Below are positions 1-64,000 of a stretch of DNA of 64,000 nucleotides, piece by piece (position 1 is the first letter of the stretch; each line of letters begins with the position of its first letter). The notes below the pieces were generated by a model. The model ran no database searches and was not told where the DNA came from. It saw nothing but the letters and a program-made list of their open reading frames with translations. The stretch comes from Solirubrobacteraceae bacterium (GTDB lineage Bacteria; Actinomycetota; Thermoleophilia; Solirubrobacterales; Solirubrobacteraceae), in NCBI GenBank assembly GCA_030447505.1, contig JAUJOT010000005.1, positions 323,395 to 387,394 on the forward strand. Direction: 5' to 3'. The translations under genes were made by a program, and so were the position numbers.

Positions 1-756
1 CTACTGCGTCGGCGTGTCGGCGTTCTGAGACCGCAAGCAGCTCGCCTTCGAGGCCACCGAGTGCCTCGTCCAGCCGGACATCCAGCTCGCCATCTCGCGA
101 GCGAGCGGACTGGCCCCGCGTCCTCGAGGGGTGTGAGGGTCGCAGGGACGCTCTATGGGCGTTGGCGCCCAGGTTGGTGGCGTCGAGCACCGGAGAACAG
201 GTGACGAGACGCAGGGCCGCGAGGCCCTCGGACAAGATCGAAGGACAACAGGACCGGGTGACGAGATGGAACCTGCGATGCCAGTGGCCAAGGCGCAACC
301 TCCGCGCGACAGGACCAGATGACGGCTGCCCGCTGCGTTGCCCGCCCGCAGCGACGACCTGCCGCCGCGCCGCCGCTGCACGACGGCGGGTGGACCGGCG
401 CCGATCTCGTGCGGGCTTCGACGAAGGCGGCGCACCGACAGCGCCCTCGGCAACCGTCCTTCCATCAACCCGTTGGGGAGGTCGCCGGCTCAAACGACAT
501 CGAGACGACGAGTCACTGATGGGAAGGATTTCGCGGTCGCACCCACCGTCGCCAGCGGTCGCGCCAGGAGCCCTGCTCCCGCTTGTCGGGCTTGAGGAGC
601 TCGACCCAGATCGTGACGAAGTCGACAAGGAGGTTTCGTCGCTACCGGTCGTGAATGCGCGGTACGTCGTCGGGTTCAAGGGCGGGTCGAAGTCGCCCGG
701 CTCCGCGACCGGCGCGACGCGAAGCTGAGCGTGCGTGTCGCGGGATACGAGCTCCC
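1..756. other. no assignable gene
   Basis: Open frames exist on both strands, as expected for GC-rich DNA, but none gives a protein I recognise. None combines a ribosome-binding site, codon bias and a family motif. The stretch may be decayed DNA like the 4.5-13 kb region, but I see no identifiable remnant in it. Confidence 0.5.
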
Positions 757-1984
757 ATGCCCCACGTCACGACCGAGCTGCGGCTGCGCGTGCCGCCCCG
801 CGAAGCTCGACGGAGCGGCGCCGCGCCTGTCCGTCTTCTGACCGCCGCGAGATCATGGCGCCGCGTACGGGCTAACCCCTGGCTCATGCGGCTGGCGCTC
901 CCGTATCGCGTCGTGCTCTTCGCGGGCCTGCTTTTCGCGGCCTGGACCCTGTTCTGGCAGTTGACCGTGCTGCTCCTCGCGGTGCTGCTGACGGTCATCG
1001 TGGCGCTGCCGCTGACCGTCGTCACGGACTGGCTGCAGCGCCACCACGTCCCGCGCCCCGTCGGCGCGATCGGCACGGTCCTGCTCACGCTCGCGGCGGT
1101 CGTGGGGTTCGGGTACCTGATCGCGCCGACGCTCGTGACGCAGGCCGAGCGGGGCGTTCGACCAGCTACCGACCGTCGTCGCGCGCGTCCGCGAGCAGCT
1201 CGGCCTGGCGGCGAACACGGACACCGCGCGGGCCGGCTTCGAGATCCAGGCCTTCGTCCAGAGCTACGTCGACGACCCGACGCGGTTCGCGGGACGCGCC
1301 CGGGACGTGCTGACCACGACGGCGGCCTTCTTCGGGGGCATCGTGCTCGTCGTCCTGAGCGCGATCTACGCCGCGGTCAACCCGCGTCCGCTCGTCAGCG
1401 GGATCGTCCGGCTCGTCCCGCCCGAGGGGAGGCGACACGCCGAGCACATCCTGTGCCGCCTGCGCACGAGCTGGCTCGGCTGGCTGAAGGGAACCGCGGT
1501 CGACATGGTCCTCACCGGCGCGCTGACCTACGCCGCGCTGACCGTGCTCGGCATCGAGCACGCTCTGGTCTTCGCGCTGCTGACCGGGCTGTTCGAGATC
1601 GTGCCGTACCTCGGGCCGATCCTCGCCGCGATCCCGCCCGTCCTCTACGCGCTCACGCAGTCGGTCGAGCTTGCGCTCCTGACGCTCGCGGTCTACACGC
1701 TCATCCAGCAGATCGAGGGCAACGTGATCGTCCCGCTCGTGATGTCCAAGGCGGTGCAGCTGCACCCCGCGCTGCTCGCGATCGGCGTGGTCGTGATCGG
1801 CCAGTTGTTCGGGCTCATGGGCGTCCTGCTGGCCGTGCCGATCCTCACGGCGCTCGTCGTGCTCGTACAGGAGCTCTGGGTGCTGCCGCGCGAGGACCCC
1901 GGACACGGCTGGCAGCGCCGAACGGACGACGTCGCGAGGGCCGACGGCGGCACGCAAGCGCGCGTCTCGAGCGCGGTCTCGTGA
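757..1984 (+). pseudogene. AI-2E family transporter (UPF0118/PerM type), single frameshift
   Basis: Two adjacent frames together read as one AI-2E-type membrane transporter, a family of multi-helix exporters of signals or ions. The first frame (from ATG 757, or ATG 886) has hydrophobic helices (LALPYRVVLFAGLLF, LLLAVLLTVIVALPL). The second, from about 1155, has the family's conserved second half, including FEIVPYLGPILAAIPP, QQIEGNVIVPLVM and the final hydrophobic GVLLAVPILTALVVL. The break is at GGGG 1151-1154, where one extra G explains the shift: removing it gives continuous ERAFDQLP. The rest is undamaged, so a recent mutation or a sequencing error are both possible. If read through, the protein is about 408 residues, within the family's usual range. 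Confidence 0.8.
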
Positions 1985-2048
1985 TGACGTGGCGCCTCTC
2001 CGTCGGGCAGGGCGCCAGGCGGACGAGCTCGCGCCACGCGGCCGTCGA

Positions 2049-2798
2049 TCAGCGCGCGACCTGAGGGTCCTCGCGCGTCGCCTCGGGCGGGCGCGGCAGG
2101 AGGCCCAGGCCGATCGCGAGCGCGACGCTGGACGCGGCAGCCGCATAGCCGAGGACCGCGCCCGCGAGGACGTCGAGCGGGAAGTGCGCGCCGAACGCGA
2201 TACGGCTCCAGGCGATCACCAGGGCCACGAGCACCATCGGCCACCGCAGGACCGGCAGCGCGAGCGCGCTCGCGGCCGCCATCGCCGTGGCCACCGCGAC
2301 GTGACCGCTGGGGTAGGACGCCTGCGCCCAGTCGGCCCCGGCCGGCTTGAGGATGTTCGCGAACACCGCCTGCGGGCGGGGCCGGTCGCTCAGCAGGGCG
2401 ATCGCCTCGAGCAGGACGTAGGACGCGGTCGCCGCGGACATCAGCGCGACGGCCACCCCGAGGGCGACCCACGGCCCGCGCAGGACGAACGCGACGGTCA
2501 TCGCCAGCAGCAGCAGGCCGCGGTACAGGCGCTCGTGTGGGTCGAGCAGCTCGAAGACGGCGTCGGGTCCGTATCCGAGGGCGTTGACCGCGTCGAACAC
2601 GGCACGGTCGACCGGCGCCAGGAGCGGCAGGGCGAGCCCGAGCAGCGCGAGTGCGGCGACGACGCCGGCGAGGAGGGCGAGCCACCGACGCACGAAGCCC
2701 CCCGACGGGGCGGTCAGGCGTGGCGACCATCCCGGCTCGACGGACGGCGGCGTGGGCGGCGCCAGCCGCGGTCGGGGCTTCGACGCGATCTCGGTCAC
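2049..2798 (-). CDS. PAP2-family membrane phosphatase
   Basis: Integral-membrane PAP2 (type 2 phosphatidic acid phosphatase) protein of 249 residues. The three signature motifs are in order: LLSDRPRP near residue 140, YPSGH near 160 (catalytic His), and SRIAFGAHFPLD near 200-210 (second catalytic His and Asp). Five or six hydrophobic helices surround them. In this family such proteins dephosphorylate lipid phosphates or isoprenyl pyrophosphates at the outer membrane face; the substrate here is unknown. The GTG at 2798 is chosen because residues further upstream look non-coding and would run into the divergent neighbour. It is divergent from a second PAP2 gene, with about 100 bp between the two starts. 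Confidence 0.85.
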   Translation of the reverse strand: MTEIASKPRPRLAPPTPPSVEPGWSPRLTAPSGGFVRRWLALLAGVVAALALLGLALPLLAPVDRAVFDAVNALGYGPDAVFELLDPHERLYRGLLLLAMTVAFVLRGPWVALGVAVALMSAATASYVLLEAIALLSDRPRPQAVFANILKPAGADWAQASYPSGHVAVATAMAAASALALPVLRWPMVLVALVIAWSRIAFGAHFPLDVLAGAVLGYAAAASSVALAIGLGLLPRPPEATREDPQVAR

Positions 2799-2896
2799 GC
2801 GCTGGCCTGTTCCCGTGCGCGCGCCCTGGCGCTGCGTCCTGTCAGCGCCCTGACGCACGCCGCGACGCCCTTGCCCAGGCGGGAAGGCACGCAGCG

Positions 2897-3640
2897 ATGG
2901 ACAGATGGGATCGCTTGCGCCTGTCGCTCGCCATGATCCCGCCACTCGCGTGGGCGGGAGTCATGCTGCTCTTCGCCGTAGCGCTCGGAATCGCGGCGCG
3001 GACGATCGACGCCGTCGAGCGCTTCGACGCCGAGGTCGTGCGCGAGCTGCAGGGCGAGGTCCGTACGCGCGGGATCCAGGAGAACGTGTTCGCCGTCACC
3101 GACCTGGGCGGCAGTCCGCTGCTGCTCGCCGGCATCGCCGTCGTGGTGACGCTGCTGCTCGTCGGGCGCTGGCGCGCCGCGCTGGCCGTCACGCTCGCGG
3201 TGGCGCTCACCAAGGTCGCGGTGGCCGTCGTCAAGGAGGTCATCGAGCGGCCGCGGCCCGAGACCGGGTTCGGGATGCACGCGTCGTTCAGCTTCCCGAG
3301 CGGCCACGCCGCCTCGGCGGCCGCCCTCTACATGACGCTCGCGGTCCTCCTCTCGCGCGATCACCGCGCCGGCGTCCGCGCGATCGCGCTCTCACTCGGC
3401 GCGTTGGTGACGATCGCCGTCGGCGCGTCGCGCGTGCTCCTCGGAGCGCATTATCCGACCGACGTCCTGGCCGGCTGGCTCGTCGGCGGACTACTTGCGC
3501 TGTGCGCCTGGGCGCTCGTCGTCCGTCTCGCGGGTCACCCGCGGCGATCGGATCAGTCGACGGGCGAGCGCCTGAAGGAGATCGTCGTCTCGCGCGGCGA
3601 CGACGCGCCGGAACAGGTCCCCGAGGACATGCGCATCTGA
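2897..3640 (+). CDS. PAP2-family membrane phosphatase
   Basis: A second PAP2 protein of 247 residues. Motif 1 is KEVIERPRPETG near residue 115-125, motif 2 FPSGHAAS near 135, and motif 3 SRVLLGAHYPTD near 180-190, so all catalytic residues are present. Hydrophobic segments flank them, and the C-terminal 40 residues are charged and probably cytoplasmic. ATG 2897 places the first helix (PLAWAGVMLLFAVAL) about 18 residues in. It is not a close duplicate of the divergent PAP2 at 2049-2798; outside the motifs they share little. Likely substrates are undecaprenyl pyrophosphate or phosphatidic or glycerol phosphates, by family only. Confidence 0.85.
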   Translation: MDRWDRLRLSLAMIPPLAWAGVMLLFAVALGIAARTIDAVERFDAEVVRELQGEVRTRGIQENVFAVTDLGGSPLLLAGIAVVVTLLLVGRWRAALAVTLAVALTKVAVAVVKEVIERPRPETGFGMHASFSFPSGHAASAAALYMTLAVLLSRDHRAGVRAIALSLGALVTIAVGASRVLLGAHYPTDVLAGWLVGGLLALCAWALVVRLAGHPRRSDQSTGERLKEIVVSRGDDAPEQVPEDMRI

Positions 3641-3673
3641 GCAACGAGACGCGGGAGAAGCGGTCGACTCAAC

Positions 3674-3749
3674 CCGTAGCCGCTACGGGACGCGACCCAG
3701 CCGCGACTGGCCTGTTGCATAGGAGCCGCACGCTGCTAGCATCCGCGAC
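3674..3749 (+). promoter_or_regulatory. probable leaderless promoter and operator-like dyad of the toxin-antitoxin operon
   Basis: TTGCAT (3715-3720) and TAGCAT (3737-3742) with a 16-bp spacer make a good sigma-70-type promoter. The antitoxin ATG at 3750 is 7 bp after the -10 box, so transcription should start at or beside the start codon, giving a leaderless mRNA; no Shine-Dalgarno sequence is visible. About 26 bp upstream of the -35 is a perfect dyad, CCGTAGC/GCTACGG with one central base (3674-3688). It could be an operator for the antitoxin or the terminator of the PAP2 gene. Confidence 0.55.
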
Positions 3750-3971
3750 ATGAAGACGCTCTATCTGCGCAACGTCCCAGACGAGGTGAGTGCGGGTCTG
3801 GCGGCGCTCGCTGCTCGAGAGGGACTGACGGTGTCGGCGTTTGCGCTGCGGGAGTTGAGTCATGCTGCGCGGCGCGCGGGCAATCATGCGTTGCTCGGCG
3901 ATCTGCCAGACCTCGACGTGTCGGCGAAGGATGTCATCGCCGATGTCGAGGCTGGACGCGCGGCTCGGTGA
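3750..3971 (+). CDS. FitA/VapB-type antitoxin
   Basis: A 73-residue protein with a ribbon-helix-helix N terminus (MKTLYLRNVPDEV, then a helix-turn-helix-like pair ending near residue 45), as in FitA/VapB antitoxins that bind operator DNA. The C-terminal tail (LPDLDVSAKDVIADVEAGRAAR) is the type of segment that inserts into the toxin active site. Its stop overlaps the start of the PIN-domain toxin by 4 bp (GTGA), the usual arrangement for translational coupling. By family the toxin-antitoxin complex represses its own promoter; the dyad at 3674-3688 is a candidate site. Confidence 0.88.
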   Translation: MKTLYLRNVPDEVSAGLAALAAREGLTVSAFALRELSHAARRAGNHALLGDLPDLDVSAKDVIADVEAGRAAR

Positions 3972-4351
3972 TCGTCCTCGACGCGTCCGCAGCGGTGCTC
4001 GCGCTCTTGAACGACGGGGATGCGCGGCGATCGCTTGCGACCGAACGTGTTGCCGTACCGCATGTCGCTGACTCAGAGGTCGCTCATGCTGTTCGGGTGC
4101 TGTTGCTGCGCGGCGAGATCGGCGCGGACGATGCCGGCGTGGCGCTTGCTCGCTGGGCGCGGCTGGGGTTGCGCCGGTTCGCCGCGGTCGGCCTGCTGTC
4201 GAGAATCTGGGAGCTGCGCGAGAACCTGACGGCGTATGACGCGACCTATGTCGCATTGGCCGAGGCACTCGCGTGCGAGCTGCTCACCGCGGACGCCCGG
4301 CTCGCTCGAGCAGCTGGACCGACGTGCCCGATCACGGTCGTGCGGCGGTAG
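3968..4351 (+). CDS. VapC-type PIN-domain toxin
   Basis: A 127-residue PIN-domain ribonuclease, the expected size for VapC. Acidic metal ligands are present: D in MIVLDASAAV near residue 5, E in the helix VADSEVAHAV near 36-37, and D in TAYDATYVALAEAL near 92, followed by LLTADARLARA. VapC toxins cleave tRNA or rRNA when freed from the antitoxin; the target here cannot be read from sequence. The start is GTG 3968, overlapping the antitoxin stop. This pair looks intact, unlike the decayed TA remnants at 46.9 kb. Confidence 0.9.
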   Translation: MIVLDASAAVLALLNDGDARRSLATERVAVPHVADSEVAHAVRVLLLRGEIGADDAGVALARWARLGLRRFAAVGLLSRIWELRENLTAYDATYVALAEALACELLTADARLARAAGPTCPITVVRR

Positions 4352-4507
4352 CGACGAGCGGACTCGCCACGATCAGCACGAGCACGAGGAGATCCCGCCG
4401 GATCGCGCCTTCGGCCTGCCCGCTGCGGCGCAGAGAAGGAGGATCTTGCGACGCGCCGATCTGCCGGCTACCAGTTGCGCTTGCCGGCCTACGGGTAGTC
4501 CCGCAGC

Positions 4508-5814
4508 GTGCATAAGCTGATCGCGCGTCTGAGGTTGGCGCAACAGTCGTTTTGGGTTCTGCCGGCGCTATCGATCGTCGTCGCGGTCGGCTGCGGCTTG
4601 CTCGCGCCCGTCGTCGACGCGCATCTGACGCTCCCGGACGCGATCGCGATGAGCGGTGACGAGGACACCGCGCGCACTGTGCTGGCCGCGATCGTGACCG
4701 TCGGCGTCTCGGTGGCGGGCGTGAGCTTCTCGATCATCGCGGTCGCGCTGGTGCTGGCCTCGCAGCAGCTCAGCCCGCGCGTGCTTCGAAGCTTTCAGCG
4801 CCAGCCGCTCAACCAGGCGGTGCTTGCGCTGTTGCTGGCAACGGCGACGTACGCGCTGTTCGTGCTGGGCGCCGTCAGCGACGAAACAGACCGGCCGGTG
4901 CCCGAGCTCTCCGTGACGCTGGCGATGCTCTTGGCGGGCGCCTCGCTGGGGTTGTTCGTCGTCTTCTTGCACCACGCAGTGCGCTCGCTGAACGCCTCGG
5001 TCGTGATCCGGCGAATCGCTGCCGAGGGGCACGAGTCGATCGCCAACCCGTATCCCCAAGGTGTCGGCGACGCGCCACGCGGCGCAGCGGCGCGACAAGC
5101 CGCCGACAGGTGGGACGAGTCGCGATGTCGGTCGACGTTCGTGCGCCACGCGCGGGGTACATCGCGTCTGTCGACGGTGCGAACATCGTCAGGTGGGCCG
5201 CGTCGATGGGGACATTCGTCGAGCAGCGCCGCGCTGTCGGCACATTCGTGCTGACCGGTGGAGTGCTCGCCGTGATCTACTGCGACGAGGATCGCGACAT
5301 CGACGCGCGCAGCGTCAGCGACGCGTTCTTGCTGGAGGAGGAACGCGTCGTGGATGGCGACATGGCGTTTCCGGTCCGCCAGCTCGCGGACATCGCGCTG
5401 AAGGGCCTGTCGCCGTCCGTCAACGACCCGACGACGGCCGAGAACGCGATGGACTCCCTGACCGACACGCTTGTGCGGTTCGCGCAGCGCGCGACGGTCG
5501 ACCCGCTGCGAGTCGACGGCGACGGAGTCGCGCGGCTGCGAGCGATCGCACCGACGCTCGACACGCTCGTGCTGCTGGGCTTTGACCAGGTTCGTCGCGA
5601 CGCGGCCCACCGCCCATCGTTCGCCGTACGACTGCTTGAGCTCCTCGCCGATCTGCGCGAGTGCGTTGGGTCGGCGCGCTCCTGCGAGGAGATCGACCGC
5701 CAGGCCGAGCTGATTGCAGAACAAGCCGCCGACCTCGCCGCCCACCAGGCCGACCAGCGTCTGGTGACCGACAGCTACGCACGCCTACACGCCGACCAGC
5801 GCGCGCACCGCTGA
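4508..5814 (+). pseudogene. DUF2254 membrane protein, single frameshift
   Basis: The first frame (GTG 4508 to about 5115) has N-terminal membrane helices and the family signature ASQQLSPRVLRSFQ. The second (about 5115 to 5814) continues with AGYIASVDG, LTGGVLAVIY and the soluble domain containing FPVRQLADIALKGLSPSVNDPTTA, which is highly typical of DUF2254. Together they make a full-length protein of about 435 residues broken once, near 5110-5125. The function of DUF2254 is unknown; it is an inner-membrane protein with a cytoplasmic C-terminal domain. No second lesion is visible, so the frameshift may be recent or a sequencing error. Fragments of another DUF2254 gene lie at 47.5-47.8 kb. Confidence 0.8.
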
Positions 5815-5997
5815 CGCGACGAGCGGTTGCCGCGAGGACAGCGCGATCGCTGCATCGGCAGGCGGCGATGCGCAGGGCCGCTTGCTGGCAGGGGCTGCTT
5901 CTGCAGAGCGCCGACGACGACGGTTGCCATTCAGCCGTCAGGGCGCTGTCCGGTGATGGACAGCTTGGGGGGGCGGGGGGGCGCTAGCAACGGCGCG

Positions 5998-6735
5998 GAT
6001 CGCGTTGCTTAATGTTTGTCGCCCTTGAAGGGGATTGGCCGGCTTGGCCGGACGGGTTCCTCTCCGGACGGTCGGTCGGGGAGCGGTCGTAGGCGTCCCT
6101 CGGCGGGCGTGGCGGCGGTGTCGAAGCGGTAGCGCCGATTGGGGTTGACGTGGGCGCGTCCGACGGGGCTGAGCTGCGCGAGGGCGTCGTCGCTGATCAG
6201 GCCGGGGCTGGTGGCGCGGAGTTCGTCGATCGCGGCGGTGAGGTCGCGGGTGTTCCACGCGAGGATCGCGTTGCTGGCGAGCTTGAGGCTGAGGGCGTGG
6301 CGGCGGTGGTCGTCTTCGTCGGCGGGAAGCTGCTGGCGTTGCCCCGAAGGCGATGTGGCGGTGCAGGGCGTGCATCGTCTCGCTCTTGTTCAGCTGCGCG
6401 CCGATGCGGCGGCGCAGCGGGGCGTCGGCGAGGTAGGCGAGCAGGAAGTTGGTGCGCACGAGGCGCCCGCACTCGGCGAGCGCGGCGGCGGACGAGGCGG
6501 CCTGTAGGCGGCTGATCAGCAGGCTCGCGGGCAGCGAGCCGCGTTTCAGCGAGCCGGCGGTGCGCAGCAAGTCGTCGTAGCGGTCGATGATGCGCGCCGA
6601 CCGGATCTTGGAGGTCATCAGCGCGTCGACCGGCAGCCGGTTGGATTGCCGATGCGGTGTAGGCGAAGCTCGCTGACGTCGCGCAGCCTCGGGAGTGCGG
6701 GGCGCCACTCCTTGGTGCGTGATCTCAAGCTCGCC
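5998..6735 (-). pseudogene. Tn3-family transposase, 3'-terminal remnant
   Basis: Read on the minus strand, the last third of a Tn3 TnpA is recognisable but broken: PRLRDVSELRLHRIGN, then IIDRYDDLLRTAGSLKRGSLPASLLISRL, a stretch matching LRRRIGAQLNKSETMHALHRHIAFG, and after another shift ASNAILAWNTRDL and LSPVGRAHVN. The same blocks appear in the larger Tn3 transposase at 53-56 kb (DDLLRVAGSLDQG, RQLNKGETIFALEDAVFYGN, WNTHHMNAI), but the two are clearly different elements. At least two frameshifts are needed, and the N-terminal two thirds are missing. A G-rich segment at 5970-6013 ending in TTAA could be the remains of its terminal repeat; that part is weak. Confidence 0.8.
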
Positions 6736-6839
6736 GCCGTGCTTCTGGCTGTCGCCGGGGCACTGCTCGTGGTCGCGGCTGGGGGGCCTCACCGCACCGG
6801 CGCGGCCGTCCATGCCGACAGCCACCTCAACGGCCGCAA

Positions 6840-6924
6840 GTAGCGCCGCTGGGCGGAATTCCACATCGAACTCGTCCTCGATCTCGCCGACGAGCTCTTC
6901 CAGCGCGTCCTCCAAGGTGCCCAC
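6840..6924 (-). pseudogene. CorC/CNNM C-terminal scrap
   Basis: A short minus-strand segment encodes GTLEDALEELVGEIEDEFD, which matches the end of the CBS pair in CorC/HlyC-type proteins almost residue for residue (compare TLEDVLEEIVGEIEDEYD in the intact gene at 9437-10693). Nothing upstream or downstream continues the family, so this is a fragment of a second CNNM-type gene, probably cut by the Tn3-like element next to it. Confidence 0.65.
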
Positions 6925-6948
6925 CTCGCGGTCAGCCAGTCCACGTCC

Positions 6949-7995
6949 TCAGACATCGAGCACAGCGCGCTCGCGCTTCCCTGCGGGCCCCTCGACCTCA
7001 AGCGCCACCGGGAAGTTCGTCAGAAACGCGTTGTCGACGGCGAAGAGCACGAGCGCGCCGTCCTCGGCCCGCTCGGTTACCGAGCCTTCGCGCGGCAGGC
7101 AGTTGTCGGGCTTGATCTGCTGTGCGTCGTAGGCAAACGGATTGCTCTGCGGCAGCTCGACCGGCTTGACGCGCGCGCCGAAGGCGTTGACGAGCGCAAG
7201 CCGCGACGACGCCGTGCGGGTCTTGCCGGTCTCGTTGCAGACGCGCAAGAAGACACCAAACCACAGCTTGCCGGGCGGCCGGCGGTTGGGCACCATGCGC
7301 GAGTCAGGCACGATGTTCGGGTTCAACCGGCGCGCCACCAGCGGCCGGTAGTGCAAGCCATCGACGACAACCGCGTCTCCCTTTCCCTCGGCTTCGTCAC
7401 GATCGACCCCCTCGCCCGCCGGCGGGACCGCGTCACCGCCGAAGCACAGCCGGCGCAGCCGCTCAGGCGCATCGCGACCGCGGACGCACGCTGCGCCCAG
7501 CCGACTGATCGCCTCCGCCGCGACCCGGTAGACATCGACCGACTCCGGCCGGTCCGGAAAGACCGCGACGACATTCGCCGCGCGAATCGCCCGCGCGTCG
7601 TCGCCGTGCTGCTCCTGCGCCGCCGCCAACAGCGACGGCCGCTCGCGCCGCGCGATCCGCGGGCTGCTCCACACCCACAACTCGAACTCGCGGCCGGAGT
7701 GATCGGCCTCCCGGACGCGCTCGACCAGCCCCTCGCGGTCAGTGCTCGTATCGCCGCCGCCGGTGCGCACCAGCGCAAGCATCGTGCGCTCGAGCACAGA
7801 CTCGACCTCTGTCACCGAGAGGTACGGCTGACGCCCGTCGCTCGTCGGCGAGCCAGTCTCCTCCTCACCGCAGCCGACCACGGCCGTCGCGACCGCGACG
7901 ACCGCGACGACCGCACAGACGGCCGCCGACAGACGCGAAGAACAGATCCGCCCGTAGTGGCTGCACGTTGGCACCTTGCTGTCCACACGACTCAC
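6949..7995 (-). CDS. predicted lipoprotein, DUF4352-like C-terminal domain
   Basis: An exported lipoprotein of about 348 residues. The N terminus has a basic stretch, a hydrophobic core rich in Ala and Val, and a lipobox-like AVVGC, followed by a Ser/Thr/Glu-rich linker. The middle part has a four-Cys region that is not assigned. The last 130 residues (LWFGVFLRVCNETGKT, LVNAFGARVKPVELP, ALVLFAVDN) resemble the immunoglobulin-like DUF4352 beta-sandwich found in many actinobacterial lipoproteins. The start is uncertain: GTG 7995 has AGGGGG three bases upstream and GTG 7986 is an alternative; an in-frame ATG at 8076 seems too far out. No neighbour suggests a specific role. Confidence 0.65.
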   Translation of the reverse strand: MSRVDSKVPTCSHYGRICSSRLSAAVCAVVAVVAVATAVVGCGEEETGSPTSDGRQPYLSVTEVESVLERTMLALVRTGGGDTSTDREGLVERVREADHSGREFELWVWSSPRIARRERPSLLAAAQEQHGDDARAIRAANVVAVFPDRPESVDVYRVAAEAISRLGAACVRGRDAPERLRRLCFGGDAVPPAGEGVDRDEAEGKGDAVVVDGLHYRPLVARRLNPNIVPDSRMVPNRRPPGKLWFGVFLRVCNETGKTRTASSRLALVNAFGARVKPVELPQSNPFAYDAQQIKPDNCLPREGSVTERAEDGALVLFAVDNAFLTNFPVALEVEGPAGKRERAVLDV

Positions 7996-8189
7996 GTACC
8001 CCCTAACCGCCAGATCATCGAAGACGGCGTCTGCGCTGTCGTCGCCCTGACAGGAGACGTCGCCGCACCGGCTCAAGCAGACAACACGCCGGCACCCCGT
8101 CGCAGCGCCTCCTGCCTGCGTTGCAGTTGCCCCGCCCGACGGAAGCGTGACCGCGTTCGTCGCGGCGACTGCTTAGCGGCGTACCCGGC

Positions 8190-9118
8190 GTGCCGCCGCG
8201 AACCGACGTCGGCGCGGAGCGCGGGGGCGCATCGCTGCCCGCGCAGATCGTGCCGATGATGGCGGCGCTCGCGCAGCTCCCTGACGACGACGACGGCTGG
8301 GGCTATGAGGTCAATTGGGACGGCGAGCGCGGATCGCGTACGTCGAGGCCGGCCGCGTGCGGCTGCAGAGCCGGGCGGCTGAAGGAGATCACCAGCCAGT
8401 ACCCGGAGCTCGGCGCCCTCGGCGCTGCGGTCGACGCCCGCGCTGCTGTGCTGGACGGCGAGATCGTGGGGTTCGACGCCGAAGGCCGCCCCAGCTTCGA
8501 GCGCCTTCAGCAGCGGATGCATCAGACGCAGAAGCAGGTGATCAGCCGCCGCCTCCGCGACGTGCCCGTCGTCTACGTGATCCTCGACCTGCTTCACCTC
8601 GACGACCGCAGCCTGCTCGCCGCGCCGTACACGCAGCGACGTGCGCAGCTCGAGGCGCTCGGCCTCGAGGGCGGCGCGTGACAGGTTCCCGCCTATCAGG
8701 GCGGTGGCGGCGCAGCGCTGTTCCGGCGGCCGGCGAGCAGCAGCTGGAGGGGATCGTCGCCAAGCGGCTGGACTCGCGCTACGAACCGGGCAAACGCGGT
8801 CGGACATGGCTGAAGATCAAGCACAGCCGGCGCCAGGAGCTCGTGATCGGCGGGTGGCTGCCGGGCGCGGGGCGGCGCACGAACCAGATCGGCGCGCTGC
8901 TCGTCGGCTTCGATGAAGCGGGCCCCGACGGCGCGAGCTCGCCCTTCACGGGCCGTCAGCCGCAGCGCGGCGCCCAGTTCGCAGAGCCCGAGCTGGTGGC
9001 CGAGATCGAGTTCAACGAGTGGACCTCGCAGCTAATGCTGCGCCACCCGTCCTATAAGGGACTGCGCACCGACAAGGACGCCCACGACGTCGTGCTCGAG
9101 GAACCCGAGCGGACATGA
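8190..9118 (+). pseudogene. ATP-dependent DNA ligase (LigD/LigC type), decayed; nucleophile Lys replaced
   Basis: Recognisable ligase segments are YEVNWDGER (motif I), LDGEIVGFD (motif III), RPSFERLQQRMH, EGIVAKRLDSRYEPG (motif IV) and WLKIKHSRRQELVIGGWLPG (motif V). Damage is extensive. The motif I nucleophile lysine (KWDG) is Asn. Two compensating frameshifts lie near 8330 and 8375. A stop occurs where a Trp codon is expected (TGA near 8681), with a further shift before 8740, and the OB-fold is shortened so that PFTGRQPQRGAQFAEPELV jumps to the C-terminal RHPSYKGLRTDK block. In intact form it would join DNA nicks, often with a Ku end-joining partner; no Ku gene is nearby. It cannot be an active ligase. 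Confidence 0.88.
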
Positions 9119-9436
9119 GCGAGAGCGCCGATGCGATGTGATCGTGATCGGCGGCCTGGCGGGTTGAGCTGCGCGATTGAGCTGACCGAGCGCGGCAGAA
9201 AACGCCTGCTACTCCAGGCGCGGTCGGCGCTGGGCGCACGGCGCGATGGGATGCCCGTGGAGTGTGGCTGCACCGGTTCCTCGGCTTCGTCCAGCCCGCG
9301 GCCGAGCTGTTCCCCGGACGCGCCGCCGTGGTAGTCGCCGTGTCGGCGCCGGTCGGCTCAACATGCCGGCCGGGCGGGCGGCGCTGCCCGGCGAGGTGGT
9401 CGAGGTCGCCACGCGCCCCGTCATGATCGTGGCCAG
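9115..9436 (+). pseudogene. FAD-dependent oxidoreductase remnant
   Basis: The N-terminal dinucleotide-binding segment of an FAD-dependent amine-oxidase-like protein can be read across frames: CDVIVIGGLAG, then LSCAIELTERGRK, LLLQARSALGAR, DGMPVE, and in another frame LHRFLGF. One Gly of the GxGxxG loop region is lost by frameshift, a stop follows it, and the large middle of the gene is gone. Its ATG overlaps the ligase remnant's stop (ATGA), so the two were once a translationally coupled pair. Nothing functional is expected. Confidence 0.65.
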
Positions 9437-10693
9437 GTGAGCGACCTGCTGCGGATACTCGCGATCCTCGGGCTCGTCGCTGCGAACGCCTTCTTCGTCG
9501 GCGAGTACGCGGTCGTCACCGCCCGGCGATCCCGGCTCGCGCAGCGCGTCGAAGCCGGCAGCCGCGGCGCGGCTGCCGCGCTGCGGCTGATGGACGACCC
9601 CGTGCGGGTGATCTCGACCGTCCAGATCGGGATCACGGCGATCGGGATCCTCACCGGCGCGATCGGCGAGCCGCTCGTGCGGGACCTCCTCGGCGGCGAC
9701 CTGCCCTCGTGGCTGTCGTTCCTCGTCGCGTTCGCGATCGTCACGTACGTCACCGTCGTGCTCGGCGAACTCGTTCCGAAGGCGCTCGCGCTCGACCGCG
9801 GCGAGACGCTCGCCGTGCTCGTCGCCCGCCCGATCGAACTGATCGGCAGCGCTCTGCGGCCGCTCGCGGTATTCCTCCAGCAGTCCGCGCGCTTCGTCCT
9901 GCTGCCGCTGGGCATCCGCAACGTCGTCGCTGGCGAGCAGATCCGAACGCCGGAGGAGCTGCGGGCCGCCGTCGACGAGGCCGAGCAGGCGGGAGTCATA
10001 GCGCGCTCGCAGGAGGAGCTGCTGCACAACGTGTTCGACTTCGCCGCGCGCGAGGCGGCAGAGCTCATGGTCCCCGCATCGCAGGTGGCATGGCTCGACG
10101 CCGACCTGTCCCCCGCGGCCGCCGTCGACCCCGCGCTGCACGCCGCGCACACGCGATTCGTCGTCGCGCGCGGCTCGCTTGACCGCGTCGTGGGCGTCGT
10201 CCACGTGCGCGACGTCGTCGTCGCCGCGCGCGACCGCCGGCCGGCCACCGTCGCGCAGCTCGCCCGCCCCGCTTTCGTCGTGCCCGAGACCAAGGACGTC
10301 GGCGCGCTGCTGCGCGAGCTTCGAGAACGGCGCGAGCAGATCGCCGTCGTCGCGGACGAGTACGGACGGACGCTGGGGATCGTGACGCTCGAGGACGTGC
10401 TCGAGGAGATCGTCGGCGAGATCGAAGACGAGTACGACCTACCGGACGCGACAGTCCGGCGCATCGACGAGCACGTCGTCGAGGTCGCAGGCTCAATGAC
10501 GATCGACGACTTCAACGAAACGCTCGGCACCCGGCTTCCCGATCGCGGGCCACGGACGCTTGCGGGGCTCGTGTTCGAGGAGCTCGGACGCCGGCCGCAG
10601 ATCGGCGACAGCGTGACAATCGACGGCGTCGCGCTGACCGTCCACGCGGTAGAGGATCTGCGCATCGCCGCACTGCGCGTCGTCGTCCCCTGA
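9437..10693 (+). CDS. CNNM/CorC-type transporter (DUF21-CBS-CorC_HlyC)
   Basis: An intact protein of 418 residues. Residues 1-190 form the DUF21 membrane domain, starting with a hydrophobic helix and containing TVQIGITAIGILTGAIGEP and VVLGELVPKALAL, a conserved feature of CNNM/CorC proteins. Residues about 200-330 form the CBS pair, ending TLEDVLEEIVGEIEDEYD. The last 80 residues are the CorC_HlyC domain (MTIDDFNETLGTRLP). The family is linked to Mg2+/Co2+ and Na+ movement; annotation as hemolysin is historical. The start is GTG 9437. It is the only clearly healthy gene of normal length between 8.2 and 13 kb. Confidence 0.9.
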   Translation: MSDLLRILAILGLVAANAFFVGEYAVVTARRSRLAQRVEAGSRGAAAALRLMDDPVRVISTVQIGITAIGILTGAIGEPLVRDLLGGDLPSWLSFLVAFAIVTYVTVVLGELVPKALALDRGETLAVLVARPIELIGSALRPLAVFLQQSARFVLLPLGIRNVVAGEQIRTPEELRAAVDEAEQAGVIARSQEELLHNVFDFAAREAAELMVPASQVAWLDADLSPAAAVDPALHAAHTRFVVARGSLDRVVGVVHVRDVVVAARDRRPATVAQLARPAFVVPETKDVGALLRELRERREQIAVVADEYGRTLGIVTLEDVLEEIVGEIEDEYDLPDATVRRIDEHVVEVAGSMTIDDFNETLGTRLPDRGPRTLAGLVFEELGRRPQIGDSVTIDGVALTVHAVEDLRIAALRVVVP

Positions 10694-11032
10694 CTGACAA
10701 CGCAGATCCCGCTCCGCCACGCGAGGCCGGGTCGCCTGTCTAACTGGGCGAAATCGGCGGACCGCATTAGTCGAAGCGGCCGGTGGCTGTTCTTAGGGCG
10801 CTCCGCTAGCGTTTGAAGAAGCCCAGCGCCTGGGCCTTCGTCTAAGCGCAGTTAGGCGTCGCCCCGAGCTCGCTGCTGTGTTCGGCGTGGCAGAAGCGCC
10901 GCCTATCGCCCTCACATGAAGCTAAGCCGCGCGGGCCGCGTCGCCGCCTGACGGCGTTGGCCGCCAGCGCTGGCGCGCGCGTCGGCGAAAGGCGGCGCCA
11001 CCGGCGCGACCAGCCGCCGAATTCGCCGCGCG
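10694..11032. other. intergenic stretch, no gene
   Basis: No coding sequence is supportable. The left half holds one copy of the 46-bp repeat (10731-10776). The rest is GC-rich, with short dyads of unclear meaning and no T-run terminator. Confidence 0.5.
10731..10776 (+). repeat. 46-bp imperfect inverted repeat, left copy
   Basis: This segment matches the reverse complement of 12343-12388 at 40 of 46 positions. The shared core contains GTCTAACTGG and CGAAATCGGCG, and then ACCGC and TTAG. The two copies enclose 1.6 kb holding the RelA/SpoT-like gene. A shorter look-alike (ACTGGGC, AATCGGCGGACC) occurs at 38724-38742. Confidence 0.75.
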
Positions 11033-12019
11033 CTACGCGGGGGCAGCGCCATCCGTGCCAGATGCTTGCTGCGCTTCGGTTCCCTTGGGTTGGTCGCGCC
11101 GAGGCACGATGCCGGCGTCGCGGAGCCGCTCGAGCTGCTGCGCGAGCCGCCGTCGCCAGTGCTCGCCATACTCGCCGTGTGTCCAGGGGTGCCGGTCGAT
11201 GAACTCCTCGCCAAGGCTCGCGAGGAGAACGTCCTGCAGGCGTGTGAGCTGACCCTGGCGGTTGCCGTGGAGCAGCCGACTGATGCGATCGTCGTCATAG
11301 CCGGCGATTGCGTCATCGATCTCGTGCAGGTTCGAGAAGCCGAGGCGCCGAAGGATGCGGGCTTCGAACTCGTAGCTGAACGCAGTCATGCGCCCATCGG
11401 CGCCGAGCTTGCGATCGAGGTAGGCCTTCAGCGCTTCCTGCGTGACCTCGACGGCCGCCAGATCCCCGAGTTCCACGTGACGGAGAGCCGCGACGCGAAC
11501 GCGCTGGTCTTCGTCAGAGACGGCCTGAAACTCGCGATCGGCGATCTCGAGCAGTCCGGCGAGCGCCATGAAGCGGCGTCGGACGACCGCTGGGATCGTC
11601 TCGATGGCCTTGTACTGGATGTCGTGCTCGATCTCCGCCCACGCATGTTGGAGGATGGTCCGGACCTGAATCTCGATGACTAGGTCGCGATGCCGGGCGT
11701 ACTCCGGCATCGCGAGCCTCTGCGGGGTGAAGCCGACCAAGTAGTGCACGCTGTGGTACCCGAGCTTTTCCTGCTCGACCAGCAGGCCGCTCTTGTTGAT
11801 CATCTCGAAGACGTTGAACTGCTCCTGGACTTGCGCGTTGACCTTGTCGACGTCCTCAAGCAGGAAGGTGATTACGCGCACGGCCGCCAAGTCTGTGATC
11901 TGCCGGAGAGGCTCGGTGTACTTCGGCTGAGCCGGATCCTGCTCGGAAGGGACCGACGCCTTCCGGGCGAAACTCTCAGGATCCTTGGCCCGGGACTCAT
12001 TAGATCCACTCCGCCGCAT
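11033..12019 (-). CDS. RelA/SpoT synthetase-domain protein, N terminus shortened
   Basis: The (p)ppGpp-synthetase fold is clear: SRAKDPESFARKAS (ATP-side basic and Ser residues), ITDLAAVRVI with the metal-binding Asp, LGYHSVHYLVGF, and VIEIQVRTILQHAWAEIEHDIQYK with the catalytic Glu. It is followed by a long helical C-terminal part, as in stand-alone COG2357-type proteins. Relatives normally have about 60-80 more residues of N-terminal helices before the SRAK segment. Here the ATG at 12019 leaves only a handful, and the longer frame to 12094 shows no family match. The catalytic residues survive, but whether it folds is open. No toxin- or antitoxin-like partner is adjacent, and the whole gene lies within 46-bp inverted repeats. 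Confidence 0.75.
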   Translation of the reverse strand: MRRSGSNESRAKDPESFARKASVPSEQDPAQPKYTEPLRQITDLAAVRVITFLLEDVDKVNAQVQEQFNVFEMINKSGLLVEQEKLGYHSVHYLVGFTPQRLAMPEYARHRDLVIEIQVRTILQHAWAEIEHDIQYKAIETIPAVVRRRFMALAGLLEIADREFQAVSDEDQRVRVAALRHVELGDLAAVEVTQEALKAYLDRKLGADGRMTAFSYEFEARILRRLGFSNLHEIDDAIAGYDDDRISRLLHGNRQGQLTRLQDVLLASLGEEFIDRHPWTHGEYGEHWRRRLAQQLERLRDAGIVPRRDQPKGTEAQQASGTDGAAPA

Positions 12020-12342
12020 ATGGACGTTCGCGGGGCACCGCGCGAGCCTAACGCGCTGATATCCGGGTGCAAAGCATCGGCGCGGCGGGGTCACGGTCGT
12101 AGCGCAGGCATAAGGGCCGTCGTGGTATCCCTATGGGGCCAGCGCATTTAGATCCCGTATGCGCCTGCGACGGTGGCGGGTGCAGCTGGCCTTACGGTTG
12201 CTTCTTTGCGCAAGGAGCAGTCGCGGCGCGCGGCGTCGGTGACGGCTGCGTTCCATGCCAGCCAGTAGCAGCGGCCACCGCCGCCCTACTTCGCACTGCC
12301 GCCAAACGCTGCGGTGCGCCATCAAGCCGCGCTTATTGCCCC

Positions 12343-12388
12343 CTTCTGCTAACGCGGTGCGCCGATTTCGGCCAGTTAGACAGTCGAC
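12343..12388 (-). repeat. 46-bp imperfect inverted repeat, right copy
   Basis: Reverse-complement partner of 10731-10776, with six mismatches in 46. The inner flank towards the RelA/SpoT gene diverges at once, so the repeat has a defined edge. It resembles the ends of a small mobile unit, but no transposase lies between the copies. Confidence 0.75.
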
Positions 12389-12660
12389 CCCGAGGCGAAC
12401 AGTTCGATCAGGGCGCGTCCAGCCCATTCGTCAACGGCGATAAACACTGGATGGAGACCTGTTTGTCAAGTGGGGGTCGTCGAGGTGGCGCATAGGCGCT
12501 TCTGCGTTGGTGTGTGGTCGGCTGGGTGGGTGGCGGTCCGGCAGGCTGGGCGCGACGCGCGGTCAGGCTGATATCCGCGGGTTGGTTACCGCAGGACCGT
12601 TGATTCGTCGTGGGGAGCCGCTGTCTAAGATCGGGCGTGGCCAGCCCCGAGGTGGGGCGG
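12389..12660. other. no gene seen
   Basis: GC-rich sequence without a supportable coding frame; no repeat or hairpin stands out. Confidence 0.5.
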
Positions 12661-12951
12661 GTTGCTCATAAGGCTGATCCAGCTCCGCCAGATCCCGATC
12701 GTCACGCGAACGACCGCGAGGAGCAGGATGGCGGCCCCGGCGAGCACCGGGTTCCAGACGGCGTCGCCGGCTTCGTAGGGCAGGACGAACGGAGATACGA
12801 GCAGCTACGCCGCAGACAACGCGACCAGCGTGGTCGAGCCCTTGATCTCGTGCCGTCTCGTCGCCAGCGGAACGGCGAACGGGTCGGTCTGATCGATGGC
12901 GGCGTCGGCTTCCTCGCGCCGGGTCCGCTTCGCGCCGAGGCGGGCCTTCAT
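12661..12951 (-). pseudogene. SPW-repeat membrane protein, premature stop
   Basis: On the minus strand from ATG 12951 a charged N terminus (MKARLGAKRTRREEAD) leads into ALSAA, then a TAG stop at 12805-12807, then LLVSPFVLPYEAGDAVWNPVLAG and a hydrophobic helix. SPW-repeat proteins have a Trp in the A-W-LLxSPFxL signature exactly where the stop stands, so TGG has become TAG. Further down, the frame runs past where the second repeat should begin without matching it. The product would have been a small membrane protein of unknown function. Confidence 0.7.
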
Positions 12952-13129
12952 CGTGTCGATGTCGCCTGCTGATGTCGTTTGCTCACACAGCCGTGACGCC
13001 CGGCGACGGCAGGCGCTGCGTGGAGATGTCCGGCGGAAGACGGCTCGCAGGAGCGCACAGCAGCACCAGACGGCGCTCGCCACGCGCGCCGCTGGCAGGG
13101 CGCAGCCGGCCGGCCGTCTGCGAGCTCGT

Positions 13130-14299
13130 CTACAGGCTGCGGGCCAGGACCCGCAGGGCGGCGGCGAGCGCCTCGTCGCGCTTCGTGTCGGCCTTGTCAC
13201 TCGCCCGGACGTCGGGCTTGATGCCGTCGCCGCCGAGGTTGCGTCCATCCGGGGTGAAGTAGCGCCCGACCGTGAGGTTCAGAGCACCACCGTTGTCGAG
13301 CGGCAGCAGCGTCTGGAACACGCCTTTGCCGAAGGTCTTCATGCCGACGACCGTCGCGCGCTCGTGGTCCTGCAGCGCGGCTGTCACGATCTCCGCTGCC
13401 GACGCGGTGCCCTCGTCGACGAGCACCACCACGGGCAGCTCGCGCGCGGCGGGGTCGCCGACGGCTGACAGGCTGCGATCCGGCACCGCCCGCCCACGCG
13501 TGGTGACGATCTCGCCGCGATCGAGGAACTCGCTGGCGACCAGCTGCGCCTGCTTGACAAGGCCGCCGCCGTTGCCGCGCAGGTCCAGCACGATGCCCTT
13601 CGCACCGCGATCGCGCGCCTTCCGGATCGCGTCGACGAGCTGATCGCGCGCACCGGAGCTGAACGCCGACAGCGTGATGTGTGCGACCCGTTGGCCGCCC
13701 GCGCGGCGCAGGTCGCTTTGCACCACCGGCACCGAGATCGTCGCGCGCTGGACACGCCTGACGAAGGTCTTGCCATTGCGTCGAATCCGCAGGCGCCCGC
13801 GGCTGCCCGCGGGACCCTTGATGAGCGCGCTCGCGACGTCTGCCGGGCGACCGGCCAGTGATCGGCCGGCGGCTGCGACGACGACGTCACCACGCCGGAT
13901 CCCCGCGCGTTCGGCCGGCGAGTCCTCGACGACGCGCTGCACGCGCAGGCCGGCATCGACGCTGCTGACGGTGATCCCCACGCCCTGGAAGCGCCCGTGC
14001 GTCGCATCGTTGAAGCGGACGTACTCTTCTTCGCTGAGGTAGCCGGAGAACTTGTCGTCGAGCGCGCGCACGGCGCCGGCGATCGCGGCGTCGGCGAGCC
14101 GCCCGGCATCGACCTCATCGATGTAGTTGTCGTCGATCTTCTCGATCGCGCCGGCAACCGCGAGCGCCTCGCCGTCGACGAGGACGTCTGCGAGCGGTCC
14201 GGGCAGGACGCGCGGATGGCCACCCAGCCAGATGCCCAGGACGAGGGCGATGAGGAGCGCGGCAAGCGGCACGCCTCGCCACAGGCGCCGTCGGGTCAC
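13130..14299 (-). CDS. S41 C-terminal processing peptidase (CtpA-like)
   Basis: An exported serine protease of 389 residues. After an N-terminal anchor (PLAALLIALVLGIWL), residues about 50-105 give the S41 N-terminal helices with DDKFSGYLSEEEY. A PDZ domain follows (GRFQGVGITVS, SPAERAGIRRGDVVVAAAG), then the peptidase core with DLRGNGGG, the nucleophile Ser in DEGTASAAEIV and the general-base Lys in KTFGKGVFQ about 25 residues later. The family trims the C termini of envelope proteins outside the membrane. The start overlaps the last 4 bases of the DUF3105 gene upstream, so the two are co-translated. Confidence 0.92.
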   Translation of the reverse strand: MTRRRLWRGVPLAALLIALVLGIWLGGHPRVLPGPLADVLVDGEALAVAGAIEKIDDNYIDEVDAGRLADAAIAGAVRALDDKFSGYLSEEEYVRFNDATHGRFQGVGITVSSVDAGLRVQRVVEDSPAERAGIRRGDVVVAAAGRSLAGRPADVASALIKGPAGSRGRLRIRRNGKTFVRRVQRATISVPVVQSDLRRAGGQRVAHITLSAFSSGARDQLVDAIRKARDRGAKGIVLDLRGNGGGLVKQAQLVASEFLDRGEIVTTRGRAVPDRSLSAVGDPAARELPVVVLVDEGTASAAEIVTAALQDHERATVVGMKTFGKGVFQTLLPLDNGGALNLTVGRYFTPDGRNLGGDGIKPDVRASDKADTKRDEALAAALRVLARSL

Positions 14300-14868
14300 T
14301 TATCGGGCCCCAAGCCGATGTAGCGGCCGCGAAACAAGCGCATGGCGTCCATACTCTCCTCCCGGAAGCGGCGACAGCCGAGCAGCCGTTGCCAGGCGGT
14401 CGCCGCGGCCTCGTAGGGCATCTTCGGGTTCGGCGTGACGATCGTTCCCTCGGGGAGCGCTTCGTGCAGGCGTTCGAGTTGCTCGATCTGTTCTCGCGGA
14501 AGCGAAGGGCGGTAGTGGATCACGATGATCCCGCGGCGCAGCGCCCCGATGAGCGCCGTCTGCTGCGGGATCTTCGTGTAGACGCCGGGGCGGGTGGGGG
14601 CCGTGGTCCGAGGCCCCGCAACCGGAGGGTCTTGCACTCGTCCTAGGATGTCGTGCCGCAGCTCGCACCCGGCGGCCGTCGCGGCATCCTCGAGCTTCGT
14701 CTCCTGTACCGGAGGCACGCTGACCTCCTCGACGTCTGGCCCAGGGAGGAGCTGCAGCCCGATCACGGCGACGATCGCACCTGCGAGAAGCCAGGCCGCG
14801 ACGTACCACAGGAGCGCTCGCCGCTGGGGCGCAGGAGACGAGTGCGGGGACTGATGCTGATCGGGCAC
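14296..14868 (-). CDS. DUF3105 membrane-anchored protein
   Basis: A 190-residue protein with a single N-terminal anchor (LLWYVAAWLLAGAIVAVIGL) and a C-terminal DUF3105 domain facing outward. Conserved landmarks are GPRTTAPTRPGVY (the Tx-SGPH-like region, altered here), LIGALRRGIIVIHYRP, and the end MPYEAAATAW, with a Cys in LLGCRRF. The domain's function is unknown. It is the first gene of a two-gene operon with the S41 protease, so it may present a substrate or regulate that protease; this is inference from the 4-bp overlap only. The upstream gene is divergent, 138 bp away. Confidence 0.8.
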   Translation of the reverse strand: MPDQHQSPHSSPAPQRRALLWYVAAWLLAGAIVAVIGLQLLPGPDVEEVSVPPVQETKLEDAATAAGCELRHDILGRVQDPPVAGPRTTAPTRPGVYTKIPQQTALIGALRRGIIVIHYRPSLPREQIEQLERLHEALPEGTIVTPNPKMPYEAAATAWQRLLGCRRFREESMDAMRLFRGRYIGLGPDK

Positions 14869-15006
14869 GCCTGCTGTAGCGACTACCCGGGGGCGACGCT
14901 GTGAGCGGCGCGCGTCAGCGCGCTGACGGTTCTCGGTTCTCGTCGGCTGCGTCAGGCGAGTTACAGAAGTGCCACGTCCGCGAGTCGCCGGGGTAGGGAG
15001 TTGTCC

Positions 15007-15924
15007 GTGCCGCAGCCGTCAGTCGCGACCCGAGCGCCCTCCGGCTCCACGCCGATCGTCGTGATCGTCAACGCCAATGCAAGTGGGATCGAGGACCCGG
15101 AGCGGACGGCGAACACCGTGGCGCGAGCGCTGGAGGCGCACTGCGCACGTCCGCGGACGGTCATGACCCGCAGCGAGGACGATCTTCACGAGGCGCTGCG
15201 ACGGGCGTCGGGCGGGCGAGCGGTGCTCGTCGGCGGCGACGGCAGCGTTCACGCGGCGGTCAACGCGCCGCTCGAGCTGCCCGAGCTCGCGCTGGTCCCC
15301 ACCGGCCGGGCGAACAACATCGCTCGCCAGTTCGGCATCCCTGAGGACGTCGGGCAAGCCGCGCGCGTCGCTTGTTGCTGTCCCGCGCGCCCGCTCGACG
15401 TCCTGCTCGTCGAGACGCCGTCGGGCCAGCGGCGTTGCGTCGAGGGACTGAGCGCCGGTCTGCAGGCCGACGCGCGCGGCGATTACGAGGGCGAGAACTC
15501 GGGTGACCTGCTGAGCGGGCTGAGGACGCTGGTGACCACGCTCGCGCGCTATCGCCCCTATGACGTCGAGCTCGAGCTGGACGGCCGGATCGCGTACCGC
15601 GGGCCGGCGGCGCAGGTGTTCGTCTCGAACCTCTCGCTGTTCGGCTTCGGCTTCGAGGTGAACCCCGCCGCGCGTCCGGCCGACGGTCGTCTGGAGGCTG
15701 TCGTCGTGCGTGCGGCCACGCGCCGCGCCGCGGTCGGGATGCTCGCTCGCACGTACCGGGGTCGTCATCTCGCCACGCCGCGCGGCGGCTGGCGTCGCGG
15801 TGTCGAGGCCGCGCTCCGGCGCCCGCTGCCGCTCGCGTGCGACGGCGTTCCGCTCGGCACGACGACCGCGACGATCAGAGTGCAAAGCGGCCGGCTGCGG
15901 CTCGCGGCCCCGCACTCGCCATGA
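15007..15924 (+). CDS. diacylglycerol-kinase-family lipid kinase
   Basis: A DAGK catalytic-domain protein of about 305 residues. IVVIVNANASG starts the fold, VLVGGDGSVHAAVNA is the GGDGT-type nucleotide loop (Thr replaced by Ser), and ALVPTGRANNIARQFG corresponds to the PxGTxNDxA region (Thr-Asn-Asp changed to Arg-Ala-Asn-Asn). The C-terminal beta-sandwich contains VFVSNLSLFGFGFEVNP. The family phosphorylates diacylglycerol, sphingoid or similar lipids at the inner membrane. GTG 15007 is preferred over TTG 15001 because GGGAG stands six bases before it. It is the first gene of a four-gene operon with 4-bp overlaps throughout. Confidence 0.85.
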   Translation: MPQPSVATRAPSGSTPIVVIVNANASGIEDPERTANTVARALEAHCARPRTVMTRSEDDLHEALRRASGGRAVLVGGDGSVHAAVNAPLELPELALVPTGRANNIARQFGIPEDVGQAARVACCCPARPLDVLLVETPSGQRRCVEGLSAGLQADARGDYEGENSGDLLSGLRTLVTTLARYRPYDVELELDGRIAYRGPAAQVFVSNLSLFGFGFEVNPAARPADGRLEAVVVRAATRRAAVGMLARTYRGRHLATPRGGWRRGVEAALRRPLPLACDGVPLGTTTATIRVQSGRLRLAAPHSP

Positions 15925-17156
15925 GCTCTGCGCACGCTGCGGATCTGCGACCGGCGCGGCCGGCGGTCGGGATGCTCGCGATGTTCGGCGCGGCCGCGCT
16001 CGCCGTCGGGCTGGCGCGGGCCGTCACGACGACGTACCTCCCGGTCCTGCTCGAGGCGATCAACGACGCCCCCGGCCTGATCGGCGCGGTGATGCTCGTC
16101 AACCCGCTCGCCGGGTTCTTCGCGCCGCTCGTCGTCGGCGTCTGGAGCGACCGCCGCGGCGGGCGGACCGCGCGCGTCCCGTTCCTGATCGGCGGGGCGC
16201 TGCTCGCGGCGGGCGGGCTGGCCGCGATCGCGGTCGGGACCGGCAGCTCGTACCTCGTCCTCGCGCTGGCCGGGCTGGCGACGTACCTCGGGCTCAGCGG
16301 CGCGCTGACCGCCCACCGCGCGACGATCGCCGCGCGCTTCGACGAGGAAGCGCGGCCCGCCGCCACGAGCGCGCAGGAGTTGCAGCGCTCGGCCGGCGGC
16401 CTGCTCGGGGTGGTCGTCGGCGGCGTCCTGATCGCCGCGTCGCCACGACTGCTGTTCGTTGCGGCAGCCGCCGCCGTCCTCGTGCTTGCGGTCCCGACGG
16501 TGCGCGTCCTCATCCGCCGCGACCCCGCCACGGATGCCGCCGGCGACCGCGACCACGACCGCCGGCCGAGCGCGCGCGACCTGCTGGCCGTCGTGCGCCG
16601 GCCCGGGGCGCGCGAGGTCGTCCTCGCCCAGGGTCTCTGGGTCCTCGCGTACGTCGCCCTGCCGACGTTCTTCGTGCTCTACGCGCGCGACGTGCTCGAC
16701 CTCCAGACGCCCGAGTCCTCGTTCGTGCTCGGCGGCGTCGGCCTGCTGGCCGGCGCGGGGATGTTGACCGCCGGCCGGCTGTCGCCGCGTCTCGTCCAGC
16801 CCGCGCTGCTGGCCGGCGCCGTACTGCTCGGCGCCGGGCTGACGCTCGCGGCGGCGTTCGACGACGTCGGGGCGGTGCTGTTGCCGTTCGCCGTGGCCGC
16901 ATTCGGGTTCGGGCTCGTCAACACGCTCGGCTTCCCCTACTTCTCGCGCTTCGTGGAGCGCGATGCCGCCGGCCGCTTCAGCGGCGTCTACTTCGCGGTC
17001 CGCGCGGTCGCCGCCGCCGTCGCCCTGCCGCTGGCCGGTCTGATGGTCCAGCTGACCGGCAGCTACCGCGGGGTGCTGCTGCAGGGCGCGGCGGCGTTCC
17101 TTGCCCTCGTCCCGCTCACGCGCGCGGCGCGCGAGGACCGGGAGCAGCGCCGATGA
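15921..17156 (+). CDS. MFS transporter
   Basis: A major-facilitator protein of 411 residues with about 12 hydrophobic segments. The loop 2-3 signature is visible as GVWSDRRGGRTARVPFL near residue 75-90, and a long charged central loop (VLIRRDPATDAAGDRDHDRR) separates the two halves. The arrangement resembles SLC45-like or SUC-type transporters, but the substrate cannot be read. ATG 15921 overlaps the lipid-kinase stop (ATGA), and its own stop overlaps the next gene's ATG in the same way, so translation is coupled through the operon. Confidence 0.85.
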   Translation: MSSAHAADLRPARPAVGMLAMFGAAALAVGLARAVTTTYLPVLLEAINDAPGLIGAVMLVNPLAGFFAPLVVGVWSDRRGGRTARVPFLIGGALLAAGGLAAIAVGTGSSYLVLALAGLATYLGLSGALTAHRATIAARFDEEARPAATSAQELQRSAGGLLGVVVGGVLIAASPRLLFVAAAAAVLVLAVPTVRVLIRRDPATDAAGDRDHDRRPSARDLLAVVRRPGAREVVLAQGLWVLAYVALPTFFVLYARDVLDLQTPESSFVLGGVGLLAGAGMLTAGRLSPRLVQPALLAGAVLLGAGLTLAAAFDDVGAVLLPFAVAAFGFGLVNTLGFPYFSRFVERDAAGRFSGVYFAVRAVAAAVALPLAGLMVQLTGSYRGVLLQGAAAFLALVPLTRAAREDREQRR

Positions 17157-17842
17157 GCAACCGCGTGGCCGCGCTCGTCCCCTGCCACGACGACGATCAG
17201 GTCGCCGACGTCGTGGCGCGTACGCTCGCGCACGTCGACGAGGTGCTCGTCGTCGGCGACGCCGCCCCGCCACGGACGCGCCGCATGCTCGACGCGCTCG
17301 GTGGCGACCGCGTGCATGTCCTGCACCGGCCGCCGCCGGCCGCGAAGGGCGATGCGCTGGCGTTCGGTGCGGCCGCGCTGCTGCAGCACGAGCATCCGCC
17401 GGACCTCGTCGTGTTCATCGACGCCGACGCCCAGCACCCGCCGGAGTACATCCCGGCGTTCGTGCGCGCCGCCGCTCACGCCGACGTCGTGATCGGCAAC
17501 CGGCGCGGGCAACGAGACGCGATGCCGGTCGTGCGCCGGATCGGCAACGACGCGTCGAGCGCGCTGCTGAGCCTCCTGACCGCGCGCCAGCTTCCCGACA
17601 CGCAGTGTGGAATGCGCCTGCTGACCGCGCAGGCGCTCGCTGCCGTCCCGCTTCCGGGCGGCGGCTTCGAGGCCGAGACGCACCACCTCGCCGCGGCGAC
17701 GCGCCTCGGCCTGCGGATCGCGTGGGTGCCGATCCCGGCTGTCTACGGCGACGAGCAGAGCGCGTTCCGGCCGCTGCGCGACAGCATCCGCGTGCTCGCC
17801 GCGATCCTCGCCGCGCCCCGCGAAGAGATGGCCACGCCGTGA
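17153..17842 (+). CDS. family 2 glycosyltransferase
   Basis: A GT-A-fold glycosyltransferase of 229 residues. AALVPCHDDDQVADVVARTL starts the nucleotide-binding fold, RPPPAAKGDALAFG follows, and VVFIDADAQHPPEYI contains the DxD-type metal site, as in dolichyl-phosphate mannosyltransferase-like GT2 enzymes. PDTQCGMRLLTAQAL and GGGFEAETHHLAAATRLG are the conserved acceptor-side blocks. No membrane helix is seen. The lipid kinase and MFS genes upstream suggest a lipid-linked sugar or glycolipid pathway; the product is unknown. Confidence 0.88.
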   Translation: MSNRVAALVPCHDDDQVADVVARTLAHVDEVLVVGDAAPPRTRRMLDALGGDRVHVLHRPPPAAKGDALAFGAAALLQHEHPPDLVVFIDADAQHPPEYIPAFVRAAAHADVVIGNRRGQRDAMPVVRRIGNDASSALLSLLTARQLPDTQCGMRLLTAQALAAVPLPGGGFEAETHHLAAATRLGLRIAWVPIPAVYGDEQSAFRPLRDSIRVLAAILAAPREEMATP

Positions 17843-18327
17843 GCGCGAGCCCGGTCGCCGATCGCCGTCCTCACTCCGGCGACCGCCGAGCGGTGGCGGT
17901 CGCCGCGGTGGTGATCGTCGTGCTGCTCGTTGTCTACGTCGCGGCGCTCGCCGCCGGCGGGGAGGCGCCGCGGCTGGGCGCATCGCTCGAGGAGATCCTG
18001 CGGGAGCCCGACGACGTCGTCGGCGAGCGGTGGGCGGTGAGCGCCGAGGTGCGTGACGTCCTCGGCGATCAACTCATCCTCGTCGGCGGGCGCGAGTTCG
18101 GGATCGCGCCGGTCCCGGTGCTGCTGACGAGCCGCGCCCGCGAGGTCGTCGACGACGGGATCGCGCCCGGCGATGTCGGGCAGTTCGTCGGGCAGTTCCG
18201 CCGGCTCGACGTCTCGCAGCTCGAAAGCGAGATCCGCGGCGACCTGCCCGACGAGCGCTTGGAGCGCCTCGAGGAGGGACTCGTACTCGTGGCCGACCGC
18301 GCCGCGGTCGATCAGCGCGTGCGCTGA
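17839..18327 (+). CDS. single-pass membrane protein, unknown function
   Basis: A 162-residue protein not recognised as a known family. It starts at GTG 17839, overlapping the GT2 stop (GTGA). A basic N terminus is followed by one helix (VAVAAVVIVVLLVVYVAALA), then an outward soluble part with a small beta-rich domain (VVGERWAVSAEVRDVLGDQLILVGG) that has the look of an OB-like or CcmE-like fold, and a C-terminal acidic helical stretch. As the last gene of the lipid kinase-MFS-GT2 operon it may serve the same pathway. Confidence 0.7.
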   Translation: MSASPVADRRPHSGDRRAVAVAAVVIVVLLVVYVAALAAGGEAPRLGASLEEILREPDDVVGERWAVSAEVRDVLGDQLILVGGREFGIAPVPVLLTSRAREVVDDGIAPGDVGQFVGQFRRLDVSQLESEIRGDLPDERLERLEEGLVLVADRAAVDQRVR

Positions 18328-18405
18328 GCACGCAGGAGCAGCGAGGCGGCGAGGCCGGCGCAGTCCCGAACGCTCGCCGCCACGCTTGTCATGCCGCCCG
18401 GCCCG

Positions 18406-18612
18406 TCAGGCGCTTGCCCCGCGCTTCGACTCGAGTGAGGGCGCGTCGCGGGGGCGCTGCTCGTCGTCGTCGTCGCCGCCGGTGATCGCCTGCTTGAACT
18501 CGCGCATCCCGCGGCCGAGCGACCGCCCCGCGTCGGGCAGCCGCTTCGGACCGAGGATGACGAGCGCGAGGGCGAGGACGATGATCAGCTCGAGAGGTCC
18601 GATCGCCGGCAT
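18406..18612 (-). CDS. tatA: TatA/E twin-arginine translocase subunit
   Basis: A 68-residue protein with the TatA plan: a short N terminus (MPAIGPLELIIVLALALVILGP) forming the membrane helix, the hinge GPKRLPDAGRSLGRGMREFKQAI forming the amphipathic helix, and an acidic then basic tail. It forms the pore of the Sec-independent pathway for folded proteins. It is immediately downstream of two exported ferritin-like proteins with twin-Arg-like signals, which fits dedicated export of these partners. No tatC is in the window. Confidence 0.9.
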   Translation of the reverse strand: MPAIGPLELIIVLALALVILGPKRLPDAGRSLGRGMREFKQAITGGDDDDEQRPRDAPSLESKRGASA

Positions 18613-18622
18613 TGCCGCGTCC

Positions 18623-19402
18623 TCAGGACTTCAGGAACGGCTTGACGATCGCGAGGACCTCCTGCTTGGTCAGCGGCTCGTCGAACGCCTCGGTCACCTG
18701 CCTGGCGTTGACGGTCGAGACCTGCGGGACGTTCACGCCGTACTTCTTCGTCTGGCCCATTCCTTCGTAGACGGGCTGGACGGCCTTCGGCGCGCCCGGT
18801 TGGGACTGCGGGATCCAGCCGGACAGCTCGCGCAGCCGGCGGACACGTGCGGCGTGGCGGGCCTCGACCGAGTGGATCGTGAGCGCCGCCGTGAGCACGT
18901 CGGGCGACTCGGCGAGGTTCGGCGCCTGCCCGCGGTACGCGCGCTGGCCGGTGTCCTCGAACGCCTGCGAGAGCAGCAGGAACTGCTCGTACTTCTCAAA
19001 CGGCGTGAACATGCCGCCGGCGGTGAAGTCGAACTGCGGCGACTTGCCCGCCTCGTCGCCGAGCTGCTCCTCGAGGAACTCGACGTGCTCGGACTCGTGG
19101 CTCTGGATCGTCTCGAAGATCTCGCGCGTGTCGGCGGGGATCAGCCCGTCGGTCCCCAGCGCCTGCTCGTAGAACGTGTTCTCGAGCCGCTCGAGCGTGA
19201 GCGCGAACTTCAGGACGTCGACGACCTGCTTCGGCATCGCGCCGCCGTCCTGCGCGAACGCCGCACGGGCGCTGGCCGCAAACGCGACGGGAACCGAGAC
19301 GGCGGCGGCCGCCAGACCGAAGCGCCGGAGCGCGCCGCGCCGCGTCGCAATCTGCTCGGCGATGTCGGCGTCGACGGTCGAGAAGATGTTTTCGTTGCTC
19401 AT
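18623..19402 (-). CDS. exported ferritin-like domain protein
   Basis: A 259-residue protein with a Tat-like signal (ATRRGALRRFGLAAAAV, then hydrophobic residues to AFAQ). The mature part is a ferritin-like four-helix bundle of the Ferritin_2 (PF13668) type: LKFALTLERLENTFYEQAL, IQSHESEHVEFLEEQLGD, and IHSVEARHAARVRRL, which supply the E-x6-Y and ExxH metal-type residues. The metal site suggests a di-iron or di-manganese centre; the activity is unknown. It lies between the second exported ferritin-like gene (10 bp upstream) and tatA (10 bp downstream), so all three are probably one operon. Confidence 0.88.
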   Translation of the reverse strand: MSNENIFSTVDADIAEQIATRRGALRRFGLAAAAVSVPVAFAASARAAFAQDGGAMPKQVVDVLKFALTLERLENTFYEQALGTDGLIPADTREIFETIQSHESEHVEFLEEQLGDEAGKSPQFDFTAGGMFTPFEKYEQFLLLSQAFEDTGQRAYRGQAPNLAESPDVLTAALTIHSVEARHAARVRRLRELSGWIPQSQPGAPKAVQPVYEGMGQTKKYGVNVPQVSTVNARQVTEAFDEPLTKQEVLAIVKPFLKS

Positions 19403-19412
19403 TGCAAGGCTC

Positions 19413-20090
19413 CTATGCGTTGATGACGCGGACGGTGGTCTTCAGGAACGGCGCCGCGGCCTCGAGCACCGCGGCCGGCTCCAGCGCGTCGTCGAATGCC
19501 TCAGGGGCGAACGACTTCCCCACCAGGTCGTTGATCACCGACGCGTGTCGCGCCTCGACGGACACGATGTCACCAGCGGCCATCAGCGGCACTGCCGCAT
19601 CCTTGCCCATCCGCGCGAGGAACTTCGCCGCGCCGTTGTAGGCGCCGACGCCGAGGTTCTCGAACGTCGATGCGACCTCGAGCACGTTCTTCTGATCGTC
19701 GAAGTCGACCTCCGAGAAGTTCACTTCCAGCGCCCCGACCGCGTCGTCGCCCAGCACCTCCTTGAAGAACTCGCGATGGGCGATCTCGTGGCCCTTCAGC
19801 GCGTCGATCACGCGGCCGTACTCGGTCTCCGTCGGCTTCGCGACGGTCTCGCGCGCCTGCGTGTAGAACGCCGCCTCGAGCTGCTCGAGCGCATAGGCGT
19901 AGTTGAGGACGCCGGCGACCTGCGAGAAGTCGAGCGTGACGTCGGCCTGCTCGGGCGTCGTCGCCGTCGTAGCGGCGCCTTCGTCTTCGTCGTCGCCGCA
20001 AGCGGCGATCACGACGCCGGCAGCGGCCGTCCCGCAGACCTGCAAGAAGACGCGCCGCCGCAACGGGCGCACGAGCGCTGGATCAGTCAT
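19413..20090 (-). CDS. exported ferritin-like lipoprotein
   Basis: A 225-residue relative of the neighbouring ferritin-like protein. The N terminus has RRRVFLQVCGTAAAGVVIAACG, that is, a Tat-type start combined with a lipobox-like IAAC, so it is likely a Tat-exported lipoprotein. The bundle has LNYAYALEQLEAAFYTQA, LKGHEIAHREFFKEVLG and VSVEARHASVINDLVG, with the paired ExxH metal residues conserved. ATG 20090 was chosen; the in-frame ATG at 20129 would add a run without export character. It is the first gene of the ferritin-like/ferritin-like/tatA operon. Confidence 0.87.
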   Translation of the reverse strand: MTDPALVRPLRRRVFLQVCGTAAAGVVIAACGDDEDEGAATTATTPEQADVTLDFSQVAGVLNYAYALEQLEAAFYTQARETVAKPTETEYGRVIDALKGHEIAHREFFKEVLGDDAVGALEVNFSEVDFDDQKNVLEVASTFENLGVGAYNGAAKFLARMGKDAAVPLMAAGDIVSVEARHASVINDLVGKSFAPEAFDDALEPAAVLEAAAPFLKTTVRVINA

Positions 20091-20129
20091 CGCGATTCCT
20101 TCCATCGGGTTTCGCGCACTACTGCCCAA

Positions 20130-20345
20130 AGAGGGAGATACGTGCTCTGCCAGTGTCCGCCCGCTGACGGCCGGGGCGAACGCAATCGCGCCATCTTTCC
20201 GTGCACCGCTCCTCGCCCGGTTGCCGCTGCCCGCGGTCGTGTCGCCTAGATGGGGGTCATCGCCCGGCGCGAATGGGGGGAGTCCCCCAGCGTCGACTCA
20301 TACAGCGCGGGTTAGAAGGTCTGCAACCGTAGAAAAGGGAAGGAC
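20130..20345. promoter_or_regulatory. divergent intergenic region with G/C palindrome
   Basis: This gap separates the ferritin-like operon (minus) from the Crp-type regulator (plus), so it should hold both promoters. A 13-bp dyad GGGGGA-G-TCCCCC lies at 20276-20288, close to the regulator. It could be an operator or the end of an RNA hairpin. No convincing -10/-35 pair stands out. Confidence 0.35.
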
Positions 20346-21215
20346 GTGCAATCCGCAATGGCAACGATCGCGATCGCCGACAGCAGAGAGCGCCACGCCA
20401 CCGCTGCGGCGGGGCTGGCTCAGACAGTCGTCCCGCTCAGTCCGCGCCAAGACGTGGTTCGCGTCTTCAACGTCGAACCCGGCCTGCTCGCGGACGTCGA
20501 CGCCAAGACCGCCGACTTCCTCAGGCAGCGCGTTGTCGTGCCCAAGCTGTGGCTGGACGCGGGACCATGGGAGCCCCCGCTGCAAGACCGCCGAATGCGC
20601 CGATCGCTCGGGCTGCTCGTCCTCGACGGCCTCGTCATCCGGACGGTCGAGCTTCACGGCAGGCGCTGTCCTGAGCTCGTCGGCGCCGGAGACCTGCTTC
20701 GTCCGTGGGACGATGCCGATGCTTCGCTGTCGCACGCCACGTCGTGGATGGCGCTCGACCGTGCCTCAGTCGCAGTTCTCGACGAGCGCTTCTGCACGAT
20801 CGCCGGCCGCTGGCCCAGCATCATGGCGCAGCTTCTGACGCGCAGCATCCAGCGATCGCACGCACTCGCGGTCAATCTTGCGATCGTGCACGTGCGACAC
20901 GCCGATCTACGGCTGCACATGCTGCTATGGCATCTCGCGGACCGGTGGGGGCGAGTGACCCCCGACGGAGTCCACCTGCCGGTGCGCCTGACGCACGAGA
21001 TGCTCGCCGAGCTTGCCTGCATGCGGCGCCCGACAGCCTCCAGCGCGCTCAACGGGCTGGCGCGACGCGGTGAGATCGCTCGCTGTGATGACGGCACCTG
21101 GCTGCTCACCGGTTCTCCGCCGAGCGCGATCGACGACGCGCGCCACGACGGAGACGTCGGCGGCGCCGCACGCCCGCGAGCTCAGGCGGACGTCGGTCCG
21201 TGCGCTGCCGGCTGA
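20346..21215 (+). CDS. Crp/Fnr-family transcriptional regulator
   Basis: A protein of about 289 residues with an N-terminal effector-domain-like region (about 40-180; weakly matching the cyclic-nucleotide fold) and a C-terminal winged helix: LPVRLTHEMLAELACMRRPTASSALNGLARRGEI is the recognition-helix region of Crp-type regulators. Many Thermoleophilia carry similar Crp-like proteins of unknown ligand; no phosphate-binding cassette typical of cAMP receptors is visible. The start is GTG 20346 or ATG 20358. Its 3' end overlaps the convergent MscS gene by 34 bp. It may control the divergent ferritin-like operon, by position only. Confidence 0.75.
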   Translation: MQSAMATIAIADSRERHATAAAGLAQTVVPLSPRQDVVRVFNVEPGLLADVDAKTADFLRQRVVVPKLWLDAGPWEPPLQDRRMRRSLGLLVLDGLVIRTVELHGRRCPELVGAGDLLRPWDDADASLSHATSWMALDRASVAVLDERFCTIAGRWPSIMAQLLTRSIQRSHALAVNLAIVHVRHADLRLHMLLWHLADRWGRVTPDGVHLPVRLTHEMLAELACMRRPTASSALNGLARRGEIARCDDGTWLLTGSPPSAIDDARHDGDVGGAARPRAQADVGPCAAG

Positions 21216-22159
21216 GCGGCGTCTCGCGCGGCGGCGACGTCACCATCGAACGCGACGCTGTAGGTCTGGTAGGCAAGGGCGATCGAGTGTTCGCAGAAGC
21301 GCGCCAGGACCCGCCGCACGATGCGGTCCTTCGCGCGCCGCGCGCCACGCACAGCGGTCACGAAGCGCCCGACGATCTCCACGTCACCGTCGGCGACGCG
21401 GACGTAGGTCTGCGGCTCGACCTCGGAGCGCGACAGGAGGTAACGCTCGCCCAGCCGCGTCAGCGCCGCCTCGCCCTCGCGACGCAGCTCCGGCTCGTCG
21501 GCACACATCTCCTCCAGCACGATCGCCTCGGCGGCCTGCCAGTCGTCGTCGCGAGATACCGCGAAGACGACCTCCTCCCAGATCCAGTCCAGATGCGCGG
21601 AGTAGTTGAATACGGGCGAGGTGAACGTCTTCTTGTTCGAGACGGTCACCATCCGGCCCGTCGGCTGGCGCGCACTGACCCACGTTGACGCGCCTGCACT
21701 CGCGGAGGGTTCGCTGCCGATCTCGAACAGCGTCGTGCGCAGCGGCGTGATGTCGACGACGTCGCCGCGAACGCCCGCGACCTCGACCCGGTCGCCGACG
21801 GTGTAGATCCGGCCGCCGAGGATGTTCACCCAGCCGAAGAGCGCCCCGATGACCTCCTGCATCGCGAACGCCACGCCCGCAGTGGCAAATCCAATGATCA
21901 CCGAGAGGCGGCCGCCGAGCGGGGCCCACAGCGCGATCAGCGCGACCAGCGCGATCGTGACGATGACATAGGTGACGATCTTCGCCGACCAGTAGCGCCG
22001 ATATTGGTCATCGGCGAATCGTCGGCGCACGAGCGCAATCGCGACCAGACGAGCTGCGGCGGCGATCAACACGATCGTCAACGTCGTGACCGCCAGGCCC
22101 GCCACCGAGTCGGTGTCGACGAGCAGTTCCAGCAGACGCTCCGGCGACATCCTCGTCAC
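21182..22159 (-). CDS. MscS-family mechanosensitive channel
   Basis: A 325-residue small-conductance channel protein. There are three membrane helices near residues 20-40, 60-82 and 85-110; the pore helix is GFATAGVAFAMQEVIGALFGWV, followed by the cytoplasmic beta-domain start GRIYTVGDRVEVAGVRGDVVDITPLRTTLFEI and the MscS-type SNKKTFTSPVFNYS loop. The C-terminal 100 residues are helical and less conserved. The channel would release solutes on hypo-osmotic shock. The convergent overlap with the Crp-like gene means transcription of one reads into the other. Confidence 0.9.
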   Translation of the reverse strand: MTRMSPERLLELLVDTDSVAGLAVTTLTIVLIAAAARLVAIALVRRRFADDQYRRYWSAKIVTYVIVTIALVALIALWAPLGGRLSVIIGFATAGVAFAMQEVIGALFGWVNILGGRIYTVGDRVEVAGVRGDVVDITPLRTTLFEIGSEPSASAGASTWVSARQPTGRMVTVSNKKTFTSPVFNYSAHLDWIWEEVVFAVSRDDDWQAAEAIVLEEMCADEPELRREGEAALTRLGERYLLSRSEVEPQTYVRVADGDVEIVGRFVTAVRGARRAKDRIVRRVLARFCEHSIALAYQTYSVAFDGDVAAARDAAQPAAHGPTSA

Positions 22160-22235
22160 GTACCCGCCGCGATGGCCGCCGGCGGACGCCTGTCAGTCGC
22201 GTGACGCGGCGACGCGATACGTGCGCCAGCGACCG

Positions 22236-22886
22236 CTACGGCTCGACGAGGCCGCGACGGATCGCATAGCGCGTCAGCGCGACGCGATCCTTGAGTCCGA
22301 GCTTCTCGAAGATGTTCGATCGGTGGCGTTCGACGGTCTTCTGGCTGATGTGCAGAAGCTCACCGATGTCTCTCCCGCTGAGTCCCTCGGCGATCAGCTT
22401 GACGACCTCGGTTTCGCGAGGCGACAGTGGATCGAGCTGCGTCTCGTCGGGCCCGTGCTCGAGGAACTCTCGAACCAGCGCTGCGACGCCCCGCGGGTAC
22501 AGGAACGGCTGCCCTCGAAGCGTGGCTCTGCAGGCGTCGATCAGATCCTCGTGCGCAGCGGTCTTCAACACGTAGCCGGAGGCGCCCGCTCGCAGCGCCT
22601 CGAAGAAGAACTGCTCGTTGTCGTGCATCGACAGGATCAGCGTGCGCAGGTTCGGTCGATGCTCGGCAAGCTGGCGCACTGCCTGGATGCCGGTCAGTCG
22701 CGGCATCGAGACGTCCAGGATCGCGAGGTCGATGTCGCCGGCGAGGGCGGCACGCACTGCCTCGGCACCGTCTGAGGCCTCGGCGACGACGTCGAAGCCG
22801 GGCTCGGCATCGAGCAGCGCCTTGAGGCCTGCGCGCACGACGGCATGGTCGTCGGCCAGCAGCACGCGGATCGTAGAGCGGCTCAC
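22236..22886 (-). CDS. NarL/LuxR-family response regulator
   Basis: A 216-residue protein with a receiver domain (LLADDHAVVRAGL with the acidic pair, LAILDVSMPRL with the phospho-accepting Asp, YVLKTA with the conserved Lys) and a LuxR-type helix-turn-helix (LSPRETEVVKLIAEGLSGRDI, SQKTVERHRSNIFEKLG). GTG 22886 has GGAGG a few bases upstream and overlaps the stop of the kinase gene (GTGA), so the pair is translated together. It would bind DNA as a dimer when phosphorylated; targets unknown. Confidence 0.93.
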   Translation of the reverse strand: MSRSTIRVLLADDHAVVRAGLKALLDAEPGFDVVAEASDGAEAVRAALAGDIDLAILDVSMPRLTGIQAVRQLAEHRPNLRTLILSMHDNEQFFFEALRAGASGYVLKTAAHEDLIDACRATLRGQPFLYPRGVAALVREFLEHGPDETQLDPLSPRETEVVKLIAEGLSGRDIGELLHISQKTVERHRSNIFEKLGLKDRVALTRYAIRRGLVEP

Positions 22887-23830
22887 GGTTCCTCCGCCTT
22901 GACGGCGAGCCGAACGCTTGTCCCGCGATCGCCGCGTGCGCCGATAGCGAGTTCGGCTCCGATCGTCAATGCGCGCTCTCGCATCGTGCGCAGGCCACTT
23001 CCATCGCCGCTGCACTCTGTGATGCCGCGACCGTCATCGGCGATCTCGAGCGTGACGGCACCGCCCGTCGAATGCAGCGAGATCCAGATCGTGGTTGCGC
23101 CGGCATGCCTGATCGCGTTCGTCATCGCCTCTTGGGCAACGCGGTAAACGACGAGCTCTGCGTCGGCTCCGAGCGGCGGGAGCTGGCGGTCGAGGTTGCG
23201 CGCGAAGCGCATCCCCGTCTGCTCGGCGAGGCGCTCGACGAGGTTCGTCAGCGCCGGGGCGAGCCCGAGCGCGTCAAGTGCCTCTGGACGCAGCTGCCGC
23301 GCGAGCGTGCGCACGTCGTCGATCGTGGCCAGGATCGTCTGCCGAACCGCAATCGTCTCGTCGTGCAGCTCGGGCGGCGTGCGATCCAGCAGCCTTCCGA
23401 CCTGGAGGGCGATCGCGGTCAGCGTCTGGCCGATCTGGTCGTGCAGCTCGTCGGCAAGCCGGCGGCGTTCGCCTTCGCGTTCGCTGAGCGCGCGCAGGCC
23501 GCTGTCGCGCCGTTCGGCCTCGAGTCGGTCGAGCATCTCGTTGAAGGCCTCGACCAGGACCGTCACCTCCGAGCTCGGTCCGAGCAGGGGGATCCGTTCA
23601 CCCGGGTGCAGCGGATCGACGCGACGCATGAGCGCCGTGAGGCGTGTCAGCGGCGTCACCGCGCGGCGCATCAGCAGGAGATTCACCGCGAGCATCATCG
23701 TCAGGCCGCCGACGAGCGCGGCAACGCGCCCATTGGCCGGCTCCACGATGAGCACTGCGCATGCCACGCCGAGGACCGTGGCGTTCGGAACGAACAGCCG
23801 CCAGAACAGCGGGATCGGATGCCGCGACAC
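22883..23830 (-). CDS. NarX/LiaS-like sensor histidine kinase
   Basis: Cognate kinase of the response regulator. Two membrane helices (LFWRLFVPNATVLGVACAVLIV and VAALVGGLTMMLAVNLLLM) are separated by only a few residues, so there is no extracytoplasmic sensor domain. A HAMP-like linker follows, then HisKA_3 with the phospho-accepting His in LADELHDQIGQTL, and a HATPase with EAMTNAIRHAGA and IADDGRGI. GTG 23830 is preferred. The longer frame to ATG 23941 adds a Cys-rich stretch that is antisense to a hydrolase remnant on the other strand and is probably not translated. Intramembrane-sensing kinases of this type often watch envelope stress. Confidence 0.88.
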   Translation of the reverse strand: MSRHPIPLFWRLFVPNATVLGVACAVLIVEPANGRVAALVGGLTMMLAVNLLLMRRAVTPLTRLTALMRRVDPLHPGERIPLLGPSSEVTVLVEAFNEMLDRLEAERRDSGLRALSEREGERRRLADELHDQIGQTLTAIALQVGRLLDRTPPELHDETIAVRQTILATIDDVRTLARQLRPEALDALGLAPALTNLVERLAEQTGMRFARNLDRQLPPLGADAELVVYRVAQEAMTNAIRHAGATTIWISLHSTGGAVTLEIADDGRGITECSGDGSGLRTMRERALTIGAELAIGARGDRGTSVRLAVKAEEP

Positions 23831-23879
23831 CTCCCAACGGTACGGCTTTGCGTGGCTGGCGAAAACGGCGCTGCAGCAG

Positions 23880-24142
23880 CAGTCCTCGCCGGACGGGCGC
23901 GCACGATCGCCGCAGGCATCGCATTCGGGGTCATGGCTCACCTGATGCGCGACGTCGCCACCGGCGGTGGCGCCGCCATCCTGTGGCCACTGACGTCAGA
24001 CGGGCTGCGGATCCCCTTCTGGGTCGAAGCGGCGGCGCTCGCGGCGCTCGCCGTGCGCGGTTGGCAGCACGCCGGCCGCCTGCCGATCCTGCGTAGCGAG
24101 CGTGAGCGGCGCGATCCCGTGCCGCCGACATCGCGGTGCTGA
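23880..24142 (+). pseudogene. YdjM-type (DUF457) membrane hydrolase, C-terminal remnant
   Basis: The plus strand reads ARTIAAGIAFGVMAHLMRDVATGGGAAILWPL, then a hydrophobic helix and a basic tail. The HLxxDxxTxGG-ILWPL block is the signature of LexA-regulated YdjM/DUF457 metal-dependent membrane proteins. The N-terminal half is missing; the kinase gene occupies that position on the other strand. It is either a truncated remnant or, less likely, a short gene with an unrecognised start. Confidence 0.55.
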
Positions 24143-24377
24143 GCCGGAGCGAGCGTGTGTCCCGCGGCGTCCGGGTCGCGCACGTCACGTTGTCACCTGG
24201 CAGACCGTTGATGTCGCTCCGATCGCAGCCCGGGTAGCCGTGCCACTTGCCGCAGCTGCTGACGTACGTCTCGTGCGTCAAGACGGCTGTCGTCATCGCC
24301 GCCAGACGCTTGTTGCCATCGACGCCATGCCCCTCCATCAGACGCCGGATCGTGCTGTCTCGAAGCCAGGCAGGACG

Positions 24378-25211
24378 ATGCTCGAGCGCACAGAACCGCG
24401 CTCCGACGCGACTCGCGCCGCGAGTTATCGCAGGGTCTCGCGCGCCCGCACGGATCGTCTGCTGTTCGCTCGCCGCGACGCCGGTGACCGCCGCGCTCGC
24501 GACGAGCTGATCGAGCGGTTCCTGCCGCTCGCCCGGTCGGTCGCACGGCGGTACGAGCGTCCTGGCGAGCCGCTGGACGACCTCGTCCAGGTCGCGGCCT
24601 TGGCGCTGGTGAAGGCCGTCGATCGCTTCGACGTACAACGTGGCCACGCCTTCACGAGCTTCGCGGTGCCGACGATCATCGGCGAGCTCAAGCGCTACTT
24701 CCGCGATCGCACGTGGGTTGTTCGGCCGCCGCGCGAGGTGCAGGAGCTGACGCTGCGCGTCGAAGCGGCCGCTGTGCGCCTGGGACAGAAGCTGGACCGC
24801 GCCCCAACGGTGCGCGAGCTCGCCGTAGCGATCGGCGGCAGCGACGAACAGGTGCTGGAAGCGATGCAGGCACGCGGCGGGCGCAGCGGGCTGTCGCTGG
24901 AGGCAGCGGGCGCCGACCGAGACGACGAACAGGCGTTGCACCAGACGCTCGGCGTCAGCGATGACGGTTACGCGCGTGCCGAAGACCGCATCGTCCTCGA
25001 CGGGCTGCTGGGCTATCTATCGCCGCGCGAGCGCGAGGTGGTGCGCCTGCGCTTCGAGCGGGACCTCACGCAGCGCGAGATCGCTGCACTGCTCGGGATC
25101 AGCCAGATGCAGGTGTCGCGGATCGTCCGAGCCTCGATTACGCGCCTGCGGTACGTCGCAAACCAGCAGCGCAGGCTGCAAGGCGCAGCTGCCCTTCACG
25201 CAGACGCCTGA
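24378..25211 (+). CDS. SigB/SigF-type RNA polymerase sigma factor
   Basis: A group 3 sigma factor of 277 residues. Region 2 includes ARRYERPGEPLDDLVQVAALALVKAVDRFD and the promoter-melting FTSFAVPTIIGELKRYFRD. Region 3 follows (VQELTLRVEAAAVRLGQKL, RAPTVRELAVAIGG). Region 4 has LSPREREVVRLRFERDLTQREIAALLGISQMQVSRI. This is the architecture of stress-type SigB/SigF factors. ATG 24378 has AGGCAGGA upstream. No anti-sigma (RsbW-type) gene is adjacent, so control must be exerted elsewhere. Confidence 0.92.
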   Translation: MLERTEPRSDATRAASYRRVSRARTDRLLFARRDAGDRRARDELIERFLPLARSVARRYERPGEPLDDLVQVAALALVKAVDRFDVQRGHAFTSFAVPTIIGELKRYFRDRTWVVRPPREVQELTLRVEAAAVRLGQKLDRAPTVRELAVAIGGSDEQVLEAMQARGGRSGLSLEAAGADRDDEQALHQTLGVSDDGYARAEDRIVLDGLLGYLSPREREVVRLRFERDLTQREIAALLGISQMQVSRIVRASITRLRYVANQQRRLQGAAALHADA

Positions 25212-25310
25212 GGCGAACCCGCGCGAGGACCCGAACGCTGCGCAGACGACGACGCGCTCCTCAGCAGCTCGCCTCGAGGGCGCGCGTGGCTGTCTGGAGA
25301 TCGCTCGACA

Positions 25311-25730
25311 TCAGTCCTCGACGACGAGAGTCGCCGTCATGCCCGCCTCCTCGTGTCCGCCGACCGGGCAGAACAGCTCGTAGGTTCCGGGCTCGAGATC
25401 GGCCTCGACGCGCGAGGTGCCGCCGTTGCCGACCGTTTCGCCGGTCTCGTCGACGCCCTTGCCGCGAATACCGATCGCGTGCGGGACCTCCGACGGGTTG
25501 GCCATCTCGATCGCCACGCGCCCTGACGTCGTACGCGCAGCGGTTCGCTCGAAGCGCAGCGAGCCGTCACGCGCGGCGTCGAGTCGCACCGAGCGCGCGG
25601 GCGCGTCAGCTCCACCGCAGCCCGCGGCGGCGAGCGTGAGGGCGACGAGCGCGATCGCGCCGAAGCGCCTCGAGCGCTGGGCTCCAGACCTGATTTGACA
25701 TGCATCACGAGCTATCTTTAGGCTTACCAC
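25311..25730 (-). CDS. cupredoxin-like lipoprotein
   Basis: A small exported protein (about 139 residues): basic N terminus, hydrophobic core ending LTLAAAGCGG (lipobox), then one cupredoxin domain. Blue-copper ligands are visible: His in EVPHAIGIRG, Cys in YELFCPVGGHEEAGM with His four to five residues later, and Met as the axial ligand. This is the plastocyanin/azurin pattern. GTG 25730 is the only sensible start and has no good ribosome-binding site. The gene is divergent from the multicopper oxidase operon, with 12-24 bp between starts, so one regulatory region serves both. Confidence 0.8.
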   Translation of the reverse strand: MVSLKIARDACQIRSGAQRSRRFGAIALVALTLAAAGCGGADAPARSVRLDAARDGSLRFERTAARTTSGRVAIEMANPSEVPHAIGIRGKGVDETGETVGNGGTSRVEADLEPGTYELFCPVGGHEEAGMTATLVVED

Positions 25731-25754
25731 AACCTGATTCTTATGGAGGACGAC
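25688..25754 (+). promoter_or_regulatory. divergent promoter region with DtxR-box-like dyad
   Basis: TTGACA (25695-25700) and TAGGCT (25719-25724), spaced 18 bp, form a good promoter for the oxidase operon, with the start point expected near 25731. A dyad TTAGG (25718-25722) and CCTGA (25733-25737), 10 bp apart, covers the -10 box and the start. It resembles the DtxR/IdeR/MntR consensus (TTAGG-9-CCTAA), off by one base and one spacing. The octamer ACCTGATT also occurs twice, at 25688 and 25732. The operon's third gene is a DtxR-family regulator, so this is its most likely operator. Confidence 0.5.
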
Positions 25755-26801
25755 TTGAAGGTTGATCGTAGACAACTTCTTGGCGGCGGCGCGCTGGCAG
25801 CCGCCGGAGCGTTCACGGCGCTCGACCCACGTGGCGGTCGTGCCGCGGCGCAGGACGCCGGCGCCGGGCATCGCGGTGGCGGCGGCCACGGCGCGAAGGG
25901 CCACGGCGGGGGCGCCAAGGGCCCGACGATGCGCAAAGGCGCGACCGTCGATCATCGCGCCAACGGCTTCAACCCGACCGACATCCTGCGCGACTTCGAC
26001 ATGGGCAGGACGCGGCGGCTGGCCAGCGGTCGGACGCTACGCGAATGGGAGGTGGTGGCCGCCGACAAGGAGATCGAGGTCGCGCCGGGGATCAAGTACC
26101 CGGCGTGGACGTTCAACGGCCGCGTTCCCGGTCCCTCGCTGCGGGCGCGGGAGGGCGAGCGGCTGCGGATCCGCTTCGTCAACGGCTCGTCGCACCCGCA
26201 CACGATGCACTTCCACGGCATCCACCCGGCCGAGATGGACGGTGTTCCGGAGGTCGGCGCGGGGATGATCGAGCCCGGCAAGAGCACCGTCTACGAGTTC
26301 GATGCCGAGCCGTTCGGCATGCACCTGTATCACTGCCACGTCGGTCCGCTGGCCGAGCACATCGCGCGCGGGATGTACGGCGCGTTCATCGTCGACCCCA
26401 AGCAGGGGCGTGAGGACGCCGACGAGCTGATGATGATGATGAACGGCTTCAACACGAACTTCGACGCCGAGGGCAACCAGGTCTACGCGGTCAACTCGAT
26501 CGCCTTCCACCACGTCAACGAGCCCGTGCGGGTCAGGCAGGGCGAGCTGGTGCGGATCTACCTCGCGAACATCCTCGAGTACGACCCGATCAACTCCTTC
26601 CACCTGCACGGCAACTTCTTCGAGTACTTCCCGACCGGTACGCGACTGCAGCCGGCCGACTTCACCGACACGATCAGCCAGATGCAGGGCCAGCGCGGGA
26701 TCCTCGAGGTGCGCTTCCCGCACAAGGGGATGTTCATGTTCCACGCCCACAAGACCGAGTTCGCCGAGCTCGGCTGGATGGGCTTCTTCGAGGTGGCCTG
26801 A
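25755..26801 (+). CDS. two-domain multicopper oxidase / NirK-like cupredoxin protein
   Basis: A Tat-exported copper protein; the signal reads VDRRQLLGGGALAAAGAF. TTG 25755 is preferred because GGAGGA (25745-25750) sits just ahead of it; ATG 25743 (352 residues) is the alternative, and the numbering here uses it. A Gly/His-rich linker (HRGGGGHGAKGHGGG) precedes the first cupredoxin domain, which has HTMHFHG (His 153, 156, 158) and YHCHVGPLAEHIARGM with type 1 ligands Cys198, His205 and Met211. The Cys-His spacing is longer than in laccases and close to that of copper nitrite reductase. The second domain has SFHLHG (287, 289) and FMFHAHKTEF (334, 336). The substrate could be a metal ion (cuprous, ferrous or manganous) or nitrite; its place beside ZIP and DtxR genes favours metal oxidation. 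Confidence 0.85.
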   Translation: MKVDRRQLLGGGALAAAGAFTALDPRGGRAAAQDAGAGHRGGGGHGAKGHGGGAKGPTMRKGATVDHRANGFNPTDILRDFDMGRTRRLASGRTLREWEVVAADKEIEVAPGIKYPAWTFNGRVPGPSLRAREGERLRIRFVNGSSHPHTMHFHGIHPAEMDGVPEVGAGMIEPGKSTVYEFDAEPFGMHLYHCHVGPLAEHIARGMYGAFIVDPKQGREDADELMMMMNGFNTNFDAEGNQVYAVNSIAFHHVNEPVRVRQGELVRIYLANILEYDPINSFHLHGNFFEYFPTGTRLQPADFTDTISQMQGQRGILEVRFPHKGMFMFHAHKTEFAELGWMGFFEVA

Positions 26802-28024
26802 TGGAAGCCAACAGCCACTCCCAGCCCCAGGTCGACGCCCCGCGCGCCACCCGCCGCCGCGTGCCCGCCTGGGCACTCGGGGCCATCCCGCTCGTGCTGA
26901 TCGTCGCCGCGCTCGCGGCGCTGCTCACCGTCGGCGGCGACACGCTCGGCGAGAGGCTCGGCCCGCCCGTCGAGGAGATCGCCGTCGAGCGCACCGTCCT
27001 GCGGCCGGGCGAGATCGAGCTCACCGTGCGCAACACCGGCCCTGACGACGTGACCGTCGCCCAGATGTTCGTCAACGACGCCTACGTCGACTACAGGACC
27101 AGCGCAAACCAGATCGGTCGCAACGGCACCGAGACGTTCACCCTCGACTACCCGTGGCAACCCGACTCGCCGTACCTCGTCACCCTGGTCAGCGAGACCG
27201 GCGCCACCACCGAGCACGAGATTCCCGTCGCCGTGCAGACGCCGACCCCGGACGGCCGCTTCTACGGGCTGATGGCGCTGCTCGGGCTCTACGTCGGCGT
27301 CATCCCGGTCGCGCTCGGCATGCTGTTCCTGCCGTTCCTGCGCCGCGTGCGCGAGCACTGGATCCGCTTCTTCATGGCGGTCACGATCGGCCTGCTCGGC
27401 TTCTTGGCCGTCGACGCCTACCTCGAGGGAACAGAGATCGCCGAGTCGGGCAGCGGCGCGTTCGGCGGCGCCGTGCTGCTGTTCATCGGCGCCGGGGCCG
27501 CCTACCTCGGGCTCGTCGCGCTCGATCGCGTCCTGCGCGAACGCGGCGCGCGCGCCCGCGAGACGGGAGCGAGCGCCTTCCAGCTCTCATTGCTCGTGGC
27601 GATCGGGATCGGACTGCACAACCTCGGCGAGGGGCTGGCGATCGGCTCGGCCTACGCAGTCGGCGAGCTCGCTCTGGGAGCGTTCCTGGTCTTCGGCTTC
27701 GCGCTGCACAACACGACCGAGGGCCTGGCGATCGTGGCTCCCCTCAGCGCCCACCGGCGCCCATCGCTGGCGCGCCTGGCGATGCTGGGGCTGATCGCCG
27801 GCGCTCCCGCGATCCTGGGCGCGATCATCGGCGCGTCGGCCTTCAACCCGGAGCTCGCGGCGCTCTTGATCGGCGTCGGGATCGGCGCCATTGTGCAGGT
27901 CATCGTGCAGCTCGTCCCCGCGATCCGCGACCGCGCCGGCCGCGCCCTGTACCCGGCGAGCGTCGGCGGGATCCTCGCCGGCGTCGCCGTCCTCTACATG
28001 ACCGGCCTGCTGGTGACCGCGTGA
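26801..28024 (+). CDS. ZIP-family metal permease with N-terminal exported beta domain
   Basis: A 407-residue protein. One helix (ALGAIPLVLIVAALAALL) anchors an outward domain of about 100 residues (VLRPGEIELTVRNTGPDDVTV, VNDAYVDY, YLVTLVSETGATTEHEI) of immunoglobulin/cupredoxin-like beta type without obvious copper ligands. The rest is a ZIP permease with the metal-binding helices GLHNLGEGLAIG and ALHNTTEGLAI, which bind Zn2+, Fe2+ or Mn2+ by family. It starts at 26801, sharing one base with the oxidase stop (TGATG), and its stop overlaps the DtxR gene in the same way. The extra outer domain could receive the metal from the oxidase or cupredoxin; this is inference. Confidence 0.87.
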   Translation: MEANSHSQPQVDAPRATRRRVPAWALGAIPLVLIVAALAALLTVGGDTLGERLGPPVEEIAVERTVLRPGEIELTVRNTGPDDVTVAQMFVNDAYVDYRTSANQIGRNGTETFTLDYPWQPDSPYLVTLVSETGATTEHEIPVAVQTPTPDGRFYGLMALLGLYVGVIPVALGMLFLPFLRRVREHWIRFFMAVTIGLLGFLAVDAYLEGTEIAESGSGAFGGAVLLFIGAGAAYLGLVALDRVLRERGARARETGASAFQLSLLVAIGIGLHNLGEGLAIGSAYAVGELALGAFLVFGFALHNTTEGLAIVAPLSAHRRPSLARLAMLGLIAGAPAILGAIIGASAFNPELAALLIGVGIGAIVQVIVQLVPAIRDRAGRALYPASVGGILAGVAVLYMTGLLVTA

Positions 28025-28719
28025 TGCCCGTGGTCCACCAGCCGCGGCTGTCCGAGGCGATCGAGGACTACGCCAAGGCGATCTACGCCCTCGCTCGCCG
28101 CGGCGAAGGCACGGTCACGACCAACGCCCTGGCCGAGCGCCTCGGCGTCAGCGCCGGGTCGGTGTCGGCGATGATCAAGCGACTCGCCGAGCGCGGGCTG
28201 GCCGAACACCAACCGTACCGCGGCGCGCAGCTGACGGCCGAAGGTGAACGCGTCGCCCTGTCGGTCATGCGCCACCACCGGCTGCTGGAGCTGTACCTCG
28301 CCGAACACCTCGGCGTGCCGTGGGACCGCGTCCACGAGGAAGCCGAGGCCCTCGAACACGTGATCTCCGAGGACCTCGAGGCGCGCATCGCCGCCAAGCT
28401 CGGACATCCGACCCACGACCCGCACGGCGACCCGATCCCCGACGCGAATCTCGTCATCGACGAAGGTGACACCCGCAGCCTCGCCGCGATGGAGGTCGGG
28501 GGCCGGGGACGCTTCGTGCGCGTCTCGGACGCCGACCCGGAGATGCTGCGCTACCTCGACGGGCGCGGAATCGCGCTCGGCGACGAACTCGAGGTCATCG
28601 ACCGCCAGCCCTTCGACGGGCCGCTGACCGTGCGCTTCGGCACCAAGGACCATGTCCTCGGAGGCGGACTGGCACGGGCGATGCGGATCGACGTCGCCAG
28701 CAGCGACACGACGCGCTGA
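28024..28719 (+). CDS. DtxR/MntR-family metal-dependent regulator
   Basis: A 231-residue regulator. The winged helix lies in residues 5-65 (IEDYAKAIYALARR, LAERLGVSAGSVSAMIKRLAERGL), followed by the metal-binding dimerisation domain (MRHHRLLELYLAEHLGV, EAEALEHVISEDLEARI), with His/Glu ligands typical of IdeR/MntR and the linker HPTHDPHGDPIP. A C-terminal SH3/FeoA-like domain follows. Metal-bound dimers of this family repress uptake genes. It is the third gene of the oxidase-ZIP operon and probably regulates the promoter at 25.7 kb; whether the signal is iron or manganese is not decided by the sequence. Confidence 0.9.
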   Translation: MPVVHQPRLSEAIEDYAKAIYALARRGEGTVTTNALAERLGVSAGSVSAMIKRLAERGLAEHQPYRGAQLTAEGERVALSVMRHHRLLELYLAEHLGVPWDRVHEEAEALEHVISEDLEARIAAKLGHPTHDPHGDPIPDANLVIDEGDTRSLAAMEVGGRGRFVRVSDADPEMLRYLDGRGIALGDELEVIDRQPFDGPLTVRFGTKDHVLGGGLARAMRIDVASSDTTR

Positions 28720-28830
28720 GGGGTTAGTACGTGGCGCGTGCGCGCTCGTATGTTACGGTGCTGTCGGGGACGCCAGCACGCAGCGGTCGGGCGCGGCGTG
28801 ATGGCATCAATTTCGACTGGGAGGGCTGAG

Positions 28831-29259
28831 ATGGATACGAGTCTGGCAGGGCGCGTGGGGCCGATCATCGGCGGGTTCTATGTCGCGATCGGGATCATCG
28901 GCTTCTTCGTGACCGGGTTTGACAACTTCTTGCGCAACACGCCTGAGGCGCTGCTCGGCTTCAGCATCAATCCGATGCACAACCTCGTGCACATGACGAT
29001 CGGCGCGTTTCTGATCGTGATGACGACGCGCTTCTCGACTCCTACCGCCGAGGGCGCCGTGATGGGCGTCGGGCTGTTCTACATCACGGCGTTCGTGATC
29101 GGCACCGTCGCGCCCGACAACCTGACGATCATCTCGATGACCGGCGCCGGCGACCTCGAGAACGTCAACCACATCGTCAACGGCGTGATCCTGCTGACGA
29201 CCGGGCTGATCTCGTCGGCGCGGACGCAGTCGCAGATGAGGAAACAAGGTCTGACGTAG
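28831..29259 (+). CDS. DUF4383 membrane protein, copy 1
   Basis: A 142-residue protein with four hydrophobic helices and the DUF4383 landmarks GFSINPMHNLVHMTIG and NVNHIVNGVILLTTGL. The function is unknown; the family is common in actinobacteria. The start has GGGAGGG about five bases upstream. A copy almost identical at the base level lies at 33210-33638, differing in only three residues (D2G, G7Q, K138Q), with similar upstream sequence. A hairpin follows (CGCGGCGG/CCGCCGCG, 29274-29300). Confidence 0.88.
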   Translation: MDTSLAGRVGPIIGGFYVAIGIIGFFVTGFDNFLRNTPEALLGFSINPMHNLVHMTIGAFLIVMTTRFSTPTAEGAVMGVGLFYITAFVIGTVAPDNLTIISMTGAGDLENVNHIVNGVILLTTGLISSARTQSQMRKQGLT

Positions 29260-29273
29260 CCGCAGCGGCGCGC

Positions 29274-29300
29274 CGCGGCGGGCCCGCCGGGTCCGCCGCG
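29274..29300 (+). terminator. hairpin downstream of DUF4383 copy 1
   Basis: Eight-base perfect stem CGCGGCGG/CCGCCGCG with an 11-base loop, starting 15 bases after the stop. There is no T-run, as is usual in such GC-rich genomes. Confidence 0.5.
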
Positions 29301-29404
29301 CGTCGCATCTACGAGGCGCGCTCGCCGCGCGCCTGCTCGGACCGATCCAGGCGTTTGATCGAGACGGGCTTGCGAGGCGCTGTCGGTGGGGTAATGAGTC
29401 CGGC

Positions 29405-30532
29405 GTGCGACGGATCCTGCTCGTTGTCGATTCGCTGGGCGTGGGCGGCGCGGAGCGTCATGTCGTCGATCTCGCCCGCTCGTCTGCGGCGCGCGGCGAG
29501 CAGGTGATGGTGGCCTGCTCGATCGGTGGGCCGCTGACGTCGGATCTCGAGCAGGCCGGCGTACCGCTGCGCTGCTTGACGCGTCGACTCGTCAAGCGGC
29601 GTTTGAGCCTGGTCTATGCGTGGCGGCTGCGGCGGCTCGTGCGGCGCGAGCGGTTCGACCTCGTCCATGCGCATCTTTACGCGTCGGTCACCGCGGCAGC
29701 GCTGGCGACGCTGAGGACGGACGTCCCGCTGGTCGTCACCGAGCAGACGGAGGCGCCGTGGCAGGCGTGGTTCGCGCTGCAGCTGAGCTCGTGGTCTCAT
29801 GGTCGCGCCGTGCACGTCATCGCAGTCTCCGACGCGATCGCGCGGCGGCTTCGCGAGCGCGGCGTGGCGGCAGAGAAGATCAGCGTGATTCGCAACGCGG
29901 TGCCTCCGCCTGTCGCAGCCGTCGCCGTGCGGAGCAGCATCGGTCGCGCTCCGACCGTCGGCGTCGTGGCCCGGTTGGTCGCCGAGAAGGGGCTCGACGT
30001 GCTCTTGGATGCCGCCCTCGCGCTGCGCGAGCGTGTCCCCGGCGTGCGCTTCGTCGTGGCAGGCGACGGTCCGTTGCGCCCCGCCCTCAAGGCGCGCGCC
30101 AGCCGGCTGGAGCTCGGCGCCAACGTCGAGTTCCTGGGGTTCCGGGATGACGTCTGTCAGCTGCTGGGCAGCTTCGACGTGCTCGCCGTGCACTCCCTGG
30201 CGGAGGGCACGCCGCTGAGCATCGTGGAGGCGATGTGGGCCGGCGTGCCGATCGTCGCGAGCGCCGCCGGAGGCATCCCCGAGCAGATCGCCGACGAGCG
30301 CGACGGGCTGCTCGTCGCGCGAGGTGACAGCGCCGCCCTGTCGCGCGCGCTGCTGCGCGTACTCGAGGATGACGAGCTCGCATCGCGCCTGCGCGCCGCC
30401 GGACGTGCGCGCGCTCGCTCGGAGTTCTCGCACGAGGCGATGCTCGATCGGATCCTGGCCGTCTACGCCCGTGCGGGGGCGCCGGCTGACCGCGGCTCGG
30501 CCACCGAGCCGCTCGAGCCGGCGACGGTATGA
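29405..30532 (+). CDS. family 4 glycosyltransferase
   Basis: A GT-B-fold enzyme of 375 residues. The N-terminal domain begins LLVVDSLGVGGAERHVVDLAR (GGAE motif) and has FDLVHAHLYASVTAA. The C-terminal donor-binding half has VGVVARLVAEKGLDVLLDA, FVVAGDGPLRP and EGTPLSIVEAMWAGVPIVAS, the retaining GT4 EX7E motif. It probably builds a capsule or exopolysaccharide or modifies a lipid. It starts at GTG 29405, and the next gene, a PHP phosphatase, overlaps its stop by 4 bases, which fits polysaccharide synthesis. Confidence 0.9.
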   Translation: MRRILLVVDSLGVGGAERHVVDLARSSAARGEQVMVACSIGGPLTSDLEQAGVPLRCLTRRLVKRRLSLVYAWRLRRLVRRERFDLVHAHLYASVTAAALATLRTDVPLVVTEQTEAPWQAWFALQLSSWSHGRAVHVIAVSDAIARRLRERGVAAEKISVIRNAVPPPVAAVAVRSSIGRAPTVGVVARLVAEKGLDVLLDAALALRERVPGVRFVVAGDGPLRPALKARASRLELGANVEFLGFRDDVCQLLGSFDVLAVHSLAEGTPLSIVEAMWAGVPIVASAAGGIPEQIADERDGLLVARGDSAALSRALLRVLEDDELASRLRAAGRARARSEFSHEAMLDRILAVYARAGAPADRGSATEPLEPATV

Positions 30533-31278
30533 GCCGGGCGATCGAGGCAGGACGCGCGGATATCCATGCCCATCTCCTTCCCGACGTCGACGATGGACCC
30601 GCAACGATCGAGGAGAGCCTCGACGTCGCGCGCAAGGCAGTGGCTGACGGCACGAGACGGATCGTCGCCACGCCGCACGTCGACCGCCTCGACGTGCTCG
30701 AGGTCGCCGAGCGGACCGCGGCGCTTCAAGACGCACTGGACGGCGCCGGGATCGAACTGCTCGTGCTCCCCGGAGGAGAGCTGCAGGCGGCCGACCTCTG
30801 GAGCCTCGACGGCGAGCGGCTGGACGCGATCGCCTGCGGGCCGCCCGGCCGTCAGTGGGTCCTGCTCGAGGCGCCCTGGCGCGGATCAGCCGACGTCGTT
30901 CTCGCGGCCTTCGACGAGATCCGCGCCCGCGGCCACGGGGTCGTCATCGCTCACCCCGAGCGCAGCGCCGGGCTCTGGACCGACGGCGAGCCGCTGGCCC
31001 GGCTGCTCGACGCCGGCGCCTGGGCGCAGGTCACCGCCAGCTCCTTGAACGGCGCTTCGGCAGAGATCGTCCGTGCGCGGGCAGCGCAGGTCATCCGCGC
31101 CACCAGCCGAGTCGTGATCGCGTCCGACGCGCATGACGCGTCACAGCGGCCGCCGAACCTGTCGTCTGCGATCGAGCCGATCGCTGCGCTCGGGCTCGGG
31201 CTGCCATGCGCGCGTGCGATCGTCGATCACACGGGGGAGACCTTGCTCGACGACGGCTGGCTGCCCCCCGGCGCATGA
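30529..31278 (+). CDS. PHP-domain phosphatase (CpsB/YwqE-like)
   Basis: A 249-residue metal-dependent protein-tyrosine-phosphatase-like PHP protein. Metal motifs in order: DIHAHLLPDVDDGP (residue 12 on), IVATPHVD, a Glu in the sheet before LQAADLW, VVIAHPERSAG, and VIASDAHDASQRPP. CpsB-type enzymes dephosphorylate the capsule tyrosine kinase. No such kinase or Wzz partner is in the window, so the role may be another phosphoester. It is coupled to the GT4 gene by a 4-bp overlap. Confidence 0.85.
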   Translation: MSRAIEAGRADIHAHLLPDVDDGPATIEESLDVARKAVADGTRRIVATPHVDRLDVLEVAERTAALQDALDGAGIELLVLPGGELQAADLWSLDGERLDAIACGPPGRQWVLLEAPWRGSADVVLAAFDEIRARGHGVVIAHPERSAGLWTDGEPLARLLDAGAWAQVTASSLNGASAEIVRARAAQVIRATSRVVIASDAHDASQRPPNLSSAIEPIAALGLGLPCARAIVDHTGETLLDDGWLPPGA

Positions 31279-31364
31279 CGCCGCTCAGGCCGCCGACGCG
31301 CAGCACCGCGCGAGCCGGTCGGCCAGATGCCTTCGACGCGATCTCCGTGACCCCGCAGACGGCG

Positions 31365-32288
31365 TCAGTCGTCGGCGCGCACCTGCACGCGACCGTCGTG
31401 GATGCGCGCCTTCCAGACGGGCTGGTGATCGGCGGCCGGACCGCGCATCACGTGGCCGTCTACGAGCCGGAAGATGCTCGAGTGCCACGGGCACTTCAGG
31501 CAGCCGTCGACGAGCTCCCCCTCGTCGAGCGGTCCGCCCGCGTGGACGCAGGTCGCCGACAGCGCGAACAGTCCGTCCGCTGTCCTGACCACCACGACCG
31601 GCACTCCATCGGCGTCGACGCGCAGCGGCGCGTTCTCCTCGAGCGCGTCGGCGCTCGCGACGTCGGTCCAGTCCGTGGGCCGGTGCTCGAAGGCGGCGTG
31701 ATTGACGCCGACCCCGCGGCCGTAGACGAGATGGCCGCCGAGGTAGCCCGCGGCCGCGACGACGCCGAGACCGGTCATGCTGAGCGCCGCTCCGAGCGCG
31801 CGTCGGCCGCGGCGGCGGGCGCCGTAGGAGACGATCTGCAGCGTGAGCGCAGCCGTGTTGCCGAGCGCGTGGACGACGCCGACGCGCTGGTCGGGCCCGT
31901 AGGTCTCCGCCCAGTCCGACAGCCCGCTGGCCGCGGTCGGGACCGCTGAGAGGATTCCGAGCGCGGTGAGCCGGCGGGCGCTGTCGGCGCCCGTGGCGCC
32001 GCCGACGACGTCGACGGCGGCGGCGCTCAACCAGGCGCCGATCGTGACGTCGGTCAGCACAGGATGCAGCTGATGGCCGAGCCAGGTCCCGCTCAACGCG
32101 TTCTTGACCGGCGTCGGCTGGGTCGCACGTCCGACCGCACGCGCAAGCGGCGCGGCGATCGCATCAAGCTGCTGCGCTGACGCGATCTGATCGACGAGCG
32201 CCCGCGGATCCATCCGAACGCGCCCGTTCAGAGTCGGCTGTTGCTGATCGGAGAGCTCGGCGTCGTCGATGCCGGTTGTCTCAGCCAT
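31365..32288 (-). CDS. DUF2231-Rieske fusion protein
   Basis: A 307-residue protein. The N-terminal part has the DUF2231 membrane region (GHQLHPVLTDVTIGAWLSAAAVDVV, then several helices). The last 100 residues are a Rieske [2Fe-2S] domain with SATCVHAGGPLDEGELVDGCLKCPWHSSIFRL, holding both CxH and CxxH ligand pairs. It would be a membrane-tethered electron carrier; redox partners are unknown. A DUF2231 protein without Rieske lies at 41734-42288. The PHP gene is convergent, 86 bp away; the folE gene lies 57 bp upstream on the same strand. Confidence 0.9.
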   Translation of the reverse strand: MAETTGIDDAELSDQQQPTLNGRVRMDPRALVDQIASAQQLDAIAAPLARAVGRATQPTPVKNALSGTWLGHQLHPVLTDVTIGAWLSAAAVDVVGGATGADSARRLTALGILSAVPTAASGLSDWAETYGPDQRVGVVHALGNTAALTLQIVSYGARRRGRRALGAALSMTGLGVVAAAGYLGGHLVYGRGVGVNHAAFEHRPTDWTDVASADALEENAPLRVDADGVPVVVVRTADGLFALSATCVHAGGPLDEGELVDGCLKCPWHSSIFRLVDGHVMRGPAADHQPVWKARIHDGRVQVRADD

Positions 32289-32345
32289 GTCGCTCCTGTC
32301 GCGTAGAGATGTGCAGTGCGATCAGCGTCACCGAACGCACGATTC

Positions 32346-32975
32346 TTACCTCGCGGTCACGAGCGACAAGAACTCCTGTCGTGTGCGGGCGTCGTCGCGC
32401 AGCAGTCCGAGTAGCGCGGAGGTCGTGGTGCGCGTGCCGGGCTTCTGCGCGCCGCGCAGCGACATGCACAGGTGCTCGGCCTCGAGCACGACGCCGACGC
32501 CCTTCGGCCGCAGGTGCTCCTGCAGGCAGTTGGCGATCTGCATCGTCAGGCGCTCCTGGAGCTGCAGCTCGCGGGCGTAGAGCTCGACGACGCGCGCGAG
32601 CTTTGACAGGCCGACGATCTGTTCGCCGGGCAGGTAGGCGACGTGCGCGACGCCGTGAAAGGGCAGCAGGTGGTGCATGCACAGGGAGTGAAACGGGATC
32701 TCGCGAACGACGACGAGCTCGTCGTAGCCTTCGTCGTTTGCGAACGTCGTCAGCGACACCGCCTCGTGCGACAGCAGCTCGGCATAGGCGCCGGCGACGC
32801 GGCGCGGCGTGTCGCGCAGCCCCTCGTCGCTGACGTCGCGGCCAAGCGCGACGAGCAGATCGCGCACGGCCTGCTCGGCGGCCTCGCGGTCGATCCGCGG
32901 CCGCTCGTCGCACTGCAGCAGACCGTCGTCGTCCAGCGCGACGACGCGCGCCCCAACCGAGTTCACGGTGCTCAT
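32346..32975 (-). CDS. folE: GTP cyclohydrolase I
   Basis: A 209-residue enzyme converting GTP to dihydroneopterin triphosphate, the first step of folate and pterin synthesis. The zinc site is FHSLCMHHLLPFHG (Cys and two His) plus EHLCMSLRGAQKPG. GVAHVAYLPGEQIVGLSKLARVVE and RLTMQIANCL are the conserved active-site segments. The start is ATG 32975. No other folate gene is adjacent. It is upstream of, and in the same direction as, the Rieske gene; whether they form an operon is unclear. Confidence 0.95.
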   Translation of the reverse strand: MSTVNSVGARVVALDDDGLLQCDERPRIDREAAEQAVRDLLVALGRDVSDEGLRDTPRRVAGAYAELLSHEAVSLTTFANDEGYDELVVVREIPFHSLCMHHLLPFHGVAHVAYLPGEQIVGLSKLARVVELYARELQLQERLTMQIANCLQEHLRPKGVGVVLEAEHLCMSLRGAQKPGTRTTTSALLGLLRDDARTRQEFLSLVTAR

Positions 32976-33209
32976 GCGGACCTCAGCGTCGCCGCGGCTC
33001 GAGTTCTTACGCTTTCGCCCGCAGAGCGCTCTGGCAACGTCCGGCAGGCGGCCTACGATGGCCGCCTTGCGCGGGAAGCGGCGCGACGCGAGCGGTCGCA
33101 ACCTGGCGCGCGCGCAATCGGCCGATGTCTTACCGTGCTGGGCACGCCGAGCACGTAGCGGTTCGGGCCGCGTGGTGCGGGCAACAACATTCGAGCGGGA
33201 GGGGCTGAG

Positions 33210-33638
33210 ATGGGTACGAGTCTGGCGCAGCGCGTGGGGCCGATCATCGGCGGGTTCTATGTCGCGATCGGGATCATCGGCTTCTTCGTGACCGGGTTTG
33301 ACAACTTCTTGCGCAACACGCCTGAGGCGCTGCTCGGCTTCAGCATCAATCCGATGCACAACCTCGTGCACATGACGATCGGCGCGTTTCTGATCGTGAT
33401 GACGACGCGCTTCTCGACTCCTACCGCCGAGGGCGCCGTGATGGGCGTCGGGCTGTTCTACATCACGGCGTTCGTGATCGGCACCGTCGCGCCCGACAAC
33501 CTGACGATCATCTCGATGACCGGCGCCGGCGACCTCGAGAACGTCAACCACATCGTCAACGGCGTGATCCTGCTGACGACCGGGCTGATCTCGTCGGCGC
33601 GGACGCAGTCGCAGATGAGACAACAAGGTCTGACGTAA
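33210..33638 (+). CDS. DUF4383 membrane protein, copy 2
   Basis: A 142-residue near-duplicate of the protein at 28831-29259. The coding sequences are identical over almost the whole length; differences are limited to the first codons and the last few. The upstream region keeps the general pattern (a TTAC-GTGCTG motif about 70 bases before the start, and GGGAGGGGCTGAG before the ATG), so copy 2 probably has its own promoter. The direct orientation of the two copies would allow recombination that deletes the 4.4 kb between them. Confidence 0.88.
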   Translation: MGTSLAQRVGPIIGGFYVAIGIIGFFVTGFDNFLRNTPEALLGFSINPMHNLVHMTIGAFLIVMTTRFSTPTAEGAVMGVGLFYITAFVIGTVAPDNLTIISMTGAGDLENVNHIVNGVILLTTGLISSARTQSQMRQQGLT

Positions 33639-34430
33639 CCGCGGCGGCGCGGCGGCGGGGCCCCGTCCCATTCGCCGCGCGGCGTAGCGCCGGGTCGATC
33701 TGCCCTCGCGGTCCGCGCGTCCTTGGCCGCGTGGTGATCAATGACGCCACCGCGTAGCCAGCCGCCTCGGCCTTGCGCGCTGTGAGCCGCCGCGTGATCG
33801 GGCGTAGCGGGGCCGGGGGTAGACGCAGGGCGGTGACGCTCACCGTGGGACGACTTCGACGGCGTGGTCCTGCAGCGACAGCGTCACGCACTGCCCGTTC
33901 AAGGGCGACGCCTCCTACTGCTCGCTGCGACCGGCGACGACGCCGTCGAGGATGCGGTCTGGGCGTACGAGCAGCCGCTTGAGTCCGCGCGGTGGCTGCG
34001 CGGGCTGGCGGCACCGAGCTGGCAGGTGGCCGATGTCCGGTTCGTCGAGGACGAGGTGCTTCATGGCCGAGGGCATCGACGTGAAGGTCGGCGCGCCGAA
34101 GGATCGTCCGGCGGCGTGAGCGCCCTCGCCGCGGGGGACCTCGCGGAGCCTTCGCAGCAGCTGCCGGCTTGCCGGGCTCCGCCGCGGCAGCGACCCTGAT
34201 CTTGCTCGCCGCCGGCGCGTTGGCCGCACAAGCCACTGGCAGGCACCACCGAGACCGAGCTGAAACGGGGGCTCGATGTGCTGCTCAGGTTCGTTCGGCG
34301 TCTTCTTCTGCGGCGAAGGCCTCGGCACGCACTGGCCCGGCCGACAAGGCCGCCCTGCTATACGTGATCGTAACGTTCGCTTCGCACGTTCCACTGAACC
34401 GGTCGGCGCGCCGCTCGCGCAGATGTGATC
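33639..34430. other. gene-poor stretch with a DUF427 remnant
   Basis: Apart from the DUF427-like remnant at 33838-34060, no coding sequence can be supported in these 790 bases. A short frame after it (MAEGIDVKVGAPKDRPAA, 34063-34119) reads well for 18 codons and then stops; its family is not recognisable. Confidence 0.5.
33838..34060 (+). pseudogene. DUF427-type protein remnant
   Basis: In one plus frame SVTHCPFKGDASYCSL appears, the hallmark HCPFKGxAxYxS signature of DUF427 proteins. After a frameshift near 33930 the second half continues in another frame as AVEDAVWAYEQPLESARWLRGLAA, and then VADVRFVEDEVLHGRG. The start and the first 60 residues are missing. Confidence 0.6.
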
Positions 34431-35186
34431 ATGAGCCTCAGCGACACCTTTGAGACCGTCGAGGAGAAGCTTCATGGCGTGCTGGTGCGCCACAGCATCA
34501 CTGCGCTGCGGCTCACCGTCGGCGCCGTGTTCTTGGGCTTCGGGCTCCTGAAGTTCTTTCCCGGGGTCAGCCCGGCGGAGGGCCTGTCGATCAAGACGAC
34601 CGAGCTGCTGACGTTCGGCGTGGTGCCGTGGCGGGTCGCGATCGTCGCGATCGCGACGCTGGAGTGCTTCATCGGGGTCTGTCTGCTCGTCAACCGCTGG
34701 ATGCGCGTTGCGGTCTGGCTGCTGGCTGTGGAGTTCATCGGGATCCTCGCCCCGCTCGTGCTGCTCCCCGGACGGCTGTTCAGCGGCCCGCACGGCGCCC
34801 CGACATTGGAGGGCCAGTACGTGCTCAAGGACATCATCCTCGTCGCGGCCGGCATGGCGATCGCCGCCGGTACCTTTCGTGGCGGCCACCTCGTCCGTGA
34901 CGAGCCCGGCGAAACCCCGCAGCAGGATCCACCATCGCAACCGACTGCTCGCCCGGCTGACGGGCGCGACGGCGCCGCTGGGCTTGACGCCCGTGACAAG
35001 GTGCAGATCGTGATGAGCGCCGCCGGTGACGAGCGCTCGGTGCAAGAGGTCTGTGAGGAGCACGAGATCTCCCAGAGCACGTACTACGAGTGGCGCGACG
35101 CGACCATGCGCGGCGCGATGCGAGCGCTGGATAAGCACGCAAACGGCGCTGGGGATCGCACACCTCACGAGGGCCGCGATGGGTGA
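34431..35186 (+). CDS. DoxX-like membrane protein with C-terminal transposase-type HTH
   Basis: A 251-residue protein. Residues 1-150 are a DoxX/YkgB-like four-helix membrane domain (LRLTVGAVFLGFGLLKFFPG, VAIVAIATLECFIGVCLLV, LEGQYVLKDIILVAAGMAI). After a Pro/Gly-rich linker, residues 185-235 read ARDKVQIVMSAAGDERSVQ, then EVCEEHEISQSTYYEWRDATM, which looks like the helix-turn-helix of IS3-type OrfA transposase subunits. The stop follows soon after. The fusion is unusual; it may be a real two-domain protein or the result of an IS remnant joined in frame. ATG 34431 is chosen (GTG 34425 is an alternative). The base of the first domain is intact. Confidence 0.75.
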   Translation: MSLSDTFETVEEKLHGVLVRHSITALRLTVGAVFLGFGLLKFFPGVSPAEGLSIKTTELLTFGVVPWRVAIVAIATLECFIGVCLLVNRWMRVAVWLLAVEFIGILAPLVLLPGRLFSGPHGAPTLEGQYVLKDIILVAAGMAIAAGTFRGGHLVRDEPGETPQQDPPSQPTARPADGRDGAAGLDARDKVQIVMSAAGDERSVQEVCEEHEISQSTYYEWRDATMRGAMRALDKHANGAGDRTPHEGRDG

Positions 35187-35332
35187 GGGCTGAGCATCGT
35201 CCCAGCAAATGGGCTGTTCATCGACGGGCGTTCCGACGCCACCGGTCGGCTGAACCTCGCCACAACTGCCTCCGATTCGCTGCATAACTATGCGAATGCA
35301 GGAAAACGCGCGCGACGCGCGAAGAAGCCGAG

Positions 35333-36325
35333 ATGGCCCCTGCCGACGAATCGTTCCTCGCTCGTGTCGAGGATTTCCTTGCCGGTCTGCAGGCCGCCAA
35401 GCGCTCGCAGCACACGATCGACGGCTATCGCAGCGACCTGCTCGGCGTTGGCGCGCGGATCGCGACGCTGCGTGGCGATCAGGCGACCGTCGAGCGCCTG
35501 ACGATCGCAGAGCTTGACGCGCGCGCGATGCGCCGCGGCTTCGCGGCCTGGGCGTCCGATCACGCGGAGGGCTCGATGGTCCGCGCTTGGGGCACGTGGA
35601 GTCGCTTCTTCGGTTATCTCGTCGACGACGAGGCGATCGAGCGAAACCCGATGAAGCAGGTCCCAAAGCCCAAGCTGCCGCATAGCGCGCCGCGCGCGAT
35701 CCGCCACGAGAACGTCGCTGAGACGCTGCTTGGGACCGCCGCGACCCCGGACCCGCAGGCCAAGCGCTCCAAGCGCTGGCCCGAGCGCGACGTCGCCCTG
35801 GTCGCGTTGTACTGCGTGACCGGGATCCGTCTGGCCGAGGGGATCGCGCTGCGCCTGGACAGCATCACCGGCCCTACCGGAGCGCGCCGCCTGCAGGTCA
35901 CCGGCAAGGGCAAGAAGGACCGCTCGATCCCGATCCAGCCCGGCCTCGAGTCCGTCATCGACCGCTACCTCGACAGCCGGGCGCAGCGCCACGGCGACGA
36001 CGCTCTCAGCGACCCCAACGCGCCGCTGCTGGTGCACTATGACGGCACGGCGCTCACGCGCGGGCGGATCCAGTACGTCATCGAGCGGCTGTACCGCCGC
36101 GCCGGCCTTCGCGCCGCCGTCCCCGCCGGCGCGCTCGTGCACGCCCTGCGCCACAGCTTCGCGTCGCTGGCAATCGAGTACGGCACCGACGTCGTCGAGC
36201 TACGCGACCTGCTCGGCCATGCGTCCCTGGCGACCACCAGCCGCTACCTGGACGCCAACGCGAGCCGGCTGCGCGAAGCCGTCGCCGCGCACCCCTCACA
36301 GCGCGCCGTAGACCAGCACCGCTAG
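35333..36325 (+). CDS. tyrosine recombinase (XerC/D-type integrase)
   Basis: A 330-residue tyrosine recombinase. The N-terminal SAM-like domain (about residues 1-110) is followed by the catalytic domain with Arg in VTGIRLAEGIAL, Lys in GKGKKDR, HALRHSFASLAIE (HxxR), GHASLATT and the nucleophile Tyr in SRYLD, so all catalytic residues are present. It could be a phage- or plasmid-type integrase or a dif-like site recombinase. No attachment site is evident next to it. The gene is followed by a strong hairpin, and ferritin is convergent. Confidence 0.9.
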   Translation: MAPADESFLARVEDFLAGLQAAKRSQHTIDGYRSDLLGVGARIATLRGDQATVERLTIAELDARAMRRGFAAWASDHAEGSMVRAWGTWSRFFGYLVDDEAIERNPMKQVPKPKLPHSAPRAIRHENVAETLLGTAATPDPQAKRSKRWPERDVALVALYCVTGIRLAEGIALRLDSITGPTGARRLQVTGKGKKDRSIPIQPGLESVIDRYLDSRAQRHGDDALSDPNAPLLVHYDGTALTRGRIQYVIERLYRRAGLRAAVPAGALVHALRHSFASLAIEYGTDVVELRDLLGHASLATTSRYLDANASRLREAVAAHPSQRAVDQHR

Positions 36326-36354
36326 TGCTTCGCAACGTTCCTGCGTGGCCCGCT

Positions 36355-36383
36355 AGGGCGAGCGCGAGAGCCTCGCGCGCTCG
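36355..36383. terminator. bidirectional hairpin between convergent genes
   Basis: A GC-rich stem, GGCGAGCGCG-AG against CTCGCGCGCTCGCC, with a two- to three-base loop, between the recombinase stop (36325) and the ferritin stop (36429). It has the right position for a shared terminator. Confidence 0.55.
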
Positions 36384-36428
36384 CCTTGCGCCAAGTCGTT
36401 GGCGGCGGTCATGTGGACGCGACGTTCG

Positions 36429-36917
36429 TCAGTCGCCGCCGTGTTCGCGGGCGACGTACTCCTCGAGCAGCATCGGGATCTCGCGGGTCCGTTCGGCGAC
36501 GGCGAGCAGGTCCTGCATCGTCGACTCCTCTTCGACCTGCTCCTGCAGGAACCACTCGATGAACTGCTCGCTCTGGTAGTCCTTCGTCTCGCGCGCGATC
36601 TCGAACAGCTCGCTGATGTGGACCGTGACCTTGCGCTCCTGCTCGAGCGCGAGCTTGATCGGTTCGATGTGGCTCTGGAAGTGGTTGGTCGGCGCGGCCA
36701 CCGCGCCGAGATCGACGGCGCAGTTGGTGTCGAGCATGTACTTGACCATCTTCATCGCGTGCCCGCGCTCCTCTTCGGCCTGCTCGTAGAAGAAGTGCGC
36801 GAGGCGCGGAAACGTCTGGTCTTCGTAATGCGTGCCGATCGAGACGTACTGGTGGGCGGCGGCGAACTCCCGCCCAACCTGCTCGTTGAGGGCCGCGGCG
36901 AATCGCTCTGAGGGCAT
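36429..36917 (-). CDS. ferritin (non-heme)
   Basis: A 162-residue ferritin. Four-helix bundle with ferroxidase residues: Glu in LNEQVGREFAAAHQY near 17, Glu in FFYEQAEEERGHAMKM near 50 with His53, LEQERKVTVHISELFEIA (Glu near 94) and FLQEQVEEE near 127. By family it takes up and stores iron as a 24-mer cage in the cytoplasm. The ribosome-binding site ACGGAGG is close to ATG 36917. It is divergent from a Cys-motif protein, with a CCTAAC/GTTAGG dyad between them, which fits iron-dependent control. Confidence 0.94.
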   Translation of the reverse strand: MPSERFAAALNEQVGREFAAAHQYVSIGTHYEDQTFPRLAHFFYEQAEEERGHAMKMVKYMLDTNCAVDLGAVAAPTNHFQSHIEPIKLALEQERKVTVHISELFEIARETKDYQSEQFIEWFLQEQVEEESTMQDLLAVAERTREIPMLLEEYVAREHGGD

Positions 36918-36981
36918 CGTGACCTCCGTAGTAGGGCTTGCCTTGAGTCCGTCGGATACCCCGCGATCGGCGGTTGGGCGA

Positions 36982-37014
36982 CCTAACGAGGTAGCCCTAA
37001 CTTGGTGTTAGGCT
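36982..37014. promoter_or_regulatory. CCTAAC/GTTAGG dyad, possible iron box
   Basis: CCTAAC (36996-37001) and GTTAGG (37007-37012) form a perfect dyad with a 5-base centre, and another CCTAAC lies at 36982-36987. TAGGCT (37009-37014) is a candidate -10 box for the small plus-strand gene, 9 bases before its GTG. DtxR/IdeR boxes use TTAGG/CCTAA half-sites in the opposite arrangement, so the resemblance is suggestive but not exact. Confidence 0.45.
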
Positions 37015-37023
37015 GCATCAGCC

Positions 37024-37299
37024 GTGAAGCAGAAGAAGACGTGTTGCAGGTCCACCCCACGGTGCGCGAGCTGCCCCGTTCTGGCGCGACGTGTACGGCG
37101 CCCGTCACAGCCGCGCTCGGTCGCGGCGGCATCGCTCTTCGCCGAGATATACGTGGGCGCGCCGCCACCGCTGCCCGACTCGGTCAACGACGCGCTCGCT
37201 GCACTCGCACTCGCGCGCGAACGCCGAAACGTCGCGCTGCGCGCATCTCAGCGCTACCTGGTCCGCGACCTGCCGGCGGCCGAGCTCACGCTCCGCTGA
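37024..37299 (+). CDS. small actinobacterial protein with CC-x5-C-x2-C motif
   Basis: A 91-residue basic protein starting KQKKTCCRSTPRCASCP. The CCxxxPRCxxCP pattern occurs at the start of conserved small actinobacterial proteins of unknown function and could bind zinc or an iron-sulfur cluster. The rest is a helical basic tail (LARERRNVALRASQRYLV). GTG 37024 is used. Its position opposite ferritin behind an iron-box-like dyad suggests a metal-linked role, but no more can be said. Confidence 0.6.
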   Translation: MKQKKTCCRSTPRCASCPVLARRVRRPSQPRSVAAASLFAEIYVGAPPPLPDSVNDALAALALARERRNVALRASQRYLVRDLPAAELTLR

Positions 37300-37390
37300 C
37301 GAAGCCCGACCGATGGCGCGGCTGCCCGCCGACCACACGCTCCCCTGACGGCGCACGCATGTCGAGAAGACCGACGCGAGGTGCATCTAC

Positions 37391-38683
37391 ATGACGTCTC
37401 GTCAGGCGAGCGACATCACAAAGCATGGAAACGGCGCCAGCGGGAACGAAGGTCGGATGTGTGCTGAGCGCCTCGACGGCGATGCGCCGCTGGCGCCGCT
37501 GGCCGACGCGATTCGCGAGAGTCGCGCGCGGACGAGCGGCGCCCTGGACGTGCCGACCGAGCCGCTCTTCAGCGTGGCCTGCAGCGACGGCTTCGCAGGG
37601 CCGTTTCCCTGCCGGGCGGTCTCGCTCGAGAGCTTTCTTCCGCTGAGCGCGATCGGCGGCGGTGAGGGCAATGACATCTGGGGCTGGACGGATCCGCAGA
37701 CCGCACGCGAGTACGCGTTGATGGGCAAGACGACCGGCACCGCGTTCGTCGACGTCGGCACGCCCGATCGGCCCGTGTACCTGGGCGATCTGCCGTCCCA
37801 TCAGCAGGACCGTGAGTTCGCGGTCTGGCGCGACGTCAAGGTGTATGCCGACCACGCCTATGTCGTCGCCGACAAGGCCGGCCACGGGATGCAGGTCTTC
37901 GACCTGACCCGGTTGCGCGGGGTGACCGAGCCACGCACGTGGACGGAGGACGCCCACTACGCGCGCTTTGGCAACGCGCACAACATCGCGATCAACGACG
38001 AGACGGGCTTCGCGTACGCGGTCGGCACGGACACGTGCGCCGGCGGGCTGCACATGATCGACATCCGCTCGCCGAAGAACCCGATCTTCGCCGGCTGCGT
38101 CTCCGACGACGGCTACACGCACGACACGCAGTGCGTGATCTACCGCGGCCCGGACTCGCGCTTTGCCGGGCGCGAGGTCTGCTTCAGCTCCAACGAGGAC
38201 ACGCTCACGATCGCCGACGTGACGGACAAGCGGCGCCCGCTGACGCTGTCGCGCACGCCCTACGAGGGCGCCGCCTACACGCATCAGGGCTGGCTGACGG
38301 AGGATCAGCGCTTCTTCCTGCTCGGAGACGAACTCGACGAGCAGCAGAGCGGGGTTCCCACGACGACGTACATCTTCGACGTCGCCGACCTGCGGGCGCC
38401 GACGGTCATCGGGGCACACCGCGCCGCGACCGCGGCGATCGACCACAACCTGTACACGAAGGGCGACCGCGTGTACGAGGCCAACTACCGCGCCGGGTTG
38501 CGGATCCTCGACAGCACCCGGATCGCCGACGGGGAGCTGCGCGAGGTCGCCTTCTTCGACATCTACCCCGACGACGACGACGCGGAGTTCAACGGCGCCT
38601 GGAGCGTGTATCCGTACTTCGAGTCCGGGATCGTGATCGTCAGCGGGATCGAGCAGGGCCTGTTCGTCTTGCGCCCCGACTGA
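37391..38683 (+). CDS. LVIVD-repeat (choice-of-anchor B type) protein
   Basis: A 430-residue beta-propeller-like protein. Repeats of the LVIVD type are seen: TGTAFVDVGTPDRPVYLGDLP, HGMQVFDLTRLRG, GGLHMIDIRSPKNPIFAGC, EDTLTIADVTDKRRPL, TYIFDVADLRAPTVIG, AGLRILDSTRIADG. Relatives are normally exported, but no signal peptide is visible from ATG 37391 or from ATG 37457, so location is uncertain. The function of this family is unknown; surface adhesion or metal binding has been suggested only by association. Confidence 0.8.
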   Translation: MTSRQASDITKHGNGASGNEGRMCAERLDGDAPLAPLADAIRESRARTSGALDVPTEPLFSVACSDGFAGPFPCRAVSLESFLPLSAIGGGEGNDIWGWTDPQTAREYALMGKTTGTAFVDVGTPDRPVYLGDLPSHQQDREFAVWRDVKVYADHAYVVADKAGHGMQVFDLTRLRGVTEPRTWTEDAHYARFGNAHNIAINDETGFAYAVGTDTCAGGLHMIDIRSPKNPIFAGCVSDDGYTHDTQCVIYRGPDSRFAGREVCFSSNEDTLTIADVTDKRRPLTLSRTPYEGAAYTHQGWLTEDQRFFLLGDELDEQQSGVPTTTYIFDVADLRAPTVIGAHRAATAAIDHNLYTKGDRVYEANYRAGLRILDSTRIADGELREVAFFDIYPDDDDAEFNGAWSVYPYFESGIVIVSGIEQGLFVLRPD

Positions 38684-38718
38684 GCGCTGTAAGACCGGCC
38701 GCGTCGGTTGGCGGCTGT

Positions 38719-38767
38719 GCCTGACTGGGCAATCGGCGGACCCCGTGAGGGAGGTCCGCTGTCAGGC
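38719..38767. terminator. double-stem hairpin between convergent genes
   Basis: An outer stem GCCTGAC (38719-38725) with GTCAGGC (38761-38767) and an inner stem GCGGACC (38736-38742) with GGTCCGC (38753-38759). It lies between the LVIVD gene and the convergent SDR gene and includes the SDR stop codon, so it is probably a two-way terminator. The ACTGGGC and AATCGGCGGACC segments in its left half also occur in the 46-bp repeats at 10.7 and 12.3 kb. Confidence 0.6.
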
Positions 38768-39460
38768 GCGGCCGTAGACGGGCACGTGCGCGCCGCTGAC
38801 GACGCCCGAGCCGTCCTCGCAGAGAAACCGCACGACGTCTGCGATCTGCTGCGGCGCAACCCAGCGGCTGTGGTCGGCGTCGGGCATCGAGGCGCGGTTG
38901 GCGGGAGTGTCGATGACGCTCGGCAGGATCGCGTTGGCGCGGATCGCGTCGTCGCGGTACTCGGTCGCGAGCACGTCGACGAACGCGAGCACCGCCGCCT
39001 TGGCGACGATGTAGCCCGCCGCGCCGGCGAACGGCCTCAGTGCCGCGCGCGAGGAGACGCAGACGATCGCGCCGCCGCCCGCGGCCTGCAGATGCGGGAT
39101 CGCGGCATGGCAGACGAGGTAGGTCGGGCGCAGGTTGAGGCGCAGCTGGGCCTCGTAGTCCTCGACCGGCGTCTCGTGCACGCGGCCGGCCGCGGCGTAC
39201 CCGCCGACGAGGTTGACGACGGCGCGCAGCGGCGCGTCCGGATCGGCCGCCGCGAGCTGTGCCACAGCGCTCGTCGCGGCGACGTCCGCGAGGTCGGCGG
39301 GCTCGAGCACGAGCCGTTCGTGCGCGGGCAGGCGCTCGCGCTCGCGCTCGTCGAAGACCGGCACGACGACGCGCCAGCCGCCGTCGAGGAAGGCGCGCGT
39401 CACGGCGGCGCCGAGGCCGCCTGTTCCACCGCTGATGAGCGCGCTCGCGAGCATCGCCAC
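38762..39460 (-). CDS. short-chain dehydrogenase/reductase
   Basis: A 232-residue SDR. The Rossmann motif is ALISGGTGGLGAAVTRAF (TGxxxGxG type). LVLEPADLAD holds the Asp of the adenine site. NLVGGYA replaces NNAG, and the active site is SSRAALRP and GYIVAKAAVLAF (Ser-Tyr-x3-Lys). The substrate is unknown. The gene converges on the LVIVD gene, with the double hairpin between. Confidence 0.9.
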   Translation of the reverse strand: MAMLASALISGGTGGLGAAVTRAFLDGGWRVVVPVFDERERERLPAHERLVLEPADLADVAATSAVAQLAAADPDAPLRAVVNLVGGYAAAGRVHETPVEDYEAQLRLNLRPTYLVCHAAIPHLQAAGGGAIVCVSSRAALRPFAGAAGYIVAKAAVLAFVDVLATEYRDDAIRANAILPSVIDTPANRASMPDADHSRWVAPQQIADVVRFLCEDGSGVVSGAHVPVYGRA

Positions 39461-39556
39461 CGAGACGCTACCCGTCAGTTGCCGCCGGCGGAAACTTCGA
39501 CGCGAGCGGCGGGCCGGAAGCGCGACGGGCGGTCGCTGAGCGCCGGCGGCTTCGGC

Positions 39557-40438
39557 TCAACGTGGACTGGAGCGGACGGTCCAGCGGCGTCCGGCGTCGC
39601 TCGACCGCAGGATCACGCCGTCGTGGAGGGCGACGAGCAGCTCGTCGGCGCGGCCAGTGTCGAACGCCGCCGGCTGCCCGCCAACCGACCCGGCGACCTC
39701 CCACGTCGTCGTAGCGCGCCGCGCATGCCAGACACGCCCGTCGCCGGCGACGAGAAAGACGCCGTCCCCGTTCCAGGCGAGCAGACCGGCGCTGGGAGCG
39801 TCCAGCCGCGACCATGAGCGGCCGCCGTCGCGTGAGCGGAAGACCGCGCGCTCGCCCGCCGCGATCAGCTCGCGTGCGTCGGCCGGTGAGATCGCGAGCG
39901 AGATCAGCGGCTCGGGCGCGTCCAGCCGACGCCATCGGCGTCCGCCGTCGGCGCTCGTGAGAAACAGCGGCCGGCGGGACTGGAAGTCCGAGCCGTAGCC
40001 GTAGATCCGCCCGCCGCTGGCCTCGAGGACGTGGAAGTCCACCTCGCCCTGCAGCGACACCGGACGCCACGTCCGCCCGGCGTCGCGTGACTCGATAAGG
40101 CCCAGATACGGCGGTAGGCGCTCGCGCAGGTCGGGGTGCCCGGAGCCGAGGAAGCGATTCGGCCCGACAACGGTGAAGCCCATCGTGTCCTGGTAGCGAC
40201 CCGCGACGCGTCGAGCACGTTGCTGACCCTCCGCGGCGCGGAACAGGCCGGTATGCGTCGCGACGAAGAGTGCCCCATCGGCGGGGTCGGCGCCGAGACC
40301 GTGAACGTGGATCGGACCCGGGTCGTCCTCTTGCCCAGGCCGCGGCTCTGTCGCCTGCTCGCCACAGCCCGCCAACGCAACCAACGCGACGATGCACGCC
40401 AGGCGCCGCCTTCGCAGGTTGCGCGATCGCTCAGCCAC
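39557..40438 (-). CDS. BNR/WD40-type repeat lipoprotein (F510_1955-like)
   Basis: A 293-residue lipoprotein: N terminus RSRNLRRRRLACIVALVALAGCG (lipobox LAGC), then IHVHGLGADPADGALFVATHTGLFR as in the F510_1955 glycosylhydrolase-like family, and BNR-type blades with Asp-box motifs (SRDAGRTWRPV, SADGGRRWRRL, SRDGGRSWSRL, SSDAGRRWTV). Similar proteins are annotated as sialidase-like, but no catalytic set is visible here. GTG 40438 is used. A related, frameshifted protein lies at 60641-61730. Confidence 0.82.
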   Translation of the reverse strand: MAERSRNLRRRRLACIVALVALAGCGEQATEPRPGQEDDPGPIHVHGLGADPADGALFVATHTGLFRAAEGQQRARRVAGRYQDTMGFTVVGPNRFLGSGHPDLRERLPPYLGLIESRDAGRTWRPVSLQGEVDFHVLEASGGRIYGYGSDFQSRRPLFLTSADGGRRWRRLDAPEPLISLAISPADARELIAAGERAVFRSRDGGRSWSRLDAPSAGLLAWNGDGVFLVAGDGRVWHARRATTTWEVAGSVGGQPAAFDTGRADELLVALHDGVILRSSDAGRRWTVRSSPR

Positions 40439-40651
40439 GGACGAGATGGTATGACGGACGGACGGCTCCGGCGCCCGTGCGACGCGACGAGCTCGGACGG
40501 GCTCGTCGTGTAGTGACCGCTGCGAAACGGGGTAGGTGCCCCCATGGAGGCTGCACAGCAAGTGGCCGGCGCCGCCGCTGCGAGCGGCTGACGGCCGCAA
40601 GCCGCTGCAAGCACGACGAGTTCGACAGCCAAGCACGACAAGGGGGCGATC

Positions 40652-40906
40652 ATGAGCACCGAAGGCACAGCCGGCGCACGCTACGAGGTTTCGATCGAGG
40701 GACAGACGCATCCCTGGGGCAGGGACACGATCTCCGTCGCGGAGATCCGCGAGCTCGGCGGTTTTCCTGCTGACTGCCAGGTCGTGGCGGTCAGTCTGGT
40801 CGATGGCGAGCAACGCGTCCTGGATGAGGACGCCGTCCACGAAATGCCGCCGCTCGAGCCCGGAAAGCCTGTCGTGAAGCGGATGAACTTCAAGCGCGCC
40901 TCCTGA
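40652..40906 (+). CDS. orphan multiubiquitin-type (ubiquitin-like) protein
   Basis: An 84-residue protein with the beta-grasp pattern of the bacterial multiubiquitin family (PF14452): YEVSIEGQTHPWGRDTISVAEIRELGGFPADCQVVAVSL, then VDGEQRVLDEDAVHEM and a C terminus KRMNFKRAS without the Gly-Gly tail. Multiubiquitin proteins usually carry two or more such domains and lie next to E1/E2-like genes; here there is one domain and no E1, E2 or JAB gene nearby. GGGGGCG precedes ATG 40652. The role is unknown. Confidence 0.65.
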   Translation: MSTEGTAGARYEVSIEGQTHPWGRDTISVAEIRELGGFPADCQVVAVSLVDGEQRVLDEDAVHEMPPLEPGKPVVKRMNFKRAS

Positions 40907-40938
40907 CGGCGGCACGCCGGGAAGGACAAGCGGTCGAG

Positions 40939-41097
40939 ATGGCGAGATCGCCCGTCAGCGGGACGGCGCTTTCGGAGCGGTTGCGGGCGCGCCGCTCGGG
41001 CACGACGGACGTCAGCCTTCGGACCGAGCCGGAGTATCGGGACTCAGCGCAAGGTACGGCTGATGCGACTCGACCGACCGCCCGGAGGCTCGCATGA
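40939..41097 (+). CDS. possible 52-residue leader ORF
   Basis: A short frame (MARSPVSGTALSERLRARRSG, ending ATARRLA-like) that begins 33 bases after the ubiquitin-like gene and whose stop overlaps the start of the DUF892 gene in ATGA form. GGAAGGA lies 13 bases upstream. The overlap and spacing resemble a translationally coupled gene, but the sequence is unlike any family and is too short to prove. Confidence 0.25.
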   Translation: MARSPVSGTALSERLRARRSGTTDVSLRTEPEYRDSAQGTADATRPTARRLA

Positions 41098-41582
41098 CGT
41101 CCGCACCGCCCCGCCAGCTGCTCGAAGCGCTCGAGGACGCACACGCGATGGAGATCGACGTCTTGGAGGCGCTGGAGAGCATGATCACGACAACGGCCGA
41201 CCGCGCGTTCCTCGACGCGCTGAACGCTCACAAGCGACAGACCGAGCTGCACGCGCGGCGGCTGGAGGAGCGTCTTCAAGAACACGGGCACGACGCGTCG
41301 AGCGCGAAGGATCTCGGCGCCACGCTCAAGGCGACGGCGAAGGGATTCACCGATCAGCTGCGCAGCGCCAGGGCGACGAAGAACGCCCGCGACGGCTACG
41401 CGGCCGAGCACATGCAGATCGCGGCCTACGAGATGCTCGAGCGCTTGGCCGAACGCGCGGGCGACGCGAAGACGGCGAGTGTCGCGCGCGAGAACCGCGC
41501 CGACGAGGAGACGATGGCTGCCTGGATCGCCGAGCGCTGGGACCGCTTCGTCGCGCTCGACGCGTCCTCGGGTGCGGCATGA
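41094..41582 (+). CDS. DUF892/YciE-type ferritin-like protein
   Basis: A 162-residue four-helix-bundle protein of the DUF892 (YciE/F) family. LEALEDAHAMEIDVLEALESM, HKRQTELHARRLEERL, AAEHMQIAAYEMLERLAE and NRADEETMAAWI carry the paired Glu/His residues of a dinuclear metal site. The family responds to stress in enterobacteria; its reaction is unknown. Location is cytoplasmic. A third ferritin-like type in this window, after ferritin and the exported pair. Confidence 0.88.
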   Translation: MTSAPPRQLLEALEDAHAMEIDVLEALESMITTTADRAFLDALNAHKRQTELHARRLEERLQEHGHDASSAKDLGATLKATAKGFTDQLRSARATKNARDGYAAEHMQIAAYEMLERLAERAGDAKTASVARENRADEETMAAWIAERWDRFVALDASSGAA

Positions 41583-41733
41583 GCCGTGGTTGGCGTCCGC
41601 CACGCCGGGCTCCTCGCTTCGCGGCAGCCACGAGGTTGGAGCGAGCGGACGCGAGGGCGCCACTGCGTCAAACTTGCAGCGGCCACGTGACAGGTTCGTT
41701 TCGGAGCGGCCGTACTGGCGTAGGCTGCTCGCT

Positions 41734-42288
41734 ATGTCGATGTTGATGTCGCTCATCAAGGGCTTCAGCGGCAAGCCGTCGCATCCGCCGCTGACCGGCG
41801 CCAGCGTCGGGGCGTACACGGTTGGCGTCGCGATGTTGATCGCGGGCGCGGTCGGCCTCGAGGAGGAGGCGATGGCGAAGGGCGCGCTGTTGGCGATCTC
41901 CGGCGGGTTGATCGTCGCGATACCGACGACGCTGACCGGCCTGCTGGACTACTTCGATCTACCGCAGCGCAGCGCAGCGCGCACGGTCGGGACGTATCAC
42001 CTGCTGCTGATGCTGCTCGCGACGGCGCTTTTCGCCGCAACCTGGCTGGCGCAGCGGCCGGGCTACATCGACGGTGAGGTCACGACGCTCGGGCTGATCC
42101 TCGGCATCGCCGCATTCGGCCTCTTGGTGATCGGGGGCTCGCTCGGCGGAGTTCTCGCGTACGTCTACGGCGTGCGCGTCGTCAAGCGCGATGTCCCGCT
42201 CGCCGACGCGCTGATTCCCGGACGTCTCGAGGACAGCAGCGGCGGACGAACCAGCGGCGAACGAACGGACTGGACCGTCCGCGACTAG
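41734..42288 (+). CDS. DUF2231 membrane protein
   Basis: A 184-residue membrane protein with four helices and the family start SLIKGFSGKPSHPPLTGASVGAYTVGVAML (the SGKPxHPxxT-type motif), ending with a cytoplasmic acidic tail. It has no Rieske domain, unlike the protein at 31365-32288. Function unknown. ATG 41734 is chosen; the frame open further upstream has no export or family character. Confidence 0.82.
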   Translation: MSMLMSLIKGFSGKPSHPPLTGASVGAYTVGVAMLIAGAVGLEEEAMAKGALLAISGGLIVAIPTTLTGLLDYFDLPQRSAARTVGTYHLLLMLLATALFAATWLAQRPGYIDGEVTTLGLILGIAAFGLLVIGGSLGGVLAYVYGVRVVKRDVPLADALIPGRLEDSSGGRTSGERTDWTVRD

Positions 42289-42446
42289 ACAGACAGCGCG
42301 TCGCCTGAGCGCCCGCGCATCACGTGGCCGGCGGAGGTCAGATCGCTCGTGGCGGCCGGCGCGACGACCACCACAGCATGTTCATACGTCCAGTGAGACG
42401 CGCGTTGCGCTACGCGCGCGATGGCTTGCCGCCGATACAGTGAGCG

Positions 42447-44864
42447 GTGTTGCGTCTCGCTCTGATCGCTTGCGCGCTGCTGCTCGTCGCCGGCCTGGCG
42501 CTCGCGGCGCGCGTCGAAGCGCAGTCGGGCACGAAGATCGGCCGTGCGACCGCCGCCGGCCGGTACATCGTGCTCTACGACAAGAGCGTCGATGACGCCG
42601 CCGCAGCCACCAGGCGCCGCGAGCGGTCTCAAGGCTTCCACGCCAGACTGCGCTACTCCAGCGCCGTCAAGGGATTTGCGGCGACGCTGACAGCCGAGCA
42701 GGCGGACAGCCTGCGGACGGATCCGAAGGTCGCTGCGGTGACCGAGGACCGGGCCGTGAGGGCCTTGGCGGTGGTGCCGTTGGCGCCGGGTGAGCCGCTG
42801 CCGCCGTCCGGCGTGCGCCGCATCGAGACGGCGACCAGCAGCACCGCACGCGAGCGCAGCAGCGTCAACGTCGCGGTGCTCGACACCGGCATCGACCTCG
42901 AGCATCCCGACCTCGACGCCGTCGACGGCAGAAACTGCATCAACGGCGCGGCATCCGCCGACGACGACAACGGGCACGGCACGCACGTCGCCGGCACGAT
43001 CGCGGCGCGCAACGACGGTGCCGGAGTCGTCGGGGTCGCTCCGGGCACGACCGTCTTCGCCGTCAAGGTGCTCGACGCCCAGGGGTCGGGCACGACGTCG
43101 CAGCTGATCTGCGGGATCGACTGGGTCACCAAGACGCTGACCGACGGCGTCTCCGCCAACGACGTGCCGCTCGTGAACATGAGCCTGGGAGGGCCGGGGC
43201 CCGCGCTCGGCACGTGCGCGACGACGAGCGACCCGATGCACAAGGCGATCTGCGCCTCGACGGCGGCCGGGGCGAGCTACGTCGTCGCGGCCGGCAACGA
43301 CGGCTGGGACTTCGACCACGCGCAGCAGCCCGACGTCCCGGCGGCCTATCCGGAGGTGCTGACGGTGACTGCCGTCTCCGACAGCGACGGCCAGCCCGGC
43401 GGCCTCGGGCCCAGCTGCTCCTCGGCCGACGACACGTACGCCGGCTACTCCAACTTCGCGCTGACCAGCGCCGCGTCGGATCACACGATCGCGGCGCCCG
43501 GCAGTTGCATCCGCTCGACCTGGCCGGGCGGCGGCTACAGCACGCTGTCGGGCACGAGCATGGCGGCGCCGCATGTCGCCGGCGCAGTCGCACTGTGCCT
43601 CGGCGAGGCCGGTGCACGCGGGCCGTGCGCCGGCATCCGGCCGGCCGAGATCATCGAGCGGATGCGCGCCGACGCGGAGGCGCGCAGCACGGCGGACGGC
43701 GGCTACGGGTTCACCGGGGACCCGCTGCGCCCGGCGGGCAGCAGCTACTTCGGCCACCTTGTCGCCGCCGACACACGGCTGCCCGCGGTGACCTTGATCG
43801 AGCCCGCACACGGCAGCACGACCGGCGACGCCACCCCGACCTTCTCCGGGCGTGCAGGCGACGCCGCCGGCGACGCGGAGCTCGTCGAAGTTGACGTGTT
43901 TGCCGGATCGACCGCCGACGGCTCGACCGTCCGCCAGCTCACGGCCACGCGCAGCGCTGCAGCGTGGTCGGCGACGCTGCCCGAGGAGCTGGCGCTTGCG
44001 AGCGGGACCTACACCGCGCGCGCACGTCAACGGGCGGCGAATGGCGACGAGGCGACGAGCGCCAGCCACACGTTCACGGTCGAGCCCGAACCCGCGACCG
44101 ACGGCCCGACCGGTGCGGTGACAACGCCAGCGAGCAGCGCGGAGCCGACGACCGCACCGAGCACCGGTGACTCGTCGCCGCGGCCCGCCGCGCCGACCGC
44201 CGACGCGCCTGCCGGCGCCACCCTCGGAGACGCACGAGTTCCCAGCGCGCCGCGCAAGGAGCCCGCCAAGCTCGAGGTCAAACGCGCACGGGTGCGCGCC
44301 AAGCAGCGCACGCTCGAGGTTCTGGCGCCGATCAGCAAGCGCGCGACCGGCGCGATCACCGTCACCTTCCAGGCCGCCGGCATCCGCACGCGGTTCCGCC
44401 ATACGATCCGGTCCGGCAGCGACCGCCAGCGCATCGTGCGCACGATCCCGCGCGCGCAGGCGCGGCGGGCGACCGGCATCGTCACCCTGCACTATCCCGG
44501 CAACGACCGTACGCGTGGGCAGGACGTCCGCCTGCGCGCCGCCTCCCGCAGCGCCGAGCTCGTGGCGCAGCGCCCGCGGCTGGCCGCCGGCCGCCTCGTA
44601 GCCGGCGGCACCGTCACCTCGCACGCTCGCGGCGTCGTACGGGTGCAGCTGGACTGGTCGCGCGGCGGTCGCGGACGGCGCCACGACGTGAGCGTCCGGA
44701 TCCGCAACGGGCGCTGGCGGCTCGCCTCTCCCCTTCCCGCCGACGTGCGCAGCGACATCGCCGCCCGCGACGGCACGCTGCACTCCTACGTCCTGTTCAC
44801 GGGTTATGGCCCGCGGCAGGTCCGCGGTGAGATGCGCTCCTTCGAAGTTCTGAAAGCTCCGTAG
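42447..44864 (+). CDS. secreted subtilisin-like (S8) protease
   Basis: An 805-residue secreted protease. Signal MLRLALIACALLLVAGLALAARVEA; propeptide of I9 type (AGRYIVLYDKSVDDAA, FAATLTAEQADSLRTDPKVAAVTED). The catalytic domain has Asp in VAVLDTGIDLEHPDL, His in NGHGTHVAGT, oxyanion Asn in VVAAGNDG and Ser in SGTSMAAPHVAGA. Beyond it is an Ig-like domain (VTLIEPAHGSTTGDATPTFSG), a Ser/Thr/Pro-rich linker and a C-terminal 200-residue beta domain rich in Arg. The start is GTG 42447. It is followed, 19 bp on, by a secreted hydrolase, so both may be co-expressed. Confidence 0.92.
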   Translation: MLRLALIACALLLVAGLALAARVEAQSGTKIGRATAAGRYIVLYDKSVDDAAAATRRRERSQGFHARLRYSSAVKGFAATLTAEQADSLRTDPKVAAVTEDRAVRALAVVPLAPGEPLPPSGVRRIETATSSTARERSSVNVAVLDTGIDLEHPDLDAVDGRNCINGAASADDDNGHGTHVAGTIAARNDGAGVVGVAPGTTVFAVKVLDAQGSGTTSQLICGIDWVTKTLTDGVSANDVPLVNMSLGGPGPALGTCATTSDPMHKAICASTAAGASYVVAAGNDGWDFDHAQQPDVPAAYPEVLTVTAVSDSDGQPGGLGPSCSSADDTYAGYSNFALTSAASDHTIAAPGSCIRSTWPGGGYSTLSGTSMAAPHVAGAVALCLGEAGARGPCAGIRPAEIIERMRADAEARSTADGGYGFTGDPLRPAGSSYFGHLVAADTRLPAVTLIEPAHGSTTGDATPTFSGRAGDAAGDAELVEVDVFAGSTADGSTVRQLTATRSAAAWSATLPEELALASGTYTARARQRAANGDEATSASHTFTVEPEPATDGPTGAVTTPASSAEPTTAPSTGDSSPRPAAPTADAPAGATLGDARVPSAPRKEPAKLEVKRARVRAKQRTLEVLAPISKRATGAITVTFQAAGIRTRFRHTIRSGSDRQRIVRTIPRAQARRATGIVTLHYPGNDRTRGQDVRLRAASRSAELVAQRPRLAAGRLVAGGTVTSHARGVVRVQLDWSRGGRGRRHDVSVRIRNGRWRLASPLPADVRSDIAARDGTLHSYVLFTGYGPRQVRGEMRSFEVLKAP

Positions 44865-44883
44865 TAGCGATGCGCGCTGCCTC

Positions 44884-46782
44884 ATGACGTCGACTGGGTC
44901 CGGGGGGCGCCGGCGTTCGCGGGCCGGCTGGCTCCTCGTGCCGCTCGTCATGCTCGCGCTGTCGCCGGCCGCTGCGAGCGCGGACGTGCTCCTGCAGCCG
45001 ATACTGCCGCTCGGGACCGAAGGGCCGTCGCTGGGCGACGCGGAACTGGCCACGCGCACCGAAGGCGGCGACGTCTTCGTCGCGATCAGCGCGCCCGCCG
45101 TGTCCCTGGCAGCGGGCGCCGAGTTTCGGCTCGTCAGCTGCGTACAGACCCACGTGCTGCACACTGCGCCGGCAGCGGACTGCAGTCAGCGCGACGTCGA
45201 CACGCGCCAGCGGACCGAGGCGACGGCCGAGGAGGCGCCGATCGCCAGCCGGCAGATCGCGGCGCCGCCGGCTTCGCAGGCCGCCTGGGCCACCGGGGTG
45301 GTCGAAGTCCTGCGCCGCAGCAGCACCGGAGGCTGGCAGCGCGCGGCCTCGTCCTGGACGCCCGGAGGTCTTGCGACGGCGTCGTTGCCGCTGTCCGACC
45401 GCGGGCTTCCGTCACCGCTCGCGCCGCAGGGCGTCGCACTCGAGGCGATCGCGGACGGCGGCATGAACACCGGCGCCCGAGACTCGATCTGCGCACCGCT
45501 GGCGGGCGCAACGGCGCAGCCGCTGCCCGACGGCGTCACGAGCGGCGCGCTCGGCGGCGAAGGCCCCGCCTACAGTGAAACCGGCAGCCCACTCACCGCC
45601 GACCACGACGAGCGCGGCGTCGTACTGTTGCTGCACGGCGGCGGATGGATGCTGACCGGCTCGTGGGCAGCGGCAGGCATGCGCCCGGACGCCGATCGCT
45701 GGCGCGCCCGCGGCTGGCGGACCGTCAACGCCAGCTACCGGGCATGCGGCGGCGCGATCGAAGACGTCGTCGCGTTCGTCGACCACATCCGCGCCCGGAT
45801 CCTCGACAGCCAGCCGCTCTGCCTCGTCGGCACGTCCGCGGGGGCCCATCTCGCGCTCCTCGCCGCCGCGCTGCGGCCGGACGCCGTCGACTGCGTCGTG
45901 AGCCAGAGCGGCCCCACGGATCTCGCCGCGCTCGCCGCCGAGCAGGCGTACGACCCCTTCACCGGCGACCGCTGGGCGACCGGGCCGATCGCGACGCACA
46001 ACCTCGCCGTCGCCGCGTTCGGAGCCGAGAACCTCGCGGCGATGAGCCCCGCCCGCCAGCGCATCGCGGCACGCCTGCTCGTCGCCGTCGGCGAGCACGA
46101 CTGGTTGCTGGCGCCGTCGCAGGCGACCTCGTTCGCGTCCGCACAGCGGGCGCTGGACCGGGCGGCGCATGTCGAGGCGCTGATCCTGCCGGCAGGTACC
46201 GTCTCGTGGGGACACGGGAGCGTCTCGTCGACGGCGATCGAAGCGTTCCATGCGGCGGAGGCCAAGCTCGGCGAAGCCGCGATCGCCGACAGGCAGGCGT
46301 CGGCGACGAGCTCGCCGCCGGCCGGATCGCCGTCTCCAGCTCCTGTGCCGACGGCGCCGCCCTCCGGCGCGCCGCCGGCGCTCGCGGATCGGTCCGCGCT
46401 GCCCGCATCCGTGCTGTTGCCGGACCCGCTGGCTGCGCGCCGGCGCTCGGCCCCGGCGTCGTCGCTGCTCGCCCTCTCGACACCCGACCGCGCCCGCAGA
46501 CGCCACGTGGCCGCCGGCGGAACCCTGCGCATCCGCGTGCGCGCGCGCCGTGGCGGAACGCTCAACGTGACGATCCGCATGCGCGGCCGCGTCGTCGCGC
46601 GCGCGGACCACGCGCTCACCGCCGGACGCAGCACCACCGCCGCGCTGCGTGTCGACCGGCGCGCCCGCGCATGGCTGCGTCGCGTGCGCCGCGGGGTGCG
46701 GCTGCAGGTGTCCGCGACACTCCGCGACGGTCGCGACAGAAGACTCGGCGCTGCCTCCCGCACGATCCAGCTCGTGGGCTGA
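44884..46782 (+). CDS. secreted alpha/beta-hydrolase (esterase-like)
   Basis: A 632-residue secreted protein. The signal peptide ends near AAASADV. An N-terminal region of about 170 residues with two Cys is unassigned. The alpha/beta-hydrolase domain follows: VLLLHGGGWML (oxyanion HGGG), VGTSAGAHLAL (nucleophile Ser), AVGEHDWLL (Asp) and SWGHGSVSS (His). A Pro/Ser/Ala-rich linker leads to a C-terminal Arg-rich beta domain (RIRVRARRGGTLNVTIRMRGRVVARA), also seen in spirit in the subtilase upstream. Such domains in this group may attach secreted enzymes to the wall. Likely a carboxylesterase; substrate unknown. Confidence 0.85.
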   Translation: MTSTGSGGRRRSRAGWLLVPLVMLALSPAAASADVLLQPILPLGTEGPSLGDAELATRTEGGDVFVAISAPAVSLAAGAEFRLVSCVQTHVLHTAPAADCSQRDVDTRQRTEATAEEAPIASRQIAAPPASQAAWATGVVEVLRRSSTGGWQRAASSWTPGGLATASLPLSDRGLPSPLAPQGVALEAIADGGMNTGARDSICAPLAGATAQPLPDGVTSGALGGEGPAYSETGSPLTADHDERGVVLLLHGGGWMLTGSWAAAGMRPDADRWRARGWRTVNASYRACGGAIEDVVAFVDHIRARILDSQPLCLVGTSAGAHLALLAAALRPDAVDCVVSQSGPTDLAALAAEQAYDPFTGDRWATGPIATHNLAVAAFGAENLAAMSPARQRIAARLLVAVGEHDWLLAPSQATSFASAQRALDRAAHVEALILPAGTVSWGHGSVSSTAIEAFHAAEAKLGEAAIADRQASATSSPPAGSPSPAPVPTAPPSGAPPALADRSALPASVLLPDPLAARRRSAPASSLLALSTPDRARRRHVAAGGTLRIRVRARRGGTLNVTIRMRGRVVARADHALTAGRSTTAALRVDRRARAWLRRVRRGVRLQVSATLRDGRDRRLGAASRTIQLVG

Positions 46783-46918
46783 CGCCATACGAACAGCAGA
46801 CGCAACCGCCAGACGCTCGGCGACCGGCGCGAAACCTTGCCGGCGCTGCCAGACGGCAGCGAACGCGCGCGCCCAGCACGTTCGAGCTGTCTGACAGTTG
46901 TGCGTACGCTCTCGTTCT

Positions 46919-47188
46919 ATGGGGATCGTGAGCATCGTGAGCTGTCGCGCAACACCGACAGCGTGGTCGAGGAGGTCACGCGCACCGGCCGGCCTGCGCT
47001 GATCACCAAACACGGCGCGCCGGTTGTCGCGGTCGTGCCGATCGACGAGGGCGGACCTGGAAGACGTGGTCCTCGCTCGCGCGCCCGAATACCTCGCGGA
47101 CATGACCACGGCGGACGCGGACCTCGCCGGGGGGCGCACCCGCAACGCGGCCGACCTCTTCGAGGAACTCGACGCCGCCGACGCCTGA
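46919..47188 (+). pseudogene. Phd/YefM-type antitoxin, two frameshifts
   Basis: Reading across frames gives MGIVSI, then RELSRNTDSVVEEVTRTGRPALITKHGAPVVAVVPID, and then ADLEDVVLARAPEYLADMTTADADLAGGRT with a C-terminal helix: a normal Phd/YefM antitoxin of about 90 residues. One base is missing near 46937 and one extra G is present near 47053. The antitoxin binds its partner's toxin and their promoter. Its toxin gene is also only a fragment, so the pair is dead. Confidence 0.75.
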
Positions 47189-47400
47189 GCGCGACGCCGT
47201 TCGTCAGCCGCGATCAGCCCGGCGCGGCCCCGGATAGAGCTGACCCGCCGCGCCCTGTCTGCCCCTGCGCGTCGGCGACTGGCGCGTGCTCTACCGCCCG
47301 GTCCCCGTCGCCGAAGTCGCCCGAGACGGCCCTGGCTTCCTCGGCGCCGGCTGTCAACCGCCGCGACCTGCTGCGCGCGGTACGCACCCTCACCAGCTGA
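47189..47400 (+). pseudogene. RelE-type toxin remnant
   Basis: After the antitoxin, the plus strand reads LRVGDWRVLYRPVPVAEVA and, after a shift, VNRRDLLRAVRTLTS. These are the two conserved C-terminal strands of RelE/ParE toxins (LRVGDYRVxY and xRRDxxR). The N-terminal half is missing. Confidence 0.6.
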
Positions 47401-47512
47401 AGCCGCGCATACACCCACGCGACTTCTTGCTGAGATCCGCGCTGCTCGCTGTCTGACTGCCTGAGGCGTTCGGGCTGCCCGCGTCCTCGCGATGGTTGCC
47501 ACCGTCTCGGTG

Positions 47513-47700
47513 GCGCGACGCTGTCCTTCTCGGTCACGGTCGTGGCGTTCACGCTGGCGTCCTCGCAGCTGAGCCCGCGCGTCCTGCGCGGCTTCGGGCC
47601 GATCGCCTCAGCCAGGCGACGCTCGGAACCTTCATCTACTGCCTCGCGATGCTGATCCGGTTGAGCTCGGCGGACGAGGGCCGGGCGGTGCCGAACCTCT
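47513..47700 (+). pseudogene. DUF2254 fragment, 5' part
   Basis: FSVTVVAFTLASSQLSPRVLRGF, then after a frameshift RADRLSQATLGTFIYCLAML and ADEGRAVPNLSI. This is the membrane and SSQLSPRVLR part of a DUF2254 protein, a different copy from that at 4508-5814. The sequence loses its match near 47700, where the strand of the related sequence switches. Confidence 0.6.
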
Positions 47701-47832
47701 CGATCCCCGAGGCGACGAGAGCCTCGCGCCTGTCGTCACTGCACCACACGTCGGCGAGCGGGAGGCCGGGTGTGACGTACTCCCCGATCTGCACCCGCTG
47801 CACGACAAGGCCGTTCGTCGCCTGGGTCCTAT
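47700..47832 (-). pseudogene. DUF2254 fragment, middle part, inverted
   Basis: On the minus strand, LVVQRVQIGEYVTPGLPLADVW resembles the segment that follows the membrane part in DUF2254 proteins. As the 5' part is on the opposite strand next to it, an inversion or an aberrant IS-mediated event has rearranged the gene. The IS-B end lies at 47833. Confidence 0.45.
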
Positions 47833-47880
47833 TGAGGCGGGCTGGGTTTCGCGGAGACCGGGTTTGGTGGGTTCCTCTCT

Positions 47881-48012
47881 TCATTGATTGAGAGAGGGAG
47901 TCAGACGGTACTGCTCGTCGTAGAGTGCTTCCACCTCGGCAGGGGGACGATCGCCCAGAGACTCGTGCAGGCGGTCGTTGTTAAACCAGGCGACCCATTC
48001 GACGATCGCCAG
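47881..48012 (-). pseudogene. IS-B OrfB transposase, 3' part
   Basis: Reads AIVEWVAWFNNDRLHESLGDRPPAEVEALYDEQYRL to the stop, the typical C-terminal end of IS3 OrfB after the last catalytic Glu region. It continues directly from 50742 on the other side of IS-A. At 48009-48012 stands CCAG, repeated at 50738-50741, the target duplication of IS-A. Confidence 0.85.
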
Positions 48013-48092
48013 TGGCGTGACCCCGGTGGTTCGGTCCGGTGCTTGTGAGAGTACTTCTCGCCCACGATCATGGGCAGCGAGGACTCCAACGC

Positions 48093-48500
48093 ATGAAGCG
48101 ACGCAGGCACACTCCCGAGCAGGTCATCCGCAAGCTGCGCGAGGCGGAGCGGATGCTGAGCGAGGGCAAGACGATCGCGGAGCTCTGCAAGGAGCTTGAG
48201 GTCTCCGAGCAGACGTTCCATCGCTGGCGCAACCAGTACGGCGGGATGAAGGCCGATGACGTCAAGCGCCTCAAGGAGCTTGAGCGTGAGAACACGCGGT
48301 TGAAGGCGATCGTGGCTGACCAGGCCCTGGAGTGTCAGGCGTTGAAGGAGGTTGCTCGGGAAACTGGTGAGCCCGGCCCGTCGGCGGTCGGCGGTCGCGG
48401 TGCTCTGCGACCGCCTGCACGTCAGCGAGCGCTGGGCCTGCCGGGTCTGCGGTCAGCATCGCTCCACGCAGCGGCGCGAGCCGATGCCCGCCGGCGATGA
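48093..48500 (+). CDS. IS-A OrfA, outer copy
   Basis: IS3-type OrfA: MKRRRHTPEQVIRKLREAERM, KTIAELCKELEVSEQTFHRWRNQYGG is the helix-turn-helix, and RLKELERENTRLKAIVADQALECQALKEV the leucine-zipper segment. The last part of the open frame is in antisense-like sequence beyond the OrfB start and is probably not conserved. It overlaps OrfB in the +1 frame. Confidence 0.8.
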   Translation: MKRRRHTPEQVIRKLREAERMLSEGKTIAELCKELEVSEQTFHRWRNQYGGMKADDVKRLKELERENTRLKAIVADQALECQALKEVARETGEPGPSAVGGRGALRPPARQRALGLPGLRSASLHAAARADARRR

Positions 48501-49214
48501 TGAGGCGTTGCGTGCCGAGCTGCGCGCGTTCTCGGCCAGGCGCCCGCGGTGGGGGTACCGCCAGGCGCACACGCATCTGCAGCAGGAGGGCTGGGAGATC
48601 AACCGCAAGCGCGTGCAGCGCGTCTGGCGCGAGGAAGGGCTGCGGGTCCCGCAGCGCACCCGCAAGCGTCGCCGGCTCGGCGACGCCACCGCCCCAAGGA
48701 GCTGCTGCGTGCCGAGCGCCCCGGGCACGTGTGGGCGTTTGACTTCCAGTTTGACCAGACCGCCGACGGCCACGTGCTGAAGCTCTTGAACGTCGTCGAC
48801 GAGTTCACCAGGGAGGCGCTGGTCATGCACACAGCCCGCAGCGTCACCGCCGATCAGACCGTCGCGGTGCTGGAGGCACTCGTCGCGGTCCGTGGCGCCC
48901 CAACGCATATCCGCTGCGACAACGGCCCGGAGATGACCGCGAACGCGCTGATCGACTGGTGCGCCGCGCAGAGCACGCTGACCAGCTACATCGACCCCGG
49001 CGCACCGTGGCAGAACCCGTTCGTTGAGTCCTTCCACTCGCGCGTACGCGACGAGCTGCTGAACCTCGAGTTGTTCTCATGCCTCGCCGAAGCCCGGGTC
49101 GTGATCGAGGACTGGCGCGAGGACTTCAACCGCCACCGGCCGCACTCCGCCCTTGGCCGCAAGGCTCCCGCCGTCTTCGCTGCTGCCTGGACGCTACCCG
49201 CACCCGCCGCCTGA
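48352..49214 (+). pseudogene. IS-A OrfB transposase, outer copy, one-base deletion
   Basis: Same protein as the inner copy, but one C is missing in the run near 48691-48695 (CCGCCCCAAG against CCGCCCCCAAG), shifting the frame before the catalytic core. The DDE region (AFDFQFDQTADG, IRCDNGPE, NPFVESFHS) is only in the second frame. This copy is therefore defective. Confidence 0.88.
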
Positions 49215-49394
49215 CCCTCACCGCACGGACGCGCGCGGACGGAAGCCCGCCGCTCGGCTCGCCCTCCGGGCTCGCCTCCGCGGCAGGCTTCCGTCCGCGG
49301 CAGCACCTAGCGTGTGGCGTGACCCCGGTGGTTCGGTCCGGTGCTTGTGAGAGTACTTCTCGCCCACGATCATGGGCAGCGAGGACTCCAACGC

Positions 49395-49802
49395 ATGAAG
49401 CGACGCAGGCACACTCCCGAGCAGGTCATCCGCAAGCTGCGCGAGGCGGAGCGGATGCTGAGCGAGGGCAAGACGATCGCGGAGCTCTGCAAGGAGCTTG
49501 AGGTCTCCGAGCAGACGTTCCATCGCTGGCGCAACCAGTACGGCGGGATGAAGGCCGATGACGTCAAGCGCCTCAAGGAGCTTGAGCGTGAGAACACGCG
49601 GTTGAAGGCGATCGTGGCTGACCAGGCCCTGGAGTGTCAGGCGTTGAAGGAGGTTGCTCGGGAAACTGGTGAGCCCGGCCCGTCGGCGGGCGGCGGTCGC
49701 GATGCTCTGCGACCGCCTGCACGTCAGCGAGCGCTGGGCCTGCCGGGTCTGCGGTCAGCATCGCTCCACGCAGCGGCGCGAGCCGATGCCCGCCGGCGAT
49801 GA
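49395..49802 (+). CDS. IS-A OrfA, inner copy
   Basis: Helix-turn-helix and leucine-zipper subunit of the IS3-type transposase (KTIAELCKELEVSEQTFHRWRNQ; RLKELERENTRLKAIV). It starts at ATG 49395 and overlaps OrfB in the next frame. Expression of the fused OrfAB needs a frameshift or translation coupling near 49650; AAGGAGG just before TTG 49654 favours re-initiation. Confidence 0.85.
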   Translation: MKRRRHTPEQVIRKLREAERMLSEGKTIAELCKELEVSEQTFHRWRNQYGGMKADDVKRLKELERENTRLKAIVADQALECQALKEVARETGEPGPSAGGGRDALRPPARQRALGLPGLRSASLHAAARADARRR

Positions 49803-50517
49803 TGAGGCGTTGCGTGCCGAGCTGCGCGCGTTCTCGGCCAGGCGCCCGCGGTGGGGGTACCGCCAGGCGCACACGCATCTGCAGCAGGAGGGCTGGGAGA
49901 TCAACCGCAAGCGCGTGCAGCGCGTCTGGCGCGAGGAAGGGCTGCGGGTCCCGCAGCGCACCCGCAAGCGTCGCCGGCTCGGCGACGCCACCGCCCCCAA
50001 GGAGCTGCTGCGTGCCGAGCGCCCCGGGCACGTGTGGGCGTTTGACTTCCAGTTTGACCAGACCGCCGACGGCCACGTGCTGAAGCTCTTGAACGTCGTC
50101 GACGAGTTCACCAGGGAGGCGCTGGTCATGCACACAGCCCGCAGCGTCACCGCCGATCAGACCGTCGCGGTGCTGGAGGCACTCGTCGCGGTCCGTGGCG
50201 CCCCAACGCATATCCGCTGCGACAACGGCCCGGAGATGACCGCGAACGCGCTGATCGACTGGTGCGCCGCGCAGAGCACGCTGACCAGCTACATCGACCC
50301 CGGCGCACCGTGGCAGAACCCGTTCGTTGAGTCCTTCCACTCGCGCGTACGCGACGAGCTGCTGAACCTCGAGTTGTTCTCATGCCTCGCCGAAGCCCGG
50401 GTCGTGATCGAGGACTGGCGCGAGGACTTCAACCGCCACCGGCCGCACTCCGCCCTTGGCCGCAAGGCTCCCGCCGTCTTCGCTGCTGCCTGGACGCTAC
50501 CCGCACCCGCCGCCTGA
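49654..50517 (+). CDS. IS-A OrfB transposase, inner copy
   Basis: A 287-residue integrase-core transposase. RRAAVAMLCDRLHVSERWACRVCGQ starts the N-terminal HTH_21-like part, RWGYRQAHTHLQQEGWEINRKRVQRVWREEGL follows, and the DDE motif is AFDFQFDQTADGHVLK (first D), IRCDNGPEMTANAL (second D) and NPFVESFHSRVRDELLN (E), ending RPHSALGRKAPA. All catalytic residues are present. TTG 49654 is the start implied by the ribosome-binding site AAGGAGG; the frame may also be entered by ribosomal frameshift from OrfA. Confidence 0.9.
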   Translation: MLGKLVSPARRRAAVAMLCDRLHVSERWACRVCGQHRSTQRREPMPAGDDEALRAELRAFSARRPRWGYRQAHTHLQQEGWEINRKRVQRVWREEGLRVPQRTRKRRRLGDATAPKELLRAERPGHVWAFDFQFDQTADGHVLKLLNVVDEFTREALVMHTARSVTADQTVAVLEALVAVRGAPTHIRCDNGPEMTANALIDWCAAQSTLTSYIDPGAPWQNPFVESFHSRVRDELLNLELFSCLAEARVVIEDWREDFNRHRPHSALGRKAPAVFAAAWTLPAPAA

Positions 50518-50675
50518 CCCTCACCGCACGGACGCGCGCGGACGGAAGCCCGCCGCTCGGCTCGCCCTCCGGGCTCGCCTCCGCGGCAGGCTTCCGTCCG
50601 CGGCAGCACCTAGCGTGCCCGTACTACATCCACCCGGCTCTCACAGCAGGTGGACCGAAGAACGGGGTCCGGCCA

Positions 50676-50737
50676 CGTGCCCGTACTACATCCACCCGGC
50701 TCTCACAGCAGGTGGACCGAAGAACGGGGTCCGGCCA
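50676..50737 (+). repeat. direct repeat of the IS-A right end (62 bp)
   Basis: Sequence 50614-50675 is repeated at once as 50676-50737. This is explained by the nested insertion: the first is the end of the inner copy, the second is the end of the outer copy preceded by the CGTG duplication. Confidence 0.9.
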
Positions 50738-50741
50738 CCAG

Positions 50742-51503
50742 CTCGAGTTGGGTCTGTGTGCGCCAGACGCGGTCTGAGATCAGCTCGGTCTTGAAGGTGT
50801 CGACGAAGCTCTCGGCCATCGAGTTGTCGTAGGCGTCGCCGACAGAGCCGATCGACGCGAGCACGCCGTGATCGTCGAGGATCTGGTTGAACGCGTAGCT
50901 GGTGTACTGCGAGCCGGCATCTGAGTGATGGACGAGCTGCACGTCGGCGACGTCTTGGCGACGCGTGAGGGCCATCCGCAAGGCGTCGAGGACGAGGTCG
51001 GTACGCATGTGGTTGGCGAACTGCCAGCCAACGATCCGGCGGCTGTAGGCGTCGGTGACGAAGCTGAAGAAGACGACGCCTTCCCAGCAGCGCAGGTACG
51101 TGAAGTCGGCCAGCCACAAGGCGTCGGGCCGCACGGCGCTGAAGTCGCGATCGACGAGGTCGGGGGCACGCAGCGCCGCCGGATCGCAGATCGTCGTGCG
51201 CCACGGCTTGCCGCGGCGCTTGGCGCCCTGGATCGCGTGCTGGCGCATCAGGCGCTTGACGCGGTCACGACCGACCTGCTCGCCGGCGCGGCTGAGCGCC
51301 AGCCACATCTTGCGATACCCGTAGGCGTAGTAGTTGCCGGCGTGGACCTCACGGATCGTCTGCAGCAGCCGCTCGTCGCCGACGACGCGCTCAGAGCGCT
51401 TGCCAGTGGCACGGTGGTAGTAGGCGGACGCCGACACGCCCAGGACCCGGCAGATCGGCTCGACGCCGAAGCGGCCGCGGTGCTCGTCGATGTAGCGGCT
51501 CAC
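50742..51503 (-). pseudogene. IS-B OrfB transposase, 5' part
   Basis: IS3 OrfB on the minus strand from GTG 51503: FGVEPICRVLGVSASAYYH, ADFTYLRCWEGVVFFSFVTDAYSR (first D), HHSDAGSQYTS (second D), GDAYDNSMAESFVDTFKTELI (E). It breaks off at TQTQLEL where IS-A is inserted; the coding continues at 48012. The OrfA stop overlaps its start (GTGA). Confidence 0.9.
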
Positions 51504-51802
51504 CTCGTTCGGTCTGCGTCGAGCTCGGTCGCAAAAAACACGCTCGCGGACTTGAGGATCTCGTTGGCCCTGCGCAGCTCGAAGTTCTCGGCGCGCAGCT
51601 TGCGGATCTCCTCGCGCTCCGCGGTGGTCGGCAGATCGGGCCGAGAGCCGCTGTCGGCCTCGGCTTGGCGCACCTTCTTGCGCAGCGTCTCGGGATGCAT
51701 TCCCAGGTCGGCGGCGACATGCGCGATCGGACGGCCGCTCTCAAGCGCCAGCCTCACACCGCGCGCCACGAGCTCATCGGGGTACTTCTTCGGACGGGCC
51801 AT
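51500..51802 (-). CDS. IS-B OrfA
   Basis: A 100-residue IS3-type OrfA. MARPKKYPDELVARGVRLALESGRPIAHVAADLGMHPETLRKKVRQAE is the helix-turn-helix, and REEIRKLRAENFELRRANEILKSASVFFATELD the zipper and the canonical LKxAxxFFAxELD end. A TTTTTT run near 51532 lies at the usual frameshift point for the fused OrfAB. Confidence 0.9.
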   Translation of the reverse strand: MARPKKYPDELVARGVRLALESGRPIAHVAADLGMHPETLRKKVRQAEADSGSRPDLPTTAEREEIRKLRAENFELRRANEILKSASVFFATELDADRTR

Positions 51803-51871
51803 AACGAGTGCTTCCTCTCCCGAGGACCGAAATCCTCCTTTGGAAGTCTCCGTCAGACCCAGCCTGCCTCA

Positions 51872-52100
51872 CACCCGCTCGCTGAAGCGCGATCCGGCAA
51901 AACGCGCAGATGAATCGAGTCCGAGACCTCCGCGACCAGGCTGGGATAACCGCAGCCGTGGCGCTGCTTGAGCACCATTAGCCGCACCCGAGGCGCTCTC
52001 CAGTACTGACGGCGCTACCGGATGCGTAACCACTGTCGCTACTTCGGCTAACACGCGTTGATCGCAGCTTCCGTCCGGCCGGGCTTCTATCAATGCGCGG
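51872..52100. other. flank between IS-B and the Tn3-type transposon
   Basis: No gene is supportable. The left terminal repeat of the transposon and the recombination site of its recombinase should be here or further left, but I cannot recognise either. Confidence 0.4.
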
Positions 52101-53018
52101 ATGGGGCATCGACACGACGACGAATCGGCTTCCATCAACAAGCGCGACCCGGCGGAGGTGCTCGCCGACTACGCCTCGTGGCTTGCCGAGCAGCCGCTGT
52201 CGGCCCGCACCCGCGGGGCCTATCTCGCGGCCGTGACCGCGTTCGTGGGTTGGCTCGATGACCGCGACGCGGGGCCGCGAGACGCGCTCGTCGCGCCGCG
52301 CGCGCGGGATCTCGCGGCCCGCGACTACAAGCGCTACATGAAGGTCGACCGCGGGCTGTCGCCGGCGTCGGTCAACCAGGCGCTCGCCGGTATGGATCAC
52401 CTGTTTCGCTTCCTCGGACTCGGCGCTGCGATCGTGCGCCGCGAGGAGCTCCCGCGCAGCGCACCGCGCGCGCTGGATGTCGAGCAGCAGCGGCTGTTGT
52501 TGCAGGCGGCGGAGGAGTGCACGGCGCGTGACCGCGCGATCGTCGCACTGCTGCTGTTCACCGGCCTGCGCTTGTCGGAGGCCGCCGCGCTGCAGTTCGC
52601 TGACGTTCGGGTCTCGGCGCGCAAGGGCGTCGTCGTGGTGCGCTCAGGGAAGGGCGAGGCGTATCGCGAGGTCGAGCTCAACGCGCTCGTGCGTTCGATG
52701 CTCGACGAGTGGGTCGACGAGCGCAGGAAGATCGCTCTGATCGACGAGACGGCGTTCTTCGTGTCACGGACGGGAAGTGCGTTGTCGTCGCGGTCGATCG
52801 ATCTCGCTGTGCGGCGGGTCGCCGCGCGGGCGCGGCTTGAGCTGTCGGCGCACGTGCTGCGCCACACGTTCGTGACCGGCCTGGTGCGGGCCGGCAACGA
52901 TCTGGTGCTCGTCGCCGAGCTCGCCGGCCACCGACGGCTGGAGACAACGCGCCGCTACAGCCTGCCGTCGGCGGCCGACCGCGAGAAGGCCGTCAGTGAC
53001 TTGGAGATCGAGTTCTGA
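52101..53018 (+). CDS. tnpI: tyrosine recombinase, TnpI-like (resolvase of Tn3-type transposon)
   Basis: A 305-residue tyrosine recombinase. N-terminal SAM-like domain (DYASWLAEQPLSARTRGAYLAAVTAF), then the catalytic residues Arg in FTGLRLSEAAAL, Lys in GKGEAYREV, HVLRHTFVTGLV (HxxR), AGHRRLETTRRYS (H and nucleophile Y). Its stop shares one base with the transposase start (TGATG). This pairing is that of Tn3-family transposons which resolve cointegrates with a tyrosine enzyme (Tn4430 type) in place of the serine resolvase. ATG 52101 is used. Confidence 0.88.
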   Translation: MGHRHDDESASINKRDPAEVLADYASWLAEQPLSARTRGAYLAAVTAFVGWLDDRDAGPRDALVAPRARDLAARDYKRYMKVDRGLSPASVNQALAGMDHLFRFLGLGAAIVRREELPRSAPRALDVEQQRLLLQAAEECTARDRAIVALLLFTGLRLSEAAALQFADVRVSARKGVVVVRSGKGEAYREVELNALVRSMLDEWVDERRKIALIDETAFFVSRTGSALSSRSIDLAVRRVAARARLELSAHVLRHTFVTGLVRAGNDLVLVAELAGHRRLETTRRYSLPSAADREKAVSDLEIEF

Positions 53019-55992
53019 TGCCCGTCGAGATCCTGACCGCCAGCCAGCGCGCCGAGTGGGAGCGCGTCCCGGAGGAGATCGACGAGGCCTCGCTGGCGGC
53101 GTTCTTCACCTTCGCCGACGACGAGCTCGAACGCATCGCCGTGCACCGCGACATCCACGGGCGCTTCGCGATCGCGGTCGCCGTCGGAGCGCTGCGCTGG
53201 CTGGGCTTCGTCCCGGCGGCGCTGCACGAGCTGCCCGAGCCGGCCGCGGCACTGGTTGCAGGCCAGCTCGACATCGCGCTGTCGTCGATTGCGCCCGCGC
53301 GGCTGAACGCCGAGCGCCACGCGCGCGCCGATCACATCGCGCAGGCCATCGCGATCAGTGCCTTCCGTCCCTGCCGCGCGGAGGATCTCGACGCGCTGCG
53401 GACGTGGCTCGCCGACCGCGCGCTCGGCCATGACGGGCCGCTGGCGCTGCTGCGCAGCGCCGTCGACCGGCTGCGCCGCTACCGGCTCGTGCGCCCCGGG
53501 CTGACCGTGCTTGAGCGGATCGTTGCCGCGGCCCGCAGCGACGGCGAGCAGGAGATCCACCGCGGCGTCGCAACCCTCCTGACGCCCGAGCTCGAGCAAG
53601 CACTCGACCGGCTGCTCGTGGTCGTCCCCGGCGCGACGTGCGCGCCGATCAAGCAGCTCGCGCAGGAGACGCGATCGGTTGGGCGGATCGGCGAGTCGAT
53701 CGCAAGGCTGGAGCTGCTCCGCACGCTTCAAGCCGAGCAGTGGGATCTGACGGCGATCCCGGCGAACCGGCGGCGGATGCTCGCGCAGTACGTGCGTCAC
53801 GCGACCAGTCAGGCGATCGGCCGCCGCGACGCTGTGTTCCGTCACCCGGCGCTGCTGTCGTTCTGCGCCGAGGCCGCAGCGCGCATTACCGACGAGATCG
53901 TCGATCTGTTCGACGACGGCATCGGCATCCAGCATGCCAAGGCCCGCGGCGCGCTGGTGAAGCTCAAGCTCGCCGTCGCCGACAGCGCCAACGCATCCGT
54001 GGTGCTGCTCGGCGAGCTGCTGGAGATCCTGCTTGACCCGCAGATCCCCGATCCGCACGTCCGCCAGGCCGTCTGGCAGCGAGCGACCCCCGAGGAGCTG
54101 CAGCTCGCACTGGACCTCGCCGCCGAGATCAAGCGGCCCCTGGAGGACAACCACGTCGAGCAGCTCGGCGAGCGCTACAACGCCGCGCGCCAGTTCGCCC
54201 CAGGCGTCCTGGCGACGCTGCGGCTGCGCGCCAACCCCGACGGCGAGCAGCTCCTCGCCGCCGTCGACGTGCTGCGCGACCTCAACCGCCGCGCCGCGCG
54301 CAAGGTCCCCGACGACGCCCCAGTCGCGTTCGTGCCGCGCAGCTGGCGACCGTACGTCCATCCACCGGAGGGCGGGATCGATCGTCATCACTGGGAGCTG
54401 TGCCTGCTGTCGGAGTTGCGCGGGGCGCTGCGGGCCGGCGAGATCTGGGTGCAGGGCAGCCGCCGCTACACCGACCCCGAGCGCTTTTTGATCTCTCGCG
54501 CCGACTGGCCGAGCGCGCGACCCGGCGTGCTGCACGAGCTTGACCTTCCGTCCGCCGCCGATGAGCGCGTCGGCCTGTTGCTCGAGCGCACCGCCCAGCA
54601 TCGCGAGGTGCTCGATCGCGACCTGGAGGCCTCCGACGCCGACGTGATGATCGGGGAGCACGGCAACCTCATGGTCAAGCGACTGCGCGCCGAGCCGCGT
54701 GAGCCCGACGTCGACGAGCTCGCCAAGGAGATCGCCAACCAGCTGCCGGTCATCGACCTGCCCGACCTGCTGATCGAGGTCGACCGCTGGACGGGCTTCA
54801 CACGCCAGCTCACGCACGCCGGCGGCTCGACACCGCGCCGCTGCGATCACGAGCGCCATCTGTTCGCGGCGCTGATCGCGCAGGGGTGCAACCTCGGGAG
54901 CGGCCGGATGGCCAGAGCGAGCGACCTCTCGCCAGCCCAGGTCGGCTGGACGAGCGAGTGGTACCTGCGCCACGAAACGCTCGAAGCAGCGACCGCTCGG
55001 ATCGTCGATCACCAGTCGACGATCGCGCTCGCCCAACGGATGGGCGCCGGCGAGCGGTCAAGCAGCGACGGCAAACGTCGCCGCGTCAGCCCCGACAGCC
55101 AACAAGCCCGCGCGCTGCCGCGCTACTTCGGCCGCGAGCGCGGCCTCACGCACTACGCCTTCATCTCCGACCAGCACACGCACTCGCCACGCGCGTGATC
55201 CGCACCACCGTCCGCGACGCCACCTACGCACTGGACGGCATCCTCGACAACCGCAGCCAGCTGCCGATCCGCATCCACAGCACCGACACCGCTGGCTACA
55301 GCGACATCATCTTCGCCGTGTTTGACCTCCTCGGCCTGCAGTTCGCGCCACGCCTCGCCGGCCTCCCCGACACCCGCCTCTGGCACACCGGGCGCGTCCA
55401 TGACAGCCCCGCCGGCCGGCTGCTCAAACACCGCGTCAAGCTCGACCTCATCCTCGCCCAGTGGGACGACCTGCTCAGGGTCGCCGGCTCGCTTGACCAG
55501 GGCACTGTGACGACGAGCCTCCTCGTCGCCAGGTTGCATGCCCAGCAGCGACGCAGCACGGTCGCCGCTGCGCTGCAGGACTACGGGCGTCTCGTGAAGA
55601 CCGAGTTCGTGCTGCGCTACCTCACCAGACCCGCGGAGCGTCGCGGAATCCACCGCCAGCTCAACAAGGGCGAGACCATCTTCGCGCTCGAAGACGCCGT
55701 CTTCTACGGCAACGAGGGCCGCATCCGCCTGCAGACCCTCGACCGCCAAAGCACCCAGGCCGCCGCCCTCGCGCTCGTCTCAAGCGCGATCGTGACCTGG
55801 AACACCCACCACATGAACGCCATCGTCGAACGCGAACGCGCCGCCGGCCGACCGCTCGACGACATCGCCCTCGCACGGCTCTCGCCCGCGATCCACGCCC
55901 ACATCAACCTCAACGGTCTCTACCACATCCACCCAGAGCGACCACCCCGTCACCTCGCGCCGAGGCGCGACACGCTCGCCACCTACCGCTGA
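53018..55992 (+). pseudogene. tnpA: Tn3-family transposase (TnpA), single frameshift
   Basis: A full-length TnpA (about 990 residues) is visible in two frames, 53018-55198 and about 55190-55992. N-terminal part: ASLAAFFTFADDELERIAVHR. Core blocks: DLPDLLIEVDRWTGF (first catalytic Asp), AGERSSSDGKR, ARALPRYFGRERGLTHYAFISDQ, then in the next frame RVIRTTVRDATYALDGILDN, HSTDTAGYSDIIFAVFDLLG and RQLNKGETIFALEDAVFYGN. The break lies near 55180-55192, one base lost. Nothing else is damaged, so it may be recent or a sequencing error. The gene is preceded by a tyrosine recombinase with a one-base overlap. Confidence 0.88.
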
Positions 55993-56021
55993 CGGCCGCC
56001 GGTCCTGTACTTCCAATAACC

Positions 56022-56059
56022 GAACTCCCGCAGTTCTGCTCCGATGCTAGACAGACCCC
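56022..56059 (-). repeat. right terminal inverted repeat of the Tn3-type transposon
   Basis: Read inward on the minus strand it starts GGGGTCTGTCTAGCATC, typical of Tn3-family 38-bp ends that begin with GGGG. It lies 30-67 bases after the transposase stop and directly adjoins the hsp20 fragment. The matching left end was not found. Confidence 0.65.
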
Positions 56060-56373
56060 AACGTGCTGACGGTCAAGGGCGAGCGCCGCTTCGCGCGCCA
56101 GGAGGGAGACGAGATCGTCGTCTCGGAACGGCCGCAGGGCGTGTTCACGCGCCAGCTGCTGCTCGGCGACACGCTCGACGGCGAGCGGATCAGCGCCAGC
56201 TACCACGACGGTGTGCTGACGCTCCGGTGCCGGTCGCCGAGCAGGCCAAGCCGCGCAAGGTGCGGATCTCGACCGAGGGCGCACCGCAGAAGATCGAGCC
56301 GCACGGCGGCGACGAGGAGCATGGCCAGGCCGGCGAGCGGCAGTCTGAGATGGCGGGCAGCTCGACGTCCTGA
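56060..56373 (+). pseudogene. Hsp20/alpha-crystallin protein, 5' lost to transposon
   Basis: The sequence begins in mid-domain: NVLTVKGERRFARQEGDEIVV, RPQGVFTRQLLLGDTLDGERISASYHDGVLTLR, the second half of the alpha-crystallin fold. After LTLR a frameshift (near 56228) is needed to continue with PVAEQAKPRKVRIS. The N-terminal half is missing exactly at the GGGG end of the Tn3-type element, so the transposon inserted in hsp20. The start half is not present on the left of the element, so a deletion must have followed. Confidence 0.8.
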
Positions 56374-56448
56374 CACAGCCGACGGCCGTCATGTCGGTGC
56401 TCGTCGCGCGCTCGCAGCGCGTGACGAGCGCCCGCGAGCGTCGCAGGC

Positions 56449-57285
56449 TCAGTCGGCCTCGGTGCTGCCGCTGAGGCAGTTGGGATCCTGTGCCGTGTCG
56501 GTGAGCCCGTCGCCGTCGTTGTCCTTGCCGTCCCGGCAATCCGACTGCGGCCGCGTCGGCCGCGGGCTCGTCGACGTCCCGCTCTCCGAGTCGCCGCTCA
56601 GGCAGTCGGGATCCTGCTCTGTGTCGGTCAGCCCGTCGCCGTCGTTGTCGCGGCCGTCGGCACACTCCGCGGCCGGCGCAGGCGCCCCGTCCAGCGCATC
56701 GAGATCCTCGTCGAGCGGAGCGCCGAGGTCTTCGTCCGGCGGCGCGTCGAGGTCTTCGTCGCTGCAGGCCGGGTCGTCCTCGGCAGCGCCCTCGACGCAC
56801 TGCGGCTCGGCGCGCTCCCTCTCGAAGCTGGCGCTGAGCGAACGCTCCTCGTCCATCAGGATCGAGCAGCGCGCGGTCCCGTCGCAGGCGTCGCTCCACC
56901 CTTCGAACGTCGATCCGGTGGCTGCGTCGGCGGTCACGGTCACGCGCGTGCCGGTCGCGAAGTCGTGTTCGCAGGACTCGCTGCACGAGATCTCACCGGG
57001 GGAGATCCGCACCTCCCCGCTGCCGCCGCCCTGCAGCGAGACCGTCAGCGCGACGCGCTCCTCGGCCGGCGCCGGCGTCGCGCCGGAAGGACGGACGGCG
57101 ATCGGCTCGTCGGCGTCGTCTCCCCCGCCAGCGAGTCCCCCGAACAGGGCGACGAGCGTCACGGCGATGAGCGCGGCGGCGGCGAGCGCCGCCAACAGCA
57201 CCGGCGGTGGGGCGCCCTCGTTCCAGGGACCGCTCCCGCCCTCGCGAGCGCCGGCGGATGCCGGGCCGGCGGTCAAATCGCTCAC
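56449..57285 (-). CDS. membrane-anchored InlB-like and DNDGDG-repeat protein
   Basis: A 278-residue protein with an N-terminal cytoplasmic tail, one helix (PPPVLLAALAAAALIAVTLVAL), then outside a divergent InlB-B-repeat-like domain (VSLQGGGSGEVRISPGEISC, FEGWSDACDGTARCSILMDEERSLSASF), an acidic Asp/Glu/Pro repeat, and two DxDGDG calcium-type repeats (CADGRDNDGDGLTDTEQDPDC and CRDGKDNDGDGLTDTAQDPNC). The paired Cys flank each loop. Such repeats bind calcium in other proteins. Surface role likely; function unknown. Confidence 0.8.
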   Translation of the reverse strand: MSDLTAGPASAGAREGGSGPWNEGAPPPVLLAALAAAALIAVTLVALFGGLAGGGDDADEPIAVRPSGATPAPAEERVALTVSLQGGGSGEVRISPGEISCSESCEHDFATGTRVTVTADAATGSTFEGWSDACDGTARCSILMDEERSLSASFERERAEPQCVEGAAEDDPACSDEDLDAPPDEDLGAPLDEDLDALDGAPAPAAECADGRDNDGDGLTDTEQDPDCLSGDSESGTSTSPRPTRPQSDCRDGKDNDGDGLTDTAQDPNCLSGSTEAD

Positions 57286-57468
57286 AAGACCCTCCCGCGT
57301 CCGCGATCACAAGGCTCTCTTGGACCCTTGCAGATCAGCGCGCGCGCAGCAACCGCGTACAGACAGGACGACGGCGCGCAGCCCCGGCGCGCGCTGCCAG
57401 CCGGATCGCCCCCGCTTGGACCGCCCAGCTCTCGATCGGATCCTGACGGGCGCGGCCCGGTCCGGCAC

Positions 57469-58914
57469 TCACCACGGCGCCGGCTCGTAGTCCTTCAGAA
57501 AGCAGCCGTAGAGATCCTCGCCCGCCTCGCCGCGAACGATCGGGTCATACACGCGGGCAGCGCCGTCGACGAGATCGAGCGGCGCGTGGAAGCCCTCGCC
57601 CGCGAGCCGCATCCGCGTCGGCTGCGGGCGCTCGTCGGTGATCCAGCCGGTGTCGACGCTGGTCATGAGGATGCCGTCGCTGCGCAGTTCCTCCGCGCTC
57701 GTCCGGGTCAGCATGTTCAGCGCCGCCTTGGCCATGTTCGTATGCGGATGCCCGGGCCCTTTGTAGCCGCGATGAAACTGCCCCTCGATCGCGGAGACGT
57801 TGACGACGTACCTGCGCCGCGCTCGCGATGCCGCGAGCGCCGGGCGCAGGCGGCCGACGAGGACGAAGGGCGCCGTCACGTTGCACAGCTGGACCTCGAG
57901 CAGCTCGATCGGGTCGACCTCGTCGACGCGCTGGATCCAGCTGTTGACGGCGTGCGGGTCGGGCACGAGGCCTCCGGCGTCGACCGCCCTGCCGCTCGCG
58001 ATCCGCTGCGCCGCGGCCGAGCCGGCCGCCAGCGCCAGCTCGGCGAGCGCCTGCGGCGTCGACGTCCAGTGCGCGCGAGCATCGCTGCCCAGGCGCTCGC
58101 GATCCGCCGCGCGGCCGCTTGGACCGGCCGTGACGATCTCCGGCAGCGGACCGACGGGCAGCGGCGCGGCCTCGGCGTCGGCGAGCAGCGCGTAGGCCTG
58201 GGCCGAGCGGCGCACGGTCTGGGCGGCGTTGTTGACGAGGATGTCCAGCGGTCCCTGCGCGGCGACGCCGTCGGCGAGCGCGACGACCTGGCGCGGATCG
58301 CGCAGGTCGATCCCCACGATGCGCAGGCGATCCAGCCACTCGGCGCTGTCGTCGATCGCCGCAAAGCGGCGCGCTGCGTCACGGGGAAAGCGCGTCGTGA
58401 TCGTTGTGTGGGCGCCATCGCGCAGCAGGCGCAGGGCGATGTACATGCCGATCTTCGCGCGCCCGCCGGTCAGCAGCGCGCGCCTCCCCGTCAGGTCGGT
58501 CCGCGCGTCGCGGCGGGCGTGGTTGCGCGCCGCGCAGACCGGACAGAGCTGGTGGTAGAAGGCGTCGACCTCGAGGTAGCGCTCCTTGCAGACATAACAG
58601 CCGCGCGGCTGCAGCAGCGTCCCCGCGCTGGCGCCGCCGCCGCCCGCGACGAGCGGCCGGCCCCGCGTCTCGTCGTCGATGCGGCCGGGAGCGCCGGTTG
58701 CCGTGGCGGCCGTCACGGCCGTGTCGTTGGCGAGGATCGCCGCGCGTCGCTCTGCACGGCGGCGCAACTTCACGTTCTTGAACAGCGCCGAGGTCGCATG
58801 CCGCAGTGCGACGGCGTCGGGATGCTCGACCGGCAGCTCGTCGAGCTGCGCGAGCACGCGCAGGCAGGTCTCGAGCTCCGCGGGATCGATCCCCTCGTCG
58901 GCGGCGGACGACAT
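57469..58914 (-). CDS. SDR-family oxidoreductase with N-terminal zinc ribbon
   Basis: A 481-residue protein. A helical N-terminal part (LETCLRVLAQLDELP) leads to a zinc-ribbon CYVCKERYLEVDAFYHQLCPVC, then the SDR domain: RRALLTGGRAKIGMYIALRLL (TGxxxGxG-like), IVGIDLRDPRQV, ILVNNAAQTVRR, an insertion, YVVNVSAIEGQF (active Ser) and HTNMAKAALNMLTRT, where Met replaces the catalytic Tyr of the YxxxK. The end has a Gly/Asp-rich tail. It probably acts on a large substrate; with Y replaced by M the classical reaction is in doubt. Start ATG 58914 (58965 is an alternative). Confidence 0.8.
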   Translation of the reverse strand: MSSAADEGIDPAELETCLRVLAQLDELPVEHPDAVALRHATSALFKNVKLRRRAERRAAILANDTAVTAATATGAPGRIDDETRGRPLVAGGGGASAGTLLQPRGCYVCKERYLEVDAFYHQLCPVCAARNHARRDARTDLTGRRALLTGGRAKIGMYIALRLLRDGAHTTITTRFPRDAARRFAAIDDSAEWLDRLRIVGIDLRDPRQVVALADGVAAQGPLDILVNNAAQTVRRSAQAYALLADAEAAPLPVGPLPEIVTAGPSGRAADRERLGSDARAHWTSTPQALAELALAAGSAAAQRIASGRAVDAGGLVPDPHAVNSWIQRVDEVDPIELLEVQLCNVTAPFVLVGRLRPALAASRARRRYVVNVSAIEGQFHRGYKGPGHPHTNMAKAALNMLTRTSAEELRSDGILMTSVDTGWITDERPQPTRMRLAGEGFHAPLDLVDGAARVYDPIVRGEAGEDLYGCFLKDYEPAPW

Positions 58915-59119
58915 GCACGCGCAGTCTAGGTCGGCTCGGTCGAGCCGCTGCCGCGGCCGGTTCACGGGGGCGCCAGAGGTCCGTGCGCGCGCCGCCGTCG
59001 AGCCAGTCCGTGACCCGCCGCTGATTCACCCGCCATACGCGCCAGGACTCCTCCGCGCGGGGGCGCCTCGGGGACTACGGCGCGCGTCGCGGGTACGCTG
59101 GGTCGCAGGAGTGGACGAG

Positions 59120-60255
59120 GTGCTCACAAGACCAGCAGTCGCCACGCGCACGGTTCCCGAGCCGGGCGCCGTGCTCGGGCCGCGCGCGCTGAACCGGGCG
59201 CTGCTGGACCGCCAGCTGCTCCTGCGACGCCACGAGCTCTCCGCCACTGCCGCGCTGGAGCATCTCGTCGGCATGCCGTCGCAGAATCCGAGCGCCCCGT
59301 ACATCGGCCTCTGGTCGCGGCTGATCGACTTTCACCCCGACGACCTGTCGTCGCTCGTGCACGCGCGCAAGGTCGTCCGCATCGCGCTCATGCGCTGGAC
59401 GCTGCACGCCGTGACCGCCCGCGACTGCATGACGCTGCGACCCGTCCTGCAACCGGCCATCGAGCGCCGGATGCAGGCCTGCTTCGGACGGCACCTGCAC
59501 GGGGTCGATCTGGACGGCTCGAGCAGCAGGGCCGCAGCCTCGTCGAGCAGGAAGCGCGCACGCTCGGGGACATCGGGCGGCTGCTGGTCGCCGACTGGCC
59601 CAGGCACGAGCCGCGCGTCCTCGGTAACGCGCTGTCGGCGCTCGCGCCGCTCGTCCACGTCCCACCGCGCGGGATCTGGGGACGCAACGGCCGCGGCGTG
59701 CAGACGACGGCGCAGCGCTGGCTCGGCCGCCGGCTCGAGCGTGAGGCCCAGCCCGACGAGCTGATCCGCCGCTATCTGGGGGCATACGGGCCCGCGACGG
59801 CAGCCGACATCAGGGCGTGGTCGGGGATGACGGGGCTCGGTCCGGCGATCGAGCGCCTGCGCCCGATCCTGCGCAGCTTCCGCGACGAGCACGGACGCGA
59901 GCTGCTCGACGTCGCCGACGGCGCGCTGCCCGACCCGGAGACGCCCGCGCCGCCGCGCTTCCTGCCCGACTTCGACAACGCGGCGCTCGCCCACGCCGAC
60001 CGCGCGCGGATCGTCGCAGGCGCGCCGCAGCGCCGCAGCCTGTCGCCGAAGACGTTCCTGATCGACGGCTTCGTGCACGGATCGTGGCGGATCATCCGCG
60101 GCCGCAGCATCCTGACGCTCGAGATCACGCCCTTCGCGGAGATGTCGCGCACGGCCCGTATCGCGCTCGCCGAGGAGGGAATGCGGCTGCTGACGTTCCT
60201 CGCTGCAGACGCGGACGACGACATGCGCGTCAGCGTCCGCTTCGCCGCCGCTTAA
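59120..60255 (+). pseudogene. winged-helix DNA-binding protein (HTH_42 type), one frameshift
   Basis: Two frames join to a HTH_42-type winged-helix protein (YcaQ/AlkX-like fold). The first has LNRALLDRQLLLRRHELSATAALEHLVGMPSQNPSAPYIGLWSRL and LMRWTLHAVTARDCMTLRP. The second (from about 59520) has GRRLEREAQPDELIRRYLGAYGPATAADIRAWSGM, SLSPKTFLIDGFVHGSWRI and ITPFAEMSRTARIAL. One base is missing near 59517 (GGCTCGAG). AGGAG lies ahead of GTG 59120. Family members unhook DNA crosslinks or regulate; function unknown here. Confidence 0.75.
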
Positions 60256-60316
60256 CGGTCGCGCGCGGCGGGTATTTGGACCCTGCCGGCACAACTTCTC
60301 GCAAGGAGCACCTCAA

Positions 60317-60595
60317 ATGATCGGATTCATCGTCGCCGGACTCATCATCGGCCTCCTCGCCCGCCTGCTGCTTCCGGGCCGTCAGCGGATCGGGCTGCTG
60401 TGGACGCTCGCCCTCGGCGTGCTCGGCTCGGTCGTCGGAGGCACCGTCGCCAACGCCATTGGCAGCGGCGACATCATGGAGCTCAACGTCTTCGGGTTCG
60501 TCGTTGCAGTGATCGCCGCGGTTGCTCTGCTCGCGATCGGCGAGCGTGCCGGGCTGGGAGCAGGTCCCAAGCGCAGGCGCCTCGAGCACCGCTAG
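60317..60595 (+). CDS. GlsB/YeaQ/YmgE-type small membrane protein
   Basis: A 92-residue three-helix membrane protein with the family pattern IGFIVAGLIIGLLARLLLPG, LWTLALGVLGSVVGG and FGFVVAVIAAVALLAI. A stress-linked family of unknown molecular function. It has AAGGAG before the ATG 60317. Freestanding. Confidence 0.88.
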   Translation: MIGFIVAGLIIGLLARLLLPGRQRIGLLWTLALGVLGSVVGGTVANAIGSGDIMELNVFGFVVAVIAAVALLAIGERAGLGAGPKRRRLEHR

Positions 60596-60640
60596 ACGAC
60601 CGCGTTTCGTCAGGAGCGCACGGCGCCCTGTCCCGCCGGC

Positions 60641-61730
60641 CTATCGCCGGCGGGCGGGCTGCCCGGAGCCTGACCGCTGCGACGCGGCGATGCTGTGCAC
60701 CGTCGGCAGGCAGTCCGCGACCGCGAACCACGTCTGCGCTGCATCGCCGGAGCCGAAGACATGGCCCGACGTCGTTCCGAAGTACAGCTCGAGCTTCGCG
60801 CCCTCTCCGGCGCCGGCGAACGCATGGCGCAGGACCGTCAGGTACGCGTCCTGCTGGGGCAGTCCGTTGCCGCGTGCGCTCCAGCTCGCGCCGGCGTCGC
60901 GTGTCTCGTAGACCCGCAGGCTCCCGCCCGCTGTGACCCGGTCGCTGTCCGCCGTCAGGGGGATGACGAACGCGCTGTCCGCGTCGGCCGGATCGACCGC
61001 CAGCGGGAAGCTGAAGTCCGACGGCAGGCCGGCGGCGACGTCCTCCCACGTCCGGCCGGCGTCGTCGGAGCGATACACGCCGCCGTGAAACTGCATGAAG
61101 ATCCGCTCGGGGTTCTTCCGCGCGCGCTGCAGGTTGTGGACGCACAGGTCCGTCGATTGCGCGCGCGTGTCCTCCGGCACGTAGCGCGGGACAGACCCGC
61201 GTTTGCGCGCTCCCACGTCCGGCCGGCGTCCTGCGTCAGCCAGACGCCCGCGGCCGAGATCCCGAGCATCAGGCGGTCGGGCTGACCGGGCCAGGGCACG
61301 ATCGAGTGCAGGCACAGGCCGCCGCCGCCGGGCGACCAGGACGGGCGCGACGGGTGCTCCCACAGCGCGGCGTTCAGCTGCCACGAACGGCCGCCGTCGC
61401 GGCTCTCGAAGAGCACACCGGGGTCGCCGCCGGCGTAGACGAGCCCGTCGGCCTCGCCCGCGACGATCGTCCAGATGCGCTCGAGCGCCGCGTCGCCGCC
61501 CTCGGGAAGCGCGACGCCCTGCGCCTGGCTCCACTCCCCGGTGGCCTCGTCCGCGAACCAGATCTTGGGACCGTAAAAGGGGCTCGTCACCGACGCCAGC
61601 AGCCGACCGCTGCGTGGATCGCGCATGGCGTACTCGACCGGCTCGCCCGCGCTACCTGAGTGTACGCCGAGCCGGGCCTGCCCTCGAGGACGAACAGACC
61701 CTTCTTCGTTGCGACGAGCAGCTCTGTCAC
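60641..61730 (-). pseudogene. BNR/exo-alpha-sialidase-like repeat protein, two frameshifts
   Basis: Read on the minus strand from GTG 61730: VTELLVATKKGLFVLEGRPG in one frame, then GEPVEYAMRDPRSGRLLASVTSPFYGPKIWFAD in the next, with BNR blades (SRDGGRSWQLN, TQDAGRTWERA), and after a second shift near 61197, YVPEDTRAQSTDLCVHNLQR, SDDAGRTWEDVAAGLP, ETRDAGASWSARG. Two frameshifts separate the three parts. In function it would be a beta-propeller of the glycosidase-like family. It is a different member from 39557-40438. Confidence 0.75.
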
Positions 61731-61839
61731 GCTGCGCGATCCTGCCGATCGGGCGCCGGAAGGTCAACCAGCCGTTGCTCATGCCGCCTAGCGGGCCGGG
61801 ATCGTGCCCCGGCCCGCGCCTGCGGTGCTGCAGCGTTGC

Positions 61840-62097
61840 CTAGATGGCCCGCTTGGCCGCCGCGCGCTCCTCGTCCATGTCGAGCTTGTTGATGTGCTCC
61901 TGCGCACGCGCGATCTTGTCGCCGGCGTCGTCGGGCACCTCGGGCGCCGCCTCGGCGGCTGCGCCGTCGGACGCCGCGGCCTGCTGGTCGACGGTCGCGG
62001 CGAGTTCGCTGTCGCCCGAGCCTCCTGTGGCGCCTTCAGCGCCGCCCGCCGGCTCCTCGGTGGCCTCGGCCTGCTGGTCGACCTGTTCCTCTTGCAT
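61840..62097 (-). CDS. small acidic, low-complexity protein
   Basis: An 85-residue acidic protein rich in Ala, Glu, Gln and Gly with a helical end (GDKIARAQEHINKLDMDEERAAAKRAI). No helix of membrane type and no Cys. GGAGA is present before ATG 62097. Not recognised; likely disordered in the first two thirds. It is convergent to none; phosphoglycerate kinase starts 141 bases downstream on the other strand. Confidence 0.6.
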   Translation of the reverse strand: MQEEQVDQQAEATEEPAGGAEGATGGSGDSELAATVDQQAAASDGAAAEAAPEVPDDAGDKIARAQEHINKLDMDEERAAAKRAI

Positions 62098-62238
62098 GGC
62101 TCGTCTCCATTCGTCGGGTCTCGGGTCCCCTACCCGCTCGCGGCGCAAATCACGTGTCGCCCCGACGGCTGGCGCAGCGAGCGCGCCGGACGCCGATCGA
62201 CGCGCGTTCGATGCGCAGGGCGGGTAGTCAGCGGTACT

Positions 62239-63429
62239 GTGACGTTGACCCGCGACGAGACCGATCTGCCGAGCACAGATCTGAGGAACCTCGACGAGCT
62301 GGGTGAGGTGGGCGGACGGCGCGTGCTCGTGCGCGTCGACTTCAACGTCCCGCTCGACGCAGGCGCGGTCGCGGACGACACCCGTATACGACTTGCGATC
62401 CCGACGCTCGACGCGTTGCGCGCGCGCGGCGCGAGCGTGCTGCTCGTCTCGCATCTCGGCCGGCCCAAGGGCCGCGACCCGCAGTGGTCGCTGCGGCCGA
62501 TAGCCGACCACCTTGCCGGGCTCCTCGGCGAGCACGTCGTGCTCGCTCCGAGCCTCGACGAGATCCCCGCGGGCGATCTCGTGATGCTCGAGAACATCCG
62601 CTTCGAGCCGGGCGAGACGACGAACGACCCGGCCCTTGCGGCTCGTCTCGGCGCGCTCGCCGATGCCTACGTCAACGACGCGTTCGGCTCGGCGCATCGC
62701 GCGCATGCGTCGACGGAGGGCGTCGTGCACCACGTCGAGCGCTCGGCCGCCGGGCTACTGTTCGAGCGCGAGGTGCGGACGCTCGTGCGCCTCCTCGACG
62801 AGCCCGAGCGCCCGCTTGTCGCCGTCCTCGGCGGCGCGAAGGCGGCCGACAAGCTCGGCGTCATCAACCGCTTTCTCGAAGTCGCCGACACCGTCTTGCT
62901 GGGCGGCGGGATGAGCTATCCGTTCTTCGTCGCCGAGGGCAAGCGGATCGGCCGCTCGCTGTGCGACGAGCCGGGCCTCGACGCGGCGCGCCAGGTGCTC
63001 GGGCAGCCGTCCACGGCGGGCCGCCTGCTCCTGCCCGTCGACGTCGTGATCGCCGACGACTTCTCGGCCGACGCCGAGTTGCGCGTGGCCGACCCGATCG
63101 ACATCGACGAGGATTGGGAGGCGATCGACATCGGTCCGCGCACGCGCGCGCTCTACGCCGAGATCATCCGCGAGGCGGGCACCGTCTTCTGGAACGGGCC
63201 TGTCGGGGCTTTCGAGATCGAGCCCTTCGCGGCCGGGACGTACGCGATCGCCCGCGCGGTCGCCGACAGCGATGCGATCACGGTCGTCGGAGGCGGCGAC
63301 TCCGGTGCCGCGATCACGCGCTTCAGGCTGCAGGACGAGGTGACGCACCTGTCGACGGGCGGCGGCGCGGCGCTGGAGTTTCTGGAGGGCCGGGTGCTGC
63401 CGGGGGTGGCGGCGCTGACGGATTCGTAG
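62239..63429 (+). CDS. pgk: phosphoglycerate kinase
   Basis: A 396-residue glycolytic enzyme converting 1,3-bisphosphoglycerate and ADP to 3-phosphoglycerate and ATP. Blocks: RVLVRVDFNVPLD (substrate site), VSHLGRPKGR, LENIRFEPGE, YVNDAFGSAHRAHAST, VLGGAKAADKLGVI, FWNGPVGAFEIEPF (ATP site), VVGGGDSGAAI and HLSTGGGAALEFLEG. GTG 62239 is the start. No gap (GAPDH) or tpi gene is adjacent, unlike the usual cluster. Otherwise normal. Confidence 0.95.
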   Translation: MTLTRDETDLPSTDLRNLDELGEVGGRRVLVRVDFNVPLDAGAVADDTRIRLAIPTLDALRARGASVLLVSHLGRPKGRDPQWSLRPIADHLAGLLGEHVVLAPSLDEIPAGDLVMLENIRFEPGETTNDPALAARLGALADAYVNDAFGSAHRAHASTEGVVHHVERSAAGLLFEREVRTLVRLLDEPERPLVAVLGGAKAADKLGVINRFLEVADTVLLGGGMSYPFFVAEGKRIGRSLCDEPGLDAARQVLGQPSTAGRLLLPVDVVIADDFSADAELRVADPIDIDEDWEAIDIGPRTRALYAEIIREAGTVFWNGPVGAFEIEPFAAGTYAIARAVADSDAITVVGGGDSGAAITRFRLQDEVTHLSTGGGAALEFLEGRVLPGVAALTDS

Positions 63430-63548
63430 GGCGCCGGCGGCCGGCTCGCCGCGAAACCACCATCGCGATGCAGACCGCGCCGTCGCGCAGGATGAGGTCG
63501 TCCAGGACGAAGACGCCGAAAGACCGCTCAGCGTCGTGCGAGCGGAGC

Positions 63549-64000
63549 CTATGCCGCGATCTTCTGAGCGCGCTGCTCGCGCGCGATCTCCTTCTCGGGC
63601 CGAGGTGGGCGCGGCAGTCGGCGCGTCATGTGCTTGCGCCACATCCCGATCAGCCCAAGGCGCCAGAAGTAGTAGCCCGTGCGCCCCGGGATCGCCGAGA
63701 AGTCGAGCTTGACGAGGTGGCTCATCGCGCGGCGCGAGAGGTACATCCCGCGCAGCAGGCGACCCAGGCGCGGGTACATCCGCTGCTCCTCGGTGCTCGC
63801 CTTGACGCGCTTGAGCAGCCGCTTCCACAGCCACTCCGGCGGACGCCACATCGTCAGCACGTAGAGCAGCAGGTTGGCCAGCCGCGGCGGGATCGCCATG
63901 AACGTCGCCGAGATCTCCTCGATGTCGACGCCGCGCTCCTTCATCGCCTGCTCGAGCTCGGTGTTCGGAATGACCTTCAGCGAGTAGATGAACAGCGTGT
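63549..64000 (-). CDS. radical-SAM/B12-binding-type protein, C-terminal part
   Basis: The frame enters from the right edge and ends at 63549. Visible: LFIYSLKVIPNTELEQAMKERG, IEEISATFMAIPPRLANLLLYVLTMW, RPPEWLWKRLLKRVKAS and GYYFWRLGLIGMWRKHM. The P-x-TxLxxAMxERG pattern with the helical end resembles the C-terminal domain of B12-binding radical SAM proteins. The start and the CxxxCxxC motif lie outside the window, so the assignment is tentative. Confidence 0.55.
   Translation of the reverse strand, partial: TLFIYSLKVIPNTELEQAMKERGVDIEEISATFMAIPPRLANLLLYVLTMWRPPEWLWKRLLKRVKASTEEQRMYPRLGRLLRGMYLSRRAMSHLVKLDFSAIPGRTGYYFWRLGLIGMWRKHMTRRLPRPPRPEKEIAREQRAQKIAA

What the first reader, a model, noticed from the sequence alone, without database searches (positions are those of the whole stretch)
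25688..25754. DtxR-like dyad over the -10 box of the metal operon
TTAGG at 25718 and CCTGA at 25733 overlap the -10 and start point of a TTGACA-18-TAGGCT promoter, in front of an operon that encodes a DtxR-family regulator. Spacing is 10 instead of 9, and one base differs from consensus. The same region also contains two ACCTGATT octamers.
Basis: partly seen in the sequence, partly recalled or inferred. Interest (0 to 1): 0.5.

Follow-up and report, generated by a model that had tools for sequence, protein, structure and literature searches.

The report
Manganese-repressor operator before oxidase–ZIP operon
A short mirrored DNA sequence in front of a copper-oxidase and metal-transporter operon looks like the docking site of a manganese-sensing repressor; related bacteria carry the same kind of site in front of their standard manganese importer, so this operon may be an alternative way to take up manganese.

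Summary
TTAGG-N10-CCTGA is not conserved and not beyond chance. The conserved dyad is 25717-25732, TTTAGGCTTACCACAA. Two palindromic motifs were learned without the window from other genomes' multicopper-oxidase (MCO) promoters: 54 loci outside Thermoleophilia and 47 within it. Both rank this 16-mer first in the 64 kb. The local regulator is MntR-type, not DtxR/IdeR-type (Asp and Glu where DtxR has Met and Cys). In relatives, the motif lies upstream of the manganese transporter gene mntH in 23 of the 30 best-scoring Nramp loci. In 6 of the other 7, mntH sits inside an MCO-ZIP-mntR-mntH cluster; the seventh is borderline. The host genome shows no Nramp. Across 101 genomes MCO and Nramp are negatively associated (Fisher p=2e-5; one genome per genus p=0.002). 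Best reading: an MntR box over the promoter of an autoregulated MCO-ZIP-mntR operon, repressed when Mn(II) (perhaps also Fe(II)) is plentiful; MCO-ZIP is probably an alternative Mn-acquisition module. Operator and regulator type are well supported. Binding, metal and transport are inferred; nothing was measured.

The parts
25717..25732 (.). MntR-type operator TTTAGGCTTACCACAA (dyad TTTAGG-N4-CCACAA); overlaps the predicted -10 and start point
   Evidence: Top site of the 64 kb with two motifs learned without the window; same motif in front of MCO orthologues and of mntR-mntH in relatives
25693..25708 (.). Possible second, weaker operator ATTTGACATGCATCAC over the -35, 24 bp upstream of the first
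   Evidence: 10.9 bits with the Thermoleophilia motif (0.22 such sites expected per shuffled 64 kb), 8.0 bits with the other (7.05 expected per 64 kb); part of the score comes from the TTGACA hexamer itself
25696..25701 (+). -35 hexamer TTGACA of the presumed operon promoter
   Evidence: Sequence; L002 (TTGCTA) and L003 (ATGACG) have 4-of-6 hexamers at the same 18-base spacing, the other 5 relatives checked do not; not listed by the consensus scan
25719..25724 (+). -10 hexamer TAGGCT (3 of 6 to TATAAT), inside the left half of the operator
   Evidence: Sequence and spacing only; no start site measured
25745..25749 (+). Likely ribosome binding site GGAGG, 5 bases before TTG 25755
   Evidence: Sequence; L013 has GGAGG 6 bases before the homologous TTG
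25755..26801 (+). Two-domain multicopper oxidase with a Tat-like N terminus (start TTG 25755 preferred to ATG 25743)
   Evidence: Pfam Cu-oxidase_3 and Cu-oxidase_2; best PDB match 3gdc, 448 bits; four HxH motifs and C194 invariant in 14 sequences
26801..28024 (+). ZIP-like permease with an extra N-terminal stretch
   Evidence: Pfam Zip 23.9 bits, below its cut-off of 35.1; residues 145-399 match BbZIP structures, about 35 bits
28021..28719 (+). MntR-type DtxR-superfamily regulator (HTH, dimerisation domain, FeoA domain); GTG 28021 or ATG 28024, overlapping the ZIP stop
   Evidence: Pfam; best PDB match 5zr4, 183 bits; NCBIfam MntR 224 bits, below the cut-off of 350
25311..25730 (-). Divergent cupredoxin-like lipoprotein sharing the control region; its only canonical in-frame start near the mature protein (GTG 25730-25728) lies inside the operator
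   Evidence: SoxE 22.2 bits, cut-off 21; homologues in the same divergent position in L002 and L003

Best explanation
25717-25732 is the operator of the MntR-type repressor encoded by the third gene of the same operon. With Mn(II) (possibly also Fe(II)) bound, a repressor dimer would sit on TTTAGG-N4-CCACAA, cover the -10 and start point, and shut off MCO, ZIP and its own gene; a weaker second site over the -35 may take a second dimer. When the metal is scarce the repressor would leave and the operon would be made. The MCO-ZIP pair is most likely an alternative Mn-acquisition module of the MntR regulon, used in this genome, in which no Nramp/MntH was found. Shown here: the conserved dyad, the regulator type, the gene linkage, the shared motif before mntH in relatives, and no Nramp match in the host. 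Inferred: binding, metal, direction of regulation and transported ion. My confidence is about 0.85 that this is an MntR-type operator and about 0.5 that MCO-ZIP takes up Mn.
For: Palindromic motif search on MCO upstream regions, window left out, gave gTTcGGcatgCCgAAc (54 loci outside Thermoleophilia) and TTTaGgCATGcCtAAA (47 Thermoleophilia); both put the window's best hit at 25717. Across groups: outside motif on Thermoleophilia 30 of 47 at p<=0.01 and 40 of 47 at p<=0.05; Thermoleophilia motif on the others 20 of 54 and 26 of 54; coding-sequence controls 0 of 39 and 0 of 54 at p<=0.05. Where the regulator gene lies before MCO, 5 of 12 loci have the site before the regulator gene at p<=0.01. 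Of the 30 best-scoring Nramp loci of relatives, 23 carry the site upstream at p<=0.01, in 19 of these just before a regulator gene 60-70% identical to the window's; 6 of the 7 misses are MCO-ZIP-mntR-mntH clusters, whose box lies before MCO (p<=0.025 in all 6). Four of four such Nramp proteins tested pass NCBIfam's MntH cut-off. Regulator ligands are MntR-type and MntR outscores DtxR. No Nramp match in the host genome (97.65% complete). MCO and Nramp are negatively associated: 21 both, 23 MCO only, 50 Nramp only, 7 neither, p=1.9e-5; one genome per genus, 47 genera, p=0.0019.
Against: The window site has 4 mismatches to TTTAGGCATGCCTAAA, and a genome search with up to 3 finds nothing. Its right half is degenerate, and the promoter's -10 matches 3 of 6. 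The regulator is below the NCBIfam MntR cut-off (224 against 350) and has Lys at the MntR Glu11 position, as in DR2539, which responds to both Mn(II) and Fe(II). 28 of 54 non-Thermoleophilia loci show no site at p<=0.05 before MCO, and 7 of 12 regulator-first loci miss p<=0.01. No convincing second site of this motif was found elsewhere in the host genome (4 pattern sites against 8 for the reversed control). MCO and Nramp coexist in 21 of 44 MCO genomes; within genera the association is weak (odds ratio about 0.4 over 5 informative genera), and some genomes are only 64-80% complete. The genome has two ZnuA-type binding proteins that could serve Mn. The closest published case, linked MCO and permease genes in an ammonia-oxidising archaeon, was proposed for copper.
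Confidence: 0.8

Rival explanations
1. The site is an iron (IdeR/DtxR) box and the operon serves iron uptake or ferroxidation, with MCO-ZIP working like Fet3-Ftr1.
For: The core resembles the DtxR box (recalled), DR2539 responds to Mn(II) and Fe(II) and shares the Lys at the Glu11 position, and MCOs can be ferroxidases (general knowledge).
Against: Asp and Glu replace the DtxR Met and Cys ligands. MntR matches outscore DtxR and IdeR. The same motif precedes mntR-mntH in relatives. No site with up to 3 mismatches to the DtxR 19-mer in the window.
Confidence: 0.1
2. The reader's TTAGG-N10-CCTGA dyad, with the ACCTGATT octamers, is the operator.
For: The letters are present, and two copies of the octamer in one window are unusual (2 of 100 shuffles).
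Against: CCTGA exact in register in 1 of 62 loci and ACCTGATT in 1 of 62, the window; chance-level count of the dyad.
Confidence: 0.03
3. The box belongs to an MntR regulon, but MCO-ZIP handles copper, zinc or oxidative stress rather than Mn uptake.
For: Linked MCO and permease genes in Nitrososphaera viennensis were proposed for Cu; MCO1 and its adjacent permease rise modestly under Cu limitation. ZIP proteins can carry several divalent metals (general knowledge). MCO coexists with Nramp in 21 of 44 MCO genomes.
Against: Shared motif and clustering with mntH, and the negative association with Nramp, fit Mn better.
Confidence: 0.35
4. The dyad is a chance palindrome at an ordinary promoter.
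For: Weak right half; the -10 hexamer accounts for some of its letters.
Against: 0 of 100 (Thermoleophilia motif) and 4 of 100 (other motif) shuffles of 64 kb reach its score anywhere, and it lies at the expected place.
Confidence: 0.04

Closest known systems
mntH promoter inverted repeat bound by DR2539, Deinococcus radiodurans (PMC3327659, passages seen)
   Same: A DtxR-superfamily repressor with an SH3-like domain and Lys in place of MntR Glu11, acting at an inverted repeat of a Mn transporter promoter
   Different: Target here is MCO-ZIP-mntR, not mntH; the repeat's letters were not in the passages I saw, so the sites were not compared
MntR (Rv2788) of Mycobacterium tuberculosis (papers seen only as entries of a reference list; that PDB 5zr4 is this protein is recalled)
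   Same: Closest solved relative of the window regulator (183 bits), with Asp and Glu at the same positions and Lys at the Glu11 position
   Different: Its DNA box could not be read (paper not held)
DtxR/IdeR iron box, TTAGGTTAGCCTAACCTAA (recalled)
   Same: Contains the same TTAG-N6-CTAA core geometry
   Different: No 19-bp match with up to 3 mismatches in the window; regulator ligands differ
Linked MCO1-permease genes of Nitrososphaera viennensis (PMC7785015, section 10 read, other passages seen)
   Same: Two-domain MCO gene beside a zinc/iron permease gene; a Fet3-like scheme was proposed
   Different: Copper was proposed; the words DtxR and manganese do not occur in its main text

Membership tests
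MntR-type operator (DtxR superfamily) | Palindromic TTAG-N6-CTAA-like core | tested here: met
   TTAG-GCTTAC-CACAA; the left half is perfect, the right half degenerate; 18.2 and 15.6 bits, top of 64 kb
MntR-type operator (DtxR superfamily) | Conserved in front of orthologous operons | tested here: met
   30 of 47 and 20 of 54 loci at p<=0.01, coding controls 0 of 39 and 0 of 54
MntR-type operator (DtxR superfamily) | Also precedes manganese transporter genes of the lineage | tested here: met
   23 of the 30 best-scoring Nramp loci of relatives; 4 of 4 tested Nramp proteins pass the MntH cut-off. No second target found in the host genome itself
MntR-type operator (DtxR superfamily) | Metal-dependent binding of the cognate repressor | not testable with these tools
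   Needs purified protein
MntR-type regulator | Fe_dep_repress HTH and Fe_dep_repr_C domains | tested here: met
   63.4 and 106.1 bits, above the cut-offs of 26 and 27
MntR-type regulator | Asp and Glu at the DtxR Met10 and Cys102 positions | tested here: met
   D16 and E109 in the alignments (DtxR residue numbers recalled)
MntR-type regulator | Glu11 of the classical binuclear MntR site | tested here: not met
   K19 at that position, as Lys in DR2539; so it is not a Bacillus-type MntR
MntR-type regulator | Score above the NCBIfam MntR equivalog NF047407 cut-off | tested here: not met
   223.7 against 350 bits; best match, but not filed as that equivalog
DtxR/IdeR iron regulator and box | Met and Cys metal ligands; 19-bp box | tested here: not met
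   D16 and E109 instead; no site with up to 3 mismatches in the window
   Exact in 1 of 62, the window; 2 of 62 with one mismatch

The most novel reading that the evidence does not exclude
MCO-ZIP is an oxidase-coupled manganese acquisition system (a manganese counterpart of yeast Fet3-Ftr1) under MntR control, found across Actinomycetota and in Chloroflexi, which stands in for MntH in lineages that lack Nramp.
Probability: 0.3. Interest if true: 0.75.

Novelty: new variant of a known kind. Interest (0 to 1): 0.5.

Why it matters
It assigns a regulator, and through it a likely metal, to a widespread gene pair (two-domain MCO plus ZIP) for which I found only a copper proposal. It predicts how actinobacteria without MntH may get manganese. 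It gives a regulon motif that can be scanned in thousands of genomes. It also makes testable whether an extracellular copper oxidase can serve manganese uptake; in Pseudomonas putida GB-1, Mn-oxidising cells hold more intracellular Mn than non-oxidising mutants (PMC3798386, abstract read).

Tried and rejected
Literal DtxR 19-mer: none in the window. Genome-wide regulon by pattern: TTTNGGNNNNCCNAAA with up to 1 mismatch gives 4 sites against 8 for the reversed control. I listed open frames around the 3 sites other than the operon's (L127, L128, L130) and saw no metal gene by eye; I ran no family search on those frames, so the regulon outside this operon stays open. The two ZnuA-type loci and the second DtxR-type regulator of the genome carry no strong site (best is one site in L163, 8.2 and 9.9 bits). 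Consensus promoter scan: nothing found in 24500-32000. Paper searches for MntR, DtxR or manganese with MCO and/or ZIP, for MCO-ZIP in Nitrososphaera and for MntR motifs listed no paper whose title or abstract start describes an MntR-controlled MCO-ZIP operon. The library holds only open-licence PMC papers; I opened 8 papers, in part only.

Dropped or limited before counts: L001 and L032 (the window itself), L035 and L118 were left out of the motif sets by hand; L035 does carry TTTAGACATGCCATAA. L038, L040, L042 and L044 gave no MCO match, L031 lacks MCO. The two groups were assigned by me from record titles and kinship; a few records are named only to phylum or class (for example L069, L122, L123). 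Identical upstream ends were merged, but near-duplicates remain (for example L039 and L113, L027 and L045, L076 and L081), so counts are not fully independent. Coding controls cover 39 of the 47 Thermoleophilia loci. In one search, L052 and L077 were too short and are not among the 12; L083 is among the 12 although only a fragment of its regulator matched and the scanned stretch is misplaced. Only the 30 best-scoring Nramp matches were fetched and scanned; p values come from 200 shuffles (coding controls 100). A first, cruder scan of the Nramp loci used shorter stretches and was replaced. For the co-occurrence table, MCO-positive means best match at E<=1e-80 (44 of 101) and Nramp-positive means over the cut-off (71 of 101); 9 Nramp-negative genomes are not listed by the tool and follow by exclusion. 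The genus table leaves out G081 and G098, whose genus was not shown.

Full report
What is there. TTAGG (25718), CCTGA (25733), two ACCTGATT octamers, TTGACA and TAGGCT are all at the stated places. The operon is MCO (25755-26801), ZIP-like permease (26801-28024) and a DtxR-superfamily regulator (28021-28719). The MCO probably starts at TTG 25755 behind GGAGG, not at ATG 25743; a relative with the homologous TTG also has GGAGG close before it (L013). A cupredoxin-like lipoprotein gene is divergent and keeps that position in L002 and L003.

TTAGG-N10-CCTGA with up to one mismatch is at chance level in the window (2 found, 0.49 expected, 11 of 100 shuffles reach 2). The octamer pair is unusual by count (2 of 100 shuffles). 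But of 62 loci, window included, with a box of at least 9 bits and enough sequence behind it, only the window has exact CCTGA in that register (one more with a mismatch), and only the window has ACCTGATT. By contrast, 51 of the 62 have a right half within 2 mismatches of CCTAAA in the N4 register.

A different register is conserved. MCO orthologues were found in relatives and in 80 named loci, the best of 559, from Actinomycetota and Chloroflexi. A ZIP match follows MCO on the same strand in 78 of these 80; the two without end at the contig edge. Palindromic motif discovery, window excluded, gave gTTcGGcatgCCgAAc from 54 loci outside Thermoleophilia and TTTaGgCATGcCtAAA from 47 Thermoleophilia. 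The best hit of both in the window is 25717-25732, TTTAGGCTTACCACAA. It is the best site of all 64 kb with both. With the Thermoleophilia motif 0 of 100 whole-window shuffles reach it (close relatives are in that training set); with the other motif, 4 of 100 do. Cross-group tests: 30 of 47 and 20 of 54 loci at p<=0.01 (40 of 47 and 26 of 54 at p<=0.05), coding controls 0 of 39 and 0 of 54 even at p<=0.05. Many of the misses have the regulator gene first; there the site tends to lie in front of the regulator gene (5 of 12 at p<=0.01). A weaker second site, 25693-25708, overlaps the -35; its support is modest.

The regulator is MntR-type. Its best PDB match is 5zr4 (183 bits; M. tuberculosis MntR by recall), then 8pvt (170 bits); entries named IdeR, DtxR or DtxR-family iron repressor reach at most 95 bits. 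It has Asp and Glu where DtxR has Met and Cys, and Lys where classical MntR has Glu11. DR2539 of Deinococcus has Lys there too and responds to Mn(II) and Fe(II) (PMC3327659, passages), so a dual response is possible. NCBIfam puts MntR (224 bits, below the 350 cut-off) far above DtxR (98 bits).

The same motif precedes mntH in relatives. Nramp was found above cut-off in 71 of 101 genomes but not in the window's own. Of the 30 best-scoring Nramp loci, 23 carry the MCO-trained motif upstream at p<=0.01: 19 just before a regulator gene 60-70% identical to the window's, 4 (L136, L139, L156, L160) before Nramp with no regulator gene in the stretch. Six of the seven others (L135, L149, L153, L157, L158, L161) have ZIP and regulator genes directly before Nramp, with MCO further upstream on the same strand; their box is before MCO (L023, L034, L025, L029, L022, L019; p<=0.025). 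The seventh, L137, has p=0.015 and a divergent regulator gene. The outside motif picks the same site in 19 of the 23. All four Nramp proteins tested pass the MntH cut-off. MCO and Nramp are negatively associated (21 both, 23 MCO only, 50 Nramp only, 7 neither, p=1.9e-5; one genome per genus, 47 genera, p=0.0019; weak within genera). Some genomes are incomplete, and the tables do not fully correct for descent.

Mechanism. Promoter TTGACA-18-TAGGCT puts a weak -10 (3 of 6) inside the left half of the box. L002 (TTGCTA) and L003 (ATGACG) keep a 4-of-6 -35 at the 18-base spacing; 5 other relatives checked do not. In a part of the relatives a -10-like hexamer (CATAAT and similar) lies in the right half instead: 18 of 62 MCO boxes and 11 of 23 Nramp-set boxes, with a start-like codon exactly 7 bases later in 12 of the 18 and 4 of the 11 (frame not checked), as if leaderless. 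Either way a bound repressor would block RNA polymerase. That the repressor binds here, with which metal, and that MCO-ZIP imports Mn are inferences. The genome also has two ZnuA-type binding proteins, so MCO-ZIP need not be its only Mn importer.

Compared with the literature. Linked MCO and permease genes were noted in Nitrososphaera viennensis and proposed for Cu uptake (PMC7785015, section 10 read). Mn oxidation is associated with higher intracellular Mn in P. putida GB-1 (PMC3798386, abstract). My searches listed no report, by title or abstract start, of an MntR-controlled MCO-ZIP operon, within a partial library. I therefore rate the operator itself as a known kind and its target as a new variant.

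Noticed in passing
window 28807-29259 and 33210-33638: Two near-identical DUF4383 genes about 4.4 kb apart, suggesting a recent duplication.
   Followed up: no
window 25311-25730 (-): Divergent cupredoxin-like lipoprotein, in the same divergent position in L002 and L003; its likeliest canonical start (GTG) lies inside the operator, so it may be co-regulated.
   Followed up: partly
window 24387-25211 (+): Sigma-70-family factor with regions 2, 3 and 4 (sigma-B/F-like in appearance), converging on the cupredoxin gene.
   Followed up: no
L013/L106 (G033:C22): MCO gene lies in two pieces, residues 5-267 and 268-352, in adjacent open frames.
   Followed up: no
L132 (G000:C9:151097): A second DtxR-superfamily regulator in the genome, also with Glu at the DtxR Cys position; no strong box nearby.
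   Followed up: partly
L017, L020, L026, L027, L030, L033 and others: -10-like hexamer inside the box with a start-like codon 7 bases later: leaderless-looking MCO transcripts, and some mntR-mntH ones.
   Followed up: partly
L126 (Anaerolineales, Chloroflexi): A 20-bit copy of the motif (TTTAGCTAAGTCTAAA) before MCO-ZIP outside Actinomycetota.
   Followed up: no
L163, L164 (G000:C1, C10): Two ZnuA-type metal-binding proteins; L164 is followed by an ABC-type ATPase-like frame; no strong MntR box.
   Followed up: partly

Follow-up and report, generated by a model that had tools for sequence, protein, structure and literature searches.

The question raised by this locus is whether a bacterial membrane protein of the DoxX family has truly been joined to the helix-turn-helix (HTH) of an insertion-sequence (IS) transposase and, if so, what the joined protein does. 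DoxX proteins recur in oxidative-stress systems and their working is poorly understood; a natural fusion of DoxX to a DNA-binding fold would, if true, be a direct clue that some DoxX proteins signal. It would equally be a case of a bacterial transposase HTH in host use within a membrane protein, for which the tail-less relatives that the genome also carries would serve as natural controls. The gene lies in a stretch of 64,000 nucleotides from a Solirubrobacteraceae bacterium, referred to here as the window. Sequence comparison and structure modelling indicate that the fusion is real, conserved, selected and apparently undescribed, and they make a regulatory function plausible.

The gene (34431-35186, forward strand) runs as an uninterrupted frame from an ATG at 34431 to a stop codon at 35184-35186 and encodes 251 amino acids. 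As predicted from its sequence, the product is a DoxX-family protein with four transmembrane helices, followed by a linker and an HTH of the IS3 OrfA type. The features of the locus are as follows:

34395..34407, forward strand: conserved 13-bp element TGAACCGRTCGGC, starting 36 bp before the ATG; possible operator, or leader peptide/older reading frame (from conservation)
34431..34895, forward strand: DoxX-family membrane domain, residues 1-155, four predicted transmembrane helices (PF07681, 22.5 bits; AF2; Foldseek)
34896..34985, forward strand: linker, residues 156-185, poorly conserved and mostly predicted to be disordered (pLDDT about 50 in 156-178; varies between fusions)
34986..35138, forward strand: HTH_Tnp_1 domain, residues 186-236 (PF01527, 33.9 bits; AF2 helices; dN/dS)
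35139..35186, forward strand: C-terminal 15 residues and stop codon, unconstrained (dN/dS 1.0 and 1.5 in two pairs, few codons)

The DoxX match covers residues 24-105 and falls slightly below the Pfam cut-off (23.6 bits), and the fold-defining motifs of the membrane domain are common to many relatives in the alignment. In the AF2 model of the full protein (mean pLDDT 86), four long hydrophobic helices are placed at residues 3-40, 67-87, 91-111 and 126-149 with a pLDDT of about 90-97. A sequence search of solved structures gave no useful match for the protein; by structure, the closest solved relative of the membrane part is NACHO/TMEM35A (Foldseek, E 0.0055, probability 1.00), which we take to be a DoxX-like protein. 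The HTH_Tnp_1 match spans residues 190-235 and scores 30.1 bits in the full protein, rising to the listed value when the tail is searched alone (cut-off 24.1 bits), and the tail also has weak NCBIfam matches to IS3, IS481 and IS66 accessory proteins. Its helices (187-199, 204-210 and 215-242) are modelled confidently, with the recognition helix starting at residue 215 (35073), and the same helices are obtained when the tail is modelled alone. Foldseek aligned the tail with DNA-binding domains from sigma region 4, from serine recombinases and of the GerE/NarL type, many of them at 1.0-1.7 Å across 36-49 residues; no tail match had an E-value of 0.001 or better, which we attribute to the small size of the domain. 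A membrane domain and a DNA-binding fold, as judged by Pfam and AF2 from fold only, are thus present in one chain. The linker between them, 30 residues long here, differs in both length and sequence from one fusion to another.

The fusion is not confined to this strain. A scan of genome contigs returned 34 relatives, several of which align to the query over almost its full length, and further searches covered the class, the family, the phylum and named genomes. Fusions were found in 12 distinct species from three actinobacterial groups: Thermoleophilia (the window genome, L009, L010, L011, L015, L070, L071 and L072), Pseudonocardiales (L016 and L019) and Acidimicrobiia (L018 and L030), L018 being a locus of the cultured Aquihabitans sp. 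G128, whose genome is complete. They are rare, being present in 7 of the 146 genomes of the family and in one of 296 genomes in the class of Aquihabitans, and 59 of the 71 DoxX relatives analysed have no tail, nor do the two paralogs that the window genome encodes, at 59% identity, carry one. The preliminary description had proposed a search for the fusion in other genomes, and had allowed that all homologs might end at residue 150 and the tail be unique to one strain: the tail-less homologs do stop at about that residue, and the HTH tail is carried by all 12 species. One of them, L010, has an open reading frame (ORF) that ends inside the HTH, exactly at the start of the recognition helix. No description of a DoxX-HTH fusion was found in the open-access literature searched, and the fusion is apparently new to the literature.

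Three observations were made on individual DoxX loci in the course of these searches. In genome G224 (L010:4600-4620; L130:5016-6055), the kilobase after the truncated fusion ORF holds no remainder of the HTH; an insertion, a deletion or a rearrangement may lie behind the truncation. At L017:4507-4593, a tail-less DoxX ORF continues through an antisense tRNA-Leu gene, and its C-terminus may represent read-through after the original end was lost. Contigs C8 and C11 of the window genome (L132 and L133) share a nearly identical multi-kilobase block in opposite orientation that includes a tail-less DoxX paralog, which is either a real duplication or an assembly duplication.

Selection on the tail was assessed by codon comparisons among the window, L009 and L015, with L011 as a more distant comparison. 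Among the three near relatives, dN/dS was 0.20-0.32 for the DoxX part and 0.10-0.23 for the HTH (residues 186-236), and the last residues gave 1.0 (window-L009) and 1.5 (L009-L015), each from few codons; the window-L015 value for these residues was saturated on 9 codons and unusable. By these codon comparisons the HTH, like the DoxX part, is under purifying selection among near relatives, and the residues after it drift. The HTH shows less constraint when compared with the more distant L011 (dN/dS 0.68-0.76), so the claim of selection rests on the near relatives together with the retained fold. Chance read-through and an assembly artefact were ruled out as sources of the tail by its presence in 12 species and the selection upon it.

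A source for the tail is indicated by its relatives. When its profile was searched across 349 genomes of the class, the tail was found on no non-DoxX host protein; besides the DoxX fusions there were short OrfA-type ORFs, with a few fragments left unclassified. Downstream of most of the OrfA-type ORFs inspected lies a DDE integrase frame that is often degenerate, a remnant of IS3 OrfB; for one, this frame is rve by Pfam and an IS3 family transposase by NCBIfam (208.7 bits, cut-off 160). Because its only other relatives found in the class are these short ORFs, most with OrfB remnants, the tail is read as an exapted IS3 OrfA HTH without the leucine zipper. The likeness extends over all three HTH helices, especially the YYxWRD segment, the common sequence being KVQIVMSAAGDERSVQEVCEEHEISQSTYYEWRD here and KLEIVLAGLKGDRSVRDVCREHGVSETLYYGWRD in the OrfA of L085. 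The resemblance to an IS3 OrfA HTH put forward in the preliminary description is borne out by the Pfam score and by these nearest relatives. In contrast to IS3-family OrfAs, the repressor OrfA of IS2 among them, the fusion stops 15 residues past the HTH, with no leucine zipper there; its HTH is net acidic and anchored to a membrane domain; and no OrfB lies downstream, the next gene being a tyrosine recombinase with Phage_integrase, not rve. Lacking both zipper and OrfB, it is not an IS protein, and the HTH alone is IS-derived.

The capture appears to be old. A tree built on 52 columns places the ten near OrfAs in one group (95/92) separate from the fused tails; a single capture is possible. 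On the DoxX tree, the fused label requires 7 changes and is clustered (0 of 500 shuffles as low), mostly in one group of 16; this distribution is compatible with a single early capture followed by repeated loss, or with a degree of transfer between lineages. The window genome has 15 further PF01527 hits, yet its OrfA copies share only 35-39% identity with the tail across some 35 residues, and the OrfA group closest to the tail turned up in other genomes rather than this one. A fresh IS capture was ruled out, since the tails have diverged with their host proteins and have no close match among the genome's present IS copies. By sequence, then, the tail is a captured IS3-family OrfA HTH that several lineages have kept. 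The preliminary description had offered IS capture as the alternative to a regulator; capture stands as the origin, but the two are not exclusive, the capture being old and its product now under purifying selection. Elsewhere in the window, 48012-50617 comprises two 1.3-kb units head to tail, 99.8% identical and each with an IS3-type OrfA (PF01527); this is a tandem IS3 pair of the kind that circle-junction insertion would produce.

As to what the protein does, we tentatively favour a membrane-tethered one-component regulator, CadC/ToxR-like in its working and perhaps autoregulatory, as suggested by sequence and model. A DoxX-family membrane protein would long ago have acquired a C-terminal HTH from an IS3-family OrfA, and several lineages would have kept it. 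The DoxX part may detect envelope redox or metal stress or be involved in it; the linker would allow the HTH to reach DNA near the membrane; and the HTH, on the cytoplasmic side, would bind DNA. The most likely target would be the protein's own upstream region, marked by the element at 34395-34407, and, since the leucine zipper of OrfA is missing, any dimerisation would depend on the DoxX part. The input is a guess drawn from known DoxX proteins: ECF stress regulons of Haemophilus and Neisseria include a DoxX-like gene, and DoxX of M. tuberculosis is part of a membrane thiol-oxidoreductase complex with cytoplasmic partners (PMC7907618). The protein shares with that family, including the M. tuberculosis membrane-associated oxidoreductase complex, the four-helix membrane domain and the recurrent link to oxidative-stress regulons (PMC7907618), whereas the members described have no DNA-binding tail and most homologs analysed here, the two paralogs among them, end before it. 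With CadC and ToxR (PMC7888679, PMC5430869) only the proposed principle is shared, namely a membrane anchor and a cytoplasmic DNA-binding domain in one chain. Those regulators have an N-terminal DNA-binding domain, a single transmembrane helix and an outer sensor domain (PMC7888679, PMC5430869); in the fusion, the HTH is C-terminal, there are four transmembrane helices and no large outer domain, and no sequence relationship exists. Pfam found no N-terminal winged HTH of the CadC/ToxR type in the protein, whose HTH is C-terminal and of the HTH_Tnp_1 type. The even number of transmembrane helices puts both termini on one side of the membrane; we infer this to be the cytoplasmic side, from the presence of the HTH and, weakly, from the loop charges.

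The upstream element bears on the proposed autoregulation. The window, L009 and L015 have TGAACCGRTCGGC without change, and L070 and the tail-less homolog L017 each differ from it at one position; a shared upstream 15-mer reached 28 of 30, against a maximum of 24 in 200 shuffles. The upstream copy is the only exact one in the genome, where about 0.4 copies are expected by chance from base composition, so that its uniqueness alone says little. Copies with one mismatch lie mostly inside genes, and the element was rejected as the mark of a wider regulon on both counts. In one frame it encodes [V/M/L]-N-R-S-A (V-S-R-S-A in L070), with variation mostly at third codon positions; this frame runs into the DoxX frame in L017 and L070, and a possible upstream frame (34394-34431) lies one base off the DoxX frame in the window, L009, L010 (V-N-R-T) and L015. 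Given the third-position variation and the in-frame arrangement in L017 and L070, the element could mark a leader peptide or an older start codon just as well as an operator.

Whether the HTH binds DNA or protein is the point on which the regulator and its strongest rival part. In IS911, the corresponding OrfA segment holds a specific DNA-binding HTH followed by a leucine zipper (PMC2909936), and IS2 has a repressor OrfA whose binding site adjoins its promoter (PMC3299598). The recognition-helix segment of the fused tails stays close to OrfA, and from this likeness and the modelled fold we infer that the fused HTH binds DNA. The fused HTHs have, however, a mean net charge of -3.3 (-5 in the window) against +0.5 for OrfAs. 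Inspection by eye of 11 fused tails shows that one retains the helix-2 arginine located two residues ahead of the VC pair (SVREVCREH), and that one has the arginine directly following the pair, with lysine in another. The acidic charge, the loss of these arginines and the missing zipper together keep alive a protein-binding alternative, which we consider less likely: the captured HTH would have lost specific DNA binding and would dock a protein of the cytoplasm, be it a sigma factor, a redox enzyme or a further regulator, to DoxX in the membrane. The M. tuberculosis complex offers a precedent for cytoplasmic partners (PMC7907618), and an ECF sigma factor gene lies directly upstream of the fusion in L009 and L015, but no partner gene is conserved beside all fusions and the recognition-helix segment has stayed OrfA-like.

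The regulator is preferred on the strength of the 12 species, selection on the HTH, the confident fold, kinship with OrfA, the helix count, the upstream element and stress-type neighbours. Against it were counted the acidic HTH, the arginine loss, the missing zipper, the L011 dN/dS values, the mostly unconserved neighbourhoods, the weakness of the loop charges for the cytoplasmic side, and an upstream element that also precedes the tail-less L017 and may be coding. A little more hesitantly, the fusions may constitute a new class of membrane-tethered regulators, in which an IS3 OrfA HTH exapted onto DoxX would link envelope redox or metal stress directly to transcription. For the captured-HTH membrane regulator of the preliminary description, the fusion, its IS origin and its conservation hold good, and the DNA-binding role continues as the conjectural part.

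That the tail is a tolerated leftover of IS capture, functionless in itself and kept because it is harmless, is improbable: its patchy spread, the 7 changes on the DoxX tree, the close relatives without a tail and the L010 frame ending inside the HTH would all suit such a history, but the HTH is under purifying selection that is absent from the residues after it and is still recognisable in three actinobacterial groups. Least credible is a host-side controller that recognises IS3 ends through the OrfA HTH and dampens transposition, since, for all the frequency of IS3-type OrfAs in the window genome and the repressor role of IS2 OrfA (PMC3299598), the genome's own copies are as distant as given above, the nearest OrfA group is found in other genomes and the helix-2 arginines differ from those of OrfA.

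Near the fusion in both the window and G224 (L130) are genes for a multicopper oxidase, a ZIP-like transporter (named by eye, without a Pfam hit), an MntR/DtxR-type regulator and GTP cyclohydrolase I, and in G224 the MntR/DtxR-type regulator gene is directly upstream of the fusion. At the fusion loci other than these and the two with an ECF sigma factor gene, no family of neighbours appears repeatedly next to the gene, and for the most part the gene surroundings are not conserved. The adjacent XerC-like tyrosine recombinase (35333-36325), cited earlier in support of mobile DNA, has no supported bearing on the fusion: different genes surround the other fusions, and no relative of the recombinase is among them. 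It was ruled out as part of the system and is probably irrelevant. Upstream of the fusion, 28702-29305 and 33077-33684 form a 0.6-kb direct repeat (91% identical DNA) carrying two DUF4383 membrane-protein genes whose proteins are 98% identical; the two copies flank a glycosyltransferase gene, a PHP-like gene, a Rieske-DUF2231 gene and that for GTP cyclohydrolase I.
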